Source of the DNA: Methanothrix sp.
GTDB taxonomy: Archaea > Halobacteriota > Methanosarcinia > Methanotrichales > Methanotrichaceae
Length of the DNA stretch: 64,000 nt
Direction: 5' to 3'
NCBI RefSeq assembly: GCF_026419855.1
Contig: NZ_JAOAKP010000001.1
Location: 1 to 64,000, forward strand
Shown: positions 1-64,000 of the stretch, piece by piece
Numbering within the stretch: the first letter of the stretch is position 1
Layout of the letters: each line of letters begins with the position of its first letter
Program-made: the position numbers and the translations under genes
Notes under the pieces: model-generated
The model's database searches: none
The model's input: only the letters and a program-made list of their open reading frames with translations
Told to the model about the DNA's origin: nothing

Positions 1-975
1 GTGAAGGGCTTCGGCTACGGCAGCCCGCTGCTGATCGAGTATCTGCTTGATGGCAGGAAGGAGTACCTTGTGCTCTCGACGATGAGAGCGCAGCATGGCT
101 TCGGGCACGATCACTTCTCAGACAGGGCTCAGGTGATGCTCTGGCAGCACTCAGCGTTCAACAAGCTTCCGAAGCATGTAAGATCAATAGACGTCGGTTA
201 TTTCACACCATCTGGAGATATGAGATCCTGCGGAGATGCCCAGGAGTTCTTTCTTGTGATGGAGAGGATCGAGGGTAAGGAGTACTTCTTCGATCTGGAG
301 CGGGTCAAGGAGAGCGGAGCCACAGAGCTCGACAGGGCACGGGCTGCTGCGCTCGCGGAGTATCTTGCTGAGATCCACAGCGTGAAGCACAGCTGCCCGC
401 CTCTCTACAGGCGGAAGATCAGGGACACGATCGGCCATGGTGAGGGGATAATGGGCATCCTCGATGACTATCCGGACGCGCCGGAGTTCCTGGATCGCGG
501 CGAGCTCTGTGAGATCGAGAAGAGATGCGTGGAGTGGCGCTGGAAGCTGAGATCCATGACCCACAGGCTCTGCCAGGTCCACGGCGATTTCCATCCATGG
601 AATGTGATGTTCAGAGAGGGCAGCGATTTCTCGGTACTCGACAGGAGCAGAGGAGAGTGGGGTGAAGCCGCAGATGACCTCAGCGCGATGTCGATGAACT
701 ACATATTCTACTCTGTTCAGAAGGAGATGAGGCTGGCAGGAGGTCTCAGGGAATTGTTCGAGATCTTCTTCGATAGGTATTTGGAGAGGACCGGCGACGA
801 GGAGGTTCTCGATGTTATAGCTCCGTTCTTCGCGTTCAGAGCTGTTGTCGTGGCCAGCCCCACATGGTATCCGCTGCTCTCTTATGATGTCAGAAGAGTT
901 CTCTTCAACTTCCTGGAGAATGTTCTGGATGATGATTCTTTTGATTACAGAAACGTGAACAAATATCTGACATAA
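1..975 (+). CDS. Phosphotransferase of the aminoglycoside phosphotransferase/choline kinase fold, 5' end probably cut off
   Basis: The reading frame is open from the first base, and the product starts directly in an N-lobe-like stretch (KGFGYGSPLLIEY). The true start therefore probably lies upstream of the window; the GTG at base 1 may be fortuitous. The kinase-fold catalytic motif HGDFHPWN is at about residues 194-201 of the visible part, and the metal-binding Asp in VLDRSRGEWGE at about 214. These motifs are typical of APH-like enzymes that phosphorylate small hydroxylated or amino substrates; the substrate cannot be told. It probably acts in the cytoplasm, as no signal peptide or membrane segment is seen. 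Its stop codon directly abuts the ATG of the next gene, so the two are probably co-transcribed. Family assignment is firm, specific function unknown. Confidence 0.8.
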   Translation: MKGFGYGSPLLIEYLLDGRKEYLVLSTMRAQHGFGHDHFSDRAQVMLWQHSAFNKLPKHVRSIDVGYFTPSGDMRSCGDAQEFFLVMERIEGKEYFFDLERVKESGATELDRARAAALAEYLAEIHSVKHSCPPLYRRKIRDTIGHGEGIMGILDDYPDAPEFLDRGELCEIEKRCVEWRWKLRSMTHRLCQVHGDFHPWNVMFREGSDFSVLDRSRGEWGEAADDLSAMSMNYIFYSVQKEMRLAGGLRELFEIFFDRYLERTGDEEVLDVIAPFFAFRAVVVASPTWYPLLSYDVRRVLFNFLENVLDDDSFDYRNVNKYLT

Positions 976-1989
976 ATGGCAAAGCTCTACGCCTTCGAGC
1001 TCTCCGGAGAGCATCCGACGGTACCGAGGAGCGAGGCGCTCTCGCTCCTCAGAATCCATGCTGCATCATTCAGAGAGATGGGTGGAAGAGGGCGCTGCCT
1101 GCTTGTTGAAGCAGATGGTCTCGATCTTGGAGTTATAGAGCAGAGGCTCGCGATGACCCACAGGATCCTTGAAGTTCTCAAAGTGTGCGACGCGAGCCCT
1201 GAAGGCATCGAGCAGGCGTTCCGCTCTCTTGATCTTCCACGGCTGAGCTACAGGGTGAGGGCCAGCCGTCTCGGAGAAGGTGTAATCAAGAGCCATGATC
1301 TCGAGCGCATGGCTGGAGGGATGCTTCACGCGATGGGCTACAGAGCAGATCTTGAGAATCCGGAGCTGGATATCCGCGCGATCATATCCTGCAATAAGGT
1401 TGTGTTCGGATACGAGGCCGCAAGGCCCGACAGGAGTGGATTTGAGAGACGCAGACCGCATCTGAAACCGTTCTTCTACCCCGGAGTTCTGATGCCGAGG
1501 ATGGCGAGGGCTCTGGTCAACATCGCAATGGTGAGACCTGGAGAGCTGCTGCTCGATCCCTTCTCCGGAACTGCCGGGATTCTGGTCGAGGCCTGTCTCA
1601 TAGGCATCAGGGGCGTGGGCGTGGATGTGCAGGAGAAGCTGAACAGGGGCGCCAGGGCGAACCTGGAGGGCATGGAGGCGGATCTGATACTCGGGGATGC
1701 CAGGTCTCTGCCATTTAAAGACTCCTCTGTGGATGCAGTGGTCACTGATACGCCCTACGGCAGATCCGCGGTGATAAAGGCGAGATCGAAAGATGAGATC
1801 CTGTCGAGGAGCTTCGAGGAGATTCACAGAGTTCTTAAAGCTGGAAGGTGTGCCGTGATCGTCACAGACAGCCCTGTGGAGAAGATGCTGAGATCGAAGG
1901 GGTTTCGAATAGTGGAACTCCACAGCGACAGGGTCCACAGGAGCCTTACCAGATACATTCAAGTGTGCGAGAAACCTGAGGACTTTTGA
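976..1989 (+). CDS. THUMP-domain tRNA (guanine-N2)-methyltransferase, archaeal Trm-G10 type
   Basis: Predicted to methylate the N2 amino group of guanosine 10 in tRNA. The N-terminal 150 residues fit the ferredoxin-like plus THUMP RNA-binding region. The C-terminal Rossmann methyltransferase has a SAM-binding motif DPFSGTAG at about residues 194-201 and the catalytic motif DTPYGRS at about 258-264. This is the D-x-P-Y variant seen in N2-guanine methylating enzymes. The 337-residue length fits the archaeal family. The ATG follows the preceding stop codon with no gap, which suggests translational coupling to the phosphotransferase. The family is recognised from motifs; the exact modified base is inferred from relatives. 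Confidence 0.85.
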   Translation: MAKLYAFELSGEHPTVPRSEALSLLRIHAASFREMGGRGRCLLVEADGLDLGVIEQRLAMTHRILEVLKVCDASPEGIEQAFRSLDLPRLSYRVRASRLGEGVIKSHDLERMAGGMLHAMGYRADLENPELDIRAIISCNKVVFGYEAARPDRSGFERRRPHLKPFFYPGVLMPRMARALVNIAMVRPGELLLDPFSGTAGILVEACLIGIRGVGVDVQEKLNRGARANLEGMEADLILGDARSLPFKDSSVDAVVTDTPYGRSAVIKARSKDEILSRSFEEIHRVLKAGRCAVIVTDSPVEKMLRSKGFRIVELHSDRVHRSLTRYIQVCEKPEDF

Positions 1990-2015
1990 AATACGGGCTA
2001 CATATTAATACATGG

Positions 2016-2051
2016 ATTCTAAACCCTGGTTCGGTATTCTAAGGGGTTCGG
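2016..2051 (+). promoter_or_regulatory. Tandem direct repeat in front of the FilR1-type regulator gene
   Basis: Two copies of ATTCTAA (2016-2022 and 2036-2042) are each followed by GGTTCGG (2029-2035 and 2045-2051). The second copy ends one base before the ATG. An AT-rich stretch (CATATTAATA, 2001-2010) upstream could be the TATA box. The arrangement fits an operator used for autoregulation, but that role is inferred from position only. Confidence 0.4.
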
Positions 2052-2052
2052 C

Positions 2053-2862
2053 ATGACGGTATGCGACGACTTCGATCTTGCAGAGGATCTGCTCAAGGGA
2101 TTTACCAGATCTGCGATACGGACCAAGGTCCTTCTCTCGCTCAAGGACGGTGAGCTGACCGCGGGGGATCTCGAGAGATCACTGGGGACCAGGGCATCGA
2201 CGATACTGCACACGGTCAAGGATATGATCGAGGCAGGAACAGTTGTCAGGACCTTCAGAGGATACAGGCTCACAAACACAGGTCGCATTCAGGCATTGAT
2301 GCTGAGCAGGCTTTTAAGCGCGATCGTTGTGCTCGAGAACTACAAGGATTTCTGGATGACGCATGACCTCAGCGCGATTCCGGATGATCTTCTTGTTGAT
2401 ATAGGCCTTCTCAGAGAAGGAGAAATAGTCAGCGGAGATCCAGCCGCAATACTCAGGACGCAGCAAATATTCGTATCACAGCTAATCTCCTCGAGGAGCA
2501 TATACGGCGTATCGCCCATCATAATTCCAGAGTATCCGACAGCTATAGACACTGCTGTGAAGAATGGGGCGCACGTGGAGCTTGTTCTCACAGCTCCGAT
2601 CGTGGAGATCGTCGTGAGAGATTACAGGGAGATACTGGAGAATCTTCTCAAAAAAGAGAACTTCGAGCTGTACAGGCTTGATGCTGATGTCAGGGCTGCG
2701 TTTACAGTCATCGACTCCTCGCTCTCCCTCGGCCTCTTCAGGCTCGATGGCGGCTATGATATCGGCCAGGACCTGATATGCACAGGGGCTGGGGCCAGAG
2801 AATGGGGTATGAGGCTCTTCACGCACCACAAGAAGAGGGCGAAAAGGGTCATATCGATATAA
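2053..2862 (+). CDS. Winged-helix transcriptional regulator with C-terminal FilR1 (DUF1724) domain
   Basis: A 269-residue methanogen-type regulator. Residues about 15-85 form a winged helix-turn-helix (AIRTKVLLSLKDGELTAGDL, then a recognition helix around TRASTILHTVKDMIEAG). Residues about 115-260 match the FilR1 domain, named for the response regulator FilR1 of the Methanothrix filamentation system. No receiver domain or phospho-acceptor Asp module is visible, so this is a one-component or orphan regulator. The start ATG has no strong ribosome-binding site. A tandem repeat right upstream suggests autoregulation. The target genes are not evident from the neighbourhood; the coiled-coil gene downstream is on the other strand. 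Confidence 0.8.
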   Translation: MTVCDDFDLAEDLLKGFTRSAIRTKVLLSLKDGELTAGDLERSLGTRASTILHTVKDMIEAGTVVRTFRGYRLTNTGRIQALMLSRLLSAIVVLENYKDFWMTHDLSAIPDDLLVDIGLLREGEIVSGDPAAILRTQQIFVSQLISSRSIYGVSPIIIPEYPTAIDTAVKNGAHVELVLTAPIVEIVVRDYREILENLLKKENFELYRLDADVRAAFTVIDSSLSLGLFRLDGGYDIGQDLICTGAGAREWGMRLFTHHKKRAKRVISI

Positions 2863-2879
2863 AACACCCGCTCATATGT

Positions 2880-2955
2880 GCTTAGCAACTTGGATATCAC
2901 GCAAATCGGTTGCTGAAGGCGCGAATTCACTCGTCAGGTGCGCATAGCCAGACCA
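2880..2955. repeat. Degenerate copy of dispersed repeat family C
   Basis: This stretch can be aligned with the approximately 82-bp repeat found at 41311-41391 and 56688-56769. Shared blocks are AGCAACTT, a GCAA...TTGCTG section, a CACTC...CGCCAGG-like section and a GCATAG end. It is clearly more diverged than the other two copies. No coding potential is seen. Confidence 0.4.
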
Positions 2956-3079
2956 ATGTATCTGTGGGCAAGTTATAATATGGACAAGAGCGAAAACACC
3001 ATACTGAAACCTTGTGTGCGACACCAAGAGTCTGGTGTAGAATATTAACATGGAGGGCGGGCAGATCCCGCCTCGCGGC

Positions 3080-3940
3080 TCACACAAGGCCAGCGCGCTG
3101 GAGTCTCAGCAGGGCTGTTGTATCCAGCTTCTCTCCCTTCTTGAACTGATTCAGGATCTCCTCGGCCTCGCGTTTTGCAGCTTCCTTCGCACGATCCTCT
3201 CTGGCATCGCGGCTCTTCTTCTTGAGGCCCATGATGATCTTATCAAAATCGCGGATCTCCCTCTGTGTCCTTATGAACTCCCTGTGCTGCTCATCCGCCG
3301 CCTCCTGCGCCTTTATGAACTCGCGGTGCGCAGCATCTGCCTCGGCCCGCTTCTGATCCGCCTCTTTGAACGTGGCAATCATCTTGTCGTGATACTCCTG
3401 GGCCAGCTCAGCGTACCTGGTGACGTCCTCGTGATGCTTCGAGGCCTGCTCGCGCAGCGCCTGAGCCTCCTCAAGCAGCTTTTTCAGCTCCTCGTTCTTC
3501 TCGAGCTGCTCCTTCCGGAGCTTGAACTCGTTGTGGAGCATCGCGATCCTCTCGACTAGCTGCTTCTCCTTATCCGGGCTGAGCACCTCGGTCTGCTGCC
3601 TGAACTCCAGGTGGTCTATCTCCCTGCGAAGCTCGCGAATCGATCTGTCCCCAGAGAGGTTGTACTTCTTCCGGATCTCGTCGATCTTCGCGTATATCTG
3701 GTTCGTCTTCTCGTTGAGCTCATCGCGAAGCTTCTTCGACTCCGCGACCTTCGTGTTGTACTCGTCGCGAAGCTTCTTGAGCTCCTGTGCCTTCTCTATG
3801 AGCTCCTTCGTCTCCTTGTTCAGCTCGTTCCTTTTCGCAGCCCACCTGCTGGCCTCTGCATTCAGCTGGCTGCGCCTCTCCTTGAAGATAAGCGACTCCT
3901 GTTTGAGCTTGGCCTTCTTCTCTTCCAGTTCTGCAAGCAT
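3080..3940 (-). CDS. Long coiled-coil protein, archaeal conserved
   Basis: Nearly the whole product (about 286 residues from this start) is charged heptad-type sequence rich in Glu, Lys, Arg, Ala and Leu. It is predicted to be a continuous coiled coil with one break near NLSGDRSIREL. Similar coiled-coil proteins occur next to diverse genes in many euryarchaea; no enzymatic motif is present and the function is unknown. The start at 3940 (MLAELEEKK) is preferred because GGAGG lies about 10 bases upstream. An upstream in-frame ATG at 4033 would add 31 residues that are not coiled-coil-like. There is no signal peptide, so it is presumably cytoplasmic. Confidence 0.7.
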   Translation of the reverse strand: MLAELEEKKAKLKQESLIFKERRSQLNAEASRWAAKRNELNKETKELIEKAQELKKLRDEYNTKVAESKKLRDELNEKTNQIYAKIDEIRKKYNLSGDRSIRELRREIDHLEFRQQTEVLSPDKEKQLVERIAMLHNEFKLRKEQLEKNEELKKLLEEAQALREQASKHHEDVTRYAELAQEYHDKMIATFKEADQKRAEADAAHREFIKAQEAADEQHREFIRTQREIRDFDKIIMGLKKKSRDAREDRAKEAAKREAEEILNQFKKGEKLDTTALLRLQRAGLV

Positions 3941-4308
3941 CCCCCTTTTTTCCTCCTTTTCCAGCACATAGCTGGGGTTCTGCCTGGGCTCGCTGCCCAG
4001 CACGCCCGTGGGCGTATCTCCTCCTCTGTACATTATGGGGTTCCCTCGACAGCAAATCAGCAGGGTCCTACACGTCAGATATCAACAAACAAGTGCGATC
4101 GCAAATGCGATGGCCCATTGTGCCGCATGCGTTCTCCACCAAAAGACATCCCTGTTGCGGACCATGCCGGTCGACTACTGTCCAAGCATCAGATATCTTT
4201 AACGTATTAATCTTTTGGTAGCATACGTACTGGAACAGGGCAAGATCGCGTAGATACCTCAATATGTAGGGGATTTGAGCTACGATCTTGAATCGCTGAA
4301 TGATTCTG

Positions 4309-4447
4309 CCTGAGCTCTTCAAAGTTAGGCATAGGGAGCTGTAGAACACTGATTATCTGTGAGCAAGGAACAAAGTTACCTTCCGAGAAAACAGATATCC
4401 TTCGTCGCATTTTCGTCTCGTTATGCCTGAACGGGGAGGAGCTCAGG
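4309..4447 (+). repeat. MITE-like element family A, copy 1 (diverged)
   Basis: A 139-bp element bounded by CCTGAGCTCT on the left and GGAGCTCAGG on the right. Internal blocks TTAGGCATA, CTGATTATCTGTGAGCAA, TTCGTCGC and CGTCTCGTTATGCCTGA align with the other four copies in this window. It is the most diverged copy. It contains no open reading frame of note and lies 79 bp from copy 2. Confidence 0.7.
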
Positions 4448-4526
4448 AGTCTGCTGGAATCTATGACCGCAGACTCCATAAATCTGGATGGGTTGAGCGT
4501 TGCGAATCTCAATTATGCAGGTAGAA

Positions 4527-4663
4527 CCTAAACTTTCTATATTTAGGCATATGGATCCGGTGCATACTGATTATTTGTGGGTAATGGCACTTTATATTCT
4601 AAGAAAAGCAGCATCATTCGCCGCATTTCCGTCTCATCTTGCCTGAATGATGAGGAGCGCAGG
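4527..4663 (+). repeat. MITE-like element family A, copy 2
   Basis: A 137-bp element with terminal inverted repeats (left CCTAAACTTT...ATTTAGGCA, right TGCCTGAATGATGAGGAG...CAGG). Its interior, including AAAAGCAGCATCATTCGCC, is almost the same as copies 3, 4 and 5. It lies directly upstream of the P-type ATPase gene and overlaps an apparent in-frame 5' extension of that gene. This is one reason to place the ATPase start further downstream. Confidence 0.85.
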
Positions 4664-4816
4664 GTAGAGGGCCGATGCAGATGCTGCTTGCAGAACAATC
4701 ATTTAATATCAGAAGATTCTCAAAATATTGATATCCTGCGGCACTTACATCACAGAGGATCGTTATTCCGTCCAGGTGTGCTGCTCTGTGCCACTGTGTT
4801 GTCTGCAGGATGCCTC

Positions 4817-7531
4817 GTGGGGGTTATTCGGATCGCAGATCTGCAGCCACATTCCAGACATGCTGATGATGTACTTAAGGAGCTGAACACCTCTCCAACA
4901 GGTCTCACCCGGCTGGAGGCGGCTGAGCGACTGGAGCGCTTCGGCAGGAACATGCTTCCGCGAGCGAAGCCTCTGAGCATACAAATGCTCTTTCTGCGAC
5001 AGTTCCTGAGCCCTCTGATCTATGTGCTGCTGGCAGCAGCTGCGGTCTCTTTCTTCCTGGAGAGAATGACTGACGCTCTTTTCATTCTCGCCGTGCTCCT
5101 GATCAACGCGATCATCGGAACGGTTCAGGAGTATTCAGCTGAGCGGAACCTGGAGTCACTGAGAGAGCTGGTCAGGACGTACGCGCGTGTTGTCAGAGAG
5201 GGCGAGAGCTTCGAGGTGGATGCAGAGGAGTGCGTGCCCGGAGACATCGTCCTCCTCGAGGAGGGCATGAAGGTGCCTGCCGATCTCCGCCTCCTCGAAA
5301 CACACGCTCTCGAGGTGGATGAGTCCCTGCTCACAGGAGAGTCAACTCCTGTATCAAAAGATGCCTCTGCTCTGCTGAATTGGAATGCAGCCGTGGGCGA
5401 TCGCGTCAACATGGCCTTCGCCGGAACCATAGTTACGCGCGGGCGTGGCAGAGGCGTGGTGGTGGCGACCGGCAGAGAGACAGAGCTGGGAAGGCTGGCC
5501 GGATCCATGACAGATGTGGAGTCCGCAAAGCCTCCTTTGACAAGAAGAATGGAGGTATTCTCCGCGAACATAGCGAGGGCGGTTATGATGGCGGTTATTC
5601 TGATAATCGCCATCGAGGTCAGAAGGGGCATGGATGCGGCAGAGGTCTTCGTTCAGTCTGTGGCCCTTGCTGTCTCCGCAATTCCTGAGGGTCTGCCAGT
5701 TGCGCTGACCGTCGTGCTTGCGGTGGCGGTCAACCGCATGGCCCGACGCAACGTCATCGTGCGCCGCATGGTTGCCGTGGAGACACTCGGATCCTGTGAC
5801 TTCATAGCCTCTGACAAGACCGGCACGCTCACGATGAACGAGCTGACGGCGCGGCTTATAGCCATACCAGGCCACGGTTTCATGGAGGTGACGGGAGAGG
5901 GCATCTCTCCTGAGGGTGAGATCAGAACAGTCCATGGAAAACCCACTGAACAGGAGGAGCGTATCATAAAAAGAGTTGTTACTGCGGCAGCTCTATGCAA
6001 CGAGGCGTTCTTCGGGATGCGCGATGGCCGCTGGGTCCAACATGGAGATACCGTCGACGTGGCGCTTCTTGTCATGGCGCACAAGGTGGGTGTCAGGCAG
6101 GCAGAGATCACCGCGAATTATCCGATGATCGCACAGATACCATTTGCATCTGAGAGAAAGTTCGCGGCCACGCTGAACAGGGTTGACGGCAGGCTCCATG
6201 CATTCGTCAAGGGCGCACCTGAGACGCTGTTGGAGATGTGCAGCAGTATGGTCACAATCGATGGTGAGGCTTCGCTGGAGAGAGATGCGATCGAGAGATG
6301 CGCGTCGGATATGGCCAATAACGGCTACAGGGTCCTTGCGATAGCCGATGGCGCGATTGAAAGCGATGAGGAGTTCTCCGATAAGCAGCTCGTAGGACTC
6401 ACATTCCTTGGCCTGATCGGAATGATCGACCCTCTCAGGCCAGAGGCAAAGCCCGCCGTGACAAGATGCAGGAAGGCCGGTATACAGGTTGCTATGGTCA
6501 CCGGAGACCACCCGATCACTGCGCTGGCCATTGCCCGTGAGCTCGGAATGGCTCAGAGCATGGACGATGTGGTGACTGGTCCTGAGCTCAGAAAGGCGGA
6601 AGTGATCGGAAAGGGGGCATTTGATGATCTCGTGCGTAGGGCAAGGGTCTTTGCAAGGGTTGAGCCCAGACAGAAGCTGGACATAATCCAGTCCCTGATC
6701 CGCCTGGGGCATACTGTCGCTGTAACAGGCGATGGCGCAAACGATGCGCCTGCGATGCGTGCAGCTCATGTTGGCGTTGCCATGGGAAAGAGCGGGACAG
6801 ACATCGCAAGGGAGAGCGCAGAGTTGGTCATAACAGACGACAACTTCGCATCCATCGTCGCAGGCGTGGAGGAGGGAAGGGTCGCATACAGCAACGTGCG
6901 CAAGGTCATATTCCTCCTGGTATCGACAGGGGCTGCAGAGATCGTGCTGTTCTTTCTCGCCCTCTTCGCAGCTGTGCCCCTTCCGCTGCTTGCCGTTCAG
7001 CTCCTCTGGCTCAACCTCGTGACAAACGGCATACAGCACATAGGCCTCGCCCTGGAGCCGGCTGAGGGCGACGAGATGAGGAGACCGCCCAGGCCACAGC
7101 ACGAGGGCATATTCAACAGGATAATGATGGAGAGGATACTGCTTTCTTCCATTGTCATGGGCGGAATTGCATTCGGACTCTACAAATACCTCCTGAGCAC
7201 AGGCTCGAGCCTGGATGAGGCGAGAAACAGCACGATGCTGCTCATGGTTCTTTTCGAGAACATACAGGTTTTCAACAGCCGATCAGAGCTGCGCTCTGCG
7301 TTCAGCCTGAGCCCGACGAGAAATCCCATTCTGTTTTTTGGAACTCTTGGAGCCCAGCTGGTCCACATAACAGCCATGTACACTCCCTGGCTCAGCGGTG
7401 TGCTTAATATCGGGCCAGTCTCACTAGAACACTGGGGCAGGCTTCTGACGCTGGCGCTCTCAATCCTAATTTCAATGGAGGCATACAAGCTCGTGCGCCG
7501 GAGGATGGTCAGAAACTTACAGTCCAGCTAA
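4817..7531 (+). CDS. P-type cation-transporting ATPase (type II, PMR1/SERCA-like)
   Basis: An ATP-driven cation pump of the inner membrane with the full set of P-type motifs: TGES (about residue 173 from this start), the phosphorylated Asp in SDKTGTLT (about 333), TGDHPIT and GDGANDAPAM in the hinge. M4 carries PEGLP as in Ca2+ and Na+/K+-type pumps. M6 reads NLVTNG where Ca2+ pumps usually have NLVTDG, so the ion is uncertain. Family alignments start near SRHADDVLKELNTSPTGL, which supports the GTG at 4817 with CAGGA just upstream. An in-frame ATG at 4577 lies inside a MITE-like element, and the sequence it would add looks unlike any P-type N-terminus. Length from the chosen start is about 904 residues, normal for the family. 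Confidence 0.9.
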   Translation: MGVIRIADLQPHSRHADDVLKELNTSPTGLTRLEAAERLERFGRNMLPRAKPLSIQMLFLRQFLSPLIYVLLAAAAVSFFLERMTDALFILAVLLINAIIGTVQEYSAERNLESLRELVRTYARVVREGESFEVDAEECVPGDIVLLEEGMKVPADLRLLETHALEVDESLLTGESTPVSKDASALLNWNAAVGDRVNMAFAGTIVTRGRGRGVVVATGRETELGRLAGSMTDVESAKPPLTRRMEVFSANIARAVMMAVILIIAIEVRRGMDAAEVFVQSVALAVSAIPEGLPVALTVVLAVAVNRMARRNVIVRRMVAVETLGSCDFIASDKTGTLTMNELTARLIAIPGHGFMEVTGEGISPEGEIRTVHGKPTEQEERIIKRVVTAAALCNEAFFGMRDGRWVQHGDTVDVALLVMAHKVGVRQAEITANYPMIAQIPFASERKFAATLNRVDGRLHAFVKGAPETLLEMCSSMVTIDGEASLERDAIERCASDMANNGYRVLAIADGAIESDEEFSDKQLVGLTFLGLIGMIDPLRPEAKPAVTRCRKAGIQVAMVTGDHPITALAIARELGMAQSMDDVVTGPELRKAEVIGKGAFDDLVRRARVFARVEPRQKLDIIQSLIRLGHTVAVTGDGANDAPAMRAAHVGVAMGKSGTDIARESAELVITDDNFASIVAGVEEGRVAYSNVRKVIFLLVSTGAAEIVLFFLALFAAVPLPLLAVQLLWLNLVTNGIQHIGLALEPAEGDEMRRPPRPQHEGIFNRIMMERILLSSIVMGGIAFGLYKYLLSTGSSLDEARNSTMLLMVLFENIQVFNSRSELRSAFSLSPTRNPILFFGTLGAQLVHITAMYTPWLSGVLNIGPVSLEHWGRLLTLALSILISMEAYKLVRRRMVRNLQSS

Positions 7532-7727
7532 CCGAACCGCTGGATTGAGGACTGTTGAGTTCCCTGTGATTGGATTCTCCGAATTCTCACAGGCGATCTG
7601 CAACCATAATATCATTATATTTCATTATAATTTCTCTTTTTGGAGCGCTATTCACCTTATTCAACGGCAGAACTAAATACTTTAAAAAGATTGTTTTCAA
7701 TGTTGAGCTTGTGGGGTGGGTATTCCT

Positions 7728-9605
7728 ATGATGGGGCTGGAGGAGATGCAGAGGAGGTGGCCGGACAGGTTTGCTCCAGAGAGGACCATATTCAGGAACA
7801 TCCATCCAGGCGACCGGATATTCATCGGAACCGGCTGCGCAGAGCCGCAGCATCTTGTGCGCTCTCTGATCGATTACGTCAGCAGGTACCCCACAGCCTT
7901 CTTCGACGCTGAGGTCATCCACGTCTCGACCCTCGGCGTCGCGCCATACACAGATGAGAAGTTCAAGCTGAACTTCCGCCTCGATTCGTTCTTCATAGGG
8001 GAGAGCACGCGCGATCCGATCAACCGCGCCGATGCTGACTACACCCCCATATTCCTCTCAGCGCTGCCGGAGCTGTTCAGAAATGGAACGATAAACGTCG
8101 ATATGGCCCTCATACAGGCCACACCTCCGGACGAGAACGGAGATATGAGCCTTGGAATAAGTGTGGACATAATAAAGGCTGTGATCGAGAACGCATCCAG
8201 GGTTGTCGTCCAGGTAAATCCCCAGATGCCGTATGTCCACGGTGACACTCTCATCAATATAAAGGATGTCGATTATGTTGTTTACCATGAGGAGCCCCTT
8301 CTGGAGTACGTTGAGAGCGTGCCGACAGAGCTCGCGCAGCAGATAGGGAAGTATGTTGCGAGAATCGTGGAGGACGGGTCCACGATACAGGTAGGCTATG
8401 GAAGCATACCGAATGCTGTTCTCTCAAACCTTCGTGACAAAAAGCATCTTGGAGTTCACACAGAGCTCCTCACAGATGGCATTGTTGAGCTCATGAAGAG
8501 CGGCGCTGTTGACAACAGCATGAAAACCCTTGATACAGGGAAGACTGTGGCCACCTTCTGCATGGCCAGAAGAGAGACGTACAGGTATCTGGACAGAAAC
8601 CCGGATGTAGAGTTCAGACAGATCGATTACACCAACAATCCTCTGGTCATCGCAAAACAGAGGAACATGGTCGCTATAAACAGCGCGCTTGAAATCGATC
8701 TCACAGGACAGGCCACGGCTGAGTCTCTTGGAGGCACGCTGTACAGCGGAATAGGCGGCCAGGCTGACTTCATGAGGGGCGCGGCAATGGCTCCGGGCGG
8801 CAAAACTGTTCTCACTCTTCCATCCACTGCAAAGGATGGGAGTGTGTCCAGAATAGTGCCATGTCTGAGGAGCTGTGCCGGCGTGACGCTGACAAGAGGC
8901 GATGTAAGATACGTTGTGACCGAGTATGGGATAGCTTACCTGCATGGCAGAAACCTGCGGGAGAGAGCGATGGCCCTGATAGCTGTGGCGCATCCGAAGT
9001 TCCGGGCGTGGCTGATCGAAGAGGCGAAACGGATGAACATACTCTACAGGGACCAGATCGTTCTCCCGGGATGGCAGGGGATCTATCCGGAGCACCTTGA
9101 GGTCCACAGGGTAACTAAGACAGGCCTGGAGATCCTGATGCGCCCTGTGAGGATCAGCGACGAGCCCCTGCTGAAGGACTTCTTTTATTCACTCTCAGAG
9201 GAGAGCAGGTACCAGCGGTTCATCTCCATGAGAAGAGAGATCCCGCGCGATCTGCTCCAGAAGCTCACCATGATCGACTACACAAACAGAATGGTGATAC
9301 TTGCCACGCTCCCGGGCAAAGAGAGGGATGTGGTGATCGGAATAGGCCAGTATGAGGTCAACAGAGATAGGTATACTGCAGATATCGCGCTCGCTGTCAG
9401 AGATGACTACCAGAACCAGGGTGTGGGGAGCGAGCTTTTATCGTACCTGACGCAGCTTGCAAGGAGGAGTGGCCTTCTCGGGTTCACCGCAGAGGTTCTT
9501 GCGGAAAACAATCGCGTTTTCAGGCTCTTCGAGAAGATGGGGTTCGAGGTGGAAAAGGTCAACGATGCCGGGATATACTACATGAAGCTCAGGTTCAGAA
9601 CATGA
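7728..9605 (+). CDS. Acetyl-CoA hydrolase/CoA-transferase fused to a GNAT acetyltransferase domain
   Basis: Residues about 1-440 form the two-domain acetyl-CoA hydrolase/transferase fold (motifs IFIGTGCAEPQHLV, VQVGYGSIPNAV and the C-terminal YVVTEYGIAYLHGRN). Residues about 455-620 form a GNAT domain with the acetyl-CoA-binding signature NQGVGSELLSYL. Such fusions are known in bacteria and archaea and are thought to move or hydrolyse acyl-CoA. In an acetate-using methanogen a role in acetyl-CoA or acyl-CoA balance is plausible but unproven. ATG 7728 has GGTGGG 7-12 bases upstream; GTG 7716 would add four residues. TTTAAAAAG at about 7681 could be the TATA box. Confidence 0.85.
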   Translation: MMGLEEMQRRWPDRFAPERTIFRNIHPGDRIFIGTGCAEPQHLVRSLIDYVSRYPTAFFDAEVIHVSTLGVAPYTDEKFKLNFRLDSFFIGESTRDPINRADADYTPIFLSALPELFRNGTINVDMALIQATPPDENGDMSLGISVDIIKAVIENASRVVVQVNPQMPYVHGDTLINIKDVDYVVYHEEPLLEYVESVPTELAQQIGKYVARIVEDGSTIQVGYGSIPNAVLSNLRDKKHLGVHTELLTDGIVELMKSGAVDNSMKTLDTGKTVATFCMARRETYRYLDRNPDVEFRQIDYTNNPLVIAKQRNMVAINSALEIDLTGQATAESLGGTLYSGIGGQADFMRGAAMAPGGKTVLTLPSTAKDGSVSRIVPCLRSCAGVTLTRGDVRYVVTEYGIAYLHGRNLRERAMALIAVAHPKFRAWLIEEAKRMNILYRDQIVLPGWQGIYPEHLEVHRVTKTGLEILMRPVRISDEPLLKDFFYSLSEESRYQRFISMRREIPRDLLQKLTMIDYTNRMVILATLPGKERDVVIGIGQYEVNRDRYTADIALAVRDDYQNQGVGSELLSYLTQLARRSGLLGFTAEVLAENNRVFRLFEKMGFEVEKVNDAGIYYMKLRFRT

Positions 9606-9686
9606 TGCTCGGGGCGCTTTGAGTTCTGGCCGATCTCAGGCTGCAGTGACGTTTTGTGTCAAAGACGGTTTGCTGTCCCCTGGCTC

Positions 9687-10787
9687 TCATTCAGGCATGC
9701 GGCTCTTTGAGAGCCTCATGACCCTGATCTCGCGGGCTCTTATGAACGACATGTCGCTCTCCGTGTACCTTCCCAGTGCCTTGAGCACGATACCCCTGTT
9801 GTACCATGCGTCCTCGTCCAAGGGGTTAACAGATATCGCATCCTCGCATGCTCTGAGCGCCTCATCGTACCGGCCGAGGTTGTAGAGGGACCAGGCGCGG
9901 CTCTTCAGTGCAGAGACATTCTCGGGATCGATGCTGAGAACGCGATCAAAGCATTCCAGCGCATCCTCATAGAGACCGATGGCCCTGAATGTTATGCCCT
10001 TCGCGTACCAGGATTGAGCATGCTCTGGGTCAAGTGAGAGCGCTGAGTCGAATGCCTCCATTGCCTTTGATGCCATTCCCATGGCTCTGTAAGCGAGGCC
10101 CTTCCCATGCCATGCCTGAACAGATCCTGGGTCGAGCCTGAGAGCCTTCTCGTAGCAGTCCAAGGCCTCGTCGTACCTGCCAGTGCTGTGCATCGACTCG
10201 CCCATCCTGATCCAGCACGCTGAATCTGATGGGCTGAGCTCAAGAGCTCTCTCAAAGCACTCGAGGGCCTCGCTGTGCCTCCCAATTGTCTGGAAAGTCT
10301 CCCCGAGGATGCACCAGTCCCTGGCCTGTGATGGGTCGATATCCAGGGCCACGCGGTATGCCTCGATCGCCTCCTCGTACCGCCCCATGGAGAGAAGCGC
10401 CAGCCCCTTCTGCCTCCAGCTCTCCGCATCATCCGGCCTGGAATCGATGCACCTCTCGATCCACGCGAGCGCATATGAAGGATCCCTGTCTATGGCCTCC
10501 TGGTAAGAGGAGATGGCATCGTCGCATCTTCCCAGGATGAAGAGCACCTCTGCGCGGCTCTCCCAGGCCTGCACGCACCCTGGATCAGCCTCGATCGCCC
10601 TGCTGTAGCACTCAAGGGCATCCTCATAGCGGGAAAGGCAGAAGCAGGCCATTCCCTTCCCACACCATGCCGCAGTATTCCCAGGATCGATCTCCAGCAC
10701 CCTGTCGTAGTACTCTATGGCCTCCTCGTAAGATCCATCGAGGTACCTCTCCTCAGCCTTCTGCAGAAGAGCAGCGACGGAAACCAT
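9687..10787 (-). CDS. Tetratricopeptide-repeat protein
   Basis: The product of 366 residues is almost entirely 34-residue TPR units with the usual W/L/G/Y/A/F/A/P pattern (for example YEEAIEYYDRVLEIDPGNTAAW). Roughly ten units are seen. After the third full unit there is a half unit (ALAWIERCIDSRPDDAESW), so the array is out of register there; this probably reflects repeat loss. There is no signal peptide, membrane segment or extra domain. TPR arrays serve as protein-protein scaffolds; the partner is unknown. It is transcribed convergently with the acetyl-CoA hydrolase-GNAT gene. Confidence 0.9.
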   Translation of the reverse strand: MVSVAALLQKAEERYLDGSYEEAIEYYDRVLEIDPGNTAAWCGKGMACFCLSRYEDALECYSRAIEADPGCVQAWESRAEVLFILGRCDDAISSYQEAIDRDPSYALAWIERCIDSRPDDAESWRQKGLALLSMGRYEEAIEAYRVALDIDPSQARDWCILGETFQTIGRHSEALECFERALELSPSDSACWIRMGESMHSTGRYDEALDCYEKALRLDPGSVQAWHGKGLAYRAMGMASKAMEAFDSALSLDPEHAQSWYAKGITFRAIGLYEDALECFDRVLSIDPENVSALKSRAWSLYNLGRYDEALRACEDAISVNPLDEDAWYNRGIVLKALGRYTESDMSFIRAREIRVMRLSKSRMPE

Positions 10788-11023
10788 ATGAGATATTCAC
10801 ATGAATATGCATTATAAAACTTGCCTCTTCAACGGATTGATAATTGCGGGCTGCGCATGGTGTGCTCATGCAGGATCATGCTCATGCAGATGCTGAATCC
10901 CGAGAGACCGTTCAGCAATTTGTGCCCACAACCCTCAAACACCGCTCAAATGTTTCAGGACCGAATACACCCGCTGATATGGGAAAATTTGATATACGAG
11001 ATTGGCAGTAGGGTAACCGGAAT

Positions 11024-11146
11024 GGGCGTGTGGCCTAGCCAGGAGCACTGGCCTGTGGCCTTGTTCCCTAGAAGCTGTTTAGCTAGCAAGGATATGGCGG
11101 CAGCCTCCTAAGCTGTAAGCCGGGGGTTCGAATCCCTCCACGCCCG
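11024..11146 (+). tRNA. tRNA-Arg (anticodon CCT) interrupted in the D-loop
   Basis: Acceptor stem GGGCGTG (11024-11030) pairs with CACGCCC (11139-11145), with discriminator G. The anticodon arm is GCAGC-CTCCTAA-GCTGT, anticodon CCT. The T-arm is GGGGG-TTCGAAT-CCCTC. The D-arm is GCCTAGCC...GGATATGGC but is split by about 48 extra bases, bounded by a direct AGGA (11041-11044 and 11089-11092). Removing them leaves a normal 75-nt arginine tRNA. This looks like a non-canonical intron rather than the usual position 37/38 one. No CCA is encoded. I did not establish a convincing bulge-helix-bulge. Confidence 0.85.
11041..11092 (+). other. Putative 48-nt non-canonical intron within tRNA-Arg(CCT)
   Basis: The insertion separates D-loop bases AGCC from GGATATGGC. 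Its ends cannot be placed exactly because AGGA is present at both borders, so any of five equivalent cut positions gives the same mature tRNA. The insert contains self-complementary stretches (GGCCTGTGGCC and TAGCTAGC-like). Splicing is inferred, because without removal the D-arm would carry a loop of over 50 nt. Confidence 0.65.
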
Positions 11147-11364
11147 CTTTTCCCAACTCATATGGGCATTCACGGTGGGCTGCGCCTTAGTTTTATAGTG
11201 GTCTTTTGTCGTGCACCCCTAAATCCGAGAAGGCAACACAGCCCCTCTTCTGGGCTGCTTGATGGGAAGCTGATCGATCACCAGCTCGCGCTCAGGCCCT
11301 TTCAGCTTCGATCGGGTTCGACACCTTTTTATGGTCCAGAATACAGCCTCGTGCAGGGAGAGAT

Positions 11365-11997
11365 TTGGATCTCAGATGGGTCGCCTGGTTTGCTGCCCTG
11401 TGCGTGATGCTGATCGGGGCTGCATTGGCTGCGGACTATGTGTTCAATGGTGCGCTAAACCTGGGCACAGGCTACCGTGATACCGAGCTGCTGGGGCAGA
11501 CCGCGGCTGGTGCCGAGGGCCAGAAGTTCGCAGAGAAGATCATAGGCAGTGGAAGGTTCCGCGAGAGAAGTGCGTTCGAGCTCGATGTTATAAAAAACAC
11601 CATAAACTTCACACAGGATGCGGAGTTCGAGTACTTCCCTGTGTCGTATGGCGGAGGCAGCTATAACAGAAAGTGGTCGAACAGGATCTGCGTCATAAAC
11701 TACGATGCCGGATCTGCTCTCACAGAGGTCTACACAGCCTCTGAGCTGATACACCGGAGCACCGAGATCAGAACCACAGGAGCTGTCAGCAATGAGAGCC
11801 TCCAGGCAGTGATGGACGCCACGTTCATAGGCAGCGGGCGAATAGCATGGATGACAAGTCATAGAAACGACAAGCGTGCTGTTGAGCTGAGCAGATCTGT
11901 CGAGGAGCTCACTGGTGCATTCTCCGTGAAGAAATACGTGGACCTGGGCAATCGATCCGGAAAACCCAGCAGGGTCGACTGGATCCCATGCGCCTAG
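11365..11997 (+). CDS. Secreted or membrane-anchored protein of unknown function
   Basis: The product of 210 residues begins with a hydrophobic signal or anchor segment (WVAWFAALCVMLIGAALAADY). A mature part of about 185 residues, rich in Gly, Ser and Thr, follows and is expected outside the cell. No known domain is recognised. The start is a TTG preceded by GGGAGAG at good spacing. Its stop codon overlaps the stop of rfcL on the other strand by four bases (TAG in one strand reads CTA in the other), a tight convergent pair. It may be genus-specific; function unknown. Confidence 0.65.
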   Translation: MDLRWVAWFAALCVMLIGAALAADYVFNGALNLGTGYRDTELLGQTAAGAEGQKFAEKIIGSGRFRERSAFELDVIKNTINFTQDAEFEYFPVSYGGGSYNRKWSNRICVINYDAGSALTEVYTASELIHRSTEIRTTGAVSNESLQAVMDATFIGSGRIAWMTSHRNDKRAVELSRSVEELTGAFSVKKYVDLGNRSGKPSRVDWIPCA

Positions 11998-13391
11998 AAG
12001 TCGAAGAGCGACCTCTGACTCTTCTCCTGAACAATCTCTTTGCCCGTCTCCTTCGCAGCTACCTCTTCCGGCTTTTCTTTATCTCCCCCCATAATTTTAA
12101 GGCCGCGATCTATCATGGCGATACGCTCAGACTCTATCATCTTTTGCGCGTCCTCGAAGAGAGTCTGCACCTTCTTAGTGGATGGAGCGCTCCCGGTCAG
12201 CATCGCGATCTCCTCAATGTTCAGACCGAGGGTTGCTGCAACCGCCGCCCCGATATTCTTGCTCTTCAGCAGAGCCCCGATGAAGTGGAGAAGCTCAGAT
12301 CTGGCATATGATGTGCTGACGTGACAGTGAGCCGCTATCTTCCTGGCAGCAGAATCCCTTACAGATCTTGCCTTCCTGGTCTGACCCAGCCTCTTCCAGA
12401 GGCTTGGCGGCCTGAACTGGATGTAGCCCTTTCGCACCTTCGAGCTGACCGCTCTAACTCCACCGGTCATCAGGAATGCGGCGTACCTCCAGAGGGTGTA
12501 GTTCTGCCTTTTCTTAACCCTCCCCAGGAAGATGTCCGCTCTCGATAAACATTCAAAGCCCTTTGCAAGCTCTCGATCCCTGTACACAACAGGCAGGTTC
12601 TCGTCGATCCAGTGTATGAGGTCCTCGGGGCTCTCATCCAGCTGGTACGTGGCCTCAAGCGCGCTCCTTGCGTCCTCCCCCTTGAATATAGAGTCTAGGA
12701 CCTTGAATATCGAAGCCCTGACATCCCTCTCAGAGGTCGCCACGTCCTCCAGTCGCAGGTGCTTCAGACCACGTGCCGCAGCCTCGAGATCGTTTATCGC
12801 GCTGCGCAGATCGCCACCGGACATCTCTGCTATACGCATTATCGCATCCGGCTCGCATTCTATTCCCTCACTCCTGCAGATCTCCCTGAGGAGCGATGCT
12901 ATGGTCTGCGCTCTGATCTGCCTGAACTGAACCCCCTGGCAAGCATCCCTGAGCGGCTTCTCTATATTGTAGTACTCGTTTGCTATGAGGACCACAGGCT
13001 GTGTCGCATCCTTTATCACTTTAAGAATCGCTGCTGCACCACCCCTGTCGTATGTGCCGTGCAGGTTGTCGGCCTCATCAAGTATCACGAGCCTTCTTCT
13101 GCCGGAGAACGTGCTCACCTGCGATGCCGGACCCGCAACGCTCTTTATTATCTCCGCTGTCCGCTGATCGCTGGCATTGAGCTCTATGTGGTCCCAGCCC
13201 ATCTCCGATGCCAGCGCTAGAGCCGCAGATGTCTTCCCAACCCCTGGAGGCCCGTAGAGGATCAGGCACTTCACCTCCGGCCTTCCCTCATCCCAGGCCC
13301 GGGCCCACGCCCTGATCTCGGCTACCGCCTTTGCGTTGCCCAGTATGCCATCAAGGCTCCTGGGCCTGTACTTCTCGGCCCAGCTCACCAT
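11994..13391 (-). CDS. rfcL: Replication factor C large subunit
   Basis: Large subunit of the archaeal clamp loader, which opens PCNA and loads it on primed DNA using ATP. The AAA+ core has Walker A GPPGVGKT at residues 47-54 and Walker B LVILDEAD ending at about 108. A collar domain follows. The last residues are QRSLFDF (459-465), a classic PIP box for PCNA binding. The C-terminal tail before it is charged, as in other archaeal RfcL proteins. The total of 465 residues is normal. The small subunit is not in this window. The gene lies five bases after the flavin-oxidase-like gene and is probably co-transcribed with it. Confidence 0.95.
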   Translation of the reverse strand: MVSWAEKYRPRSLDGILGNAKAVAEIRAWARAWDEGRPEVKCLILYGPPGVGKTSAALALASEMGWDHIELNASDQRTAEIIKSVAGPASQVSTFSGRRRLVILDEADNLHGTYDRGGAAAILKVIKDATQPVVLIANEYYNIEKPLRDACQGVQFRQIRAQTIASLLREICRSEGIECEPDAIMRIAEMSGGDLRSAINDLEAAARGLKHLRLEDVATSERDVRASIFKVLDSIFKGEDARSALEATYQLDESPEDLIHWIDENLPVVYRDRELAKGFECLSRADIFLGRVKKRQNYTLWRYAAFLMTGGVRAVSSKVRKGYIQFRPPSLWKRLGQTRKARSVRDSAARKIAAHCHVSTSYARSELLHFIGALLKSKNIGAAVAATLGLNIEEIAMLTGSAPSTKKVQTLFEDAQKMIESERIAMIDRGLKIMGGDKEKPEEVAAKETGKEIVQEKSQRSLFDF

Positions 13392-13395
13392 ACCT

Positions 13396-13824
13396 CTACC
13401 AGATCCCTTCCCTTCCGGTTATCTCAAACGCCTTTATCTCCCACACGCACATATCCATACGCTCGAGCATCTCCCAGGTGAACATCTTTCCGCCATGCCC
13501 CCCGATCCCGCTCCTCACGAATGCATCGAACATCCTCCGCTTGGACTCCTGCGACCCTGAGAGCTGGGCTTTTCCATACACTATGACGCTCCTCCACCTC
13601 TGACCCTCGAGCTCATCCACCTCGAAGCAGACATTGCTGTTTCTTCTCACGATCCCGATCTTCTTTCCCGACGGCCTGGAGTGGAGGATCACAGTTTTAT
13701 CCGCATAAACGTATGACATCGGTATCACGTACGGGCGGTCCTCGTATGAGAGCGCAAGCCGGCCGTACCTGCATCTCCTTAGCAGGTCCTCACATTCATC
13801 CATGCTCATTTCACGAACGTTCAT
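13396..13824 (-). CDS. Pyridoxamine 5'-phosphate oxidase-like (split-barrel flavin-binding) protein
   Basis: The product of 142 residues has the split-barrel pattern of the PNPOx-like family: CRYGRLALSYEDRPYVIPMSYVY, ILHSRPSGKKIGIVRRNSNVCFEVDE and RWRSVIVYGKAQLSG. Members bind FMN, F420 or haem and often act as small-molecule reductases. Conserved features that would define the substrate are not evident. It precedes rfcL by four bases in the same direction, with no obvious functional link. There is no signal peptide. The family call is good, the reaction unknown. Confidence 0.8.
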   Translation of the reverse strand: MNVREMSMDECEDLLRRCRYGRLALSYEDRPYVIPMSYVYADKTVILHSRPSGKKIGIVRRNSNVCFEVDELEGQRWRSVIVYGKAQLSGSQESKRRMFDAFVRSGIGGHGGKMFTWEMLERMDMCVWEIKAFEITGREGIW

Positions 13825-13976
13825 CTCATATCACATCCACATGAGAGGCAGAGCTTCTGAGCTTAAAGCCACATCAAATGTCTCGAGGCACGTAAAAGCT
13901 TTCACGGATTCAATAACAAAGCGCTACCTTCCGGTGGGTTGCTCCAGCATGAAGAGTTTGCGCCATGAACCCCCAT

Positions 13977-14960
13977 TCAATAGCCCCTGCGTATCATGTA
14001 ATCTGCGAGCTCCAGAAGCAGCCTTTTCGCAGGAGAATCCTCCAGCACATCGAGTGCACGCTTTCCCCTCTCGACGAACTCCTCCGCCCGTAGCCTTGCA
14101 TAATCTATAGATCCACATCTCCTCAGGGCTGAGATGGCCTCCCTCAGCTGATCCTGGCTGGCCTGGCCCTTCCCGAATATCTCGAGCCTCACACCCTTGG
14201 AGAGAGCATCTATTATTATCATCGTCTTCTTCCCCTCCAGGATGTCCCCACCAAGCCTCTTTCCCAGGATGTCCTCAGGCACTGTCAGATCGAGTATGTC
14301 GTCGTGTATCTGAAACCCCATGCCTGTGAGCCTGCCGAACTCCTCGAGACCCCCTGCCACCTCAGGCGGGGCTCCGCCAAGAGTCGCACCGATCCATGCA
14401 GAGGCGCCGTACAGCACCCCTGTCTTCTTCTCGATCATCTCGAGGTACTCTTTTTCTGTTACACTCTCCACGCGCTCGAACTCCAGGTCCTGCCACTGGC
14501 CCTCGCATATCGAGGTGCATGTTCTCGCGAGCATATCCATGGCAGCGAGCACCCTCTCAGGTGGCGCGTCCACCCTGGAGAGCATCTCAAATGCCTTCGA
14601 GTAGAGCGTATCGCCTGCGAGTATAGCCCCGGATGTCCCCCAGATCACATGGACCGCAGGCTTGCCGCGCCTCAGAGAGGCGTTATCCATTATGTCGTCG
14701 TGTATGAGTGTGAAGTTATGAACCAGTTCTATGGCAACAGCAGCCGGAACCAGGCGCGCAGCCTCACACCCCACTGACTCTCCAGCTATGAGAAGCAGCG
14801 ATGGCCTGAGCCGCTTTCCGCCAGCTCCCAGCAGGTGCCTGGCTGCGTCGTATAACCCTTCAGGTCTGGAGACAGGCAGGAGCTCGTCTATTGCTCTTGA
14901 TATCAGATCCGCACGCCTCCTGAGCTCTGCCTCCAGATCTCCTCCCTCCAAGGTTTTCAT
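13977..14960 (-). CDS. idsA: Short-chain polyprenyl diphosphate synthase (farnesyl/geranylgeranyl type)
   Basis: Makes the C15/C20 allylic diphosphate used for archaeal lipid side chains by successive addition of isopentenyl diphosphate. The first aspartate-rich motif DDIMD is at residues 88-92 and the second, DDILD, at 220-224. GGKRLRP near residue 47 is also typical. Phe83, five residues before the first motif, is consistent with short-chain specificity. The 327 residues match archaeal GGPP synthases. It is the last gene of the long cluster starting at rpl18e and lies 21 bases after the RNase J gene. Product length (C15 or C20) is inferred. Confidence 0.9.
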   Translation of the reverse strand: MKTLEGGDLEAELRRRADLISRAIDELLPVSRPEGLYDAARHLLGAGGKRLRPSLLLIAGESVGCEAARLVPAAVAIELVHNFTLIHDDIMDNASLRRGKPAVHVIWGTSGAILAGDTLYSKAFEMLSRVDAPPERVLAAMDMLARTCTSICEGQWQDLEFERVESVTEKEYLEMIEKKTGVLYGASAWIGATLGGAPPEVAGGLEEFGRLTGMGFQIHDDILDLTVPEDILGKRLGGDILEGKKTMIIIDALSKGVRLEIFGKGQASQDQLREAISALRRCGSIDYARLRAEEFVERGKRALDVLEDSPAKRLLLELADYMIRRGY

Positions 14961-14981
14961 GATCTTCGACCTCTTTTAATC

Positions 14982-16322
14982 TCACCCGAGGAGCAGCTCC
15001 TGCCCGTTCCTAAGGAGATGTATCGAGTATCCCAGCTTGTAGCCCGTATCCTCGGCCAGCATGAGGTACTGCCCGTGGCTGTTGAGGTTGCCGTGGCTGG
15101 GTATCACATGCTCCGGGTTTATCATCCGCAGCAGCTCCCAGTGGTCCTCCCTGCATGCATGCCCTGAGACATGCACGTTATCGTATATCCTGGCGCCCTT
15201 CATCCTCAGCTTCGTCTCAACCGTGTGACGGTTGGACATGTTGAGGGGCTGTGGTATTATACCAGCACTGAATATGACCCTATCTCCAGATTCCACCCTG
15301 AACTCCGTCTCCCCGTTTGCAATCCTGCTAAGTATCGCCCCTGGCTCGCCCTGATGGCCTGTCATTATGGGCAGGTACTTGTCCTTCCCCTCGACCATTA
15401 TCCTCTTCAGCGCTTTATCGACTGCCTTGCGCCTGCCGCATACGGCCAGCCCGTTTCCGCGCTCTGCGTACCCTGTTCTTACAGCAGTCCCCCAGTACTT
15501 CTCCATGCTTCTTCCCAGAAGGATGGGCTTGCGGCCCATTTTGCGAGCTGCTTCTATTATGGCCTTTATCCTGGCGATATGCGACGAGAATGTGGTCACC
15601 AGTATCCCCGACTCTGTCTCCTCTGTTCCCATAAGCACATCCCAGACGAGGTCCTTGGCGATCTGCTCCGACGGTGTCTTCCCTGAGACCCCCGCGTTTG
15701 TCGTCTCTGTTATCAGCGCCAGAACGCCCTCCCTTCCGAGCTGTCTGAGCCTGGGGAAATCCGGGGGCTCTCCCAGAGTCGGGCTCCTGTCGATCTTGAA
15801 GTCGTTTGCGTAAAGTATTGTTCCGTGCTTTGTGTGGAGCGCGGCGAAGACGCAGTCCACTATGCTGTGCTGGACCCTGATGAACTCCAGCTCTATATCC
15901 GGAGTCACCTGGTGCCTCTCTCCTGCCTTCAGGCTGATGACCTCGTTGTTCACCCTGAATATCCTCTCCGCCTTTATCTCCTGGTTCACGAGGTCGGCTG
16001 TGAAAGGAGTGGCTATGATTGGCGCGCGGTATTTGTGAGCCAGTTTCGATACCGCGCCTATGTGATCCAGGTGTCCATGAGTGCACACGATTGCTTTGAC
16101 CTTCGATGCAACTCCGTTCAGAACGCTGTCATCAGGTATTGCGCCCATCGCTATGAGATCCGAGGAGTGAAGCGACTCCACATCTGTGTCCTCATGTATC
16201 TGGACCCTGTCCAGGCGAATCCCCATATCCATTATTATTATGTCATTGTCGACTCTGATGGCAGTCATGTTTCTTCCGATCTCGTCGTATCCGCCGACTG
16301 CCATTATTCCTATGCTGCTCAT
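14982..16322 (-). CDS. Archaeal ribonuclease J (metallo-beta-lactamase/beta-CASP)
   Basis: A predicted 5'-3' exoribonuclease for RNA turnover. The metal-binding motif HGHLDH is at residues 82-87 of this start, with further motifs (VDCVFAALHTKHGTILYANDFKID, SGHACREDHWELLRMINPEHVIPSHG) matching the RNase J branch of the beta-CASP family. The bacterial C-terminal domain is absent, as expected for archaeal enzymes of about 450 residues. ATG 16322 is preferred; a GTG two codons upstream is possible. It sits between idi2 and idsA, a gene order conserved in many euryarchaea. Confidence 0.9.
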   Translation of the reverse strand: MSSIGIMAVGGYDEIGRNMTAIRVDNDIIIMDMGIRLDRVQIHEDTDVESLHSSDLIAMGAIPDDSVLNGVASKVKAIVCTHGHLDHIGAVSKLAHKYRAPIIATPFTADLVNQEIKAERIFRVNNEVISLKAGERHQVTPDIELEFIRVQHSIVDCVFAALHTKHGTILYANDFKIDRSPTLGEPPDFPRLRQLGREGVLALITETTNAGVSGKTPSEQIAKDLVWDVLMGTEETESGILVTTFSSHIARIKAIIEAARKMGRKPILLGRSMEKYWGTAVRTGYAERGNGLAVCGRRKAVDKALKRIMVEGKDKYLPIMTGHQGEPGAILSRIANGETEFRVESGDRVIFSAGIIPQPLNMSNRHTVETKLRMKGARIYDNVHVSGHACREDHWELLRMINPEHVIPSHGNLNSHGQYLMLAEDTGYKLGYSIHLLRNGQELLLG

Positions 16323-16336
16323 CTTCACACTCTCTT

Positions 16337-17410
16337 TTACCTTTTTGAAGAAAAAATCTTTGTATCGATGCCCCGCTGCTCCAGGATCTCCCGGGTCCTG
16401 CCGGTTATTATCACAGGGACCCTGCCCAGCTCCTGGATGCTCCTCGATCCGGTGAGAAACATCGATATCCTGAGCTCTCTCACGAATCTCTGAAGAACTC
16501 TGACGACATCGGCGCTGCCTCTAGTCGCGGGTGCGAGCAGGGGAAGCGCTGCGCCGGCCATGAACGCGCCCAGTGCGATGCTCCTCGCCACATCGATGCC
16601 GCTCCTCACGCCCCCAGAAGATATCACCTGAGCTCCTGCGCGTGAGCACTCTATCACCGATACCGGAGTCGGTATCCCCCATTCTGCGAAGAGCATGCCG
16701 ATCTCCTTGGACTCCATATCCTCTCTGAGCTCCGCCCTGTACGCCTCAACCATCGACCAGGACGTCCCTCCGGCGCCGGCGACATCTATGATCCGGATGC
16801 CGGAATCGACGAGCACCCTCGCATCCTCGAACGGAATCCCGCAACCTGTCTCCTTGACGATTATGGGCAGCCTGAATCTCGCCTCTCTCAGAGATTCGAT
16901 AACACCTGCCGCATGCTTCTCTCCCTCTGGCTGTATCGACTCCTGGAGAAAGTTGAGATGAACAGCCACCGCATCTGCATCCACCATCTCCGCAACCCTG
17001 TCCAGGACCTCAGGTCCATATCTGCGCAGCTGAACAGCTCCTATGTTCCCCACCACAGGCACATCGGGAGCAAGCTCTCTGACAACTGAGAAGGTATCCT
17101 CAAGATCTGGGTGCTCAAGCGCAGCACGCTGTGATCCGACTCCGATCGCAATGCCGGTCTCCTGAGCCGCGATGGCGAGGTTCGCGTTGATCTCCCTCGC
17201 GTCCGGATGGCCACCCGTCATGGCGCTGATCATTAACGGCGCGGAGAGTCTCCTGTCGAGAAATGTGCATTCTGTGCTCACATCAGATTCATCGATCTCA
17301 GGCAGGGCTCTGTGCAGGAGGATCAGATCGTCAAATGCTCTGTATTTTGAGATCACCTGCTTCTCCAGGCATATCTCTATGTGCTCAAGCTTCCTGCGGA
17401 CGGTTTCCAT
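16337..17410 (-). CDS. fni: Isopentenyl-diphosphate delta-isomerase, type 2 (FMN-dependent)
   Basis: Converts isopentenyl diphosphate to dimethylallyl diphosphate, using reduced FMN. The TIM-barrel features of the family are present: SAPLMISAMTGG near residue 55, GVGSQRAALEHP near 95, KETGCGIPFEDAR, DVAGAGGTSW and the glycine-rich SSGGVRSGID. About 357 residues is normal. ATG 17410 has AGGTGG about 6 bases upstream; a GTG three codons earlier (17419) is the alternative. It overlaps the end of the isopentenyl phosphate kinase gene by 26 bases, a sign of translational coupling. Confidence 0.93.
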   Translation of the reverse strand: METVRRKLEHIEICLEKQVISKYRAFDDLILLHRALPEIDESDVSTECTFLDRRLSAPLMISAMTGGHPDAREINANLAIAAQETGIAIGVGSQRAALEHPDLEDTFSVVRELAPDVPVVGNIGAVQLRRYGPEVLDRVAEMVDADAVAVHLNFLQESIQPEGEKHAAGVIESLREARFRLPIIVKETGCGIPFEDARVLVDSGIRIIDVAGAGGTSWSMVEAYRAELREDMESKEIGMLFAEWGIPTPVSVIECSRAGAQVISSGGVRSGIDVARSIALGAFMAGAALPLLAPATRGSADVVRVLQRFVRELRISMFLTGSRSIQELGRVPVIITGRTREILEQRGIDTKIFSSKR

Positions 17411-18158
17411 GCTCTCCACCTGTGATCAGGGTGCCGAGATGCTCTCCCAGCAGCGCTCGTCTGACATTTCCGGCCACGCCTGCGTTGAAGATCCTGGAGT
17501 CTATACCGATCGCAGCAAGCTCCACAAGCTCTGCGAGCTTCCCACGCATGCCACCTGTCACATCAACTCCCTTTGCCGGATGAAGATGAGATTCGATGGA
17601 ATGCATGCTCTCAGGTGTTATGTGGCTGAGAACTTCTCCATCAATCATGACGCCATCCACATCAGCGCCCATTGCGACCATCCCGGCTCTAAGAGATCTC
17701 GCAAGATACGATACCAGCTGGTCCCCGGAGACTATGCCAGCGCCTCTGGACAGATCCATCGCGACATCGCCATGGAGCACAGGGGTCACGTTGCGCCTGA
17801 GCATCTCTGTGATCACCTCTGTGCTCATGAGATGAATCCTGCCATCCCTGAGAACCAATGAGCTCAGTGGATGCACAGGCAGCGCATCGACTCCGGCATC
17901 ATGCAGCGCCTCGACAACAATTCTATTGAGTTCAGAGACAGAGAGATGTGTTTTGAGCAGCCCCTCCACGCTGAACCTTTCAGGAAGCCCGAAGTTTCTC
18001 GCGTGAATGTGGCCGAAGGATCCAGCGCCATGCACAACTATCAGATCCTCGATCCCCGACAGCTCATGAGCAATCCTAGATATCTGGTCCAGCCTGGCGG
18101 TGGCCAGCCTGCTCTTATCCGTTATTATGCTCCCGCCCAGCTTCAGTATCTTCAGCAT
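17385..18158 (-). CDS. ipk: Isopentenyl phosphate kinase
   Basis: An amino-acid-kinase-fold enzyme that phosphorylates isopentenyl phosphate to isopentenyl diphosphate, the last step of the archaeal variant of the mevalonate route. Its N-terminus MLKILKLGGSIITDKS has the conserved kinase glycines and lysine. The motif GAGSFGH at residues 44-50 carries the His that is diagnostic for this family. The start at 18158 follows the mevalonate kinase stop codon after two bases. A longer in-frame reading would run back into mevalonate kinase and add an unlikely Cys/Arg-rich leader. Next to mvk and idi2, the pathway assignment is strong. Confidence 0.93.
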   Translation of the reverse strand: MLKILKLGGSIITDKSRLATARLDQISRIAHELSGIEDLIVVHGAGSFGHIHARNFGLPERFSVEGLLKTHLSVSELNRIVVEALHDAGVDALPVHPLSSLVLRDGRIHLMSTEVITEMLRRNVTPVLHGDVAMDLSRGAGIVSGDQLVSYLARSLRAGMVAMGADVDGVMIDGEVLSHITPESMHSIESHLHPAKGVDVTGGMRGKLAELVELAAIGIDSRIFNAGVAGNVRRALLGEHLGTLITGGEHGNRPQEA

Positions 18159-18160
18159 AA

Positions 18161-19123
18161 TTATTCTACAGCAACACCGCCGCATCCGGTTTTGACCGCA
18201 AATGCCCTGCCCCTCGCCTGGGATATCGCGGTGATTGTTTTCGAGGTCTCACCCTCTCTTGGAAGGGCTATCATGCAGCCACCTCCACCGGCACCCGTCA
18301 GCTTTGCTCCCAGCGCCATTCCAGCGCCCCGCGCAGCGTAGACGAGCTCGCTCAGCTCCCTCGTCCCCACCCCGATCGCCTCAAGGAGACCATGATTTAT
18401 GTTCATGAGCCTCCCCAGCTCATCGAGCTCCAGGTTCTTTATGCACATCACAGCCCTTCTGGATATCACGCCTATGGCCTTGAATATCGGGTCAACGATC
18501 TCCGGATACCTCGACTTAAGCTCCTGTACCCGCGCGACCTCTGCTCTTGTATCGTGTGGAACTGATGTGCAGCCAACAACAAGATCCAGCGGAGGCAGAT
18601 CAAGTGGCGTGACACCATCTGAGATCTGTATGTATCCGCCGTATGCAGCAAGCGCTGTGTCCATCGGGCTCCCCAGGCCCCTCTGGACCGCCTTCTCGAT
18701 CCTGTGGGCCTCCGATGCGATGCTCCTTACATCCATAGCGATGCCCATGTGGTGGCTCAGAGCGGCCAGCGTCGCAACGACTATCGCAGCAGAGGAGCCG
18801 AGACCTGATGCCACAGGTATATCAGAAGAGACCGTGATCCTCACATCTCTAGCACCAAGCGTCTTCACGACAGCAGATACATACCTGGCAGCAGCGGCAG
18901 CCTCCTCGGAGCTTCCGAGAGATACGACCCTGCCATCAGAATCGATCGAGAATCCGGAGAGCCTAAGCCCCAGTCCCCGTACGTCGATCTCCGTCCTTCC
19001 GGGGAGATCCTCAACAGAGACCCTGGCGCGCAGATCTATCGCAGTGCCCAGCGCGGGAGCGCCTGATACAACAGCATGCTCCCCGAAGAGTATGACCTTT
19101 CCGGGGGCGGATGCCGCTGTCAT
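18161..19123 (-). CDS. mvk: Mevalonate kinase
   Basis: A GHMP-family kinase that makes mevalonate 5-phosphate from mevalonate and ATP. The N-terminal APGKVILFGEHAVVSGAPAL and the phosphate-binding motif PVASGLGSSAA (residues 103-113) are both typical, as is the C-terminal LTGAGGGGCMIAL. The 320 residues match archaeal enzymes. It lies seven bases after the MEMO-family gene and two bases before ipk. Grouping with ipk, idi2 and idsA makes an isoprenoid precursor block for membrane lipids. Confidence 0.95.
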   Translation of the reverse strand: MTAASAPGKVILFGEHAVVSGAPALGTAIDLRARVSVEDLPGRTEIDVRGLGLRLSGFSIDSDGRVVSLGSSEEAAAAARYVSAVVKTLGARDVRITVSSDIPVASGLGSSAAIVVATLAALSHHMGIAMDVRSIASEAHRIEKAVQRGLGSPMDTALAAYGGYIQISDGVTPLDLPPLDLVVGCTSVPHDTRAEVARVQELKSRYPEIVDPIFKAIGVISRRAVMCIKNLELDELGRLMNINHGLLEAIGVGTRELSELVYAARGAGMALGAKLTGAGGGGCMIALPREGETSKTITAISQARGRAFAVKTGCGGVAVE

Positions 19124-19130
19124 ACTCCTC

Positions 19131-19940
19131 CTAGGTGAATATCACAGCCCCATAACCCACAACCTGGCCGCGGTCACCTGTCACATCTCCACTGGTCGCA
19201 TAGCGCAGAAGCTTCCCCATGCTCGCGCCCAGACGCCTGGAGGCTGTTATCGTCGCTGCCATGGGCCCGTAGCCGCAAACACCATGTCCATAATACCTGG
19301 AATCGAGCATCTCAATCTTTGAATACAGACCATCGATGTCCATTCGTATTACTGACTCCAGTATCGATGTATCCAGCTGCCTCGCGGTCTCATGTCTGAG
19401 ATAATGCGTGAGATCGCTGGACGCTATCACAGTGCAGCTCCTCCCGAGCCGCATGACCGCTTCCGCCACAGCCTCACCGACCTCGATTGCTGTTTCCTGA
19501 TCCTGCATGCCCATGCAGATCGGAAGTATCCTGAAGCCCGAGAAGCACCTCTGGAGAAACGGCAGCTGAACCTCTATCGAGTGCTCCTCCATGTGTGCCA
19601 TTTCATCAGGCGCAACTATTGACCCCTCAAGGGCATCGGCGAGCTCAAGATCCACGGGAACACTGCCCAGCGGGGTTCTCCAGGTCTCTCTGCTCACGGC
19701 CACAGGTAGCCCGAGGCCTGTGTGGTTCGGGCCTATCAGGACATACGTCTCACGCTCTGGAAGCCTCGCGTACACCTCGGCTGCAACAGAGCCTGAGTAG
19801 ATGTAGCCGGCATGTGGCACCACTGCGCCGATAACTGGCATGGGCTCGCGCTTCAGCCCGCGAAATGCAGAGCTGAGCTCTGCGAGCAGCGCCTCGGCCC
19901 TTGCCGGGTAGAACATACCGGCAGCAGCTGGTGATCTCAT
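19131..19940 (-). CDS. MEMO1-family protein (AmmeMemoRadiSam system protein B)
   Basis: The product of 269 residues has the family's dioxygenase-like fold signatures: AVVPHAGYIYSGSVAAEVYA, LIGPNHTGLG, ASSDLTHYL and the C-terminal GYGAVIF. His residues in the first two motifs would line the putative active site. The biochemical role of archaeal MEMO proteins is not established. It is commonly found between rps2 and mevalonate kinase in euryarchaeal genomes, exactly as here. It begins three bases after rps2, so it is clearly part of the same transcript. Confidence 0.9.
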   Translation of the reverse strand: MRSPAAAGMFYPARAEALLAELSSAFRGLKREPMPVIGAVVPHAGYIYSGSVAAEVYARLPERETYVLIGPNHTGLGLPVAVSRETWRTPLGSVPVDLELADALEGSIVAPDEMAHMEEHSIEVQLPFLQRCFSGFRILPICMGMQDQETAIEVGEAVAEAVMRLGRSCTVIASSDLTHYLRHETARQLDTSILESVIRMDIDGLYSKIEMLDSRYYGHGVCGYGPMAATITASRRLGASMGKLLRYATSGDVTGDRGQVVGYGAVIFT

Positions 19941-19942
19941 CT

Positions 19943-20563
19943 CTAGAACTCCATCTCGAAGTCCGATACGGTGTACTTGAACCTGTCCTCCTCGCCGCGC
20001 TCGCGCAGGACCTGCCTCGCAAGGAGCCAGTAGATCAGCGTCAGCGCCTTCCTGCCCTTGTTGTTTGTGGGTATCACCAGATCAACATTTGATGTCATGT
20101 TGTTGGTGTCGCAGAGCGCTACCACAGGTATGCCGATATCCACAGCTTCCTTGACAGCCTGACCATCACCGGCCGGATCTGTTACTAAAAGCACATCGGG
20201 CTCTATATACCCCGCGAACGATGGATTTGTCAGAGTATTCGGTATAAACCTCCCGACGTTCGCCCTGGCACCTACAGCCTTCGCGAACATTGTGGCGGGC
20301 CTCTGGCCGTACTGCCTGGCAGAGACGACAAGTATCTTCGAGGGCTCATAGTTCGCCAGAAACTTTCCTGCAAGCCTTATTCTCTTGTCTGTCGCCTGAA
20401 CATCAAGAACGTAAAGACCATCTGTTCTGACCCTGTAGATGTACTTCATCATGTCTCTGGTCTTCTGCTGCGTTCCGATGTGAACACCAGCAGCAAGATA
20501 CTCGTCTATGGGGATCAGGGTCTCATAATCGCCCTCGACGGTTATCACCTCTTCTTCAACCAA
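19943..20563 (-). CDS. rps2: 30S ribosomal protein S2
   Basis: A small-subunit ribosomal protein of 206 residues. Recognisable stretches are [66 protein letters not shown] and [30 protein letters not shown]. The archaeal version has a short acidic N-terminus as here. It lies nine bases after rpoK in the ribosomal/RNA polymerase part of the cluster. In many archaea the enolase gene lies between rpoK and rps2; it is missing here. Confidence 0.97.
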
Positions 20564-20572
20564 TCAATTCAC

Positions 20573-20755
20573 CTACCTTTTGCGATCACGTTTAACGGTT
20601 ATGGGTATAACACCCAACCTCATCTCTTCAAGAGCTATTTCGAGAGGGTCTATGGATTCCGTCCTTATTAACACTGGGGCTCCCATGAAAATCTGCAGAG
20701 CACGTGCTCCCACTATCCTGGCTCGCTCAAATCGAGTATATTTCTCGCCCTTCAA
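20573..20755 (-). CDS. rpoK: DNA-directed RNA polymerase subunit K
   Basis: A 60-residue homologue of eukaryotic RPB6 and bacterial omega. The sequence [23 protein letters not shown] followed by [18 protein letters not shown] covers the conserved core. It helps hold the largest polymerase subunit together. The gene lies between tRNA-Pro and rps2 on the same strand. Length and composition are normal for archaea. Confidence 0.96.
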
Positions 20756-20782
20756 ATAGCCACCTCAAAAGGAAGAGTATGA

Positions 20783-20857
20783 TGGGGTTGCTGAGATTCG
20801 AACTCAGGTCACAGCGTCCCGAACGCTGTAGGATGGACCAGGCTACCCTACAACCCC
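20783..20857 (-). tRNA. tRNA-Pro (anticodon CGG)
   Basis: On the minus strand the acceptor stem GGGGTTG pairs with CAACCCC and the discriminator is A. The anticodon arm is CAGCG-TTCGGGA-CGCTG, giving anticodon CGG for proline codon CCG. The T-loop is TTCGAAT. It has 75 nt with no intron and no encoded CCA. It is embedded between rpoN and rpoK in the same orientation, so it may be processed out of the long ribosomal-protein transcript. Confidence 0.95.
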
Positions 20858-20865
20858 CTTTATCT

Positions 20866-21051
20866 CTACTGGTACCTGCGGAGCATATCCACGACCTCGA
20901 CGTGGGAGAGAAGCATCCGCCTGCAGCAGTACCTCTCTATCCCAAGGTCGTCCATCACCTTTCCAGGTGGTTCGGATTTGATCCGCTCCCTGTACTCTTC
21001 CCACACGCTGGAGATGACCTTCCCACAGGAGAAGCATCTTACCGGGATCAA
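20866..21051 (-). CDS. rpoN: DNA-directed RNA polymerase subunit N
   Basis: A 61-residue homologue of RPB10. The zinc-binding residues are visible as [11 protein letters not shown] at the N-terminus and the paired cysteines in [14 protein letters not shown], the invariant family signature. It lies six bases after rps9 and just before tRNA-Pro. Despite the shared symbol it is not related to bacterial sigma-54. Confidence 0.97.
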
Positions 21052-21057
21052 GGCACC

Positions 21058-21456
21058 TCACCTGTAGGACTTCTGGTACTTCGCTCTGGCGCCAAGTCCG
21101 CCAAACTTCTTCTTCTCCTTCTGTCTGTGATCGCTTACAAGAAGGTTTCTGTCGTACTCGGCATATGCCTCCTTCAGAGCGGCATCACCAGTCCACTCAA
21201 TTATGCCCCTGGCCAGGGCTGTCCTGACGGCATCCGCCTGACCCATGACACCACCGCCCCTCACCGAGACGTCGACATCAACGCTCGAAAACGCCTCTGT
21301 CGCCATGATTATCGGCTCCATCATCTTCAGCCGGGCCAGGGCAGGCTCGACGATCTCGAGCGGCACATTGTTAATGCGGATTCTGCCCCTGCCCTCCTTG
21401 AATGTCGCCCTGGCGATCGCAGTCTTCTTCTTTCCTGAGGAGTTGACCACCTTCAT
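21058..21456 (-). CDS. rps9: 30S ribosomal protein S9
   Basis: A 132-residue small-subunit protein. It has the N-terminal [22 protein letters not shown] and ends in [11 protein letters not shown], the positively charged C-terminal tail that reaches the P-site tRNA. The internal [19 protein letters not shown] is also conserved. It lies 11 bases after rpl13 in the usual archaeal order L18e-L13-S9-RpoN. Confidence 0.97.
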
Positions 21457-21467
21457 GAAGATCCTCC

Positions 21468-21878
21468 CTAGAACTTAGAGCCGAGCATCCTGCTCAGCTC
21501 GCCAAGCTCAATGTAGCTTGTGGTTCGCTTCACCTTGGCTCCATCCGGCTGCTCAAAGGCCATGCCGCTCAGGTCTGGAGGTACGCCCACGTAGACCCTG
21601 AGGCGAGCCATCGCCTCTCTACCCCTGCTGGTCTTGTAGGGAAGCATGCCCCTCACAGTCCTTTTCAGGATGCGATCAGGGCGCTTCGGGAAGTACGGCC
21701 CCTTCTCACGGGTGCCCTTCTCCAGCATCTCGCGATACTCGCGGAGGACCGACTCCTTACTTCCGGAGATTATGGCCTTCTCAGCGTTTACTATCCTTAC
21801 CTCCTCCCCCTGGAGAAGACACTTCGCGGTTATGCTGGCCAGACGGCCCATAACCAGACCGGTCGCATCGAAGATCAT
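21468..21878 (-). CDS. rpl13: 50S ribosomal protein L13
   Basis: A 136-residue large-subunit protein. The archaeal signature is [19 protein letters not shown], then [25 protein letters not shown]. The start at 21878 is set by a good ribosome-binding site (GAGGTGA, about 5 bases upstream) and by family length. An upstream in-frame ATG would add 24 residues translated from rpl18e sequence. It follows rpl18e by five bases. Confidence 0.96.
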
Positions 21879-21883
21879 CGCAC

Positions 21884-22246
21884 TCACCTCAGAATCTTTA
21901 TGCCAGTCCCCTTCGGATGGAGCTTTATGAGCTCCTCTATCTTCATGCATCTTCCACCCGCGGATACTATCTTCGACGCTGCCTGCTCGCTGAAACCAAG
22001 CGCCGCAACTGTTACCCTGTGATCTATCTCTCCGGCCCCAAGGACCTTTCCAGCGACCAGCACCGTGTCATCATCTCCAGTGTACCTGTTGATCTTGCTC
22101 AGGTTGACCGCGGCGTAGTTTCGCCTCGGCTTCTCAAGCCTCTCGGCCACATCACGCCAGATAGCGGCCTTGCTCTCACGTGAGGCAGCCTTGAGATCGC
22201 TGATGAGACGGACCAGTCTCGGGTTAGTTTTCTTGATAATCTTCAT
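21884..22246 (-). CDS. rpl18e: 50S ribosomal protein L18e
   Basis: A 120-residue archaeal/eukaryotic-type L18 protein, recognised by [35 protein letters not shown] and by the C-terminal [21 protein letters not shown] 22246 has GGAGGAT at ideal spacing. It is the first gene of the long minus-strand cluster. In most archaea it follows rpoD and the S13-S4-S11 genes; these are absent here, and a TATA-like box lies upstream instead. Confidence 0.95.
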
Positions 22247-22366
22247 CCAAATCCTCCGCAAGGCCTCGCTAGAGACCGACTCACGCGCACAGCGCGTTCG
22301 AACATCAGTTCATGCGCCAAGGGCCACCCGACCCTCATGCGGATATCACTCTCGAACAATCCGCCA

Positions 22367-22376
22367 GTATATAAGG
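22367..22376 (-). promoter_or_regulatory. TATA-like box for the rpl18e cluster
   Basis: Reading on the minus strand, CTTATATACT is a good archaeal TATA box. Transcription would start about 25 bases downstream, near 22345, giving a leader of roughly 100 bases before rpl18e. No other gene lies between this box and rpl18e, so it is the likely promoter of the ribosomal/isoprenoid cluster. Confidence 0.6.
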
Positions 22377-22628
22377 GTTTTCACGCCACTTTGAGTTCAT
22401 GCGGCATTATGTTGCATGCACGCTGATTCTGATAGCCCATTCAGTGATTCGAACACATGACGTGATGCCGCTTTGATACATCACCCCAGAATCTCCAAGC
22501 TGAGACTCATGAGCTGCATGCTGCTTATCTCAAGGAATCGATTACGCAATCCAGCAATCGACTGCAGTGCATCTGCTGCCACTTATGTGTCGAATGCATC
22601 TGGTATTTCGAGGCAAGTTCAGTAAGAT
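22377..22628. other. Gene-free stretch with fragments of dispersed repeats
   Basis: No convincing open reading frame is seen. The block GCATTATGTTGCATGC (22403-22418) also occurs inside MITE-like family B. The stretch from about 22428 to 22457 (GATAGCCCATTCAGTGATTC and on) resembles sequences near 57308-57340 and 34400-34430. It is probably decayed repeat material between the two divergent transcription units. Confidence 0.4.
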
Positions 22629-22970
22629 CTATATCGGCAGACCGGTCTGCTGCTTCTCCCCTATCTCCACAGGACAGAGCTCCTCTCCACGCGCTTTCTT
22701 GCATATCTCGCATATCCTCTCTATGAGGTCAACAGCGCATCCGTTCATAAGATCCTCCGCAAGCCTGGCTATCTCCTTCCTGATGTCATCTCTGAACACT
22801 ATGTTATAGCCTCTCTTTCCGGAGACATACTGCGAGACTGCCGCAGGTGTGACATCCATCAGCCGTGATACCTCTCTCTGGGACACCCCTCTCCTTACCA
22901 GCTCCTGTGCTATCGTGGCCCGTATTCCAGGGAGAACCTCCCACACAATCTCCTCGCATGGTGATCTCAT
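22629..22970 (-). CDS. Small HTH transcriptional regulator (XRE-like, archaeal)
   Basis: The product of 113 residues contains a clear helix-turn-helix (ELVRRGVSQREVSRLMDVTPAAVSQYVSGKRGY, about residues 25-57). The C-terminal part is Cys-containing (RICEICKKARGEELCPVE), possibly a small metal-binding or redox module. This arrangement is found in short archaeal regulators of unknown targets. The start at 22970 is chosen for family fit; an upstream in-frame ATG at 23054 would run into the divergent gene. It is transcribed divergently from the membrane protein at 23057, a candidate target. Confidence 0.75.
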   Translation of the reverse strand: MRSPCEEIVWEVLPGIRATIAQELVRRGVSQREVSRLMDVTPAAVSQYVSGKRGYNIVFRDDIRKEIARLAEDLMNGCAVDLIERICEICKKARGEELCPVEIGEKQQTGLPI

Positions 22971-23056
22971 ATCATCAGAACCTTTATCATGACGATGGTT
23001 CCACTGAGTGACCTCTGGCAGATAAACGTTCGCCAGATGGAGTGCTGCGAGCATTT

Positions 23057-24106
23057 ATGGACTTGAGGCCGTCATCGCTGGTCCCAAAGCATCTCATAAG
23101 AAGCGCGGAGGCAGATAAACGGCTCGAGCTCTTCATGGTAACCTCTGTGGCGACCATCTTATGCATAAGGTTCATCCTGCATGCCACCGGCTATCCGCAG
23201 CTCGCAATACGCGGACTTCACATAGCACATGTGCTCCTCGGCGGAGCCCTGATGATCCTCTCGATTGTTATACTTCTTGCATTCATAGACAGATACTCCT
23301 CGGATCTCGCTGCTGTTATCGGCGGAATCGGTTTCGGCGCGTTCATAGATGAGCTCGGGAAGTTCGTGACGATGGACAATAACTATTTCTTCCAGCCAAC
23401 TGTGGCGCTGATCTACATAACATTCGTGCTCTTGTACATCTTATTCCAGATGATAAATGGTGAGCAGCTGACGCACGAGGAGCGTCTTTTAAACGCCCTC
23501 GAGCTGGTCAAGGATGCGGTCATCAAAGATCTCGATATCCAGGAGAGAAAGAGGGCGCTTGAGCTCCTCGACGGGTGCGACCCGCATGATCCCCTGGTCA
23601 GGGTGTTCAAGGATATGCTGGCAGGGATGGAGTGCATCCCGGCGCCAGATCCCGGAATTTATACAAGATGCAGGGAGGGGGCGAGGAGTGTTTACCACTG
23701 GCTTGTCAGCAGAAGGTGGTTCGTGAATGCGGTAATCGCGTTATTCATCATACAGTCTGTAGTGACCCTGTTCGAGGCCACACTGCTGGTCGTGATCGAG
23801 CTGGCAGACTCTTTTCTGCATCTCAGGCTGATATCCATCAGCATGGCCAGCTGGCTTGAGATCCTGGCTGCCACAATATCATCCATCCTGGTGCTATCTG
23901 GCGTGCTCATGATCAGACGCAATCGTCTGGCAGCATACTACAGATTCAAGAACGCCATGCTGGTCCAGATACTTTTGGTACAGACGTTCGCTTTCTACAG
24001 GGACCAGCTCTCCGCGCTCGCCGCTCTCGGCATCAATATTATCATATTTCTGACACTGAGATACATGATCGCCCAGGAATCGTCAAATGATCGTGAGATA
24101 TGCTGA
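23057..24106 (+). CDS. Multi-pass membrane protein of unknown function
   Basis: The product of about 349 residues has two membrane blocks. The first has about four hydrophobic helices (VTSVATILCIRFIL, VLLGGALMILSIVILLAF, AAVIGGIGFGAFIDEL, VALIYITFVLLYILF). A soluble charged loop of about 90 residues follows, then a second block of about four helices (AVIALFIIQSVVTLF, WLEILAATISSILVL and others). No catalytic motif is recognised. The start is uncertain: GTG 23042 would add five residues. It lies head-to-head with the small HTH regulator; the divergent layout suggests a functional link, but nothing more can be said. Confidence 0.65.
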   Translation: MDLRPSSLVPKHLIRSAEADKRLELFMVTSVATILCIRFILHATGYPQLAIRGLHIAHVLLGGALMILSIVILLAFIDRYSSDLAAVIGGIGFGAFIDELGKFVTMDNNYFFQPTVALIYITFVLLYILFQMINGEQLTHEERLLNALELVKDAVIKDLDIQERKRALELLDGCDPHDPLVRVFKDMLAGMECIPAPDPGIYTRCREGARSVYHWLVSRRWFVNAVIALFIIQSVVTLFEATLLVVIELADSFLHLRLISISMASWLEILAATISSILVLSGVLMIRRNRLAAYYRFKNAMLVQILLVQTFAFYRDQLSALAALGINIIIFLTLRYMIAQESSNDREIC

Positions 24107-24116
24107 GATCGCTCAG

Positions 24117-24521
24117 CTAAAGCGGCCCGTCTCTCCAGCTCCACCTCTCGATTTTATACGCGACCGCCTCTGCTCTCGCGCCTCCTCTTCTGACTGTGAG
24201 CTCTATCCCATACCTTCTCCTGAGCTCCTCCCGCGCGAGATCTAGGACATCTCCAAGAGCGGGTCGCGCATTCGGGATTCCGGCAGTCTCAGCTGCACTT
24301 CTTAACATCTCAATCAGCCTCTCCTCTGCCAGAACAACCTGCACCACAACGCTCCTGCTCCGCTCATCCTCCTCGACAAAGATCTCCTCCCCCTCAAACT
24401 GGAAGACCTCGCCGGGCTGCATTCTCGATACCCTCGCGCGGAGCGCAGCACGCACCAGCAAAGGGAAGAGAGGGTGATCTGAAAGCGCCCTCGCGCACTC
24501 CAGGCGCGGGTCAGCGGGCAC
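24117..24521 (-). CDS. Conserved-looking protein of unknown function
   Basis: The product of 134 residues is charged and mostly helical, rich in Arg, Glu and Ala (PRLECARALSDHPLFPLLVRAALRARV, then GEVFQFEGEEIFVEEDERSRSVVVQVVLAEERLIEMLRSAAE). No signal peptide, membrane helix or known motif is seen. The coding pattern and base composition match the neighbours, so it is probably real. It ends ten bases from the convergent membrane protein gene. Confidence 0.55.
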   Translation of the reverse strand: MPADPRLECARALSDHPLFPLLVRAALRARVSRMQPGEVFQFEGEEIFVEEDERSRSVVVQVVLAEERLIEMLRSAAETAGIPNARPALGDVLDLAREELRRRYGIELTVRRGGARAEAVAYKIERWSWRDGPL

Positions 24522-24606
24522 TCAAGACCCCCCGTGCGTCGCCACTTCGACGACCCTGCTCCTTGCAGCCATCAGCATCACTTCTTGTTTTGGAGGTGAT
24601 AACATA

Positions 24607-25443
24607 TCACTCTTTTCTGAACGCTGCTCTCATCTCGGATCTGATGAGATCCAGGCCGCCGACCCGCATGCTCCATCTCACGATATCGACGGAGATATTC
24701 AGAAGCGGTTTGAAGAGATCGAGAACCTCATCCTCAGTGAAGTAATGCGTGACCGTCCCATCCCCCCGGATGAAGGTCCCCTCCTCGATCTCCTCTCCTC
24801 CAGCTCTGAGATCATCGAACGAGAATCCCCTGAAGAAAACCATGCCGCCCTTGCGTGTGACCCGTATGATCTCCCCGGCCATCACAGATCTCTGCGGCCT
24901 GACCAGATGCCCCACGACATGGAAGGCGAAGACCGCATCGAATGCCTCATCCCTGAACGGTAGATGCCTGCCGTCAGCTGCTATAAACTCCAGATCCCCG
25001 TGGAGTTCTTTTGAGGATGGGTTTCCGATATCACCTCTCTTATCGAAGGTGAAGAATAAATTTTCTTTAATCGATCTCGAAAGCCTGAGCGCCCCTGGGG
25101 ATACATCGATGGCCACGATGCGCCATCCCCTGCCGACCATCCCCCGAAGAGTCTTCCCGCTCCCACAGCCTAGCTCGAGGACTCTTGAGCCACAGGGAAG
25201 CTCAGGGATGTCCCGTGTGATGCCTCCCCACGATCTCCCACTCCGGAGGTAGAACTGATCCCAGCTATCGCGCAGGTTCGTGCAGTTTGGCTCTGCATGC
25301 CTCTCCGGCGCGCTCCTGCATACCCCGGGCGACCGGATTGGAGAAGCTGACGCATTCGATGGCATTGCCGGATCTGAGAGATCTGGATTTGCAGGCCGCA
25401 TCATCTCATGCAGCTGGCTGGCCAAGCTTTTTGTCCTCTGCAT
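24607..25443 (-). CDS. SAM-dependent methyltransferase (class I, type 11-like)
   Basis: A Rossmann methyltransferase core is evident. The SAM-binding glycine motif is VLELGCGSGKT; the acidic loop follows in RIVAIDVSPGALRLS; IAADGRHLPFRDEAFDAVFAFHVVGHL is the usual motif III/IV area. The substrate is unknown. The first 55 residues are Pro/Ser-rich and poorly structured, so the real start may be downstream of 25443. There is no membrane segment. It is divergently arranged with the ADP-ribosylglycohydrolase gene, with only 14 bases between the two start codons. Confidence 0.75.
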   Translation of the reverse strand: MQRTKSLASQLHEMMRPANPDLSDPAMPSNASASPIRSPGVCRSAPERHAEPNCTNLRDSWDQFYLRSGRSWGGITRDIPELPCGSRVLELGCGSGKTLRGMVGRGWRIVAIDVSPGALRLSRSIKENLFFTFDKRGDIGNPSSKELHGDLEFIAADGRHLPFRDEAFDAVFAFHVVGHLVRPQRSVMAGEIIRVTRKGGMVFFRGFSFDDLRAGGEEIEEGTFIRGDGTVTHYFTEDEVLDLFKPLLNISVDIVRWSMRVGGLDLIRSEMRAAFRKE

Positions 25444-25457
25444 TTTAATTTAACAGC

Positions 25458-26417
25458 ATGGATCTTCTCGATAAGTTTATCGGTTCACTTCTCGGATCCG
25501 CGGTCGGCGATGCTCTCGGAATGCCTCTCGAGGGTTTCTCAGCTCTGGAGATACAGCGAGCATTTGGAAGGGTTGTCGATATGCTTCCTGCACCTGAGCA
25601 TCACTTCCATCACGGGCTCCAGGCTGGCCAGTACACAGACGATACTGAGGAGACCCTGATCCTGGCGGAGTCGATCATCGAGGCTCAGGGCTTCTCGGGT
25701 GATGTTTTTGCTGAGCATCTGATCAGATGGGGGTCCAAATGGATACTCGACGAGAGGCTCAACAGGGGTGTGGGGATCACAACAAGATCCGCGATAGAGA
25801 ACATGCTCTCAGGAAAGCCCTGGCAGGATGCCGGTGTCGGTATAGAGACCTGCGGGGCGGCGATGAGGGCTGCGCCGATCGGCCTCGTCTACCACTGGGA
25901 TCTGAGCATGGTATCCAGGTACTCCGAGCTGCAGAGCATCGTCACCCACAGAAGCCGTGCAGCTAGGGCGGGAGCTGTTGCGGTCGCTGTTGGTGTTGCT
26001 CTATCTCTTCTCGATCTCCCGCGCATTAGGATCCTGGAGGTATCAACCGAGATGGCCTCCAGGATCTCCCCCGAGCTCGGAAGGAAGCTGGAGGAGGTGA
26101 GGGTGATTCTCCAGGCCGACAGAAATCCATCAGATGCGCTGGAGCTGCTGGGCACATCCCCGGCTGTGCATGATGCCGTGCCCTCTGCGTTCTACTGCTT
26201 TGTGCGCCTGGATCCGGAGGATGCTCTTGTGGAGGCAGTCAATGCTGGCGGTGATACAGATTCTGTGGCATCGATGACAGGAGCACTTGCAGGCGCCCGG
26301 TACGGGACCTCATGGATACCTGAGCGGTGGCTGTCGCATCTGGAGAACAGAGATAGGATCGAGGAGCTGGGAAGAGATCTCGGCCGGCTCAGCCTCAGGC
26401 TCTCCGGCAGATTCTAG
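25458..26417 (+). CDS. ADP-ribosylglycohydrolase family protein
   Basis: The product of 319 residues has the DraG/ARH fold signatures: GSAVGDALGMPLEG near residue 13, the metal-binding YTDDTEE at 59-65 and GGDTDSVASMTGAL at 264-277. These Asp and Thr residues bind two Mg2+ ions that hydrolyse N- or O-linked ADP-ribose. The target, protein or small molecule, cannot be read from sequence, and no matching ADP-ribosyltransferase is seen nearby. The ATG follows an A/T-rich block with no ribosome-binding site, so the message may be leaderless. Confidence 0.88.
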   Translation: MDLLDKFIGSLLGSAVGDALGMPLEGFSALEIQRAFGRVVDMLPAPEHHFHHGLQAGQYTDDTEETLILAESIIEAQGFSGDVFAEHLIRWGSKWILDERLNRGVGITTRSAIENMLSGKPWQDAGVGIETCGAAMRAAPIGLVYHWDLSMVSRYSELQSIVTHRSRAARAGAVAVAVGVALSLLDLPRIRILEVSTEMASRISPELGRKLEEVRVILQADRNPSDALELLGTSPAVHDAVPSAFYCFVRLDPEDALVEAVNAGGDTDSVASMTGALAGARYGTSWIPERWLSHLENRDRIEELGRDLGRLSLRLSGRF

Positions 26418-26426
26418 CGCCGCAGA

Positions 26427-26434
26427 TTTATATC
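26427..26434 (+). promoter_or_regulatory. TATA box of argC
   Basis: TTTATATC is centred about 27 bases before the argC ATG at 26457. This spacing would place the transcription start at or next to the ATG, so argC is probably made from a leaderless mRNA. No Shine-Dalgarno sequence is present. Confidence 0.55.
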
Positions 26435-26456
26435 AGCAGAGAGCTCCTCACGCAGC

Positions 26457-27482
26457 ATGATAGACATAGGAATAGTCGGCGGTTCTGGCTATACGGGTGG
26501 TGAGCTGCTCCGCCTTCTCTCCGTGCATCCATCTGCAAATGTCGTCTGCGTCACATCCAGAAAGCTTGCTGGAAAGCCAGTCGTTTCAGTCCATCAGCAT
26601 CTCAGAGGCATGCTCGATCTGAGGTTCGAGGCACCATCGCCTTCCGAGATCGCCCAGAGATGTGATGTTGTGTTCACAGCTGTGCCCCATGGAACTGCGA
26701 TGGACTGGGTTCCGGAGCTGCTTGATAACGGCGCAAAGGTGATAGATCTGAGCGCCGACTACAGGCTGCCCGTGGATGTCTTCGAGAAGACCTACGGGAT
26801 AAAGCACAGGGCGCCGAGGGACGCCGTCTTCGGCCTGCCGGAGCTGCACCCAGAAGTTTCAGGCGCATCTCTTGTGGGAAATCCGGGGTGCTATCCCACA
26901 GGCGCTACGCTGGCTGTCGCGCCATTGGCGAAGGCGGGGATGATAGACCGCGTGATCTTCGATTCCAAGTCGGGGATATCAGGTGCTGGTGCCGAGCCAA
27001 CTGAGACCAGCCACTATCCGAACCTGGCCGAGAACATAAGGTGCTACAGGGTGACGAACCACAGGCACGTGCCTGAGATAAAGCAGGAGCTCTCCAGGCT
27101 CCAGAGCGATATCAGGATCAGCTTCACGCCGCATGTTATACCGGCAGTTCGCGGCATTCTGACAACAGCTCATGTGTTCGTGAAGGATACGTTCTCAGAT
27201 AAGATACAGGACAGGGAGTTTGTGTCAAAACTGTACAGCGATTTCTACAGAAACGCCAGGTTCGTGAGGCTTGTGGATGGCGTGCCGATGCTGGGCAACG
27301 TCCGCTGCTCGAACTTCTGCGATATCGGCTTTGAGATCGAGAGGAACAGCGACCGCATAGTTGTAATATCTGCGATAGATAACCTGGTCAAGGGCGCCTC
27401 CGGCCAGGCGATCCAGAACATGAACCTGATGATGGGCCTGGATGAGACAGCAGGTCTCTGGTTCCCAGGCGGTGCTCCGTGA
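26457..27482 (+). CDS. argC: N-acetyl-gamma-glutamyl-phosphate reductase
   Basis: Third enzyme of arginine synthesis, reducing N-acetylglutamyl-5-phosphate with NADPH. The nucleotide-binding GGSGYTGGEL is at residues 8-17 and the catalytic Cys145 lies in GNPGCYPTG. The C-terminal part includes the conserved SGISGAGAEPT and HRHVPEIKQEL. Its 341 residues are normal. It is followed by a CBS-domain gene and argJ, forming an arginine cluster. Confidence 0.95.
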   Translation: MIDIGIVGGSGYTGGELLRLLSVHPSANVVCVTSRKLAGKPVVSVHQHLRGMLDLRFEAPSPSEIAQRCDVVFTAVPHGTAMDWVPELLDNGAKVIDLSADYRLPVDVFEKTYGIKHRAPRDAVFGLPELHPEVSGASLVGNPGCYPTGATLAVAPLAKAGMIDRVIFDSKSGISGAGAEPTETSHYPNLAENIRCYRVTNHRHVPEIKQELSRLQSDIRISFTPHVIPAVRGILTTAHVFVKDTFSDKIQDREFVSKLYSDFYRNARFVRLVDGVPMLGNVRCSNFCDIGFEIERNSDRIVVISAIDNLVKGASGQAIQNMNLMMGLDETAGLWFPGGAP

Positions 27483-27592
27483 TTGTATCGCCAGGGTTGC
27501 TGAATTCATACCTGGATTGCAGGATAAAACGATGAGCAACATCACATAGACGCCACAGCACCCTGGCAAATACCCTGGCTGGAGAGGTCACA

Positions 27593-28069
27593 ATGCTCGT
27601 TAAGGACATCATGAACAGAAATCCTGTCACCTGCCAGGCGAGCGATCCGATAGCAGAGGCAGCTCGCCTTCTCAGGGAGAACAGGATAAGTGGCATGCCC
27701 GTGCTCGATGGGGATGAGCTTGTGGGTGTGGTATCCGAATCAGATCTCCTGAGGATCCTCTCTACAAAGGATGACCGCGGAGAGCTCTGGCTTCCGAGCC
27801 CCTTCGAGATATTTGAGATCCCGGTGAGAGATGTGATACGCTGGGAGCGCATGAAGCGCTCGCTGGATGAGATAACAAAGATGCGCGTCTCGGATGTCAT
27901 GAGCAGGAAGCCCATAACAGTAAGTCCGGATGCATCTATAGAGGAAGCTGCAGCGATAATGACGAAGCACAGAATAAACAGGCTTCCGGTAGTCGAGGGC
28001 TCCAGGCTGGTGGGTATATTGACCCGCGGCGATATCATAAGCGGTCTGGGCTCAGCGGAGGTATCATGA
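27593..28069 (+). CDS. Two-CBS-domain protein
   Basis: The product of 158 residues has two CBS motifs: DIMNRNPVTCQASDPIAEAARLL at residues 4-26 and VSDVMSRKPITVSPDASIEEAAAIM at about 100-124. Pairs of CBS domains bind adenine nucleotides or similar ligands and act as sensors. There is no catalytic domain. Its stop overlaps the argJ start (ATGA), so it is tightly coupled to argJ. A role in sensing energy state for arginine synthesis is only a guess from location. Confidence 0.9.
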   Translation: MLVKDIMNRNPVTCQASDPIAEAARLLRENRISGMPVLDGDELVGVVSESDLLRILSTKDDRGELWLPSPFEIFEIPVRDVIRWERMKRSLDEITKMRVSDVMSRKPITVSPDASIEEAAAIMTKHRINRLPVVEGSRLVGILTRGDIISGLGSAEVS

Positions 28070-29232
28070 AAGAGATCGATGGCGGTATATGTGCTGTGCC
28101 GGGCGTGCGGGCCTGCGGCGTGAAGCGCGGGAGGTACGGCGTCGCGATGATAGCATGCTCCGGATATGCAGCTGGTGTCTTCACGAGAAACAGGGTAAGA
28201 GCTGCGCCGATAGAGGTGACCGTCGACCATCTAAGAAGATCCGGAGGGAGAATTGAGGGTATAATCGCGAACAGCGGGTCTGCAAATGCATACACAGGCG
28301 TGCGCGGCATCAGGGATGCGGAGAGGATGGCCGGCATAATGTCTGGGATTCTTGGATGCAGCCCTGAGATGATCGGCGTCGCATCGACTGGCGTCATAGG
28401 CCGCTACCTGGATCTCGATCTGATCTCCTCGCTCGCAGATGAGGCTGCACCAGCGCTCCGATCAGGCCCAGACGCGAGCAGGGAGGCTGCGCAGGCGATA
28501 ATGACGACCGATACAAGAGTCAAAGAGGTCGCTGTAGAGCATGATGGATTTCGCATTGGAGGGATATGCAAGGGCGCGGGCATGATAGAGCCTGATATGG
28601 CGACGATGCTGGCGTTCATCTACACAGATGCTGATGCAGGCCCGGATCTCTACAGATTCTTAAAAGACGCAGTGGATGTGAGCTTCAACATGCTGACAGT
28701 CGATGGAGACACAAGCACAAACGATACTGTGCTCCTGACCAGCACCCGGGCGGTGGAATGCAATCCAGAGTCATTCAGAGAGGCTCTGGAGCATGTTTGC
28801 GTGAGCCTGGCCAGGATGATCGCCAGGGACGGCGAGGGCGCGACGAAGGCGATGGAGGTTGAGGTCACAGGCGCGGCATCCAGCGAGGATGCGCGGAGGG
28901 CTGCGAAGAGCATAGCGAGGAGCAATCTCGTTAAGGCAGCACTCTACGGCGAGGATCCGAACTGGGGGAGGATCGTGTGCGCTGCCGGTCGGTCTGGGGC
29001 TGAGTTCGACCCCTCGAGGATATCCTTAAGAATGAGTTCGAGGAGCGGCTCCGTGCTGCTTGTGGATCGCGGGATCATAGTCGATGGTGTTCTGGATGAG
29101 GCGAAGAAGGTCATGTCCTGCGATGAGATCTTCATACACTTAGACCTCGGCGCGGGATCCGCGAGCGCCCGCGGCTTCGGATGCGATCTGACCCATGAGT
29201 ATGTGAACATCAACGCGAAGTACACGACTTAG
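28066..29232 (+). CDS. argJ: Glutamate N-acetyltransferase (ornithine acetyltransferase)
   Basis: Transfers the acetyl group of N-acetylornithine to glutamate, closing the acetyl cycle of arginine synthesis. The protein autocleaves before Thr180 in the motif ATMLAF (179-184), giving alpha and beta chains. The oxyanion-hole region is ASTGVIGRYL near 107. The glycine-rich KGAGMIEPDMATML is the family hallmark. Its 388 residues are normal. It starts inside the CBS gene's stop region. Whether it is mono- or bifunctional cannot be read from sequence. Confidence 0.94.
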   Translation: MKEIDGGICAVPGVRACGVKRGRYGVAMIACSGYAAGVFTRNRVRAAPIEVTVDHLRRSGGRIEGIIANSGSANAYTGVRGIRDAERMAGIMSGILGCSPEMIGVASTGVIGRYLDLDLISSLADEAAPALRSGPDASREAAQAIMTTDTRVKEVAVEHDGFRIGGICKGAGMIEPDMATMLAFIYTDADAGPDLYRFLKDAVDVSFNMLTVDGDTSTNDTVLLTSTRAVECNPESFREALEHVCVSLARMIARDGEGATKAMEVEVTGAASSEDARRAAKSIARSNLVKAALYGEDPNWGRIVCAAGRSGAEFDPSRISLRMSSRSGSVLLVDRGIIVDGVLDEAKKVMSCDEIFIHLDLGAGSASARGFGCDLTHEYVNINAKYTT

Positions 29233-29423
29233 AGCGGAATGGGGCATCATCAGTCAACTACCCGATCTGAGACAGGAGTTTCCGCTACTCTGCACCCCAG
29301 AAGATCTATGAACTGACAGTATACTGGGTAGCCCTCCTTTGTGAGATGATCTGAATGGGCGGATCCGCAGATGTGTTTATCCCAGAGCAATGTGCGATGC
29401 AGGATAATGATACCTATCCATGT

Positions 29424-29599
29424 GTCATCGGTTAAGGCCGATCGGTGAAAGAATCAATCAACAATCTTTACATTGGTATTATATCGAAGTTAATCATTGT
29501 GACTATTGCTATTGGTGTCATAAAGCGGCACGATACTTGTAGTTGCAAATTGTTAAATATACATCGCATTATGTTGCATGCGGGTCCTTAACTGATGAC
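29424..29599 (+). repeat. MITE-like element family B, copy 1
   Basis: A 176-bp AT-rich element with 14-bp terminal inverted repeats: GTCATCGGTTAAGG on the left, and CCTTAACTGATGAC on the right with one change. Internal blocks TAATCATTGTGACTATTGCTA and AGTTGCAAATTGTTAAATA recur in full or in part in the copies at 47287 and 56904. It carries no gene. It sits in the 410-bp gap between argJ and the pentapeptide-repeat gene; the rest of that gap shows nothing recognisable. Confidence 0.85.
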
Positions 29600-29642
29600 C
29601 AATGCACCACTGTTATGCTAGAGTCCATATCCTGTTCGCCCA

Positions 29643-31079
29643 CTACCTTATCATCACCCTCCCCAGGCTGACCAGAAACAGTGAAAGGAAGAACCACCCC
29701 AGGACTCCTTCCAGGATCACAAGGTACCTGTAGATGCCGGAGGGCCTGAAGTCCACGCTGCTTGTGGAGTAGAGATACACCAGCGCGCTGAAGTAAATGC
29801 TCTCATGGAGTGATGCGGGTGTTCCCTCAGCCGGCAAATCCTCCTTAAGACGCTCCGGATTTTCTTTCACAGACTGCCTGTGTATGCCCTTCCCGAGGTA
29901 GAAGACCATGCCAAACAATGCCATCACCACGATCGACCAGACGAAGGGATAGCTCGGCCTGACCCCGTAACCACATGTTATCCATGCGAGGTAATCGATG
30001 ATCCTGCCCCAGCCGAAAGGCTTTCTGCGCTGTGCTTCTCTTCTGTAATCGTAGTAGCAGTCGTCAGCATCCTCAAACCACTCCAGATCCTGGTAGTTCT
30101 TGACCAGAGCGAGATAGGTTGCGCCGTCGTAGAGGAGATGATCCTTTATTTGGGACCATGGTGCTGTGATCCTTCTGAACTCAGCGCCTTTCAGGTTTAT
30201 CCTTGACGCGCTCCCGAATGTTGTGTTATCCAGAACAAACGCATCGATGCGTGCGCTGTTCAGGTTGAGATCGCCCATGAAATGTGTGCCTGCGAAGTTT
30301 GCGAGACCCTCGAACTGTGTCAGCCCGAAGATCGCATCGCCCTCGAATGTGATATCGCCAAAGTAAACAGCCTTATCAAATCTCGCAAGGGCGAAGTTCG
30401 CATCACCCCGGAACACAGAGCCATCAAAAGATGTGTATCCGGCGAAGCTCGACATGCCAAAGTTCGCGTCCTCGTCGAACTCTGTGCTCATGAAGCCAGC
30501 CCCGTCGCCAAACTTCGTGTTCAGGCAGAGGAAATCCCCGGAGATTCTGGCCCCGTAAAAATCAGCAAACCCCTGGAATGCCGAGCTTGAAATGTGCAGC
30601 CCTCCAAGAAATGCGCTCTCGGCAAAGTACCCGTAGTCGTCAAAGGCTGTGAAGTTCATCTCGGCAGCTCCCGAGAACCTGGATCCGGAGAAGCTTGCAT
30701 CACCCTTGAAGTGAGCACCATCGAAGCTTGCATCGCCCGAGACCTCGATCCGATCGAAGATCGCGCCCTGGGAGAACACAGCGGATGCGAAAATGAGATC
30801 GCCGATCCTTGTACCGGTTAGGTTCGCATCATCCTCAAACACCAGTCCGCTGAGGTCTGCATCGCCCATCTCTGAGTTCGTGATGACAAACTCCCTTCTC
30901 ACAATCTTCGGCTCTATTCCGGAGAGGTTCAGGGATCCTGAGACGGTGACACCATCAAGAACAACAGACTCCCCAGAGATCACCTTATGCATGATATCAT
31001 CAGCCGCGATTGTAATAGCAGACGAATCAGATGTCATGCTGATCAGCAGAAGAATCAAAATCCTGAGCCGGCAGATCAT
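29643..31079 (-). CDS. Secreted/membrane pentapeptide-repeat protein with C-terminal channel-like membrane region
   Basis: The product of 478 residues starts with a signal peptide (ICRLRILILLLISMTSDSSA). A long array of A(D/N)FxG-like pentapeptides (DANLTGTRIGDLIFASAVF, GDASFDGAHFKGDASFSGSRF and on) spans about residues 50-300 and would form a right-handed beta-helix. About residues 365-478 hold two or three membrane helices (FVWSIVVMALFGMVFYLG and YLVILEGVLGWFFLSLFLVSLG). A loop between them (SIYFSALVYLYSTSSVDFRPSG) has the position of an ion-channel pore but no TxGYG filter. The function is unknown; it may be a surface sensor or channel. Confidence 0.8.
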   Translation of the reverse strand: MICRLRILILLLISMTSDSSAITIAADDIMHKVISGESVVLDGVTVSGSLNLSGIEPKIVRREFVITNSEMGDADLSGLVFEDDANLTGTRIGDLIFASAVFSQGAIFDRIEVSGDASFDGAHFKGDASFSGSRFSGAAEMNFTAFDDYGYFAESAFLGGLHISSSAFQGFADFYGARISGDFLCLNTKFGDGAGFMSTEFDEDANFGMSSFAGYTSFDGSVFRGDANFALARFDKAVYFGDITFEGDAIFGLTQFEGLANFAGTHFMGDLNLNSARIDAFVLDNTTFGSASRINLKGAEFRRITAPWSQIKDHLLYDGATYLALVKNYQDLEWFEDADDCYYDYRREAQRRKPFGWGRIIDYLAWITCGYGVRPSYPFVWSIVVMALFGMVFYLGKGIHRQSVKENPERLKEDLPAEGTPASLHESIYFSALVYLYSTSSVDFRPSGIYRYLVILEGVLGWFFLSLFLVSLGRVMIR

Positions 31080-31472
31080 CTTTTATTAAGTGACCGGCAA
31101 CCTATCTAAATCTGCCGGAATGTGCAGCGAGCGATCGCAGTTTCAGCCTTTCGGTATTCATCTACTGTCGCAGGCGGGGTTTTCATCATATCCACATCGT
31201 GGGTAGTCTACCTATGGCGTGTGGATAAACGCAAAAGCAATAGATTCAGGCGATTCGTAGCCATCACCCAACGGAGAACGTCATACAGAGATTAACAGAC
31301 CTCTGTGCCTCGATTTCGAGGCTGATATCGTCCAAAATAAACACATTTGGGGAAGCCAGCCCATTGGGATCAACTCAAGAAAGGTAGAGTACCCACATCG
31401 TGCTGCACCTGGGATCGCGAAGTGCGAAGGTGCGGTGGCCGCCGAATAGGAGGATCTGGGGCATACATCATC
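31080..31472. other. Gene-free stretch
   Basis: No open reading frame with convincing coding character was seen on either strand. A short AT-rich start (TTTTATTAAGTGACC) next to the pentapeptide-repeat gene probably holds that gene's promoter. Otherwise no repeats matching the other families were recognised. Confidence 0.4.
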
Positions 31473-32090
31473 TCAGAGCATCGATGCCCCTGCCATCAAC
31501 GCGCCGGATACTAAGGGTATTGTGAAGTTATCATCCACCGACCTGCCTTTTACGAAGATCGCCACCGAGTCAGCAAGGGTCGCACCTGCAGCACCTGCCA
31601 GGTATACATGCGGTGGAAGGTGAGTGAAGCCGGCGGAGAGAACGCCCAGAAGCACGCATACAGCGAGCATAACAGCTGCAACAACCCGCGGCTTTCTCTT
31701 CCGTGGAGCGCTGGAATCACGCACGTTTGATCCCACGACGACAGATCCGACGATGCCGCTGGCCGCGTCGCCTATGCAGAGCATGAGTATGGCGAGAGCT
31801 GCAATCATCTCGCTGAAAAGAATCACAGTCAAAAGACATCCTGATATGTAAAAGAAATAGCCTGCCACACGCCCCTGCTCGCTCTCCCTGACTTCGGGAA
31901 GCTGTATCATCCCTCTGAGCCTGAGCGCCTCCAGGACGACCGCAACAAGCAGTGCTGTGGCGACAAACCCAACCGTTGTGCACCAGCCAGCCTTGAGTAG
32001 GAGGATCGGCACGGACAGGCCGGTGAGATGGATGGACTTCCTTCTGATCTCCCTGATCAGACATGCGCGCCAGTTCTCGGCTGCCATCAT
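31473..32090 (-). CDS. Diacylglycerol/polyprenol kinase-like membrane protein (SEC59/DgkA2 type)
   Basis: The product of 205 residues has about six membrane helices and the family signatures REIRRKSIHLTGLSVPILLL at the start, GDAASGIVGSVVVG in the middle and SVDDNFTIPLVSGALM at the end. Relatives use CTP to phosphorylate dolichol, phytol or diacylglycerol at the membrane. In an archaeon a polyprenol or archaeol-type lipid is the likely substrate, which is inferred. It starts within the end of glyS (ATGA overlap) and is co-transcribed with it. Confidence 0.8.
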   Translation of the reverse strand: MMAAENWRACLIREIRRKSIHLTGLSVPILLLKAGWCTTVGFVATALLVAVVLEALRLRGMIQLPEVRESEQGRVAGYFFYISGCLLTVILFSEMIAALAILMLCIGDAASGIVGSVVVGSNVRDSSAPRKRKPRVVAAVMLAVCVLLGVLSAGFTHLPPHVYLAGAAGATLADSVAIFVKGRSVDDNFTIPLVSGALMAGASML

Positions 32091-33820
32091 GCTTTCACAG
32101 GTGCACCGGCCTCTGAGAAGCAGAGAGCTCCGGACAGAAGGTCCCTGATGACACCAACCGCTCTATCTTCTCTGATCCTGATCTGCTGCATCGTGTCCCT
32201 GTCCCGCACTGTGACCGTTCCGTCCTCAAGCGTCTGGTAATCGACGGTGATGCAGTACGGTGTCCCGATCTCATCGTTTCGCCTGTACCTCCGCCCGATG
32301 GATCCGGATGTGTCGAACTCCGCGAGCATGCCGCATCTTCTGAACGCATCGAAGAGCCTCCTTGCAGGCTCGACCAGCTCCTCCTTGTCCATGAGTGGGA
32401 GAACCGCGACATCCACAGGGGATATGCCGGGCAGGAACCTCAGTACCACCCTTGTCTCGCCCTCCACAGGCTCTTCGTGATAAGAATGCTCTAGCACTGT
32501 GTACAGGATCCTGTCTATCCCGAAGGAGGGCTCTATGACATGCGGCACCACCTCCTCGCCGCGTATCTCCTCCTCGATCTCCTCCACAGATACAAGGCTC
32601 CTCTCAATCTCGTACGTCTCGCCGTCAACTGTGACCTTTATGGTATCATCTTTGAGATCCGAGAGATCCATCGCCTGTAGTGCCTCAGCTATCGCCTTCG
32701 CCCTGCCCTTGAATCTGGGCCCCAGCGCCTTCATATCAGGCTTTACAGCGACCCTTTTGCGCCTGACAGGCTCAGGGTAGTGGACGAACACGCTCAGATT
32801 CGCCTTGCTCAGCGCCATGTGTGATCTGAGATCGTAGTCCGTGCGGTCTGCTATGCCGACGATCTCTATCCAGCCGAGACGGTCGAGCAGGACCTCTGCA
32901 TCCCAGCAGTCAGCTGCGTAATGCGCCATCTCATCCGCCTTGTGCTGCCTGAACCGGAGGCGCTCCCTGTCAACACCAACAGCCACCAGGTACTCATAGG
33001 TCCTTGCAACGAAGTATGCAAGGATCTCGTGTGCTATGATCCCCCGCTCCACAGCCTCTCCGACTGTCATCTCCTCGACCTGGCCGCGCTCCTGTGCCTC
33101 TCTGGAGTAAAGCCTCAGCCGGATATCTTTAACCTCAGAGAAGCGCGGATGCCGCCTGTTCCTGGGATCTATGAAGACCTCGGCCTCTGCCTGGCTGAAC
33201 TCCCTGAGCCTTATAACCCCCTGCCTCGGGGATATTTCATTCCTGTAGGACCTCCCGATCTGGACAGCGCCGAACGGCAGAGAGTCACGGTAGTACCTGA
33301 GAAGCCTCTGGAAGTTTATGAACATTCCCTGCGCGGTCTCAGGCCTTAGGTAGCCTGGGTGCCGGTTGCCAGGACCGATCGCAGTTCTGAACATCAGATT
33401 GAACTCGTACACCTCAGAGAGTTCACCACCACACTCCGGGCAGGTGATATCGTTCTCCTTCATAACTCTGTATATCTCCTCCGCTGAGAGCGCGTCGGGG
33501 ACCTCCACGATGTGCTTTATGAGATGATCCGCCCTGTAGATCTCCTTGCACTCCTTGCACTCTGTTAGAGGATCGGAGAAGCCGCTCAGATGGCCTGATG
33601 CCCTGAATACCTCCTCGATGCCTATTGTCGGGCACTCGATCTCTGCGAACCCCTCTCCTATTACAAAGAACCTCCTCCAGATATCCTCTATCCTCCTCTT
33701 CAGCCTGGCTCCGAGAGGACCATAGTCGTAGAAGCCAGCAGCACCACCGTAGAGCTCGAAGGACGGCCACATGAAGCCACGTCTTCTCGCCAGCTCGGTC
33801 ACCTGCTCGTACCTGTCCAT
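32087..33820 (-). CDS. glyS: Glycyl-tRNA synthetase
   Basis: A class II alpha2-type synthetase of 577 residues that charges tRNA-Gly. Motif 2 is seen around GAVQIGRSYRNEISPRQGVIRLREFSQAEAEVF and motif 3 near EPSFGIDRILYTVLEHSY. Zinc-type cysteines (CKECKEIY, CPECGGELSE) lie in the archaeal insertion around residues 85-145. The C-terminal anticodon-binding domain includes VAVLPLMDKEELVEPARRLFDAFRRCG. ATG 33820 has GGAGGAT at good spacing. A TATA-like TTAAATTATC lies about 35 bases upstream on the same strand. Confidence 0.96.
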   Translation of the reverse strand: MDRYEQVTELARRRGFMWPSFELYGGAAGFYDYGPLGARLKRRIEDIWRRFFVIGEGFAEIECPTIGIEEVFRASGHLSGFSDPLTECKECKEIYRADHLIKHIVEVPDALSAEEIYRVMKENDITCPECGGELSEVYEFNLMFRTAIGPGNRHPGYLRPETAQGMFINFQRLLRYYRDSLPFGAVQIGRSYRNEISPRQGVIRLREFSQAEAEVFIDPRNRRHPRFSEVKDIRLRLYSREAQERGQVEEMTVGEAVERGIIAHEILAYFVARTYEYLVAVGVDRERLRFRQHKADEMAHYAADCWDAEVLLDRLGWIEIVGIADRTDYDLRSHMALSKANLSVFVHYPEPVRRKRVAVKPDMKALGPRFKGRAKAIAEALQAMDLSDLKDDTIKVTVDGETYEIERSLVSVEEIEEEIRGEEVVPHVIEPSFGIDRILYTVLEHSYHEEPVEGETRVVLRFLPGISPVDVAVLPLMDKEELVEPARRLFDAFRRCGMLAEFDTSGSIGRRYRRNDEIGTPYCITVDYQTLEDGTVTVRDRDTMQQIRIREDRAVGVIRDLLSGALCFSEAGAPVKA

Positions 33821-33851
33821 ACCAAAATCCTCCGATGGTAGGATCTCACGT

Positions 33852-33862
33852 GATAATTTAAC
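33852..33862 (-). promoter_or_regulatory. TATA-like box of glyS
   Basis: On the minus strand the sequence GTTAAATTATC lies 32-42 bases before the glyS ATG, giving room for a short leader that contains the GGAGGAT ribosome-binding site. The assignment rests on position and composition only. Confidence 0.45.
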
Positions 33863-33874
33863 CTTTATCCTGAG

Positions 33875-34276
33875 CTAGAGGTTCTCCAGGCTGTTTCCAA
33901 GAACTGCGGTCCACCACCATCTCGCCATGTCCACGAGATCCTTGCTGAAGGCTCCTGAGAGCCTGTACTCGCCTCCTCTTATTGAGATCAGACCTGCACC
34001 CAGAAGTTTGTTCCTCATCGCATAGAATGCTGACCTGCTTATTCCAAGCTCTCTGATCATGCTCTCCCACTCGCCTGTTTTCAGCGGATTTCCATCACGC
34101 ATCCTCTCCTCGATGATCCCCAGAAACTTCCTGCCCCTCATCGCGGTCGTCTCATCCTTGAACAAACGCAGCATAAGCTCATGATACGGATCCCTGGATC
34201 TGCTTATCATGTACTCCGGCTTCGATCTCACCTTGATCGTGGTCGCGGTCCTTGGCGCATTCTTGACGCTGGTCAT
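33875..34276 (-). CDS. Putative helix-turn-helix DNA-binding protein
   Basis: The product of about 133 residues has a winged-helix-like region around [39 protein letters not shown] (about residues 71-110), where [14 protein letters not shown] looks like a recognition helix. The N-terminal part is basic ([22 protein letters not shown]). ATG 34276 is preferred because AGAGGG lies eight bases upstream; ATGs up to 34300 are alternatives. The target is unknown. It lies upstream of glyS in the same direction but has its own spacing, and a glyS promoter is present. Confidence 0.65.
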
Positions 34277-34437
34277 GATCCGAACCCTCTTCATATGCAT
34301 TCTATTCTGCGGTTCTGCAACGTGTTAGTGCTCGCCCAATAAGATCGAGAACATTCGATCCATCGGGATTCATGAGGTTTGCGAATTGAATGCCGATGTC
34401 ACAGGCCATTCGGTTATTTCGAGACCACTGCCCACAT

Positions 34438-34638
34438 TCATCTCCTCCTTGGCCTGTACCTTCTTGTGACGAATCTGTGAGCCCTGTAATCCCTGCCCAC
34501 TGAATCCCCGACGAACCTCTCAACCCTTATCTCCCTATCCCTTCTGCTCCTCGCCATGTAGACAACCACCAGGTAGTTCAGGGCAAAGAACGCTGGCAGC
34601 ATCAGGAGACATATCAGCAGGATCTTCCATATCTCCAT
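34438..34638 (-). CDS. Small single-span membrane protein
   Basis: The product of 66 residues has one clear membrane helix near the N-terminus (ILLICLLMLPAFFALNYLVVVY). A very basic cytoplasmic tail follows (RRDREIRVERFVGD...RRYRPRRR). A TATA-like TTTATAG lies about 26 bases upstream of ATG 34638 on the minus strand, so the message could be leaderless. An in-frame upstream extension to 34767 looks non-coding. The basic tail may bind acidic lipids or nucleic acid. No homologue is recognised. Confidence 0.5.
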   Translation of the reverse strand: MEIWKILLICLLMLPAFFALNYLVVVYMARSRRDREIRVERFVGDSVGRDYRAHRFVTRRYRPRRR

Positions 34639-34895
34639 GGCATGATGTATACAGCCACCACTATAAAGATGCATGTTGCTGCGCCCCTGGCTGCCTGCGC
34701 CCTTCTTCAAATCAGCCCAAAAACATGGTCGTGCAGTCGCTTCATTGAGAACAGCATGTGGCCTCACAAGCCCCGTGTGATAATGGGTCGATGGATATTG
34801 ATTTCATGGTGAAATGCTCAGTAATGCGAGCACAAAATCCAAAACGAATCCTCATCCATTTACAGATCGCATTTTGTAATACAGATGCACTGTAA

Positions 34896-35034
34896 CCTAA
34901 GCTCCCCATAATTTAGGCATATGGATCCACAGCATACTGATTATTTGTGGGTAATGGCACAGTTATCTTCTAGGAAAAGCAGCATCATTCGCCACATTTC
35001 CGTCTCACCTTGCCTGAATGATTAGGAGCTCAGG
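34896..35034 (+). repeat. MITE-like element family A, copy 3
   Basis: A 139-bp element with ends CCTAAGCTCC and GGAGCTCAGG. Its core is almost the same as copy 4 (47504-47646) and copy 5 (61787-61928), including TACTGATTATTTGTGGGTAA and AAAAGCAGCATCATTCGCCA. It lies 60 bp upstream of srp19. The preceding 34640-34895 stretch holds nothing recognisable beyond the promoter of the small membrane protein. Confidence 0.9.
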
Positions 35035-35073
35035 CTGGAATACATCCTATGGATTGCCCAAAAGCTTAAGTGA

Positions 35074-35654
<581 letters not shown>

Positions 35655-35886
35655 AATACCTCCACGATTCCGGAGTGTGCCATATCCATTATAAACATTG
35701 CATACTCAGGTCGATAATCGTATGATGATTCCACCGACCTTCTGTCCAATAGTTCCGTGCTGCTGCCTGAATATATAAACAGATTCTATATCAAATGGGT
35801 GTGCCTGAATACCCAGCTCTGATCATGTTCGACTGCAGCCATCCTTTTTGCATGTTCCAGGACGGGACTAGCAAAGCATGTTAATG

Positions 35887-36996
35887 CTAAACCTTTGCCT
35901 CGATCACGCCCTTAGACTCTGCTATGAACCTCTCGACGAGCTCTCTGGCCACATCATCCGGGTACTGGACAGGGGGGTGCTTCATCGTATAGGACGAAAT
36001 CTCCAGAAGGGGTCCGCCGATGCCTCTCTCGATCGCCAGCTTGCACACCCTTATCGCATCGATTGTGCAGCCTGCGCTGTTGGGCGAGTCCTCGACCGAC
36101 AGCCTGAGCTCCAGATTTATGGGAACATCCCCGAAGATCCTCCCCTCCATCCGCAGGAAGCAGATCTTGTTGTCCTTCTGCCATGGTATGTAATCACACG
36201 GCCCTATGTGTATGTTCTCAGGATCGAGAGGTGCATCGAGAACAGACTGAACAGCCTCTGTCTTTGAGATCTTCTTCGATCTCAGCCGATCCCTGCTGAG
36301 CATGTTCAGGAAGTCCGTGTTTCCTCCAACGTTGAGCTGATATGTCCTGTCGAGTCTGCAGCCGCGATCCATGAAGAGCTTTGCCAGCGTCCTGTGAACT
36401 ATTGTGGCACCAATCTGCGATTTTATATCATCTCCGACCACAGGGATGCCCCTTTCCTGGAACCTCATCGCCCATTCCCTGTCGGATGCTATGAAGACGG
36501 GCATGCAGTTGATGAAGGCCACGCCAGCATCCAGGGCAGCCTGCGCATAGAACCTCGTCGCTCTCTCAGATCCCACAGGCATGTAGTTTATCAGTATCTC
36601 AGCGCCGCTGTCCTCAAGCTCCCTCCGAACATCGCATGGCGGCTGATCGGATACGACGAACGTCCTTTCCTCCGGGTAATCCATCATGTGCGGCGCCACG
36701 CCATCGAGCACAGGGCCCATCCTGACCTCAACACCCTTGTATGGAACATCTGGATAGAACACCTTCGTGCAGTTCGGCCTGGCAAATATGGCCTCGCTGA
36801 TATCACGACCAACCTTCCTGGCATCGATATCAAAAGCTGCCACGACATCTATATCTCCTGGCCTGTAACCGCAGATGTCGTAGTGCATGAGGCCGACGCA
36901 CTCCTCCGCGCTTCTGTTTTTGTAATACTCAATGCCCTGGATCAGAGAGCTCGCGCAGTTGCCCACCCCTGCTACTGCCAACCTAATCTTTTTCAA
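35887..36996 (-). CDS. ino1: Inositol-1-phosphate synthase
   Basis: Converts glucose 6-phosphate to 1L-myo-inositol 1-phosphate, using NAD. The nucleotide-binding VAGVGNCASSLIQGIEYY is at residues 8-25; INYMPVGSERATRFYAQAALDAG, VGDDIKSQIGATIVHRTLAKLF and NVGGNTDFLNM are conserved family blocks. Its 369 residues fit archaeal enzymes. In methanogens the product feeds archaetidylinositol lipids. The GTATTGAAAAAG before ATG is a weak ribosome-binding region. A TATA-like box lies about 70 bases upstream. Confidence 0.93.
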   Translation of the reverse strand: MKKIRLAVAGVGNCASSLIQGIEYYKNRSAEECVGLMHYDICGYRPGDIDVVAAFDIDARKVGRDISEAIFARPNCTKVFYPDVPYKGVEVRMGPVLDGVAPHMMDYPEERTFVVSDQPPCDVRRELEDSGAEILINYMPVGSERATRFYAQAALDAGVAFINCMPVFIASDREWAMRFQERGIPVVGDDIKSQIGATIVHRTLAKLFMDRGCRLDRTYQLNVGGNTDFLNMLSRDRLRSKKISKTEAVQSVLDAPLDPENIHIGPCDYIPWQKDNKICFLRMEGRIFGDVPINLELRLSVEDSPNSAGCTIDAIRVCKLAIERGIGGPLLEISSYTMKHPPVQYPDDVARELVERFIAESKGVIEAKV

Positions 36997-37064
36997 TACC
37001 TATTCCCCTCCTGGAACCCCTGGAAGCTGGAACTCTGAGACCGGTTTCACGCTATTTAGGTAGA

Positions 37065-37074
37065 CATATATAAC
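37065..37074 (-). promoter_or_regulatory. TATA box of ino1
   Basis: The minus-strand sequence GTTATATATG is a strong TATA match. It would start transcription near 37045, giving an approximately 50-base leader containing GGAGGGG upstream of the ino1 ATG. No other gene could use this box. Confidence 0.55.
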
Positions 37075-37087
37075 TCTATGTCAACTA

Positions 37088-37107
37088 CTCCGGCCTGAAT
37101 GCCGGAG
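37088..37107. repeat. Perfect 7-bp hairpin upstream of ino1
   Basis: CTCCGGC and GCCGGAG are separated by six bases (CTGAAT), giving a perfect inverted repeat. It is similar in composition to the hairpins near 40891 and 44269 but lacks the flanking AGAAGATGTCA. It lies just upstream of the ino1 TATA box. It could be a terminator-like or transposon-end relic. Confidence 0.4.
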
Positions 37108-37372
37108 CTTGCCCCTGCTGGCCATGCGGAGAATCCGGCGTGTCCGAGACAACAGGCCGGCTGGGATCGATTTTAAAGACCGAGCTCCGGAGAGCAGCGG
37201 CCTGGATCATCTCCTCACATGCAGGGCTTTTACATTGCTGCGGATTCGGAGAGCTCTGATTATGCCTGTAGTCATTTCGAATTGCAACCGTTTCTCCGCA
37301 GAGGAGTGTCTCCCCAGTCTGAAGGCATCTCAGGAGGGGATATCCTGTACAGAAAGATAAATAAGTATTACT

Positions 37373-37431
37373 GGGTGGTGTGTGCTCCTTTCCGCCATGA
37401 AAGGCGGGGTTTAAGCTACCACTACCACCCC
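37373..37431. ncRNA. Candidate structured RNA or 3' element
   Basis: A compact nested hairpin. The outer stem is GGGTGGTGTG (37373-37382) with CACTACCACCC (37420-37430, one bulge). The inner stem is CCGCC (37392-37396) with GGCGG (37403-37407) and a six-base loop. An AT-rich ATAAATAAG lies just upstream on the plus strand. The structure lies 37 bases past the stop codon of the minus-strand gene at 37468, so it could equally be that gene's 3' end or terminator. No family is recognised. Confidence 0.35.
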
Positions 37432-37467
37432 AGGGGGATTTTATGATGCATAGCTTCGGAGATCCTT

Positions 37468-38292
37468 TTATAGGTCAAGGATCGACCCCAGCAGATCATC
37501 CAGCGCCCTCTCTAGGTTCGACCTCATGGATTGCATATCAGATGGACTGTAAGGGAGCGTATGTCCGGGAAACGCCACGCGTTCTCCATTCAGGTGGATA
37601 ATCAGAGCGGGTTTTCCGACAGCATGCGCCATCCCCAGCCCGTACATGACATCTGCGTTCCTCTCTGTGAGGTCTGCGATGACCAGTCTTGAGCTGCAGA
37701 TCGCACGCCATGCCTGCCTGAGGGAGAGTTCTGTCTCTGTTATGCCTCTCAGCATTATCGGCTGAACCCTGAGATTATCGAGCGCTGCCGAGACCGCATC
37801 GTATACCTCCTGGCCTCCTTCGGGAGAGAGGACCGCGCAGCTGTTCTCCAGGGTGTATGGCGCGGGTCCGAACGCCGGCCTCAGTCTGAGCATGCTTAGC
37901 ATGCCCATGAAGCGGAGAAACTCTGAATCGACATGCTCTTCGGCAATCCTTCTGAGGGCATCTGCGCGATCCGCAGGTTGCATATCGAGCAGATCCGCAG
38001 GGAACTGAATCAGGAAAGGATCCTCGAAGCCGAACTCCCAGCTCGCCTTGGAGAGCGCCTGGTCTGCGGCGAGGTCGAGGTGCTCTGCTGAGAGGTACAT
38101 CGATGAGAGGTTGTTCGGCCTGAACTGCGCGATGACGAGAAGCTTGCTGCGGTCCAGAACGACCACGATGCTGCATGGCAGTGACGATCGCGCTATCCCA
38201 CGCTGGAGGTGTCTTGAATCTGAGATATCGTTGACGAAGCCGACAAACTCATCGAGAAGGGCATCAACCTTCTCCTGCGTCTCAAGCGGCAT
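37468..38292 (-). CDS. Protein with C-terminal TIR/2-deoxyribosyltransferase-like domain
   Basis: The product of about 274 residues. The last third carries ICSSRLVIADLTERNADVMYGLGMAHAVGKPALIIH, a pattern found in nucleoside 2-deoxyribosyltransferase-like and TIR-like Rossmannoid domains that bind NAD or nucleosides; the acidic E/D region is visible. The first 150 residues match nothing recognisable but look folded (LDRSKLLVIAQFRPNNLSS, LRFMGMLSMLRLRPAFG). The start at 38292 (MPLETQEK) is preferred over 38328 on composition grounds. No partner typical of known defence systems is adjacent. Function unknown; NAD- or nucleoside-related activity is inferred. Confidence 0.6.
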   Translation of the reverse strand: MPLETQEKVDALLDEFVGFVNDISDSRHLQRGIARSSLPCSIVVVLDRSKLLVIAQFRPNNLSSMYLSAEHLDLAADQALSKASWEFGFEDPFLIQFPADLLDMQPADRADALRRIAEEHVDSEFLRFMGMLSMLRLRPAFGPAPYTLENSCAVLSPEGGQEVYDAVSAALDNLRVQPIMLRGITETELSLRQAWRAICSSRLVIADLTERNADVMYGLGMAHAVGKPALIIHLNGERVAFPGHTLPYSPSDMQSMRSNLERALDDLLGSILDL

Positions 38293-38450
38293 CGTGCCGC
38301 CTTTTGTTCTCGTGCCCCTGTGGATCATAACTCCTAGCAGAGCATTTTAGGTATATGAAGCTGCCACACAAATGCCGGGAGGGTGGATCCAGCAAGAATC
38401 CCAAGGGGATGCAAGTCCACAGCCCATATATCGCAAAGTGGGGGCGATCG

Positions 38451-38948
38451 ATGGTGGATGTTGAGATCAGGCGCTCGAAACGGAGACAGAAGACGATTGA
38501 GATAAGGCTAAAGGGGAACAAGATAGAAGTCCTGGCTCCGGCTGATATCTCCGATAGGGATCTCGAGGCGCACATCGCCAGGTTCAGGAGCAGGGTGGAG
38601 AGGAGGCGCTCGAGAGACGACTCTCATCTGGAGCAGAGGGCCATGCGGCTCAACATGAAGTACCTCGGAGGTGCTGTGTCGTGGAAAAGCATCTCGTACT
38701 CAGACAGAATGGAGAAACGATATGGATCATGCACACCATCCGACGGCACGATAAGGATAAGCTCCCGGCTCAGAGGCATGCCGGTCTGGGTGGAGGACTA
38801 CGTGATAGTGCATGAGCTCGCGCACATGATCGAGCCAAACCACGGGGCGCGCTTCAGGTCGCTTGTTAATAGATATCCTCTGGCAGAGAGAGCTCGCGGA
38901 TTCCTTATGGCAATGGATATGTGCAGGAGAAAGACAATGCAAACCTGA
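38451..38948 (+). CDS. YgjP-like (DUF45/WLM-related) zinc metallopeptidase
   Basis: The product of 165 residues has the zinc motif HELAH at residues 121-125 with a further His at 131 (PNHGARF), as in the YgjP/DUF45 family. The preceding block SDRMEKRYGSCTPSDGTIRISSRL is the usual family signature. The start at 38451 (MVDVEIRRSKRR) fits the family length; an in-frame extension to 38355 looks non-coding. A cytoplasmic peptidase is likely but no substrate is known. Confidence 0.85.
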   Translation: MVDVEIRRSKRRQKTIEIRLKGNKIEVLAPADISDRDLEAHIARFRSRVERRRSRDDSHLEQRAMRLNMKYLGGAVSWKSISYSDRMEKRYGSCTPSDGTIRISSRLRGMPVWVEDYVIVHELAHMIEPNHGARFRSLVNRYPLAERARGFLMAMDMCRRKTMQT

Positions 38949-39079
38949 ATGACAGGTCGTGTTGCGGCCTGCTTTATATGTGCATCCAGACCGATGCTCA
39001 GATCGAGCACTGGGAGAAGCACACCTTACAGAAAACGCTCCTGACAGAGGGTCATCCATGTGATGAAAATTGTGTAGGA

Positions 39080-39104
39080 CATATTTTCATACCAAGAAAA
39101 TATG
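39080..39104. promoter_or_regulatory. Perfect 9-bp inverted repeat in front of the HemK-like gene
   Basis: CATATTTTC and GAAAATATG are separated by ATACCAA. The repeat ends 13 bases before ATG 39118. It has the size and symmetry of an operator for a dimeric regulator and overlaps the region where a TATA box would lie. It could alternatively be a terminator for the upstream peptidase gene. Confidence 0.4.
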
Positions 39105-39117
39105 AGGCAGAATTATA

Positions 39118-39696
39118 ATGTCGCATGTCTACCCCCCATCAGAGGATACGTATCTTCTTATGCGTGCTGCAATCTCAGAGGCGAGGGCAGATGACACTGT
39201 CATAGAGATAGGGTGCGGCTCAGGGGTAATATCAAAATCTCTTGCATCCAGGGTCAGAAGCATACTGGCCACAGATATCAATCCCCATGCTGTGAGGGCA
39301 GCGGCATCTCTGGGCATACCTGCGGTCAGAGCGGATCTGTTCCATGGAATAGGCGCGAGATTCGACCTCGTTCTTTTCAACCCCCCCTACCTGCCTGCAG
39401 AGGAGGAGATTGATTCAATTCCAGAGGATGACTACTGGCTGTCAACAGCTCTCGATGGTGGAGCTGATGGTAGAGAGGTGATAGCGAGGTTCCTGAGAGG
39501 CGTGAGGAATATCATGAGCCCGCGGGGGAGGATACTTCTCCTCATCTCCTCCTTCACGGGGCTGGGAGAGGTTGTGGAGCTGGCCCAAGCGTCGGGATTC
39601 GCCACAGAGATCGTGGCCAGGGAGAGGTACTTCTTTGAGGAGCTGTACGTCCTGAGGCTCAGAGGTTCGGAGATCGATAATGTGATCTCGGATTGA
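39118..39696 (+). CDS. HemK2/Mtq2-like protein-glutamine N5-methyltransferase
   Basis: The product of 192 residues is a class I methyltransferase. The N-terminal VYPPSEDTYLLM and the SAM motif VIEIGCGSGVISK are followed by the catalytic NPPY at residues 88-91. This combination is typical of archaeal/eukaryal HemK2-Mtq2 enzymes that methylate the GGQ glutamine of release factor aRF1, sometimes with a Trm112 partner. A partner gene is not in view. It starts from a plain ATG; its stop overlaps the following frame but the epimerase probably begins later. Confidence 0.85.
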   Translation: MSHVYPPSEDTYLLMRAAISEARADDTVIEIGCGSGVISKSLASRVRSILATDINPHAVRAAASLGIPAVRADLFHGIGARFDLVLFNPPYLPAEEEIDSIPEDDYWLSTALDGGADGREVIARFLRGVRNIMSPRGRILLLISSFTGLGEVVELAQASGFATEIVARERYFFEELYVLRLRGSEIDNVISD

Positions 39697-39839
39697 GAGC
39701 GACCTTAAGAATTGACGCCATTCTCTGGCCGGCTGCTCAGATCAGCAGAGCTATGGGTTTCAATCCCATTTGCATGCTGCTATCCAAAAGCTATATCATG
39801 CTTTCCACGCACCCTTCAATCATGCCCATACTCAGAGAC

Positions 39840-40781
39840 ATGTCGATTCTGGTAACTGGCGGTGCTGGGTTCATAGGATCTCATCTGGTTGATGCGCTGA
39901 TAAAAAACAATGATGTCACGGTCATAGACAATTTGAGCACAGGGAGGCGGGAGTATCTCAGGGCACATGAATCCAATCCGCGCTTCAGGCTCATAGAGGC
40001 GGATCTGCTAGACAGGCTTGAGGTTTATGATGCCGTGAAGGACAAGGATATTGTGTTCCACCTCGCTGCCAACCCTTCTGTGGCAGTGGGCGAGACTGAT
40101 ACAAGGGTCCACCTCGAGCAGAACGCCCTCACCACATACAATCTTCTCGAGGCGATGCGCAGAGCGAGAGTCAGGAGAATAGCGTTCACCTCGACATCGA
40201 CTGTTTATGGGGAGGCTAAGATCATACCTACGCCAGAGGACTACGGCCCGCTGAAGCCGATATCGCTCTACGGGGCATCGAAGCTCGCATGCGAGGCGAT
40301 GATATCATCTTACTGCCACACTTTCGATATGCAGGCGTGGATATATCGCTTCGCGAATATAGTGGGAGAGCGCGGGAACCATGGAGTTATCGTGGATTTC
40401 ATAAGAAAGCTGAGGGCAAACCCGAACGAGCTCGAGATCCTGGGATCTGGAGCGCAGCGGAAGTCCTATCTCGATGTCAGAGACTGCGTGGAAGCGATGA
40501 TCCACTGCGTCGAGCATGCAGATGATCAGGTGAATATATTCAACATAGGCTCTCAGGACACGGTTGATGTCAGAGAGATAGCTGATATAGTCGTCAAAGC
40601 GATGGGTCTGGATGGTGTGCAATACAGATTCACAGGCGGGATCGATGGGAGGGGCTGGAAGGGAGACGTGAAGCTGATGTGCCTATCAACAGATGCGATA
40701 AGACAGCTCGGCTGGAGGCCGAGGCTGAGCTCGAGAGAGGCCGTGGAAAGGGCTGCAGAGTCGCTGCTCAGGGAGATCTGA
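39840..40781 (+). CDS. NAD-dependent sugar epimerase/dehydratase (UDP-glucose 4-epimerase-like)
   Basis: A short-chain extended dehydrogenase of about 313 residues. The NAD-binding MSILVTGGAGFIGSHLVDAL starts at the N-terminus; the catalytic pair is the TSTSTVYG serine/threonine region and YGASK. The family makes nucleotide sugars for surface glycans. Specific activity is not certain. ATG 39840 is preferred. ATG 39822 lies about 28 bases after a TATA-like CTATATCATG and would fit a leaderless message adding six residues. Confidence 0.88.
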   Translation: MSILVTGGAGFIGSHLVDALIKNNDVTVIDNLSTGRREYLRAHESNPRFRLIEADLLDRLEVYDAVKDKDIVFHLAANPSVAVGETDTRVHLEQNALTTYNLLEAMRRARVRRIAFTSTSTVYGEAKIIPTPEDYGPLKPISLYGASKLACEAMISSYCHTFDMQAWIYRFANIVGERGNHGVIVDFIRKLRANPNELEILGSGAQRKSYLDVRDCVEAMIHCVEHADDQVNIFNIGSQDTVDVREIADIVVKAMGLDGVQYRFTGGIDGRGWKGDVKLMCLSTDAIRQLGWRPRLSSREAVERAAESLLREI

Positions 40782-40890
40782 GGCTGAATCCGCAGAAGGA
40801 AAATTGCCTCCCCATGTGATTTCAGCAAAACTGCAACATCGCGGAAGGATAGAGATGGCTGCATCTGGTTGATGGAGGGTAGCAGGGCGA

Positions 40891-40924
40891 GAACTCCGGT
40901 CTTCAGGCAGGGAGAAGATGTCAC
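40891..40924 (+). mobile_element. Candidate solo end of an IS200/IS605-type element (copy 1)
   Basis: The sequence AACTCCGGTCTTCAGGCAG followed by GGAGAAGATGTCA has the shape of the subterminal hairpin and terminal bases of IS605/IS1341-type elements. The same motif, AACGCCGGCCTTCACGCC then GGAGAAGATGTCA, occurs at 44268-44296. No tnpA or tnpB is in the window, so this is at best a remnant. Assignment is from memory of such ends. Confidence 0.35.
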
Positions 40925-40994
40925 GTTGTCCACTGCCACAATAAACCAAAAAGATTATGGATGCCCTCACTTCAACAATGCGGCGAGGCGAGCG

Positions 40995-41231
40995 CTACCA
41001 GATCCTCTCCCAGCCACCGTCCTTGGGCCTTATCCTGTAGGTCTTTCCTTTGGCCAGGAGGTAATTGTGAAGATCTGCCGCATCCCTGAAGAAGCGCTTG
41101 TCGTGGAGGTTGTTGTAGATATCCTCTGATGTAAAACCGCTCAGCTTGCCCCTTCCGTAGATGATCCTCTCTATTGTATAGTAGATATCATCAAACTTCC
41201 TGATCGGCCGGGTCCACTCCTTGAACTTCAT
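40995..41231 (-). CDS. Small conserved archaeal protein of unknown function
   Basis: The product of 78 residues is rich in aromatic and basic residues (MKFKEWTRPIRKFDDIYYTIERIIYGRGKL, then NNLHDKRFFRDAADLHNYLLAKGKTYRI). GGTGG lies four to eight bases before ATG 41231, which sets the start; an earlier in-frame ATG at 41270 has none. There is no membrane segment or signal. The sequence resembles small archaeal proteins of unknown role; no function can be assigned. Confidence 0.6.
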   Translation of the reverse strand: MKFKEWTRPIRKFDDIYYTIERIIYGRGKLSGFTSEDIYNNLHDKRFFRDAADLHNYLLAKGKTYRIRPKDGGWERIW

Positions 41232-41310
41232 CAGACCACCCTGCGTGATGAGGGCGCGGCTGAATATCAAACTTTCGTCTCAGTGGCATCGCATCCAAAC
41301 GGTTTGTGCC

Positions 41311-41391
41311 CGCTCTTGTGTGTTCAGCAACTTAGGGGCAAGCGCACTGATTGCTGGATGCACTCATTCATTCGCCAGGAGCACATAGCGG
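41311..41391 (+). repeat. Dispersed repeat family C, copy 1
   Basis: An 81-bp sequence (from CGCTCTTG to CACATAGCGG) repeated in inverted orientation at 56688-56769 with few changes. Shared features include GTTCAGCAACTTAG, TTGCTGGATGCACTCATTCATTCGCCAGG and GAGCACATAGCGG. No coding potential. A decayed copy lies at 2880-2955. The remaining 41392-41810 gap shows AT-rich sequence but nothing recognisable. Confidence 0.75.
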
Positions 41392-41810
41392 GAACAGTGC
41401 CTCTCCAAGCAGCTTATTATAGTCCTTTGCGTCACTTCATATAAATCAATTTAAAATTCAATGGACATATTGCACTTCATATATGATTTTATGTGATATA
41501 CAATGTTATATAAACTTATGCTGAATACTATAAATGGATAAGAGCAGTGCCCGAAAGATGCCCACGGATCACCGGAAACCTTGAGCGAGGATGATCTTCT
41601 GGACAGCTGTCTCATAGTACACCATGCATCCACGCACCCCATGAGACTCCGGATGCTGGGGTGTCAAACTGATGAAAGCCTGGCGATAGATTTTCGGAGT
41701 CTATCCGCGAAACCCCCCTGACCGCAGATCTCATGGTACCATCTTTAACGCAGAAGGCGCTTTTCTCAGAGGCCAAGATATTTTGCTGATAAGCATCCAC
41801 CAACCCAAAC

Positions 41811-42719
41811 ATGGGAAATGAGCACCTGGAGAGGTACCGCGATATCATACCTGATTTCGATGCATTCCTGGATTTCATGTGCAGGCCCCTGCCGGTGACC
41901 GTCAGAATAAATACACTGAAGACCTCGGTCCCAGAGCTGCTTTCCAGGCTGGACCGCCTGGGGATCGGGTATGAGCGAATGCAATGGTATCCGCTCGGAT
42001 TGAGGCTGGATACTGAGAAACCGGGAAGGCTGATGGAGTTTCACATGGGCCTGATCCACGTGCAGGAGGAGATATCCATGCTACCGCCGGTGGTTCTCGA
42101 CCCGCAGCCCGGCGAGCGGGTACTGGACCTCTGTGCAGCTCCCGGAGGAAAGGCCGCGCAGATTAGCATGCAGATGTCGAACAGGGGGATCGTGGTTGCG
42201 AACGATAGCTCCTCCGCACGCATCGTGCCGCTCAGGGCCAACCTGGAGAGGCTGGGCGCGGTCAACGCTGTTGTCACATCATATGATGGAAGACGCTTTC
42301 CACAGTACACCTTCGAGAGAGCGCTTGTGGATGCCCCATGCTCAAGCGAGGGCACGGCTCGAAGGTACCCTGGTGTGATTGCAAAGTGCTCTGTGAAGAG
42401 AAGCATCGATCTGCAGAGCCTCCAGGTATCGCTCCTGCGCCGGGCGCTCCAGCTCACAGAGCCCGGAGGGGTTGTGGTCTACTCCACATGCACGTTCGCA
42501 CCAGAGGAGAACGAGGGGGTCGTATCCAGGGTGCTCGATCTCGCTGATTTGGAGAGCTTCACGATCCCCGGTCTCCGCTCAAGCCCTGGTCTTACATCGT
42601 GGAACGGCATCGATTACGGCGAAGAGCTTGTGAAATGCAGAAGGTATTATCCGCATGAGAACAACACGGGGGGATTTTTTGTCGCGAAGCTCCGCAGAAG
42701 GCTTTCAGCTGATGAATAA
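41811..42719 (+). CDS. RNA m5C methyltransferase (NOL1/NOP2/Sun family)
   Basis: Methylates cytosine-5 in tRNA or rRNA. The SAM-binding LDLCAAPGGK is at residues 105-114, the catalytic pair is Cys177 in DAPCSSEGT and Cys227 in STCTFAPEENE. About 302 residues makes it a compact archaeal member without a PUA extension. The next gene, which starts inside its end, is predicted to carry a PUA-like RNA-binding domain and may supply that function. The target RNA is unknown. Confidence 0.92.
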   Translation: MGNEHLERYRDIIPDFDAFLDFMCRPLPVTVRINTLKTSVPELLSRLDRLGIGYERMQWYPLGLRLDTEKPGRLMEFHMGLIHVQEEISMLPPVVLDPQPGERVLDLCAAPGGKAAQISMQMSNRGIVVANDSSSARIVPLRANLERLGAVNAVVTSYDGRRFPQYTFERALVDAPCSSEGTARRYPGVIAKCSVKRSIDLQSLQVSLLRRALQLTEPGGVVVYSTCTFAPEENEGVVSRVLDLADLESFTIPGLRSSPGLTSWNGIDYGEELVKCRRYYPHENNTGGFFVAKLRRRLSADE

Positions 42720-43152
42720 AGAGACAGTTGTATCTATGTGGAAGGAGAGGTTCAGCATCCCAGAGGAGGTTTTCGATGGTTACAGCTTCTTCAGGCGCGG
42801 GAGGATGATATGGGCGTTCAGCCTTCCCGAGATCCCGCCGTTCAGGTGCGAGAGCATCGGAATGAGAGTGATATCGATGCGCGAGAGCCCGTGGAAGCCG
42901 ACAACATACGCGCTGCAGCTATGGGGTAGATACGCGAGAAAGAACGTCATCGATCTGGATGATGAGATGGCGAGACGCTTCTTCGCGGGCGAGAGCCTTG
43001 TGATGAGAGCGCCGGTGGAAAGGGGTTACGTCGTTGTCACTCACATGGGCTCTGTTATAGGATGTGGCCTCTACACCCCCGGAAGGCTGATCTCGCAGCT
43101 GCCCAGGGAGCGCAGGATTCTTGAGGTTGAGTGCCTACAGGCGTCAGAATAA
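42712..43152 (+). CDS. PUA-like RNA-binding protein, partner of the m5C methyltransferase
   Basis: The product of 146 residues (MNKETVVSMWKERFSIPEEVFDGYSF...). The C-terminal half, VIDLDDEMARRFFAGESLVMRAPVERGYVVVTHMGSVIGCGLY, has the look of a PUA or PUA-like domain. Its ATG lies within the last codons of the methyltransferase (ATGAATAA overlap), so the two are translationally coupled. I infer that it helps bind the RNA substrate, as PUA domains do when fused to NSUN enzymes elsewhere. The family call is moderately sure. Confidence 0.7.
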   Translation: MNKETVVSMWKERFSIPEEVFDGYSFFRRGRMIWAFSLPEIPPFRCESIGMRVISMRESPWKPTTYALQLWGRYARKNVIDLDDEMARRFFAGESLVMRAPVERGYVVVTHMGSVIGCGLYTPGRLISQLPRERRILEVECLQASE

Positions 43153-43175
43153 CACCCCCTCTGGAGACGCGCATC

Positions 43176-44249
43176 ATGAAGTCCCCAAGTGATTCCATCT
43201 GTGAAGCCATCCTGAGCGATTCCAGGGATTGTGCTGATCTGAATCGTGACCTGATGCGATCCCTCTGGCGGAGCCCGATGATGTTATTCTCCATCTCCCG
43301 CATGCTTCAGGAGAGCTGCTGCGGGAGAAGTGTGACATACGTCATAAACAGAAACATCAACTTCACCAACATCTGCGTGGGAAGCTGCAGGTTCTGCGCA
43401 TTCAGGAGGAGAGATGGTTACATCCTGACACATGAGGAGATCGTTCAGAAGGCGGCGGAGGCTGAGCAGATGGGCGCCACTGAGATATGCCTTCAGGGTG
43501 GGCTGGCGCCAGGGCTCACTGTGGAGAGCTACTGCGAGATCCTTGAGGTTCTCAAATCGAACTTCCCGCGGCTGCACCTCCATGCGTACTCGCCCATGGA
43601 GGTGATGCACATGTCGAGATGCTCCGGGGTCGATGTGGTGGATGCGCTCCACTCCTTGAAAGATTCTGGTCTCGATTCGATGCCAGGGACGGCAGCCGAG
43701 CTGCTGGTCGATTCGGTGAGAAAGATGATATGTCCTGACAAGCTCACCACCAGAGAATGGTCTTTCATCATAAGATCTGCGCACACGATGGGCATACCAA
43801 CGACCTCCACAATGCTCTACGGCCACATCGAGAGCTTTGAGGACAGATTGAGCCATCTGGAGGTGATCAGATCGATACAGATGGAGACCGGCGGGTTCAC
43901 GGAGTTCGTGCTGCTACCATTCGTCCCCGGAAACACATCGCTTGGAAGGATATCTTCACCTCTGGATATCCTTGAGAACCTGAAGATGCACGCGCTCGCA
44001 AGAGTTGCGCTTTATCCGTACATCACAAACATCCAGGCGAGCTGGGTGAAGCTCGGCAGGGAGGTCGCAGGCGCAGCAATAGAATGGGGTGCCAACGATC
44101 TCGGCGGGACGCTCATGGAAGAGAACATATCCAGATGTGCGGGATCCAGAGAAGGGCAGTACATGTCTCCAGAGGAGTTCCAGGATCTCATAAAGAAGCA
44201 CGGAAGAATACCGGTGCAGAGGGATACGCTGTACAGAAGGATATGCTGA
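43176..44249 (+). CDS. cofH: FO synthase subunit 2 (radical SAM, F420 pathway)
   Basis: Works with CofG to make the deazaflavin FO, the chromophore of coenzyme F420, from tyrosine and a ribityl pyrimidine. The radical SAM cluster cysteines are in CVGSCRFCAF (Cys67, 71, 74 in this numbering). The downstream blocks LHAYSPMEVMHM, GLDSMPGTAAELLVDSVRKMICPDKLTTREW and TSTMLYGHIES are typical of CofH. ATG 43176 has GGAG about 11 bases upstream. cofG is not in this window. F420 is essential for methanogens. Confidence 0.92.
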   Translation: MKSPSDSICEAILSDSRDCADLNRDLMRSLWRSPMMLFSISRMLQESCCGRSVTYVINRNINFTNICVGSCRFCAFRRRDGYILTHEEIVQKAAEAEQMGATEICLQGGLAPGLTVESYCEILEVLKSNFPRLHLHAYSPMEVMHMSRCSGVDVVDALHSLKDSGLDSMPGTAAELLVDSVRKMICPDKLTTREWSFIIRSAHTMGIPTTSTMLYGHIESFEDRLSHLEVIRSIQMETGGFTEFVLLPFVPGNTSLGRISSPLDILENLKMHALARVALYPYITNIQASWVKLGREVAGAAIEWGANDLGGTLMEENISRCAGSREGQYMSPEEFQDLIKKHGRIPVQRDTLYRRIC

Positions 44250-44267
44250 TAAGCAGAAGAGTGCAAA

Positions 44268-44296
44268 CGCCGGCCTTCACGCCGGAGAAGATGTCA
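44268..44296 (+). mobile_element. Candidate solo end of an IS200/IS605-type element (copy 2)
   Basis: AACGCCGGCCTTCACGCC followed by GGAGAAGATGTCA forms a hairpin (GCCGGC... GCCGG) with a short GATGTCA end. It matches the sequence at 40891-40924 in 23 or so of 29 positions. It lies 19 bases after the cofH stop codon. It may be a relic of a TnpB-type element end or just a conserved downstream hairpin. Confidence 0.35.
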
Positions 44297-44342
44297 GCTC
44301 CAAACATGCATCCAGCTGCCAGAGCGTAATGGATATTCCATG

Positions 44343-44368
44343 GCCCGGACGGGCGATGCCCGCCGGGC
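44343..44368. terminator. Strong hairpin downstream of the small membrane peptide gene
   Basis: GCCCGGACGGGC and GCCCGCCGGGC are separated by GAT, forming a near-perfect stem of 10-11 pairs. It lies directly after the stop codon of the minus-strand 30-residue gene at 44369, between that gene and cofH. No long T-run follows, so a terminator or mRNA-stabilising role is tentative. Confidence 0.4.
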
Positions 44369-44461
44369 TCAGTATCCACGCATGATCTTCAGGATTATCC
44401 TGGCGATCATGTAGGCTATCAGGAAAACTATAACATAGAACAGTATCTCCGCGGCCTCCAC
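44369..44461 (-). CDS. 30-residue single-span membrane peptide
   Basis: Found by reading the minus strand of the cofH-aconitase gap. A GTG at 44461 is preceded by GGAGG at eight bases spacing, and it is followed by 30 codons and TGA. The product is one hydrophobic helix with charged ends: EAAEILFYVIVFLIAYMIA, then RIILKIMRGY. A strong hairpin follows. Such tiny membrane peptides often escape gene callers. It is transcribed in the same direction as aconitase, downstream of it. Function unknown. Confidence 0.5.
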   Translation of the reverse strand: MEAAEILFYVIVFLIAYMIARIILKIMRGY

Positions 44462-44498
44462 GCCTCAAGCCTCCTTAATTGCATGACACCCGCAAAGA

Positions 44499-46439
44499 TC
44501 ATCCTCCCCTCACCGTGTATGGAAGCAGTCCTCCTGCGAGCAGTATCTCCCTCTGCCTCCTGCTCAGATCCAGCCGGAGCGGGATCTCACGATCGCCGGC
44601 TATCGCCCTCACCTCCGCCTCCCCGCTCTCCAGGGCCTTTCTGATACCAGGTACTGTCATGCTCATGCCCTGCTCGATGATATCGTAATCCGACTCCCTG
44701 ACGAAGTAGAGCGGCAGTATCCCGAAGTTCACGAGATTCGCGGCATGTATCCTCTCTATGGATTTCGCCACGACCGCCTTCACGCCGAGATACATCGGGC
44801 ACATCGCAGCGTGCTCCCTGGACGATCCCTGGCCGTAGCTCACACCCGCCACAATGATGTTGTGCAGCCCCTTATCACGGAGATCTGCAGCTCTCCTCGA
44901 GAACTCGGGATCCAGCGGCTCGAAGACAAACGTCGAGTACTTCGGCACGTTCGACCTGTACTTCAGCCGCGAGCCAGCCGGCATTATGTGATCCGTCGTT
45001 ATATTGTCCTCGACCTTTATGGTCACGATCCCTGTAATGCTCTCAGGCATCGGCGCGTTCCTCGGCGGCTCACCGATGTTCGGACCCCTGAATATCCCAA
45101 CCCCTGCCCTCTCAGCGGCGGGTTTTGGTGGGATGATCATGCTGTCGTCTATCTCAAACCTATCCGGCATCTCCACCTTTGGATATTCCATGTTCAAATC
45201 ATACGGGTCAACAAACTCGCCCTTTATCGCGGCCGCAGCAGCAACCACAGGGCTCGTCAGGTAGACGTTTGCGCTTGGAGTTCCGGATCTGCCCTTGAAG
45301 TTCCTGTTGCTCGTCCTGACCGAGACCGCATCTGTGCCAGGCGACATGCTGTTGCCTATGCAGAAGCCGCACGCGCTCTCCAGGATCCTTGCGCCGAAGG
45401 CTATGAGGTCGTCGAGCGCGCCGCTCCTGGCCATCATCCTGAGAACCTGTCTGGAGCCGGGGGCGACACCGAAGCTGACGTTCGGAGGGAGATGTCTGCC
45501 CCGGACCATATTCGCAACAGTCATCATATCCGTGTACGATGAGTTTGTGCACGAGCCTACAAGCACCTGATCCACGGGAGTTCCCACCACCTTGCTCAGC
45601 GGGATGACGTTCCCGGGGCTGTGAGGTGCTGCGACAAGCGGCTCGAGCTCCGAGAGATCGATCTCGATGCTTTTATCGTAAGTGGCGTCCTTGTCAGGAG
45701 CAAGCTGCACCCAGTGCTCTGCCCTGCCCTGCGCAGCAAGAAACCTTCTGGTCTGCTCATCGCTCGGGAATATCGATGTCGTGACGCCGGTCTCAGCGCC
45801 CATGTTCGTTATCGTCGCTCTGTCAGGCACGGTGAGCCCGGCAACTCCATCCCCGGTGTACTCGCAGACCCACCCAACGTTACCCTTCGTTGAGAGGATC
45901 TGCAATACCTTCAGTATGACGTCCTTCGGTGTGACCCAGGGCTGGAGCTCTCCTGTCAGATGCACCTCCATCACCCTTGGGGCTGTCAGGTAGTAAGGCC
46001 CGCCGCCCATCGCGACCGCCACATCGAGCCCACCTGCGCCTATTGCTATCATCCCCAGCCCGCCGCCTGTCGGAGTGTGGCTGTCAGATCCAAGCAGCGT
46101 CTTTCCAGGGCGCCCGAATCTCTCAAGATGTACCTGATGGCATATGCCGTTCCCCGGGCGTGAGAAGTATATTCCATAGCGCTCAGCGACCGACTGGAGA
46201 TACCTGTGATCGTCAGCGTTCTCGAACCCGACCTGTATCGTATTGTGATCAACATAGCTCACAGAGAGCTCTGTGGCTATGCTCTCAAGGCCCATCGACT
46301 CGAACTGAAGATAGGCCATGGTGCCGGTCGCGTCCTGTGTCAGGGTCTGGTCTATCCTTATGCCAATCTCATTTCCCGGCTCATACGTTCCATCAACGAG
46401 ATGATCCCTCAGGATCCTCTCCGTCAGGGTGTATCCCAT
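44499..46439 (-). CDS. acn: Aconitate hydratase
   Basis: A [4Fe-4S] enzyme that interconverts citrate and isocitrate. The 646-residue product has the cluster-binding cysteines in VLVGSCTNSSY and SACGFCIGN, and the substrate motifs GSDSHTPTGGGLG and SYGQGSSREHAAM. It belongs to the compact archaeal-type aconitase family. ATG 46439 is set by GGAGGTCA at ideal spacing; an in-frame start at 46478 lacks one. In a methanogen it probably serves an incomplete TCA path for glutamate synthesis. Confidence 0.93.
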   Translation of the reverse strand: MGYTLTERILRDHLVDGTYEPGNEIGIRIDQTLTQDATGTMAYLQFESMGLESIATELSVSYVDHNTIQVGFENADDHRYLQSVAERYGIYFSRPGNGICHQVHLERFGRPGKTLLGSDSHTPTGGGLGMIAIGAGGLDVAVAMGGGPYYLTAPRVMEVHLTGELQPWVTPKDVILKVLQILSTKGNVGWVCEYTGDGVAGLTVPDRATITNMGAETGVTTSIFPSDEQTRRFLAAQGRAEHWVQLAPDKDATYDKSIEIDLSELEPLVAAPHSPGNVIPLSKVVGTPVDQVLVGSCTNSSYTDMMTVANMVRGRHLPPNVSFGVAPGSRQVLRMMARSGALDDLIAFGARILESACGFCIGNSMSPGTDAVSVRTSNRNFKGRSGTPSANVYLTSPVVAAAAAIKGEFVDPYDLNMEYPKVEMPDRFEIDDSMIIPPKPAAERAGVGIFRGPNIGEPPRNAPMPESITGIVTIKVEDNITTDHIMPAGSRLKYRSNVPKYSTFVFEPLDPEFSRRAADLRDKGLHNIIVAGVSYGQGSSREHAAMCPMYLGVKAVVAKSIERIHAANLVNFGILPLYFVRESDYDIIEQGMSMTVPGIRKALESGEAEVRAIAGDREIPLRLDLSRRQREILLAGGLLPYTVRGG

Positions 46440-46821
46440 CCAAGTGACCTCCACAGACAAGATATGATATGCATCCATCCTGCTTCGCGATCTGCCAGAG
46501 ATACCTACAGCATCTTAACCTGCATGCAGCACAGCAGTGATGGCCTTGAACACGGCCACGATAATCCAGTCAGTTCAGCACGCTGCGATGTGCATCACTC
46601 ATGCACTGGTGTGCACGATGAATGGGAGCTCACTGCAGAAACTTTCAGGGCCCGCAGAGATCTGTCGCATGCAAGGGTGCATCCGGAAGCTGTGCATCTA
46701 CAAATTCCATCCAAATGATATACAGTTTTCTGTGGCGAACGAGATGGTCAGAAGCAAAACGCATGAAAGCAGTGGGCGTACCAGTGTGTCTCCAGAAGCG
46801 CTGCACAAGTTCGGCTCTGCA
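46440..46821. other. Gene-free stretch
   Basis: Apart from the aconitase ribosome-binding site and probable promoter, I see no gene on either strand. The sequence is rich in CATG and TGCA-type short palindromes (for example CCTGCATGCAGC) but has no match to the other repeats in this window. Confidence 0.4.
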
Positions 46822-47244
46822 TCACTCGAACTGGATTTTCTCGTCCCTTCGGTATGCCATCGCAAGGCACGCGGCCTTCAGCTCACCATCCTGGTTTCTG
46901 ACCTCGATGTTGTATGTTGAGATCCTTCTGGTTCTGCTGATCTCTCTGGCCTCAGCATAAAGCGTCTCATCAGGAGCCGCAGGCCGGATGTAGTCCACGG
47001 TCACGCTTATCGCCACAGCGACTGTTCCATGAGAGTTTGCAGCTGCACCGAATGCCTGGTCTATCAGGGAGAATATCGCCCCACCATGGACGGTCCCGAA
47101 GAAGTTTTTGTTGTCATCCGACGGCTCCATCTCGACCTTCGAGTATCCCTCCTTCAGCTCAACAAGCCTCATACCAAGCCTTCGTGCGAAAGGCTGCTCA
47201 TCGACCTTTACATGAAGCCGCTCCAACATCCCAGGTGGTTCCAT
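46822..47244 (-). CDS. PaaI-type hotdog thioesterase
   Basis: The product of 140 residues has the hotdog-fold signature FFGTVHGGAIFSLIDQAFGAAANSHG, with Gly-Gly and the acidic Asp of PaaI-like acyl-CoA thioesterases. The rest (VAISVTVDYIRPAAPDETLYAEA) fits. It probably hydrolyses an aromatic or short-chain acyl-CoA; the substrate is unknown. ATG 47244 is one option, ATG five codons on another. It may help dispose of unwanted acyl-CoA in an acetyl-CoA-based metabolism. Confidence 0.85.
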   Translation of the reverse strand: MEPPGMLERLHVKVDEQPFARRLGMRLVELKEGYSKVEMEPSDDNKNFFGTVHGGAIFSLIDQAFGAAANSHGTVAVAISVTVDYIRPAAPDETLYAEAREISRTRRISTYNIEVRNQDGELKAACLAMAYRRDEKIQFE

Positions 47245-47286
47245 GAGAGATGCTTGTCAGAGGATGTACATAAAACCCATGCATAC

Positions 47287-47462
47287 GTCATCGGTTAAGG
47301 CCGTCTGGTGCAAGAATCGATTAATAAATTTTACACAGATTTCATCCTGAAATAAATCGCTGTGGTGATATCTGCTGAATTCATCAATGGGCACCAGCAT
47401 ATCAGTTGCAAATTGTTAAATACTCGCTTTATTGTTTTGCGTAGGAATCCTTAACCGATGAC
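47287..47462 (+). repeat. MITE-like element family B, copy 2 (diverged interior)
   Basis: A 176-bp element with perfect 14-bp terminal inverted repeats GTCATCGGTTAAGG and CCTTAACCGATGAC. Its middle is diverged from copies 1 and 3 but keeps CAGTTGCAAATTGTTAAATA. It lies between the thioesterase gene and MITE A copy 4, separated from the latter by 41 bp. Confidence 0.8.
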
Positions 47463-47503
47463 CAACGAAACCCCATGTTCCGATGGCTTCTCGGCTGGTA
47501 TAG

Positions 47504-47646
47504 ATCCTGAGCTCCTAATCATTTAGGCAAGGTGAGACGGAAATGTGGCGAATGATGCTGCTTTTCTTAGAAGATAACTGTGCCATTACCCACAAATAAT
47601 CAGTATGCTGCGAATCCATATGCCTAAATTATGGGGAGCTCAGGAT
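47504..47646 (-). repeat. MITE-like element family A, copy 4 (inverted)
   Basis: A 143-bp element in the opposite orientation to copies 1-3 and 5. Its ends are ATCCTGAGCTCC and GGAGCTCAGGAT, perfect 12-bp inverted repeats that extend imperfectly to about 24 bp through the TTTAGGCA/TGCCTAAA blocks. It is nearly the same as copy 3 over its full length. It lies 168 bp from the end of cdhE. Confidence 0.9.
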
Positions 47647-47813
47647 AGATCGTCATTTCGCAGGAAGATATGGCCTCGACGCCGTCTCAGGAATCGCCTG
47701 TTCTACAGCCAGAAAGCCGAGAAACAGAATCATCAGTATGAGACCATGTGGATGGGGTGTGCTGGAATACAAAAAGAAACAGAAAGCGGCAGGGGGCTTC
47801 AACCCCCCGGACT

Positions 47814-49226
47814 TCACTTCGGTGGCCAGTAGCTCTTCATCCAGTCGACTATGCGACCCGAGTCCTCTGGTCCCACCAGGATCTTCACCTTTCCGCCGAA
47901 GAGGTCCTCGAGCTCGCCGCTGAACTTCGCAGCCATACCTGGCAGAACGATCGACGGATACTTCATCTTCGTGAGGTCGAAGTCGGCCTCCTTGAACGCA
48001 TCGACGATCTTCTGCGGGTTAAGCTGACCGCCAGCGACCGATGCCTGCACGCCGATACCATCTGTGTTGATGGACATTATGTAGGCATCGATGTTGTTCG
48101 AGGCGACATCTGATTCGACGGTGTAGTACGTGAGGGCGAAGTTCGTTGTGACGAAGACCGGCGACTCATCTGTGGGATTGCCGACCTTGTAGATGCCGGG
48201 CTTGACCTGGACAGGTCTCCTCGGGTCTGTGTAGATGTTGTACCTGAGGTGCATGTCAGGCATCACGCAGTGCGGCTCGATGCAGTGCTTGATCATTATC
48301 GAGGCACCGCGTATGACGAATGTCGCTGTCAGTATAGACTCCCAGTAAGCAGCCCTCACCGGATCCTTTGTGGTGAACCACGCGTTGATCGGCAGCGCGA
48401 TCGTCGGGTACGCGATATCCCTCTGGCCCTCCTCGAGAGCTGCCCTTCTGAGCTTGAGGAGGTTGTGCAGGGACTCCTGCAGCTTCTTGCCGTTGGGCGC
48501 TGTCCCGAAGTCCAGGATGAGATCGTGGATGCCCATCTGCTCGAACGTCAGCGCCATCGACTTGAGACCATCAAGATCGAAGGGCACACTGAGAACAACC
48601 GGCACATTGAACTCGTGGACGAGCTTCGCGACCTCCTGCCAGTTGTCCTTGTTTGCTGCGTACACCAGCGGCCTGGTCTTCGCTGCTACCTCGAGGCCTG
48701 CTCTCAGAACCTTCGGATCGAAGGAGCAGAGAATCATCGGATAGTCCGTGGTCTCCATCACCTTCTTCACGCACGCAGCGAACTTCGCGGGATCGCCGGA
48801 GGTTGACCGGACAGCGATCATCTCCACGCGCTCCCATTTGCCTATGTAGAACTTCTTCCACGTGCTGATCTTCTTCACACGCTCGACGAGAGCAGCCTCG
48901 TCCATCGTATCTGTGACATCATATGCGAATGGTGGCTTGTTGAAGAACGTCATCTGGTGGCGGTACATGACATCCTCGCCGCCGACCTTCAGCTCCTTCT
49001 CACCTGTTCCGATGTAGACAAGCCTTATCTCAGGAGCAACTATCGACTTGAGGGTCTCGTACTTCTTCGCGTACTTTTTATCCTCGACCAGCGGTGTGCA
49101 CTCCTCGACTCGCTTGGATCTGTCGATGAGAGCTGCTGCGAATGCCATGCAGGTCTGCAGCCCGCACTTTCCGCAGTTGGTCTGAGGCAGATGCTTGTAA
49201 AGATTTAGGGGGCTCTTTTCCTTCAT
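47814..49226 (-). CDS. cdhE: ACDS gamma subunit (corrinoid iron-sulfur protein large subunit)
   Basis: Carries the methyl group between tetrahydrosarcinapterin and the A-cluster, on a corrinoid. The N-terminal LPQTNCGKCGLQTCMAFAAALIDRSKRVEEC binds a [4Fe-4S] cluster; the rest is a TIM barrel and a C-terminal corrinoid-binding domain (around FALTYYTVESDVASNNIDAYIMSINTDGIGVQASVAGG). Its 470 residues are normal. It follows cdhD by five bases and is the last gene of the operon. Confidence 0.97.
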   Translation of the reverse strand: MKEKSPLNLYKHLPQTNCGKCGLQTCMAFAAALIDRSKRVEECTPLVEDKKYAKKYETLKSIVAPEIRLVYIGTGEKELKVGGEDVMYRHQMTFFNKPPFAYDVTDTMDEAALVERVKKISTWKKFYIGKWERVEMIAVRSTSGDPAKFAACVKKVMETTDYPMILCSFDPKVLRAGLEVAAKTRPLVYAANKDNWQEVAKLVHEFNVPVVLSVPFDLDGLKSMALTFEQMGIHDLILDFGTAPNGKKLQESLHNLLKLRRAALEEGQRDIAYPTIALPINAWFTTKDPVRAAYWESILTATFVIRGASIMIKHCIEPHCVMPDMHLRYNIYTDPRRPVQVKPGIYKVGNPTDESPVFVTTNFALTYYTVESDVASNNIDAYIMSINTDGIGVQASVAGGQLNPQKIVDAFKEADFDLTKMKYPSIVLPGMAAKFSGELEDLFGGKVKILVGPEDSGRIVDWMKSYWPPK

Positions 49227-49231
49227 CGCTA

Positions 49232-50590
49232 TCAGACCTCCATCTTGACCCAGTTGGTTAAATCAGGAGTCTGCGCATCTATCAGTCCCATGAGAGTCTG
49301 AGTGATCTCCTGGAGGTATGCGACTGCAAGAGGATGCATCATCATGAACAGATCAACGCCTGCCATCGCAAGTGAGAATCCGGTGATGATCTCCCAGATC
49401 GGGCCTCTGAGCATCCTGTCACCCCAGTCCGAGTCCTCCTTGTTGGGGGAGCGGACCATCCAGGCCTCCCTGACGCCCCATGCGTTTGTCGTGCCTGAGG
49501 ACATCGGGAATGTGAGCTCCTCGTCGCCCTTCAGCGCTCCGAGCCTTATGCGCTCCATGTTGGTGTACGCGAAGTCGAGACCGTATGCAAGAGCAGCTGT
49601 TGTCGGATCCATCACTATGGACTCCCTCGGCACGCCGGCGACCTTCATGAGCTTCCTGTTGAGCTCCTTCTGGGAGTTGATCTCGAGCTGCGTCCATGCC
49701 AGGCATACATGACCATTGTCCACGCACGCCCTCCCGATCTTCTCCCAGTCCATGTTCAGGTTGGCGCTTGCGATCAGCGCGCGCTCGCCCTGTGCGACCT
49801 CTGCAGCAGCCTTGAGGACCTCCGGATCCTTATCCGGATTGCCGGAACCACCGATGCATATCGGGACGTCCACTGCCTGGAGAACCTCCTCGACCGTCTT
49901 GGCTGCCTCTCTGGGAGGTGTATCCTTCAGGAGTGGATCTGTGCTTATGAGATGTATAGTGACCAGATCAGCGCCGAACTTTGTGACTGCCTTCTTAGCC
50001 CACTCGCCAGGATCATTGATGACATCCTCGTAGTGCATCTTGACAGCCTTGGCCATTCCGATAGGCATGTCGAAGACGTCCATCGTGACCACTGGCCTGT
50101 GCGGCATCGGCGCATCGTAGAAGAACGGCAGCGCCCGCTCTCCGCCGATCTTGATTGTGTGGCCTCTGCTCCCGCCATCAGCCTTCGTGGCTCCAAGCGT
50201 GACCTCCTGGATCGGATACTTCCAGGTCTCATCTATTCCGACCTGGAACTTCGCCTGGACCAGGCTTGTGGCGACCTTCCACTCCGGGACCTTGGCTGCG
50301 GCCTCAACGACTTCAGCTGGAGCTGGCGATATTGCATGCGCAACTGCAGCAGGCTGGAGCAGAGCATCTACTGGATATCCCATGCTCCTGGCGAACTTGA
50401 CGAGCTGCACTGCGATCTGGGCAATCTCCTGGCCGAAGTAGTATGCGAAGAGCGGCCCTATGCCGGCAGCCCCGGTATCTATCTCGATCTCTATATCGCC
50501 CTCGATGGATACTCCCTCGATGGCCTCAACGCCGTATTGCGCCAAAGTCTTGTTCAGATCTGATAACTTGATCTTCTTCTCCTCTGCCAT
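49232..50590 (-). CDS. cdhD: ACDS delta subunit (corrinoid iron-sulfur protein small subunit)
   Basis: Partner of CdhE in the methyl-carrying subcomplex. The 452-residue TIM-barrel protein has an N-terminal [24 protein letters not shown] and conserved stretches [25 protein letters not shown] and [33 protein letters not shown]. The start at 50590 (MAEEKK) has GGGTGAT at good spacing; an ATG three codons upstream is also in frame. It follows cooC by 12 bases. Confidence 0.97.
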
Positions 50591-50602
50591 ATAAATCACC
50601 CT

Positions 50603-51364
50603 TCAAATACCAAGTGCCTTGACGACATGCTCCTCGATCTCCCTCACCGCGGGCGTATCGTCAGGCAGGTTGATCAATGGGTCTCCCACCAGATCGAAGC
50701 TGGCTAACCTCTCATCATAGGGGATTGTGCCGATAACATTGAGGCTGACTGACCTGGCGTTCTCGATGATCCTCTCCTTGTTACCTTCTGTCACCTTGTT
50801 TGCGATGACGTAGAGGTTATTATACTTAAGGCCCAGCTCCGAGGCCAGCTCTCGTATCCGCTCACCTGTTGTGAGACCACGCCTGGAGGAATCCGTGACC
50901 ACGATCAAAGAGTCAAGATCAGGGATCACCTTCCTGCTGAAGTGCTCCAGACCTGCGGCGGTGTCTATGATTGTGATGTCGTACTGATCTATCAGCCTGT
51001 CCATTATGCCTCTGAGAAGGTTGTTGACAAAACAGTAACATCCTGAGCCCTCGGGTTTGCCCATGACCAGAAGATCGTAGCCATTCTCCTCGACAAGGAT
51101 CTCAAAGATCTTCGCCTCGAAGAGCCTCTCCTTGTCCGTGTCCGGCGGTGTGGTGTATCTGGCTTCCTGCATGAACTCCCTCATGTCGCCAACGGTCTTT
51201 GTAACCTCCACGCCCAGAGCATCTGCAAGGTTCGAATCGGGGTCCGCATCGATCACCAGAACGCGGTATTTCCTGCCGCTCTTGATCAGATACCTGACCA
51301 GAAGAGCGGCAACTGCGGTCTTGCCAGTACCGCCCTTCCCTGTTATCGCTATTACTTTCCCCAA
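50603..51364 (-). CDS. cooC: CooC-type nickel-insertion ATPase
   Basis: A SIMIBI-class ATPase of 253 residues that helps insert nickel into the C-cluster or A-cluster. The deviant Walker A GKGGTGKTAVAALL is at residues 10-23 and the CxC metal motif is in PEGSGCYCFVNNLLR. DTAAGLEHFSRKVIPDLDSLIVVTDSSRRG is the Walker B/switch region. It lies within the cdh operon between the small Ala-rich genes and cdhD, as expected for a maturation factor. Confidence 0.93.
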   Translation of the reverse strand: MGKVIAITGKGGTGKTAVAALLVRYLIKSGRKYRVLVIDADPDSNLADALGVEVTKTVGDMREFMQEARYTTPPDTDKERLFEAKIFEILVEENGYDLLVMGKPEGSGCYCFVNNLLRGIMDRLIDQYDITIIDTAAGLEHFSRKVIPDLDSLIVVTDSSRRGLTTGERIRELASELGLKYNNLYVIANKVTEGNKERIIENARSVSLNVIGTIPYDERLASFDLVGDPLINLPDDTPAVREIEEHVVKALGI

Positions 51365-51377
51365 GATCTAGCCTTCC

Positions 51378-51578
51378 TTACTTCTTCTGCTTGATGACTA
51401 CTTCCTGAATATGTACAGTCGCACCTCTGAGCTCCAGGATTATTCCCTGAGAACCAGATGCAGGCGCAAACATCGATGCAGCAGGTGCGGCAGCCGCAGG
51501 GGCTGCAGCAGCGGGAGCAGCTGCGGGTGCAGCCGCAGGTGCAGCAGCTTCCTTCTTCTTGAGCACTAACTTGGCCAT
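51378..51578 (-). CDS. Small Ala/Pro-rich protein in the ACDS operon, paralogue 2
   Basis: The product of 66 residues has three parts: a basic start MAKLVLKKKE, an Ala/Pro linker of about 35 residues (AAAPAAAPAAAP-type), and a short C-terminal beta-rich tail (IILELRGATVHIQEVVIKQKK). It is clearly paralogous to the neighbour at 51634. GGAGG lies eight bases before the ATG. It sits between the neighbour and cooC, so it is expressed with ACDS. The linker resembles those of swinging-arm or tethering proteins. No known family is recognised; a structural or carrier role is inferred. Confidence 0.75.
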   Translation of the reverse strand: MAKLVLKKKEAAAPAAAPAAAPAAAAPAAAAPAASMFAPASGSQGIILELRGATVHIQEVVIKQKK

Positions 51579-51633
51579 ATCCAAAACCTCCCTCTCAATC
51601 TCCCTCAGCAAAAATATAGAGGAGACAGGTGTT

Positions 51634-51822
51634 CTACTTTGCCAGAACCACCTTGTCTATGGTTATCTTCGCGTCCTTCAGCACCAGCTTTATGCCAGCA
51701 CCGCCGGCCGCGGGCATGGCGAACGCCGGAGCTCCAGCAGGTGCGGCAGCCGCAGGGGCTGCAGCAGCAGGAGCGGCCGCGGGTGCAGCCGCCTCCTTCT
51801 TCTTCAATACCAGCTTGGCCAT
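51634..51822 (-). CDS. Small Ala/Pro-rich protein in the ACDS operon, paralogue 1
   Basis: The product of 62 residues shares MAKLVLKKKEAAAPAAAPAA with the downstream paralogue and ends in IKLVLKDAKITIDKVVLAK, a two-strand motif. The linker is shorter and includes GAPAFAMPAAGGAG. It has a good ribosome-binding site (GGAGG, eight bases). It starts 17 bases after cdhC. The tail could dock on an ACDS subunit. The two genes probably arose by tandem duplication. Their being real is supported by conserved ends, good ribosome-binding sites and operon position. Confidence 0.75.
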   Translation of the reverse strand: MAKLVLKKKEAAAPAAAPAAAAPAAAAPAGAPAFAMPAAGGAGIKLVLKDAKITIDKVVLAK

Positions 51823-51838
51823 TTCAAAATCCTCCAAC

Positions 51839-53248
51839 TCACTCTAGCACGCCATCGGCCTGGAGTGCCTCGACAACCTGCATGAACTGCCCCTCGCTCA
51901 TGAGGAGCTCGTTCTTCACGTTGTCTGTATCGATCTCTCCTCCATACTTCTCGATGAAGGCAATGACCTTCTCCTTGAGCTCGTCCGTGATCTCCTCGAA
52001 CTTCCAGCCCTCAGTGATCTTCTTGCCGTCAACAGGCCTCACAACACCTGTCACGACAGGATGATCGACCTTGAGCAGGAACCTCTTCAGTGACTCGAGG
52101 TCCTTGGCATCGTCCTCGGTGGCGATCTTGTCGTACATCTCCGCAGGTATTCCTTCCTTCACCCTCTCCTTGAGCCTCTTGGACATCCAGACGATCCTGC
52201 GCCAGCCGCCGTCTGCCTGGAGGAACTTCGGGGAGAAGTAGTAGAGAACTCCCATTCCGAGGAAGCCGACGACCTGCTTGCCGCCACCTGTCTGCCCTGC
52301 CATTGTCGAGAACGGCAGGCCATTCGGAGCTGCACCCTTGAAGTCGCGGTCCGCGATCCCTATTCCGTCGACCTCAGGCATGTAGAAGCCGATCGTCTCA
52401 AAGCAGCCGCATGAGGTGTGTGGCGCATCGAAGAATGTGTACAGCTTCATCACCGTGTACTCGCCACCGGACCTCTTCGCAGCCATCTGGTTGATGCTCT
52501 CGTACTCTCCGGCGATCGGATCCTTCAGGCCCTCCTTGGGTATCGGGAACTGCGGGCCCTCGGGGTCGACCTTGGACGCGGCGCGGCCATCGAACCATGT
52601 GATGGCTCCGCAGAGTGATGGTCTATCAGGCGTCACGACACATGCGCTTGTCGGGGCGAACGCCTGGCAGAGTGTGCATCCGTAGAAGACATCCACATCT
52701 TCATCATGGAGGCCCTTCGCCCTCTCGTCCCTCGCCCTGTATACCTGCATCGCCTTCTCCAGCTCCTCCTTGACCTTCGCTGGATCTGTGACGATTGTTA
52801 CCTCCATCTTCTCGATGAAGGGCATCTCAGCCTTGTACAGGCTGATGACAGGTTTGAATATCTGCTCCCAGTACTGGACACCCTTTTTCTGCAGGCTCTT
52901 GCTCATCCTCATCCAGATATCGTACCTCTGGTTGAGGTGCATGAGGCCGCTTATGTATGAAAGCAGAGCGTGGTTGCGCCTCTCTATGATTGACTCCAGG
53001 TCCTTCTCGATCTTCTCGCCGGCGACCTTGAATATCATTCCGAAGGGTATCGTTGAGCCCTCGGGGATATCCTTCGGCTCGGGACCGATGACTGTGACCT
53101 TCCCGTCCTGTACCTCATCCATTGAGGCGGCCAGTGTCAGCTCGAATCCGTCTGCCTTCGGTCCGCCCATCTCTATCCACAGGTCTTCCTTCCTTATGCG
53201 CTCCCCCTCGTACATCGGGGATATGTCCAGTTGAATCTCTTCAGCCAT
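51839..53248 (-). CDS. cdhC: ACDS beta subunit (acetyl-CoA synthase, A-cluster)
   Basis: Makes or cleaves the acetyl-CoA C-C and C-S bonds at the Ni-Ni-[4Fe-4S] A-cluster. Cysteines expected to bind the cluster are in DVFYGCTLCQAFAPTSACVVTPDRPSLCGAITW and APHTSCGCFETIGFY. The 469-residue product is an archaeal-type protein lacking the bacterial N-terminal CODH-contact domain. The C-terminus (ELLMSEGQFMQVVEALQADGVLE) lacks any Ala/Pro-rich tail; such a stretch is instead encoded by the two small genes downstream. Confidence 0.97.
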   Translation of the reverse strand: MAEEIQLDISPMYEGERIRKEDLWIEMGGPKADGFELTLAASMDEVQDGKVTVIGPEPKDIPEGSTIPFGMIFKVAGEKIEKDLESIIERRNHALLSYISGLMHLNQRYDIWMRMSKSLQKKGVQYWEQIFKPVISLYKAEMPFIEKMEVTIVTDPAKVKEELEKAMQVYRARDERAKGLHDEDVDVFYGCTLCQAFAPTSACVVTPDRPSLCGAITWFDGRAASKVDPEGPQFPIPKEGLKDPIAGEYESINQMAAKRSGGEYTVMKLYTFFDAPHTSCGCFETIGFYMPEVDGIGIADRDFKGAAPNGLPFSTMAGQTGGGKQVVGFLGMGVLYYFSPKFLQADGGWRRIVWMSKRLKERVKEGIPAEMYDKIATEDDAKDLESLKRFLLKVDHPVVTGVVRPVDGKKITEGWKFEEITDELKEKVIAFIEKYGGEIDTDNVKNELLMSEGQFMQVVEALQADGVLE

Positions 53249-53296
53249 TTCTACACCTCTCCTAATACCAAAATAAATTTGGAATCGTTATTCTTC

Positions 53297-53845
53297 TCAC
53301 TTCTTCAGTATTGCAATCAGCTCATCGATCGCCTCGTGGTATCCCGCAGAGTCGAACGCCAGGTTCCCGAATGTCATATCAGCGTTGACATGGTAATACC
53401 TGTCGATGGATACACGCTTGATGTCCCTGTTAAAGTGCTTCAGCGCGGAGAACATGGCGTTTGCGAACTTGTAGAAGATACCCATGAAGATGACCACATC
53501 GTAGTGTCCCTGTCCATCCAAGCCCTTCCAGTCCTTGAATCGCAGGTAGTTCGTCAGCGGATGCAGGCCGATCTGATAGACGTTTGTCGTGTACCCTCTC
53601 TCGATGAATCCCTTGATCGTGTGAGCAGTCGCTGCAATCGTCATGTTCTTCGCCTTGGCGATCTCTATCGCCTTGTCGAACATGATCGGGTCGTCGAAGA
53701 GCTCAGCTCCCACGACCAGCAGCGGCCTCTTAGCCTTCTTTATGATGGCGCCTATGACCTTTACGGGATAGGCCTTTGCCATCTCAGGCCCCGGGATCTG
53801 GGCCATCTCAAAAGGTATGGGGTTTTTGGTTGTGTCGACTGCCAT
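53297..53845 (-). CDS. cdhB: ACDS epsilon subunit
   Basis: A 182-residue Rossmann-like protein that binds CdhA in the CO dehydrogenase subcomplex. AIIKKAKRPLLVVGAELFDDPIMFDKAIEIAKAKNM is the family signature near the N-terminus. Its likely start ATG 53845 lies seven bases after the cdhA stop; an in-frame GTG at 53854 overlaps the cdhA end. It may bind FAD or assist electron transfer, as proposed for other methanogens. Confidence 0.93.
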   Translation of the reverse strand: MAVDTTKNPIPFEMAQIPGPEMAKAYPVKVIGAIIKKAKRPLLVVGAELFDDPIMFDKAIEIAKAKNMTIAATAHTIKGFIERGYTTNVYQIGLHPLTNYLRFKDWKGLDGQGHYDVVIFMGIFYKFANAMFSALKHFNRDIKRVSIDRYYHVNADMTFGNLAFDSAGYHEAIDELIAILKK

Positions 53846-53850
53846 TTCCC

Positions 53851-56268
53851 TCACTTCCTGACCCTAATCTTCCTCTCGATGTTGGTCGGATCGAAGCTCA
53901 CATCCGCCGGCCTTATCGGACCCTCGACGATCTTCTTCCCCTTCCAGTCGATCTTCCAGCCGTACTTCTCCTCGAGCTCCTTCATCATCTGGTCCTTCCA
54001 GGCGAGCGGAAGCTCAGATGCATGCCTGACATATACCGGCCAGTCATCAGGCAGCTTGCCGAAGTACTTCAGGGATATATCGCAGTAGTGTGTCAGCTTG
54101 ATCATCCTGCCCATGGAGTTGTCGCTCGGCCTGAAGCAGAGCTTGGCCATCATCAGCATGGCCTCCTCCTTTGTCTCCGCAATGTACAGCATATGCTCTG
54201 GAGCCGGCTCGATCCTAACCTTGGAGCCATCCCTCGCGTCGATGACGACCCAGTCCTCAGGCACATCCGTCCTGCCCAGGTACGCCCTGCGGTATATCAC
54301 AGAGTGTGGCTGCACAACAACAGGTATGCCAAGCCTGTTGCAGCCTGTGGCAATTGACGCGGCCTTCTGCGAGTATGGACCCCACGCTACGCCGCATGCT
54401 CCGACCTTGGAGAGGATGTAATCCGCAATATCATCCCAGTTGGCCCTGTGATTTCTGTGGGCGAATATTGTGGCAACCTTGATCGCAGCTCCGGCTATAT
54501 GTGAGTTGGCGACGCATGAGCCCACATTGCATATGTTTCTGCCATCAAAGCCACCTGGGTACTGCTCCCATATGGTCTTGCCCTCCTCGTTCGTATAGAG
54601 GGACATGTCCATTGCCATGCATCCGGAGGTCACAACGATGTATCCGCGGTCGACGAACTCCTTGGCGAGGTCATATGCCTCCTTTGTGCCATTTGGATAG
54701 TTGCTGCATCCGACCAGCGCGATCACACCAGGTATAGTACCAAGCACGATTGGGGCACCCACAGTCCTGATCTCTGTATCCCTTGCTGGACCTCTGCCTG
54801 CTCTCATCTTGAACTTCTGGTTCTTTATGTACTCCCTGTTGGCATACTCATACATCTTGAGTATCGGGATCTCCTGCCTGCAGACCTGCTCGCATCTGCC
54901 ACAGCCAACGCAGACCTCGTACGTGGAGGAGAACGGCTCGAGGTTGCCTTTGGCTGCTTCCTCCATGAGATTGCTTATCCTGATGTGCGGCGGGCAGACG
55001 AAAGCGCACTCGTTGCACTTGGTACAGCTCGAGACCAGCTTCTTGAACTCATCTTCTGTAAGAACGCTTTTAGCCTTAATCTCAGCGCGCTTTGGCTTAA
55101 CAGCGATCGCCGTCTTGACGCCAACCTCACCGGCCTTCATCGGGTCCAGTATAACGACACCAGGCACCCTGAAGTTAACTAGATCATCGACTATCGCATC
55201 GACTGGATCATTCGTCCTGTCCTTCAGACCGTACATTATCTTGTCGGTGGTTGCGATGACCGGGATCTTGCGCTCCTCACAGTCCTTCAGCGTGTCACAC
55301 CACACACACTGCTCATCAACCATCACCACATCCATGATGCCGGCCCTGACCATCTTGCGCCACCATCCGATCGCACCGGCTACCTTTGCCTTGGGTCCGA
55401 GATTCTGCGGCAGAATCGATGGGTTGCCGGCCTCTGTGATCCTCGTCAGATCATGAGCTGTACAGCAGACGCCTCCAATATCAACCTTGTCCCAGAGTTT
55501 ATTGTTCTCTACGTAAACCATCGCCTCGGCACCTGCTGCCAGGTTATGGCCGTATGCGATCAGCACAGCCTTGTTCTGATCGAGGGTCCCCATTCCGATC
55601 TCAACGAGAGGTGCATTCGGATCGCCACGCGGCATATCGTAGGCCACGATCTGGAGCATATCGCATATCTCCATTCCGAGGTGGTCCAGCATTGATGCAT
55701 GCAGTGCCTTGGACTCGAAATCCTCGTAGCTGCCCTCCTGGCCGGTGTGTGTTGCCGCGAGGAGATTTGCAACCTGCTCCTCGATGTATGTCAGACCCTC
55801 TCCAAAGTCCTTCAGTGTTCTGGGCTTCTTGCCGATGATCGTCTGGTATACTGGTGCATCGTAGAGAATATCCGTACCCATATCGAACTTCATATCGCCG
55901 AAGCGGTCCATCACCCAGTGATACAGATGTATTCCATGTGCGGTGTGAGCGCATGTGCCCATCAGGCATGCAATCAGAACTATCTTTCCGCACGTACCCT
56001 CCATGTTTATGCCGCATGCGCCGCGCTTGTTGCCGGTGAGGTCACAAGGACCGTATGTACAGAGTGTACAGGTATCGTCTGCAGGCGCGTAGAATATTTT
56101 ATAACGGTTCAAAATCTTGAAGTCCCAGTCGCGCAGGGTTGCGATCTGCGGCTTCGGGAACGGACCCATCGGCTGGTCCCATTCCTCCTCCTCCTTAACG
56201 ACAGCCCCTATGTTGATCTGGACATTCTTCATGTCCTCAACTGTAAAGCTGCCCTCGAGCTTTGCCAT
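53851..56268 (-). CDS. cdhA: ACDS alpha subunit (nickel-iron CO dehydrogenase)
   Basis: Oxidises the carbonyl of acetyl-CoA to CO2 at the Ni-Fe-S C-cluster. In its 805 residues the N-terminal CTLCTYGPCDLTGNKRGACGI binds the B/D clusters. Two ferredoxin-like motifs (CTKCNECAFVCP and CVGCGRCEQVC, about residues 415-460) are the extra clusters typical of archaeal CdhA. The C-cluster ligands lie in the C-terminal half (VTSGCMAMDM, NVGSCVANSHIAG, KVGACGVAWGPYS). It is the first gene of the operon. Confidence 0.97.
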   Translation of the reverse strand: MAKLEGSFTVEDMKNVQINIGAVVKEEEEWDQPMGPFPKPQIATLRDWDFKILNRYKIFYAPADDTCTLCTYGPCDLTGNKRGACGINMEGTCGKIVLIACLMGTCAHTAHGIHLYHWVMDRFGDMKFDMGTDILYDAPVYQTIIGKKPRTLKDFGEGLTYIEEQVANLLAATHTGQEGSYEDFESKALHASMLDHLGMEICDMLQIVAYDMPRGDPNAPLVEIGMGTLDQNKAVLIAYGHNLAAGAEAMVYVENNKLWDKVDIGGVCCTAHDLTRITEAGNPSILPQNLGPKAKVAGAIGWWRKMVRAGIMDVVMVDEQCVWCDTLKDCEERKIPVIATTDKIMYGLKDRTNDPVDAIVDDLVNFRVPGVVILDPMKAGEVGVKTAIAVKPKRAEIKAKSVLTEDEFKKLVSSCTKCNECAFVCPPHIRISNLMEEAAKGNLEPFSSTYEVCVGCGRCEQVCRQEIPILKMYEYANREYIKNQKFKMRAGRGPARDTEIRTVGAPIVLGTIPGVIALVGCSNYPNGTKEAYDLAKEFVDRGYIVVTSGCMAMDMSLYTNEEGKTIWEQYPGGFDGRNICNVGSCVANSHIAGAAIKVATIFAHRNHRANWDDIADYILSKVGACGVAWGPYSQKAASIATGCNRLGIPVVVQPHSVIYRRAYLGRTDVPEDWVVIDARDGSKVRIEPAPEHMLYIAETKEEAMLMMAKLCFRPSDNSMGRMIKLTHYCDISLKYFGKLPDDWPVYVRHASELPLAWKDQMMKELEEKYGWKIDWKGKKIVEGPIRPADVSFDPTNIERKIRVRK

Positions 56269-56346
56269 TGGATTCTTGGCCTCCTTTCCTGTATATGCAG
56301 CTCACCTTTTGCGCGAAGTACATAAAACCCTTTCGGCGGGCTGTTG

Positions 56347-56356
56347 TTTTATAAAA
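56347..56356 (-). promoter_or_regulatory. TATA box of the cdh operon
   Basis: TTTTATAAAA is a palindromic TATA box in an AT-rich stretch. Transcription should begin near 56326, giving an approximately 58-base leader that contains AAAGGAGG upstream of the cdhA ATG. A second AT-rich stretch (56370-56420) upstream may add a further promoter or regulator binding site. Confidence 0.55.
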
Positions 56357-56687
56357 TTGATAATAATGTTTAATATATTTTAATTATTATCTGGTAAATA
56401 AAATTTATAAAAGGAAGCGCACTAAATATGACCATAATGAGTGCTTATCAATAAAAGATCCAATTTATTTGTTTTAGAACAAATTGATATTCCCATCTGC
56501 AGATGCCTGTATCTTCGCTTTTTGTTGCTGTGTTGGACAAGTCTTTAAAATCCACAAGCAGAAGACGATTCCAGGAACGCATGGAGAATAGATCGGAATC
56601 GATATCTTGAGACGTTATCTCAAAAGATTATTCAACACAGCACTTTTTGTATAAAATACTGATGACTTGCTTTGAAAGATACTGTTT

Positions 56688-56769
56688 CCGCTATGTGCTC
56701 CTGGCGAATGAATGAGTGCATCCAGCAACCAGTATGCGTGCCCTCTAAGTTGCTGAACACGCAAGAGCG
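56688..56769 (-). repeat. Dispersed repeat family C, copy 2 (inverted)
   Basis: An 82-bp sequence, the reverse complement of which matches 41311-41391 with only about ten differences. It includes CCGCTATGTGCTCCTGGCG and TTGCTGAACACGCAAGAGCG. It lies upstream of MITE B copy 3 in the gap between the cdh and cob genes. No coding potential; the sequence from 56420 to 56687 shows nothing recognisable. Confidence 0.75.
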
Positions 56770-56903
56770 AATACCTACAACGAAATGTTGCATAAGATGC
56801 ACGACTTCTCTGAAAAGAAAGATATACTATAGTGCTACATATCAGTATCGCGAGTTGACCCTCTCCCGGGGATGTGGCTCGAATCACTTAGTGGTTCTTA
56901 TAC

Positions 56904-57080
56904 GTCGTCAGTTAAGGCCGTTTGGTGAAAGAATCACTCAACAATTTTTACATTGATATTATCTTGAAGTTAATCGTTGTGACTATTGCTATCGATATCA
57001 TCAAGCGGCATGATACTTTATAGTTGCAAATTGTTAAATACACATCGTATTATGTTGCATGCGATTCCTTAACCGATGAC
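56904..57080 (+). repeat. MITE-like element family B, copy 3
   Basis: A 177-bp element with ends GTCGTCAGTTAAGG and CCTTAACCGATGAC (two mismatches between the ends). Its interior closely matches copy 1 (29424), including TTAATCGTTGTGACTATTGC and TAGTTGCAAATTGTTAAATA. It lies in the cdhA-cobD gap. The rest of this gap (57081-57420) shows only decayed repeat-like fragments. Confidence 0.85.
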
Positions 57081-57449
57081 CAATGGAGTGATTCCACAGT
57101 AATAGGGAGTCATAGATGATATGCTTCCATGAGTTTGAGCAGATTGAGTGCTGCAGACTCAATGATACGAGTAGAATATCATGGATTCAGTGGCCTATCG
57201 CAGGCGTCTGTCATTTCAGCGAGGTTCTGCTGCTCGGTAGGGTAATTGCGTCATTGAGTTCAGATGCATGTGATTCCTAACACTATGACAGTGCGCACCG
57301 ATTCCTGACAGCCTGTTCAGCTATTCGAGCACACGACCTGCCGCTCGATCTCACAATCCGCTCGAATCCAGAGAAAGGTCAGTCCTTTGTAGAGGGCGTT
57401 TGTTTATGCATCCGCCAGGTTAAAATCATTGAGATCCGACGGGCTGTGG

Positions 57450-58544
57450 ATGAGAGTTCGCAGAAGCTTTGCGGCGACAGAGCCATGCCAGCATGGTGGC
57501 AGGGTTCGTGAGATGTCCAGAGCACTCGGCATGGAGATTCTGGATTTCAGCGCCAGCATCAACCCACTCGGCAGTCCCCAAATAGAGGAGGTCGTGCTGC
57601 GCGAGCTTAAAAGCATATGCCATTATCCAGATATCACATACACCGATTTCAGGGAGGCTGCAGCATTATTTGTCGGAGTGGAGCCGGAGAACATAGTCCC
57701 TGGAAACGGCTCATCTGAAATAATAAGGATATTCTCAGAGGTGTGTATTGATGATGGCGAGGTCGCGCTCATACCCTCTCCCACCTTCGGCGAGTACGAG
57801 ACCCAGTCAAGGCTTGCAGGCGCACAGATCGTTAAAACAGATCTTGGTCTCGAGGAGCCAAAGGATCTCGATTCGGTATTCGATGACCCGCTTTTGAGAG
57901 GCGCAAAAGCAGCATTCTTCTGCAACCCGAACAATCCCACAGGGATTCTCACAGATAGGGAGAAGATCAGAAGGCTTGCAGAGCGCTGTGAGGAGTGCGG
58001 TGTTTTCCTTCTCGTCGATGAAGCTTTCATAGAGCTCTCCGATCCAGACCAGAGCCTGGCAGATCTCGCGCCCGATATGGAGGGACTGGTGGTCATGAGA
58101 TCCCTCACGAAATCATTCGGCGTTCCGGGGCTGCGGCTCGGATTCGCCGTCACGAACAGAGAGCTTGCGGAAATAATGAACAGGGCGCGGATACCGTGGT
58201 CGATAAGCTCGATAGCATCTGCAGCCGCTGTTTATTTGCTGAAGAACGTGGAGTTTATTGAGAGGAGCAGGCAGGTTGTCATCAGAGAGCTTGAGTGGCT
58301 CAGAGATTCCCTTAGAAGCATCGGATTGAGGCCGCTGGAGAGCAGCACGAACTTCATGCTAGTTGATGTGCGGGGCACAGGCCTGAATTCGGGAGAGCTC
58401 ACAGAGAGGATGCTGCATGAGGGCATTCTCATAAGGGACTGCAGATCCTTCGGTCTTGACGGATACGTGAGGGTAGCTGTGCGCAGGAGAGAGGAGAACG
58501 AGAGGCTGATTCTCGCCTTCAAGAAGGTGCTGGAGGGGGCATGA
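57450..58544 (+). CDS. cobD: Threonine-phosphate decarboxylase (cobamide synthesis), aminotransferase fold
   Basis: Probably makes aminopropanol phosphate for the cobamide nucleotide loop. The 364-residue PLP enzyme resembles histidinol-phosphate aminotransferase, but HGGRVREMSRALGMEILDFSASINPLG is typical of the CobD branch. The lysine for PLP lies in RSLTKSFGVPGLRLG and NPNNPTG is present. The neighbours (Cys-rich protein and CbiB) support the cobamide role. ATG 57450 is about 26 bases after a TATA-like TTAAAATC, so the message may be leaderless. HisC activity cannot be fully excluded. Confidence 0.85.
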   Translation: MRVRRSFAATEPCQHGGRVREMSRALGMEILDFSASINPLGSPQIEEVVLRELKSICHYPDITYTDFREAAALFVGVEPENIVPGNGSSEIIRIFSEVCIDDGEVALIPSPTFGEYETQSRLAGAQIVKTDLGLEEPKDLDSVFDDPLLRGAKAAFFCNPNNPTGILTDREKIRRLAERCEECGVFLLVDEAFIELSDPDQSLADLAPDMEGLVVMRSLTKSFGVPGLRLGFAVTNRELAEIMNRARIPWSISSIASAAAVYLLKNVEFIERSRQVVIRELEWLRDSLRSIGLRPLESSTNFMLVDVRGTGLNSGELTERMLHEGILIRDCRSFGLDGYVRVAVRRREENERLILAFKKVLEGA

Positions 58545-58777
58545 GGGAGAGCTGTGATCTTTACCCCTGTCACTTCGACGGGCAGGACTGCACGTTCTGC
58601 TTCTGCCCGTTCTATCCCTGCCGCGACGAATCGCTTGGCTGCATGATCGATGGTGCATGGAGATGCAATGGATGTACTGTACTTCACAGAGCTGATGTTG
58701 CAGCAGAGGTTGTTGAGGCCCTGCTAAGAGGGGATGAGCTGGAGGCCGTCTGGAGGAGGGTCAGATCTCAGACATGA
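58541..58777 (+). CDS. Cysteine-rich small protein in the cobamide cluster
   Basis: The product of 78 residues has ten cysteines in the pattern of the Cys-rich small domain (PF04071): CDLYPCHFDGQDCTFCFCPFYPC, then GCMIDG and RCNGC. It probably binds zinc or an iron-sulfur cluster. In other genomes the domain is fused to or next to cobamide genes. Here its ATG overlaps the end of cobD and its stop overlaps the start of cbiB, so all three are coupled. Its exact function is not known. Confidence 0.85.
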   Translation: MRESCDLYPCHFDGQDCTFCFCPFYPCRDESLGCMIDGAWRCNGCTVLHRADVAAEVVEALLRGDELEAVWRRVRSQT

Positions 58778-59721
58778 TCGAGCCATCCCCGCTTTCAGTT
58801 CTTATCCTGGCGCTCCTGATCGATATCATCCTGGGGGAGCCGCCAGCCGCGCTTCATCCTGTTGTCATAATCGGAAAGGCAGTGGATCATCTCAGGCGGA
58901 TGATGCCGCGGAGGAAGATCTCAGGGCTGATGATCTCGATGGTTGTGATCTCAGGTGCCGTGCTCGCTGGCTTTGCTCTCATCCGCCTCGCATACGCCCT
59001 TGGAGATCTCACAGGGTCCTCTGCGATGGGAACCATCCTGGCTCTTATCGTCTCATCCTACCTTTTGAAATCCACATTCGCCTTCAGGAGCCTGATCTCC
59101 ACATCTGGAGAGATAGGCAGGCTCATCGATGAGGATCTCGATGCCGCGAAGCGTCTCCTTCCAGCTCTCGTGAGCAGAAATCCTCAGAATCTCACACACG
59201 CACAGGCCAGGTCCGCAGTCATAGAGTCGCTCTCAGAGAACTACGTCGATACGATCGTCTCCCCTCTCTTCTACTACGTGCTCTTCTCGTATCTCGGCCT
59301 TGGAGTTGAGGCTGCACTTGCGTTCAAGGCCGTGAGCACGATGGACAGCATGCTCGGATACAGGACCGATGAGCTCCGTGAGATCGGGTATGTCCCTGCC
59401 CGGCTTGACGACATCCTGAACTGGATCCCAGCCAGGCTGAGCCTGCCTCTGATCATGATAGCCTCACCCACGAAAGCCCTAAATATCCTCAGGGCATGCA
59501 TGCGATACCGCTCCGCCACCCCCAGCCCGAACTCCGGCTGGCCGATGGCAGCTGCCGCGGGCGCTCTTGGCATGAGAATGGAGAAGCCCGGGGTTTACAC
59601 GATACTGGACGAGGGGCGGGAGCCTGAGAGCAAGGACATACCCGCAGCTATTTCTCTCATCGGGAGGGCGATGGTTCTGGCTGCTGCGTTATCAGTGATG
59701 CTGCTCATACCGCTGAGATGA
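58774..59721 (+). CDS. cbiB: Adenosylcobinamide-phosphate synthase
   Basis: A membrane enzyme that joins adenosylcobyric acid to aminopropanol (phosphate). The product of 315 residues has several membrane helices. The motifs LIDIILGEPPAALHPVVIIGK, ESLSENYVDTIVSPLFYYVLF and AFKAVSTMDSMLGYRTD define the family. The ATG overlaps the previous stop (ATGA). With cobD and the Cys-rich gene it forms a three-gene unit that supplies corrinoid for CdhD/CdhE and methyltransferases. Confidence 0.94.
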   Translation: MIEPSPLSVLILALLIDIILGEPPAALHPVVIIGKAVDHLRRMMPRRKISGLMISMVVISGAVLAGFALIRLAYALGDLTGSSAMGTILALIVSSYLLKSTFAFRSLISTSGEIGRLIDEDLDAAKRLLPALVSRNPQNLTHAQARSAVIESLSENYVDTIVSPLFYYVLFSYLGLGVEAALAFKAVSTMDSMLGYRTDELREIGYVPARLDDILNWIPARLSLPLIMIASPTKALNILRACMRYRSATPSPNSGWPMAAAAGALGMRMEKPGVYTILDEGREPESKDIPAAISLIGRAMVLAAALSVMLLIPLR

Positions 59722-59860
59722 CAGAGATCTCCAACCCAGCTGGAAGATCGCTTTTATCCATCAACTTGCACGCAGAGGTATTGGTTCTGTATGCGCTACT
59801 GATGAGTGAATGAGGCTTTCTATAAAAAAGACTGGATCTGTGGCTGTTCCACAGATCCCT

Positions 59861-61513
59861 CTACCATCCAGCTCTGAAAGAGTATGGCGGCTTGAGCCAG
59901 GATCTGAATGATGTGTAGTATCCTCCGAAATCCGGCCTCCACGCCATGAACGAGTATCCCTTCTGTATCGTGAAGTCTCCGTCGCTCGTGTCAGATGCCT
60001 GGGCGCCTGTCTCGTAGATCACCGTGACCTTTACGCGCGCCTGTGTTGTTGCTATATTCGGCGGTCGCCAGACGAAGCTGGTCGCAGGTCCCATTATGCT
60101 CGCTATCGTGTGCGGGAATGTCTTCCCTCCGTCGGTCGAGTACGAGAGCACCACTCCTGAGACTGACGCTGATGACGGCATCGTCCAGGTTATCGTGAAC
60201 GGGATCTGCCTCTTCAGGACCTCTCCACCATTCGGAGTTATGAGTCTTACCAGAGTGGTGTCCATCGACTTGACGAACAGCCAGGTCTCGATGATATTCG
60301 GCGCACCCGCTCTTGTGAATCTGAACGTTATGACATGACTGCCAGGTCCAAGCCTGGCCCATTCATCATCCGTCATCGACCATCCGGGATAGTACCAGCT
60401 CTTGGCGTTTATGCCTGTGCTTATTGTATTCCAGTTACCTCCGTCGATCCTGTACTCTGCTGTCAGCAGATCCCATATCGACTCAACCTGGAATGTTGTG
60501 AGGATGGGCTTGGTCGTATACGGAACAGGACTCGATGCTGGCAGAATAGTCACGCTGTAATCCTTGCCTGCTAGAGCAACCGGGGATCCTGTGAGCAGAG
60601 ATGCTGAGAACTTTCCGGTCACACGGTTCTCTGCCGAATTTACAACAGTATTCCTGGCCGCGATCCAGTTGTTGCCATCCCATACGTAGAGGTTGAGCGA
60701 GTTCTCGGCAACATATGCGAGATCCGCATCAGCGTAGGATGTGGTTATGGTGGCCTCGCCGCCCGGATTGCCTGTCAGTATGACATCAAAGTACCTGATC
60801 GGTATGGCAGGCAGTTTCGATGCATCATATGGCTCCTCTCCAGGCATGTATGCTGCACTGCCCATTATGGTCCCGCTGTACACAATTCCCCTAAGCTCAA
60901 CCCTGATACCTGCATCGGGATTGTCGAAGACCACAGGAGATGCGTTTGTTATCTTTCCGTTTATTGTTCTGGCCGTGAGCCACGGGGCGTAGTCCACCGA
61001 GCCGATCACAACGTTGTTCGGGCTCACAGGCTTGCCCTTATCTCTACCAACTCCACCGGCGCCCCAGAAGCATGCCCTCGAGAGAATCGTTGACATCAGG
61101 GTATTTCTGAGGCCAACACCGTTGCCCTCTATGTTATTGTAGAATATCAGCGGGCTTGTGTTCGAAACATCTATACCATTGCCGGTCGATGCGCCGGTGA
61201 TCGTGAAGCCGGTCAGAACCACGCCGGAGCCGGTGATCGACACAGCGTTCCCCGACGAGGTTGCTGCCTTAATTGTGGGATTGTTGATTCCCACCAGCTT
61301 CAGCGCCTTGTTCACCACCACATTCTCGTTGTACGTTCCAGAGTATACCACGATGGTGTCTCCCGGGCTGGCATTGTTAATGGCATCCTGTATGCTGCTC
61401 TTGCTACAGCCATATGGGCATACAGTATAAGTGGCAGCATCCGCTGATGCAACCAGGATCAGAATCGCCAGCCAGAGAGGCAGAACTGAGCTTACCCCCC
61501 TTCTCGAAATCAT
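59861..61513 (-). CDS. Secreted right-handed beta-helix surface protein
   Basis: The product of 550 residues begins with a signal peptide (VLPLWLAILILVASADAATY). Residues about 30-160 form a NosD/pectin-lyase-like parallel beta-helix (IQDAINNASPGDTIVVYSGTYNENVVVNKALKLVGINNPTI). A middle beta-rich region follows, then an Ig-like domain near residue 440-520 (ITPNGGEVLKRQIPFTITWTMP, a motif common in archaeal surface proteins). GGTGA lies upstream of the ATG. No membrane anchor is seen at the C-terminus. It probably acts on the cell surface. Confidence 0.75.
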   Translation of the reverse strand: MISRRGVSSVLPLWLAILILVASADAATYTVCPYGCSKSSIQDAINNASPGDTIVVYSGTYNENVVVNKALKLVGINNPTIKAATSSGNAVSITGSGVVLTGFTITGASTGNGIDVSNTSPLIFYNNIEGNGVGLRNTLMSTILSRACFWGAGGVGRDKGKPVSPNNVVIGSVDYAPWLTARTINGKITNASPVVFDNPDAGIRVELRGIVYSGTIMGSAAYMPGEEPYDASKLPAIPIRYFDVILTGNPGGEATITTSYADADLAYVAENSLNLYVWDGNNWIAARNTVVNSAENRVTGKFSASLLTGSPVALAGKDYSVTILPASSPVPYTTKPILTTFQVESIWDLLTAEYRIDGGNWNTISTGINAKSWYYPGWSMTDDEWARLGPGSHVITFRFTRAGAPNIIETWLFVKSMDTTLVRLITPNGGEVLKRQIPFTITWTMPSSASVSGVVLSYSTDGGKTFPHTIASIMGPATSFVWRPPNIATTQARVKVTVIYETGAQASDTSDGDFTIQKGYSFMAWRPDFGGYYTSFRSWLKPPYSFRAGW

Positions 61514-61556
61514 CGCTACTCACCATATTTGCTTATTGAGTAATGATTATTAGTAT

Positions 61557-61568
61557 GTTATATATATA
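61557..61568 (-). promoter_or_regulatory. TATA box of the beta-helix surface protein gene
   Basis: On the minus strand the alternating TATATATATAAC stretch is a strong TATA box about 45-55 bases before ATG 61513. It implies a leader of roughly 20-25 bases, with the GGTGA ribosome-binding site in it. The sequence around it is unusually AT-rich. Confidence 0.5.
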
Positions 61569-61786
61569 CCTTCCTGCTCAGTGAATGTATATTTGTTTTC
61601 AAGATATACAATATACTAAAAAGTTATTAATATTATTATTAAATTTCTCTGTAACCTTCCCGCGCTTGAGCGCTGCAGTGGTCTCGAACCGCCGAATGGT
61701 CTATCGGGAACGGCCATCTTTTATGCTGTTGATTCCACCGATAAGTGCACACCCGCATACAAGCAACTGTGCTGGAGATGGTATAG

Positions 61787-61928
61787 ATCCTGAACTCCCC
61801 CTAATTTAGGCATGTGGATCGCAGCATACTGATTATCTGTGAGCAATGGCACAGTTATCTTCTAAGAAAAGCAGCATCATTCGCCACAGTTCCGTCTCAC
61901 CTTGCCTAAATGATGAGGAGTTCAGGAT
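61787..61928 (+). repeat. MITE-like element family A, copy 5
   Basis: A 142-bp element with perfect 12-bp ends ATCCTGAACTCC and GGAGTTCAGGAT. The inverted match extends to about 24 bp with three mismatches through TTTAGGCA/TGCCTAAA. The core is nearly the same as copies 3 and 4. It lies about 105 bp upstream of the gene at 62034. The flanks GTATAG and AGATGA do not form an obvious target duplication. Confidence 0.9.
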
Positions 61929-62033
61929 AGATGACATGAGAATCGGAATTCGCCCGTAAATGCACAACCTTTATCACAGAGGCGTGCAGAGAGACTGATC
62001 TGCCTGAACAAGCTCGATTTAGGAGTTGCCCAG

Positions 62034-62678
62034 ATGGAGACCTTGGGAGACCTGATCCGCGGGCTCAGGGAGATTTCGCGCGCAGAGCCATCCATGGATG
62101 ATGTGGAGAGGATACTCGGATGGCGCCCGGAGTCCCTGCGGGTTTTAGCGCCCTCTGAGGACGAGAGCATAACGGTGATGGTCTTTGAGAAGGGCATCGT
62201 GCTCGAGGTCCGGTACTTCCTCAACGACAGCCTGAGAGCCCTGGGGGACGATATGGAGGTGCGCCTGATGCTCCAGGTGGATATCACCTCAAGGGTTGGA
62301 TACAATGTCTTCTACTCGAAATACATTCACGGACAGGGATACATAAGGGTATCACTGAGGGATGTCGAGAACAGGATGGTTCAGAAGATCCTGGAGGACT
62401 ATTACCTTCCAAGGCTCAGGAGCATATACAAGCCAGTGATCATGGAGTTCAGAGGTTTATCCACCAGAGACTTCTTCGGCATCGAGGCGGGAAGAGAGCA
62501 CGGGTATATATACTACTCTCCTGTGAGGCCGAAGAGCGGGGAGAACGAGGTTAGAATCCTCGACGTCGTAGCCAGGCTTTACCACCTTGAGTCGATCCTG
62601 AAAACCACAGATGTCCAACACCAGCTTGCAGAGCTTGAGCTGCAGATGAGCCTGCTTCCGAGCGTGATGTGGATGTGA
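62034..62678 (+). CDS. Protein of unknown function
   Basis: The product of 214 residues is soluble-looking, with mixed alpha/beta character. It shows no motif I can assign: METLGDLIRGLREISRAEPSMDDVERILGWRPESL at the start, VRLMLQVDITSRVGYNVFYS in the middle, and a Leu-rich helical C-terminus (LYHLESILKTTDVQHQLAELELQMSLL). Length, codon pattern and an isolated position point to a real gene. A possible ribosome-binding site is TTAGGAG about 13 bases before the ATG. Confidence 0.65.
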   Translation: METLGDLIRGLREISRAEPSMDDVERILGWRPESLRVLAPSEDESITVMVFEKGIVLEVRYFLNDSLRALGDDMEVRLMLQVDITSRVGYNVFYSKYIHGQGYIRVSLRDVENRMVQKILEDYYLPRLRSIYKPVIMEFRGLSTRDFFGIEAGREHGYIYYSPVRPKSGENEVRILDVVARLYHLESILKTTDVQHQLAELELQMSLLPSVMWM

Positions 62679-62837
62679 TCTTCGGAAGCGCGCAGAGCCC
62701 GCCATATGTGCAGAGATGATCGATGCAGAGCTTTTCAGGTATCACATGGTTATATTAAAATTGACGAGCAATGCAATAGATGGAGGCGCATCCTTTACCA
62801 ATGCGAGCTGCACTCTGTCGAGGGGCTGTTTTGATGT

Positions 62838-63548
62838 CTACCTTTCCATCGCCATACATCTCATATCCGGCGGCATCTTCTCGATAGCATAGCGCAGCGT
62901 GATCCTGGCCATCTCGCCCTTTCGTGAGATGATGTAATGGAAGATCTCCTGCTGGTGGCATCTGCTGGCCTCCTTGAGAAGCCAGCCGCAGCCCTTCTGG
63001 ACCATATCATCAGTATCTCTGAGCAGCAGATCAGCGATCTCGAGAACATCACTCAGGAACAGACCTCTGCGCGCTGGAAGTATCATGGTCGCAGCCGCAG
63101 CCCTGCGCATCCAGCGGTTATCTGATGCAGACCAGATCTTCAGCCTCTCGATGTGCTCGGGGTACATCTCGACGAATGTTCCAAGCGAGTGATTGCAGAA
63201 GGTATCGCACTTGACCCAGTTGTTGATGTAAGCTTTGACCCACCACTCGAAGATCTGAAAATCCGGGGGCTCGTAGCTCCTGCGGAGGGCGTAAGACCAG
63301 TCGAACGCAACTATCGCGTCCTCTGTGTAATCAGTCTTCAGCAGGGCCTCGCAGAGCTCGAAGATATCCGTCTTCTCCATGTGTCGGATGCCCTTGAAAT
63401 GACGCCTGGCGATCTCCCTGACCACGGGCCTCCTCACACCGTATAGCTTCACGGGCTCTCTGAAGAATCGCCGGGCTGACTCCAGTGCTTGAGCATCAGC
63501 ATTCTGCAACAGCTCTGCTCTTATGGCAGAGACGATATCCTCGCGCAT
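62838..63548 (-). CDS. AlkD-like DNA alkylation repair (HEAT-repeat) protein
   Basis: The product of about 236 residues matches the DNA alkylation repair/HEAT-like fold: FFREPVKLYGVRRPVVREIARRHFKGI near the start, YTEDAIVAFDWSYALRRSYEPPDFQIFEWWVKAYINNWVKCDTFCNHSLG in the middle, and DNRWMRRAAAATMILPARR and DMVQKGCGWLLKEAS later. AlkD-type proteins remove N3- or N7-alkyl purines. The active-site Trp and Asp are plausibly present but not proven. The start at 63548 fits the family; a longer in-frame start lies within the next gene. Confidence 0.8.
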   Translation of the reverse strand: MREDIVSAIRAELLQNADAQALESARRFFREPVKLYGVRRPVVREIARRHFKGIRHMEKTDIFELCEALLKTDYTEDAIVAFDWSYALRRSYEPPDFQIFEWWVKAYINNWVKCDTFCNHSLGTFVEMYPEHIERLKIWSASDNRWMRRAAAATMILPARRGLFLSDVLEIADLLLRDTDDMVQKGCGWLLKEASRCHQQEIFHYIISRKGEMARITLRYAIEKMPPDMRCMAMER

Positions 63549-63591
63549 CTCCGTTCCACGGGCGTGTTTCTGGGGTGTATTGGACTCAAAG

Positions 63592-64000
63592 CTACAGGCT
63601 CTGCGATCCCCCGCCTGCCTTCCTGATCTCCTCCGCGAGCATCGGCAGGAACGTCCCGACATCTGTGACCAGGCCTATCGCCTGGGCTGTGCCCCTGTCC
63701 ATGAGCTTAGTTACTGTTGCGGGGTTGATATCGACGCATAGCGTCTTGACATATGATGGCAGAAGGTTCCCGGTCGCGATCGAGTGTAGCATCGTCGCCA
63801 TCATCAGCGCCATATCCACCCCTTTCAGTGCCTCTGCCATCGCATCCTTCGCCCTGACAGTGTCTGTTATGACCTCTGGAAGCGGCCCGTCATCTCTTAT
63901 TGAGCCGGCAAGCACGAAGGGTATTCCTTTTTTAATGCACTCGTACATTATGCCGCCCCTGATCTTGCCCTCCTTTATCGCGTTCTCTATCGAGCCGCTG
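63592..64000 (-). CDS. TIGR00300/LOR-SDH-type archaeal ornithine cyclodeaminase-like protein, C-terminal part
   Basis: The frame is open to the window edge, so the start lies beyond 64000. The visible 136 residues ([46 protein letters not shown]..., [56 protein letters not shown]) match the C-terminal domain of the archaeal TIGR00300 family. Members are linked to ornithine cyclodeamination to proline. The residues to test this are mostly upstream, outside the window. It is upstream of and co-oriented with the AlkD-like gene. Confidence 0.75.

Follow-up and report, generated by a model that had tools for sequence, protein, structure and literature searches.

Two small genes of the Methanothrix ACDS operon are best read as a trans-acting version of the CdhC C-terminal extension

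Methanothrix is a methane producer that consumes acetate. Much of the world's biological methane comes from microbes whose acetyl-CoA is split by the ACDS complex. The question raised by the locus described here is what two very small genes are doing inside the ACDS operon of a Methanothrix sp., where they stand between cdhC and cooC. An earlier note on this DNA, made from the sequence alone, had suggested that they could be a CdhC tail that became detached and was duplicated. In the window (the whole stretch of 64,000 nucleotides that was analysed) the operon lies on the minus strand in the order cdhA-cdhB-cdhC-s1-s2-cooC-cdhD-cdhE, s1 and s2 being the two small genes. The features referred to in this study are listed below, in window coordinates.

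51634-51822, minus strand: small gene 1 (s1), 62 aa, MAKLVLKKKE...GIKLVLKDAKITIDKVVLAK, with an anchor strand, an Ala/Pro linker and a type-1 tail
51378-51578, minus strand: small gene 2 (s2), 66 aa, MAKLVLKKKE...GIILELRGATVHIQEVVIKQKK, with the same anchor as s1, an Ala/Pro linker and a type-2 tail
51796-51822, minus strand: s1 anchor MAKLVLKKK, a basic alternating beta-strand that is matched by s2 within the genome
51552-51578, minus strand: s2 anchor MAKLVLKKK, identical in protein to the s1 anchor, with synonymous base differences
51637-51696, minus strand: s1 tail GIKLVLKDAKITIDKVVLAK, type 1, matching the fused-tail profile
51381-51446, minus strand: s2 tail GIILELRGATVHIQEVVIKQKK, type 2, matching the type-2 profile
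51831-51835, minus strand: Shine-Dalgarno GGAGG of s1
51587-51591, minus strand: Shine-Dalgarno GGAGG of s2
51839-53248, minus strand: cdhC (ACS, the beta subunit of ACDS), 469 aa, without a fused tail
51842-52063, minus strand: CdhC residues 396-469, a beta-hairpin (GVVRPVDGKKITEGW) and a winged-helix-like domain, apparently wing-less, the proposed receptor of the anchor
50603-51364, minus strand: cooC-like nickel-insertion ATPase (context)
49232-50590, minus strand: cdhD (context)
47814-49226, minus strand: cdhE (context)
53297-53854, minus strand: cdhB (context)
53851-56268, minus strand: cdhA (context)

The cooC-like gene has an apparent TTG start (LGKVIAITGKGG...).

Both small frames (62 and 66 residues, with the shared start MAKLVLKKKE) were confirmed, as was the earlier description of a good ribosome-binding site for each, GGAGG being found upstream of s1 and of s2. 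A Shine-Dalgarno-like motif was present within 20 bases of the start in 33 of 33 small genes (those of the window and of the named loci), against a background of 29%. The expectation that both genes would be conserved across Methanothrix was borne out in 5/5 congeners; moreover, where the cdh operon is intact, almost every Methanotrichaceae genome keeps s1 and s2. The apparent exceptions comprised four genomes without any CdhC, three with only cut or secondary CdhC copies, and five further genomes of 56-79% completeness. Across the family the tails are under purifying selection (pN/pS 0.16 for s1 and 0.27 for s2), as are the anchors, and the s1 tail shows zero amino-acid changes inside the genus. 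Thus, s1 and s2 are conserved genes and not chance frames. Searches of Pfam, NCBIfam and PHROGs with the small proteins returned no named family, and the split small genes were not mentioned in the literature that was searched. In one Methanotrichaceae genus (locus L040 of genome G008, and also L135) only s1 was seen and s2 was apparently absent, so s2 is possibly dispensable.

The occurrence of the tail was then traced in scans that covered the window's phylum. Among the 60 relatives searched first, matches in the window's own family were free-standing, in open frames of mostly 57-96 aa, and those in a second family (f3) sat inside frames of 466-492 aa, which a reading of the loci identified as the C-terminus of cdhC. 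When the whole class was scanned, 203 of 238 genomes proved to have the tail motif. In Methanotrichaceae the matches again lay in short frames (about 60-140 aa), as a rule two per genome, and in other families the complete matches among those listed lay in CdhC-sized frames. When the genome of the window was searched with a profile built solely from the CdhC C-termini of other families, the s1 tail was the sole match (E 6.4e-11); s2 did not match this profile in the same whole-genome search. A wider tail profile, run against the PDB, gave a single match, to residues 438-469 of Methanosarcina thermophila CdhC (9c0s_E, E 2.8e-15), in line with the comparison to Methanosarcina CdhC that the earlier note had recommended. 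Additionally, positions 427-460 of NCBIfam TIGR00316 match s1, and s1 carries the tail motif of the CdhC extension, G-[IV]-K-h-x-[LFI]-K-[ND]-A-K-h-x-I. The s2 tail follows the pattern [KR]GA-x-[IV]-x-[IV]-x-E, which is related to type 1 and yet distinct from it. With a type-2 profile made from other families, s2 was the best among 1721 frames of the window (E 4e-4) and s1 the second (0.003). The synteny is exact, cdhA-B-C[tail]-cooC-D-E corresponding to cdhA-B-C-s1-s2-cooC-D-E, and the small genes occupy the place of the fused tail.

At the level of sequence, these data show that the tail of s1 is homologous to the C-terminal extension of CdhC and that the split is conserved; the fused-tail profile and the match to M. 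thermophila CdhC identify s1 as a free version of that extension. The proposal of a detached tail is therefore upheld for s1. 'Duplicated' is only roughly right, because the s2 tail is of a related but distinct type. Together, s1 and s2 are best read as a trans-acting, two-copy version of an extension that most archaeal CdhC proteins carry in their own chain. In M. thermophila the extension comprises about 75 residues, was not resolved by cryo-EM, and had its function described as unknown; it was thought likely to help ACS to swing between CODH and CFeSP (PMC11474084, 2024). The archaeal extension (TIGR00316 positions 427-460; residues about 398-472 of 9c0s/9c0t; PMC11474084) shares with the small proteins the tail motif, a flexible linker and the place in the operon, whereas s1 and s2 are two separate gene products, each with its own start, stop and ribosome-binding site and with an N-terminal anchor strand. 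The linker that precedes the tail is rich in Ala/Pro in s1 and s2, and acidic and Met/Pro-rich in CdhC of the Methanosarcina type.

The end of CdhC itself also differs from that of the tail-fused proteins, as Methanothrix CdhC has a winged-helix-like domain where the tail would be. The match of the window's CdhC to TIGR00316 breaks off at position 421 of 460, and that to PRK04456 at position 415 of 464. Its last 74 residues form a beta-hairpin with KKITEGW, followed by a three-helix, winged-helix-like domain, and the chain stops at ...LQADGVLE, where the wing would begin. The Methanoliparum homologue of this end domain matched Pfam HTH_24 above the cut-off (E 5e-5). Matches of the domain to PDB sequences were mostly winged-helix proteins and included, weakly, the broken winged helix of CdvB (2xvc, E 0.032); a Foldseek search with the modelled domain likewise returned mainly winged helices, every one at E >0.05 and none individually significant. 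The earlier statement that CdhC ends here without an Ala/Pro tail was correct, although the domain standing in that place had gone unmentioned. The winged-helix-like, apparently wing-less domain at the end of CdhC is a new observation and goes beyond a mere early stop of the chain.

A comparison of the tabulated loci showed that a free tail gene goes together with a winged-helix CdhC. Where CdhC carries the winged helix it lacks a fused tail and is followed directly by a free tail gene, and where it lacks the winged helix the tail is fused; the exceptions are L116, which has both in one chain, L144, cut by a contig end, and two secondary winged-helix CdhC copies (L153 and L160) without an adjacent small gene. 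Among the named loci, the split arrangement was found in Methanothrix, Methanocrinis and Methanoliparia (Ca. Methanoliparum and Ca. Methanolliviera), and further in five other families, in single genomes or second operons: f12, f38 and f23, and the second operons of f21 and f29. The idea of a split confined to Methanotrichaceae was consequently dropped, as Methanoliparia and other lineages have it too. The winged helix of L143 and that of L150 were assigned by visual inspection, the local profile having scored poorly or on a partial chain. On a tree of the CdhC core the fused or split state changed at least six times, so the association is not one inherited coincidence. An independent-pairs test could draw on only four informative pairs, all in the direction of the association (4 to 0, p 0.125), which is too few for significance. 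A Fisher test used hand-entered counts and ignored relatedness, and was given no weight.

Several loci deserve a separate description. Genomes of f21 and f29 contain two cdh operons, one with a fused-tail CdhC and one with a winged-helix CdhC and a free tail gene (compare L141-L143 with L156 and L118). The CdhC of L116 (genome G240; 553 aa) combines a winged helix, recognised on visual inspection and also in the phylum scan, an acidic helical linker and a tail in one chain, and is a naturally fused form of the split arrangement. In a genus resembling Methanocrinis/M. harundinacea (g9; L042, L046, L070 and L160), a secondary cdhA-cdhB-(cdhC)-(s1) cluster lies beside HdrE- and HdrD-like genes; the clusters of L046 and L070 are without cdhC, and the start of s1 is broken in L070. 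These clusters had been considered as a hint of an association with CODH, and no weight is placed on them because the copies are of recent origin and have in part decayed. Finally, in genomes of a family that we guess to be Archaeoglobaceae (f10), in which the tail is fused, cdhC is often directly followed by a frame of 24-51 aa that contains a type-2 tail and little else (about 25-44 aa in the examples noted, among them L117, L151, L152 and L154), and which may be an unannotated small subunit.

The other end of the small proteins points to a receptor. Nearly all free tail proteins of the lineages with the split open with a basic alternating strand, such as KLVLKKK, KLKLKIKKK or KIKLKKK. In ten Methanotrichaceae genomes, hand-chosen as one per lineage, the similarity of the s1 and s2 anchors was 0.86 within a genome and 0.56 between genomes (permutation p 5e-5). 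Over ten codons the two window copies show several synonymous differences, and the tails differ as well; a match of the anchors in spite of this is expected if s1 and s2 bind one receptor. The within-genome match thus fits one shared receptor per genome, and an older gene conversion followed by drift could also account for it. The anchors carry charges of +2 to +6 and the winged helices of -6 to -19. The sole acidic anchor (L146, family f23; -6) is paired with the least acidic domain (-2, the last 20 residues being +2), a charge swap that comes from this single lineage.

For the tail of the small proteins three short strands were predicted at low confidence, in place of the two strands that had been described earlier. 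Two AlphaFold2 models, made from in-frame read-through chains at a Methanosaeta locus, place the anchor strand beside the last strand of the winged-helix domain, with a block pLDDT of about 49-59. The pairing was taken from the secondary-structure string rather than from coordinates, and the placement is only suggestive because the artificial tether favours contact. For the full CdhC+s1+s2 read-through chain, the shallow alignment led to a poorly modelled catalytic core.

Taken with the association and the anchor data, we favour, as moderately probable, a mechanism in which the anchor completes the broken winged helix of CdhC, and the linker and tail tether CdhC to another part of ACDS. The anchor strand would bind the wing-less winged helix at the end of CdhC and complete its fold, thereby restoring non-covalently a link that is covalent elsewhere in archaea. 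The tail, reached via the Ala/Pro linker, would dock on another part of ACDS, and CdhC would stay tethered while swinging between CODH (CdhA/B) and the corrinoid protein (CdhD/E). Within this scheme the binding of the anchor to the winged helix is reasonably likely, and the docking target of the tail and the swinging role are more speculative, the latter following what has been suggested in print for the fused extension (PMC11474084). A parallel for the first step is Sulfolobus CdvB, whose C-terminal winged helix is broken and binds the E3B motif of CdvA; this motif is said to be capable of completing the fold (PMC12909875). The CdvA E3B/CdvB pair (ESCRT-III; PDB 2xvc; PMC12909875) has a C-terminal winged helix and a partner motif proposed to complete it; however, it is an unrelated complex of cell division, its domain resembles that of CdhC only weakly in sequence (E 0.032), and fold completion in CdhC would be by analogy. 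On a wider view, the chances seem to us about even that there are two archaeal ACS architectures, one with a covalent tether and one in which small trans-acting proteins insert a beta-strand into a wing-less winged helix of CdhC, which have interconverted several times, and that the second tail protein (about 25 aa in the Archaeoglobaceae-like genomes) is an overlooked ACDS subunit.

A different use of the tails would be to pair together, as s1 with s2 or by tail-tail beta-sheet oligomerisation, and so to form the core of a multi-megadalton complex instead of docking on CODH or the corrinoid protein. The tails are indeed beta-rich with alternating hydrophobic residues, and two tail types occur together in Methanotrichaceae (both free) and in many f10 genomes (one fused and one tiny, free type-2), which is what partners would lead one to expect. 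Nevertheless, a single tail type is found in the Methanosarcina-type genomes checked, in Methanoliparia, in f12 and in one Methanotrichaceae genus (L040), and the low-confidence models establish no tail-tail contact; we regard pairing as unlikely, though worth keeping in mind. A role of s1 and s2 as maturation or assembly helpers that act with the CooC-like ATPase in nickel insertion into the A-cluster, rather than as permanent subunits, would agree with the small genes adjoining cooC in Methanotrichaceae, Methanoliparia and f12. This role is made less likely by f21, f29 and f23, where cdhD directly follows the small gene with no cooC between them (L141, L142, L143 and L146), and in most archaea of the phylum the tail belongs to the CdhC chain. 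Metal binding is itself unlikely because Cys is absent from both proteins and the single His is in s2, and on balance a helper function appears improbable.

The Ala/Pro linkers also recall those of acyltransferases and the swinging arms of 2-oxoacid dehydrogenase E2 and biotin carrier proteins, which likewise have a long flexible linker between two small modules, and weak NCBIfam matches might suggest a lipoyl- or biotin-carrier-like family with a bound group. In contrast to such arms, s1 and s2 have no carrier domain (neither had a Pfam carrier match) and no recognisable prosthetic-group site, direct reading of the tails revealing no recognisable motif for the attachment of lipoyl or biotin. 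The tail shares its ancestry with CdhC tails, and the carrier readings were dropped as scarcely credible because the NCBIfam matches cover essentially only the linker. A reading of the frames as chance GC-rich repeats or as an intergenic RNA element, which low-complexity Ala/Pro coding might suggest, is refuted by the purifying selection on tails and anchors, the conserved Shine-Dalgarno motifs and homology that spans families.

The tethering mechanism remains our preferred reading, and what is new in this study is the association of a winged-helix CdhC with a free tail, together with a shared anchor that matches within genomes while the tails differ. The CdhC extension has been named a missing piece in the swinging of ACS between its partners (PMC11474084). 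As a separate protein it can be omitted, titrated, tagged or swapped with the catalytic subunit left untouched, which makes the split lineages a natural route to learning what the CdhC tail does, and the association with a putative winged-helix receptor offers a specific binding test. The finding may also matter for rebuilding Methanothrix-type acetate use in other hosts, because the parts list of the Methanothrix ACDS is likely longer than annotated.
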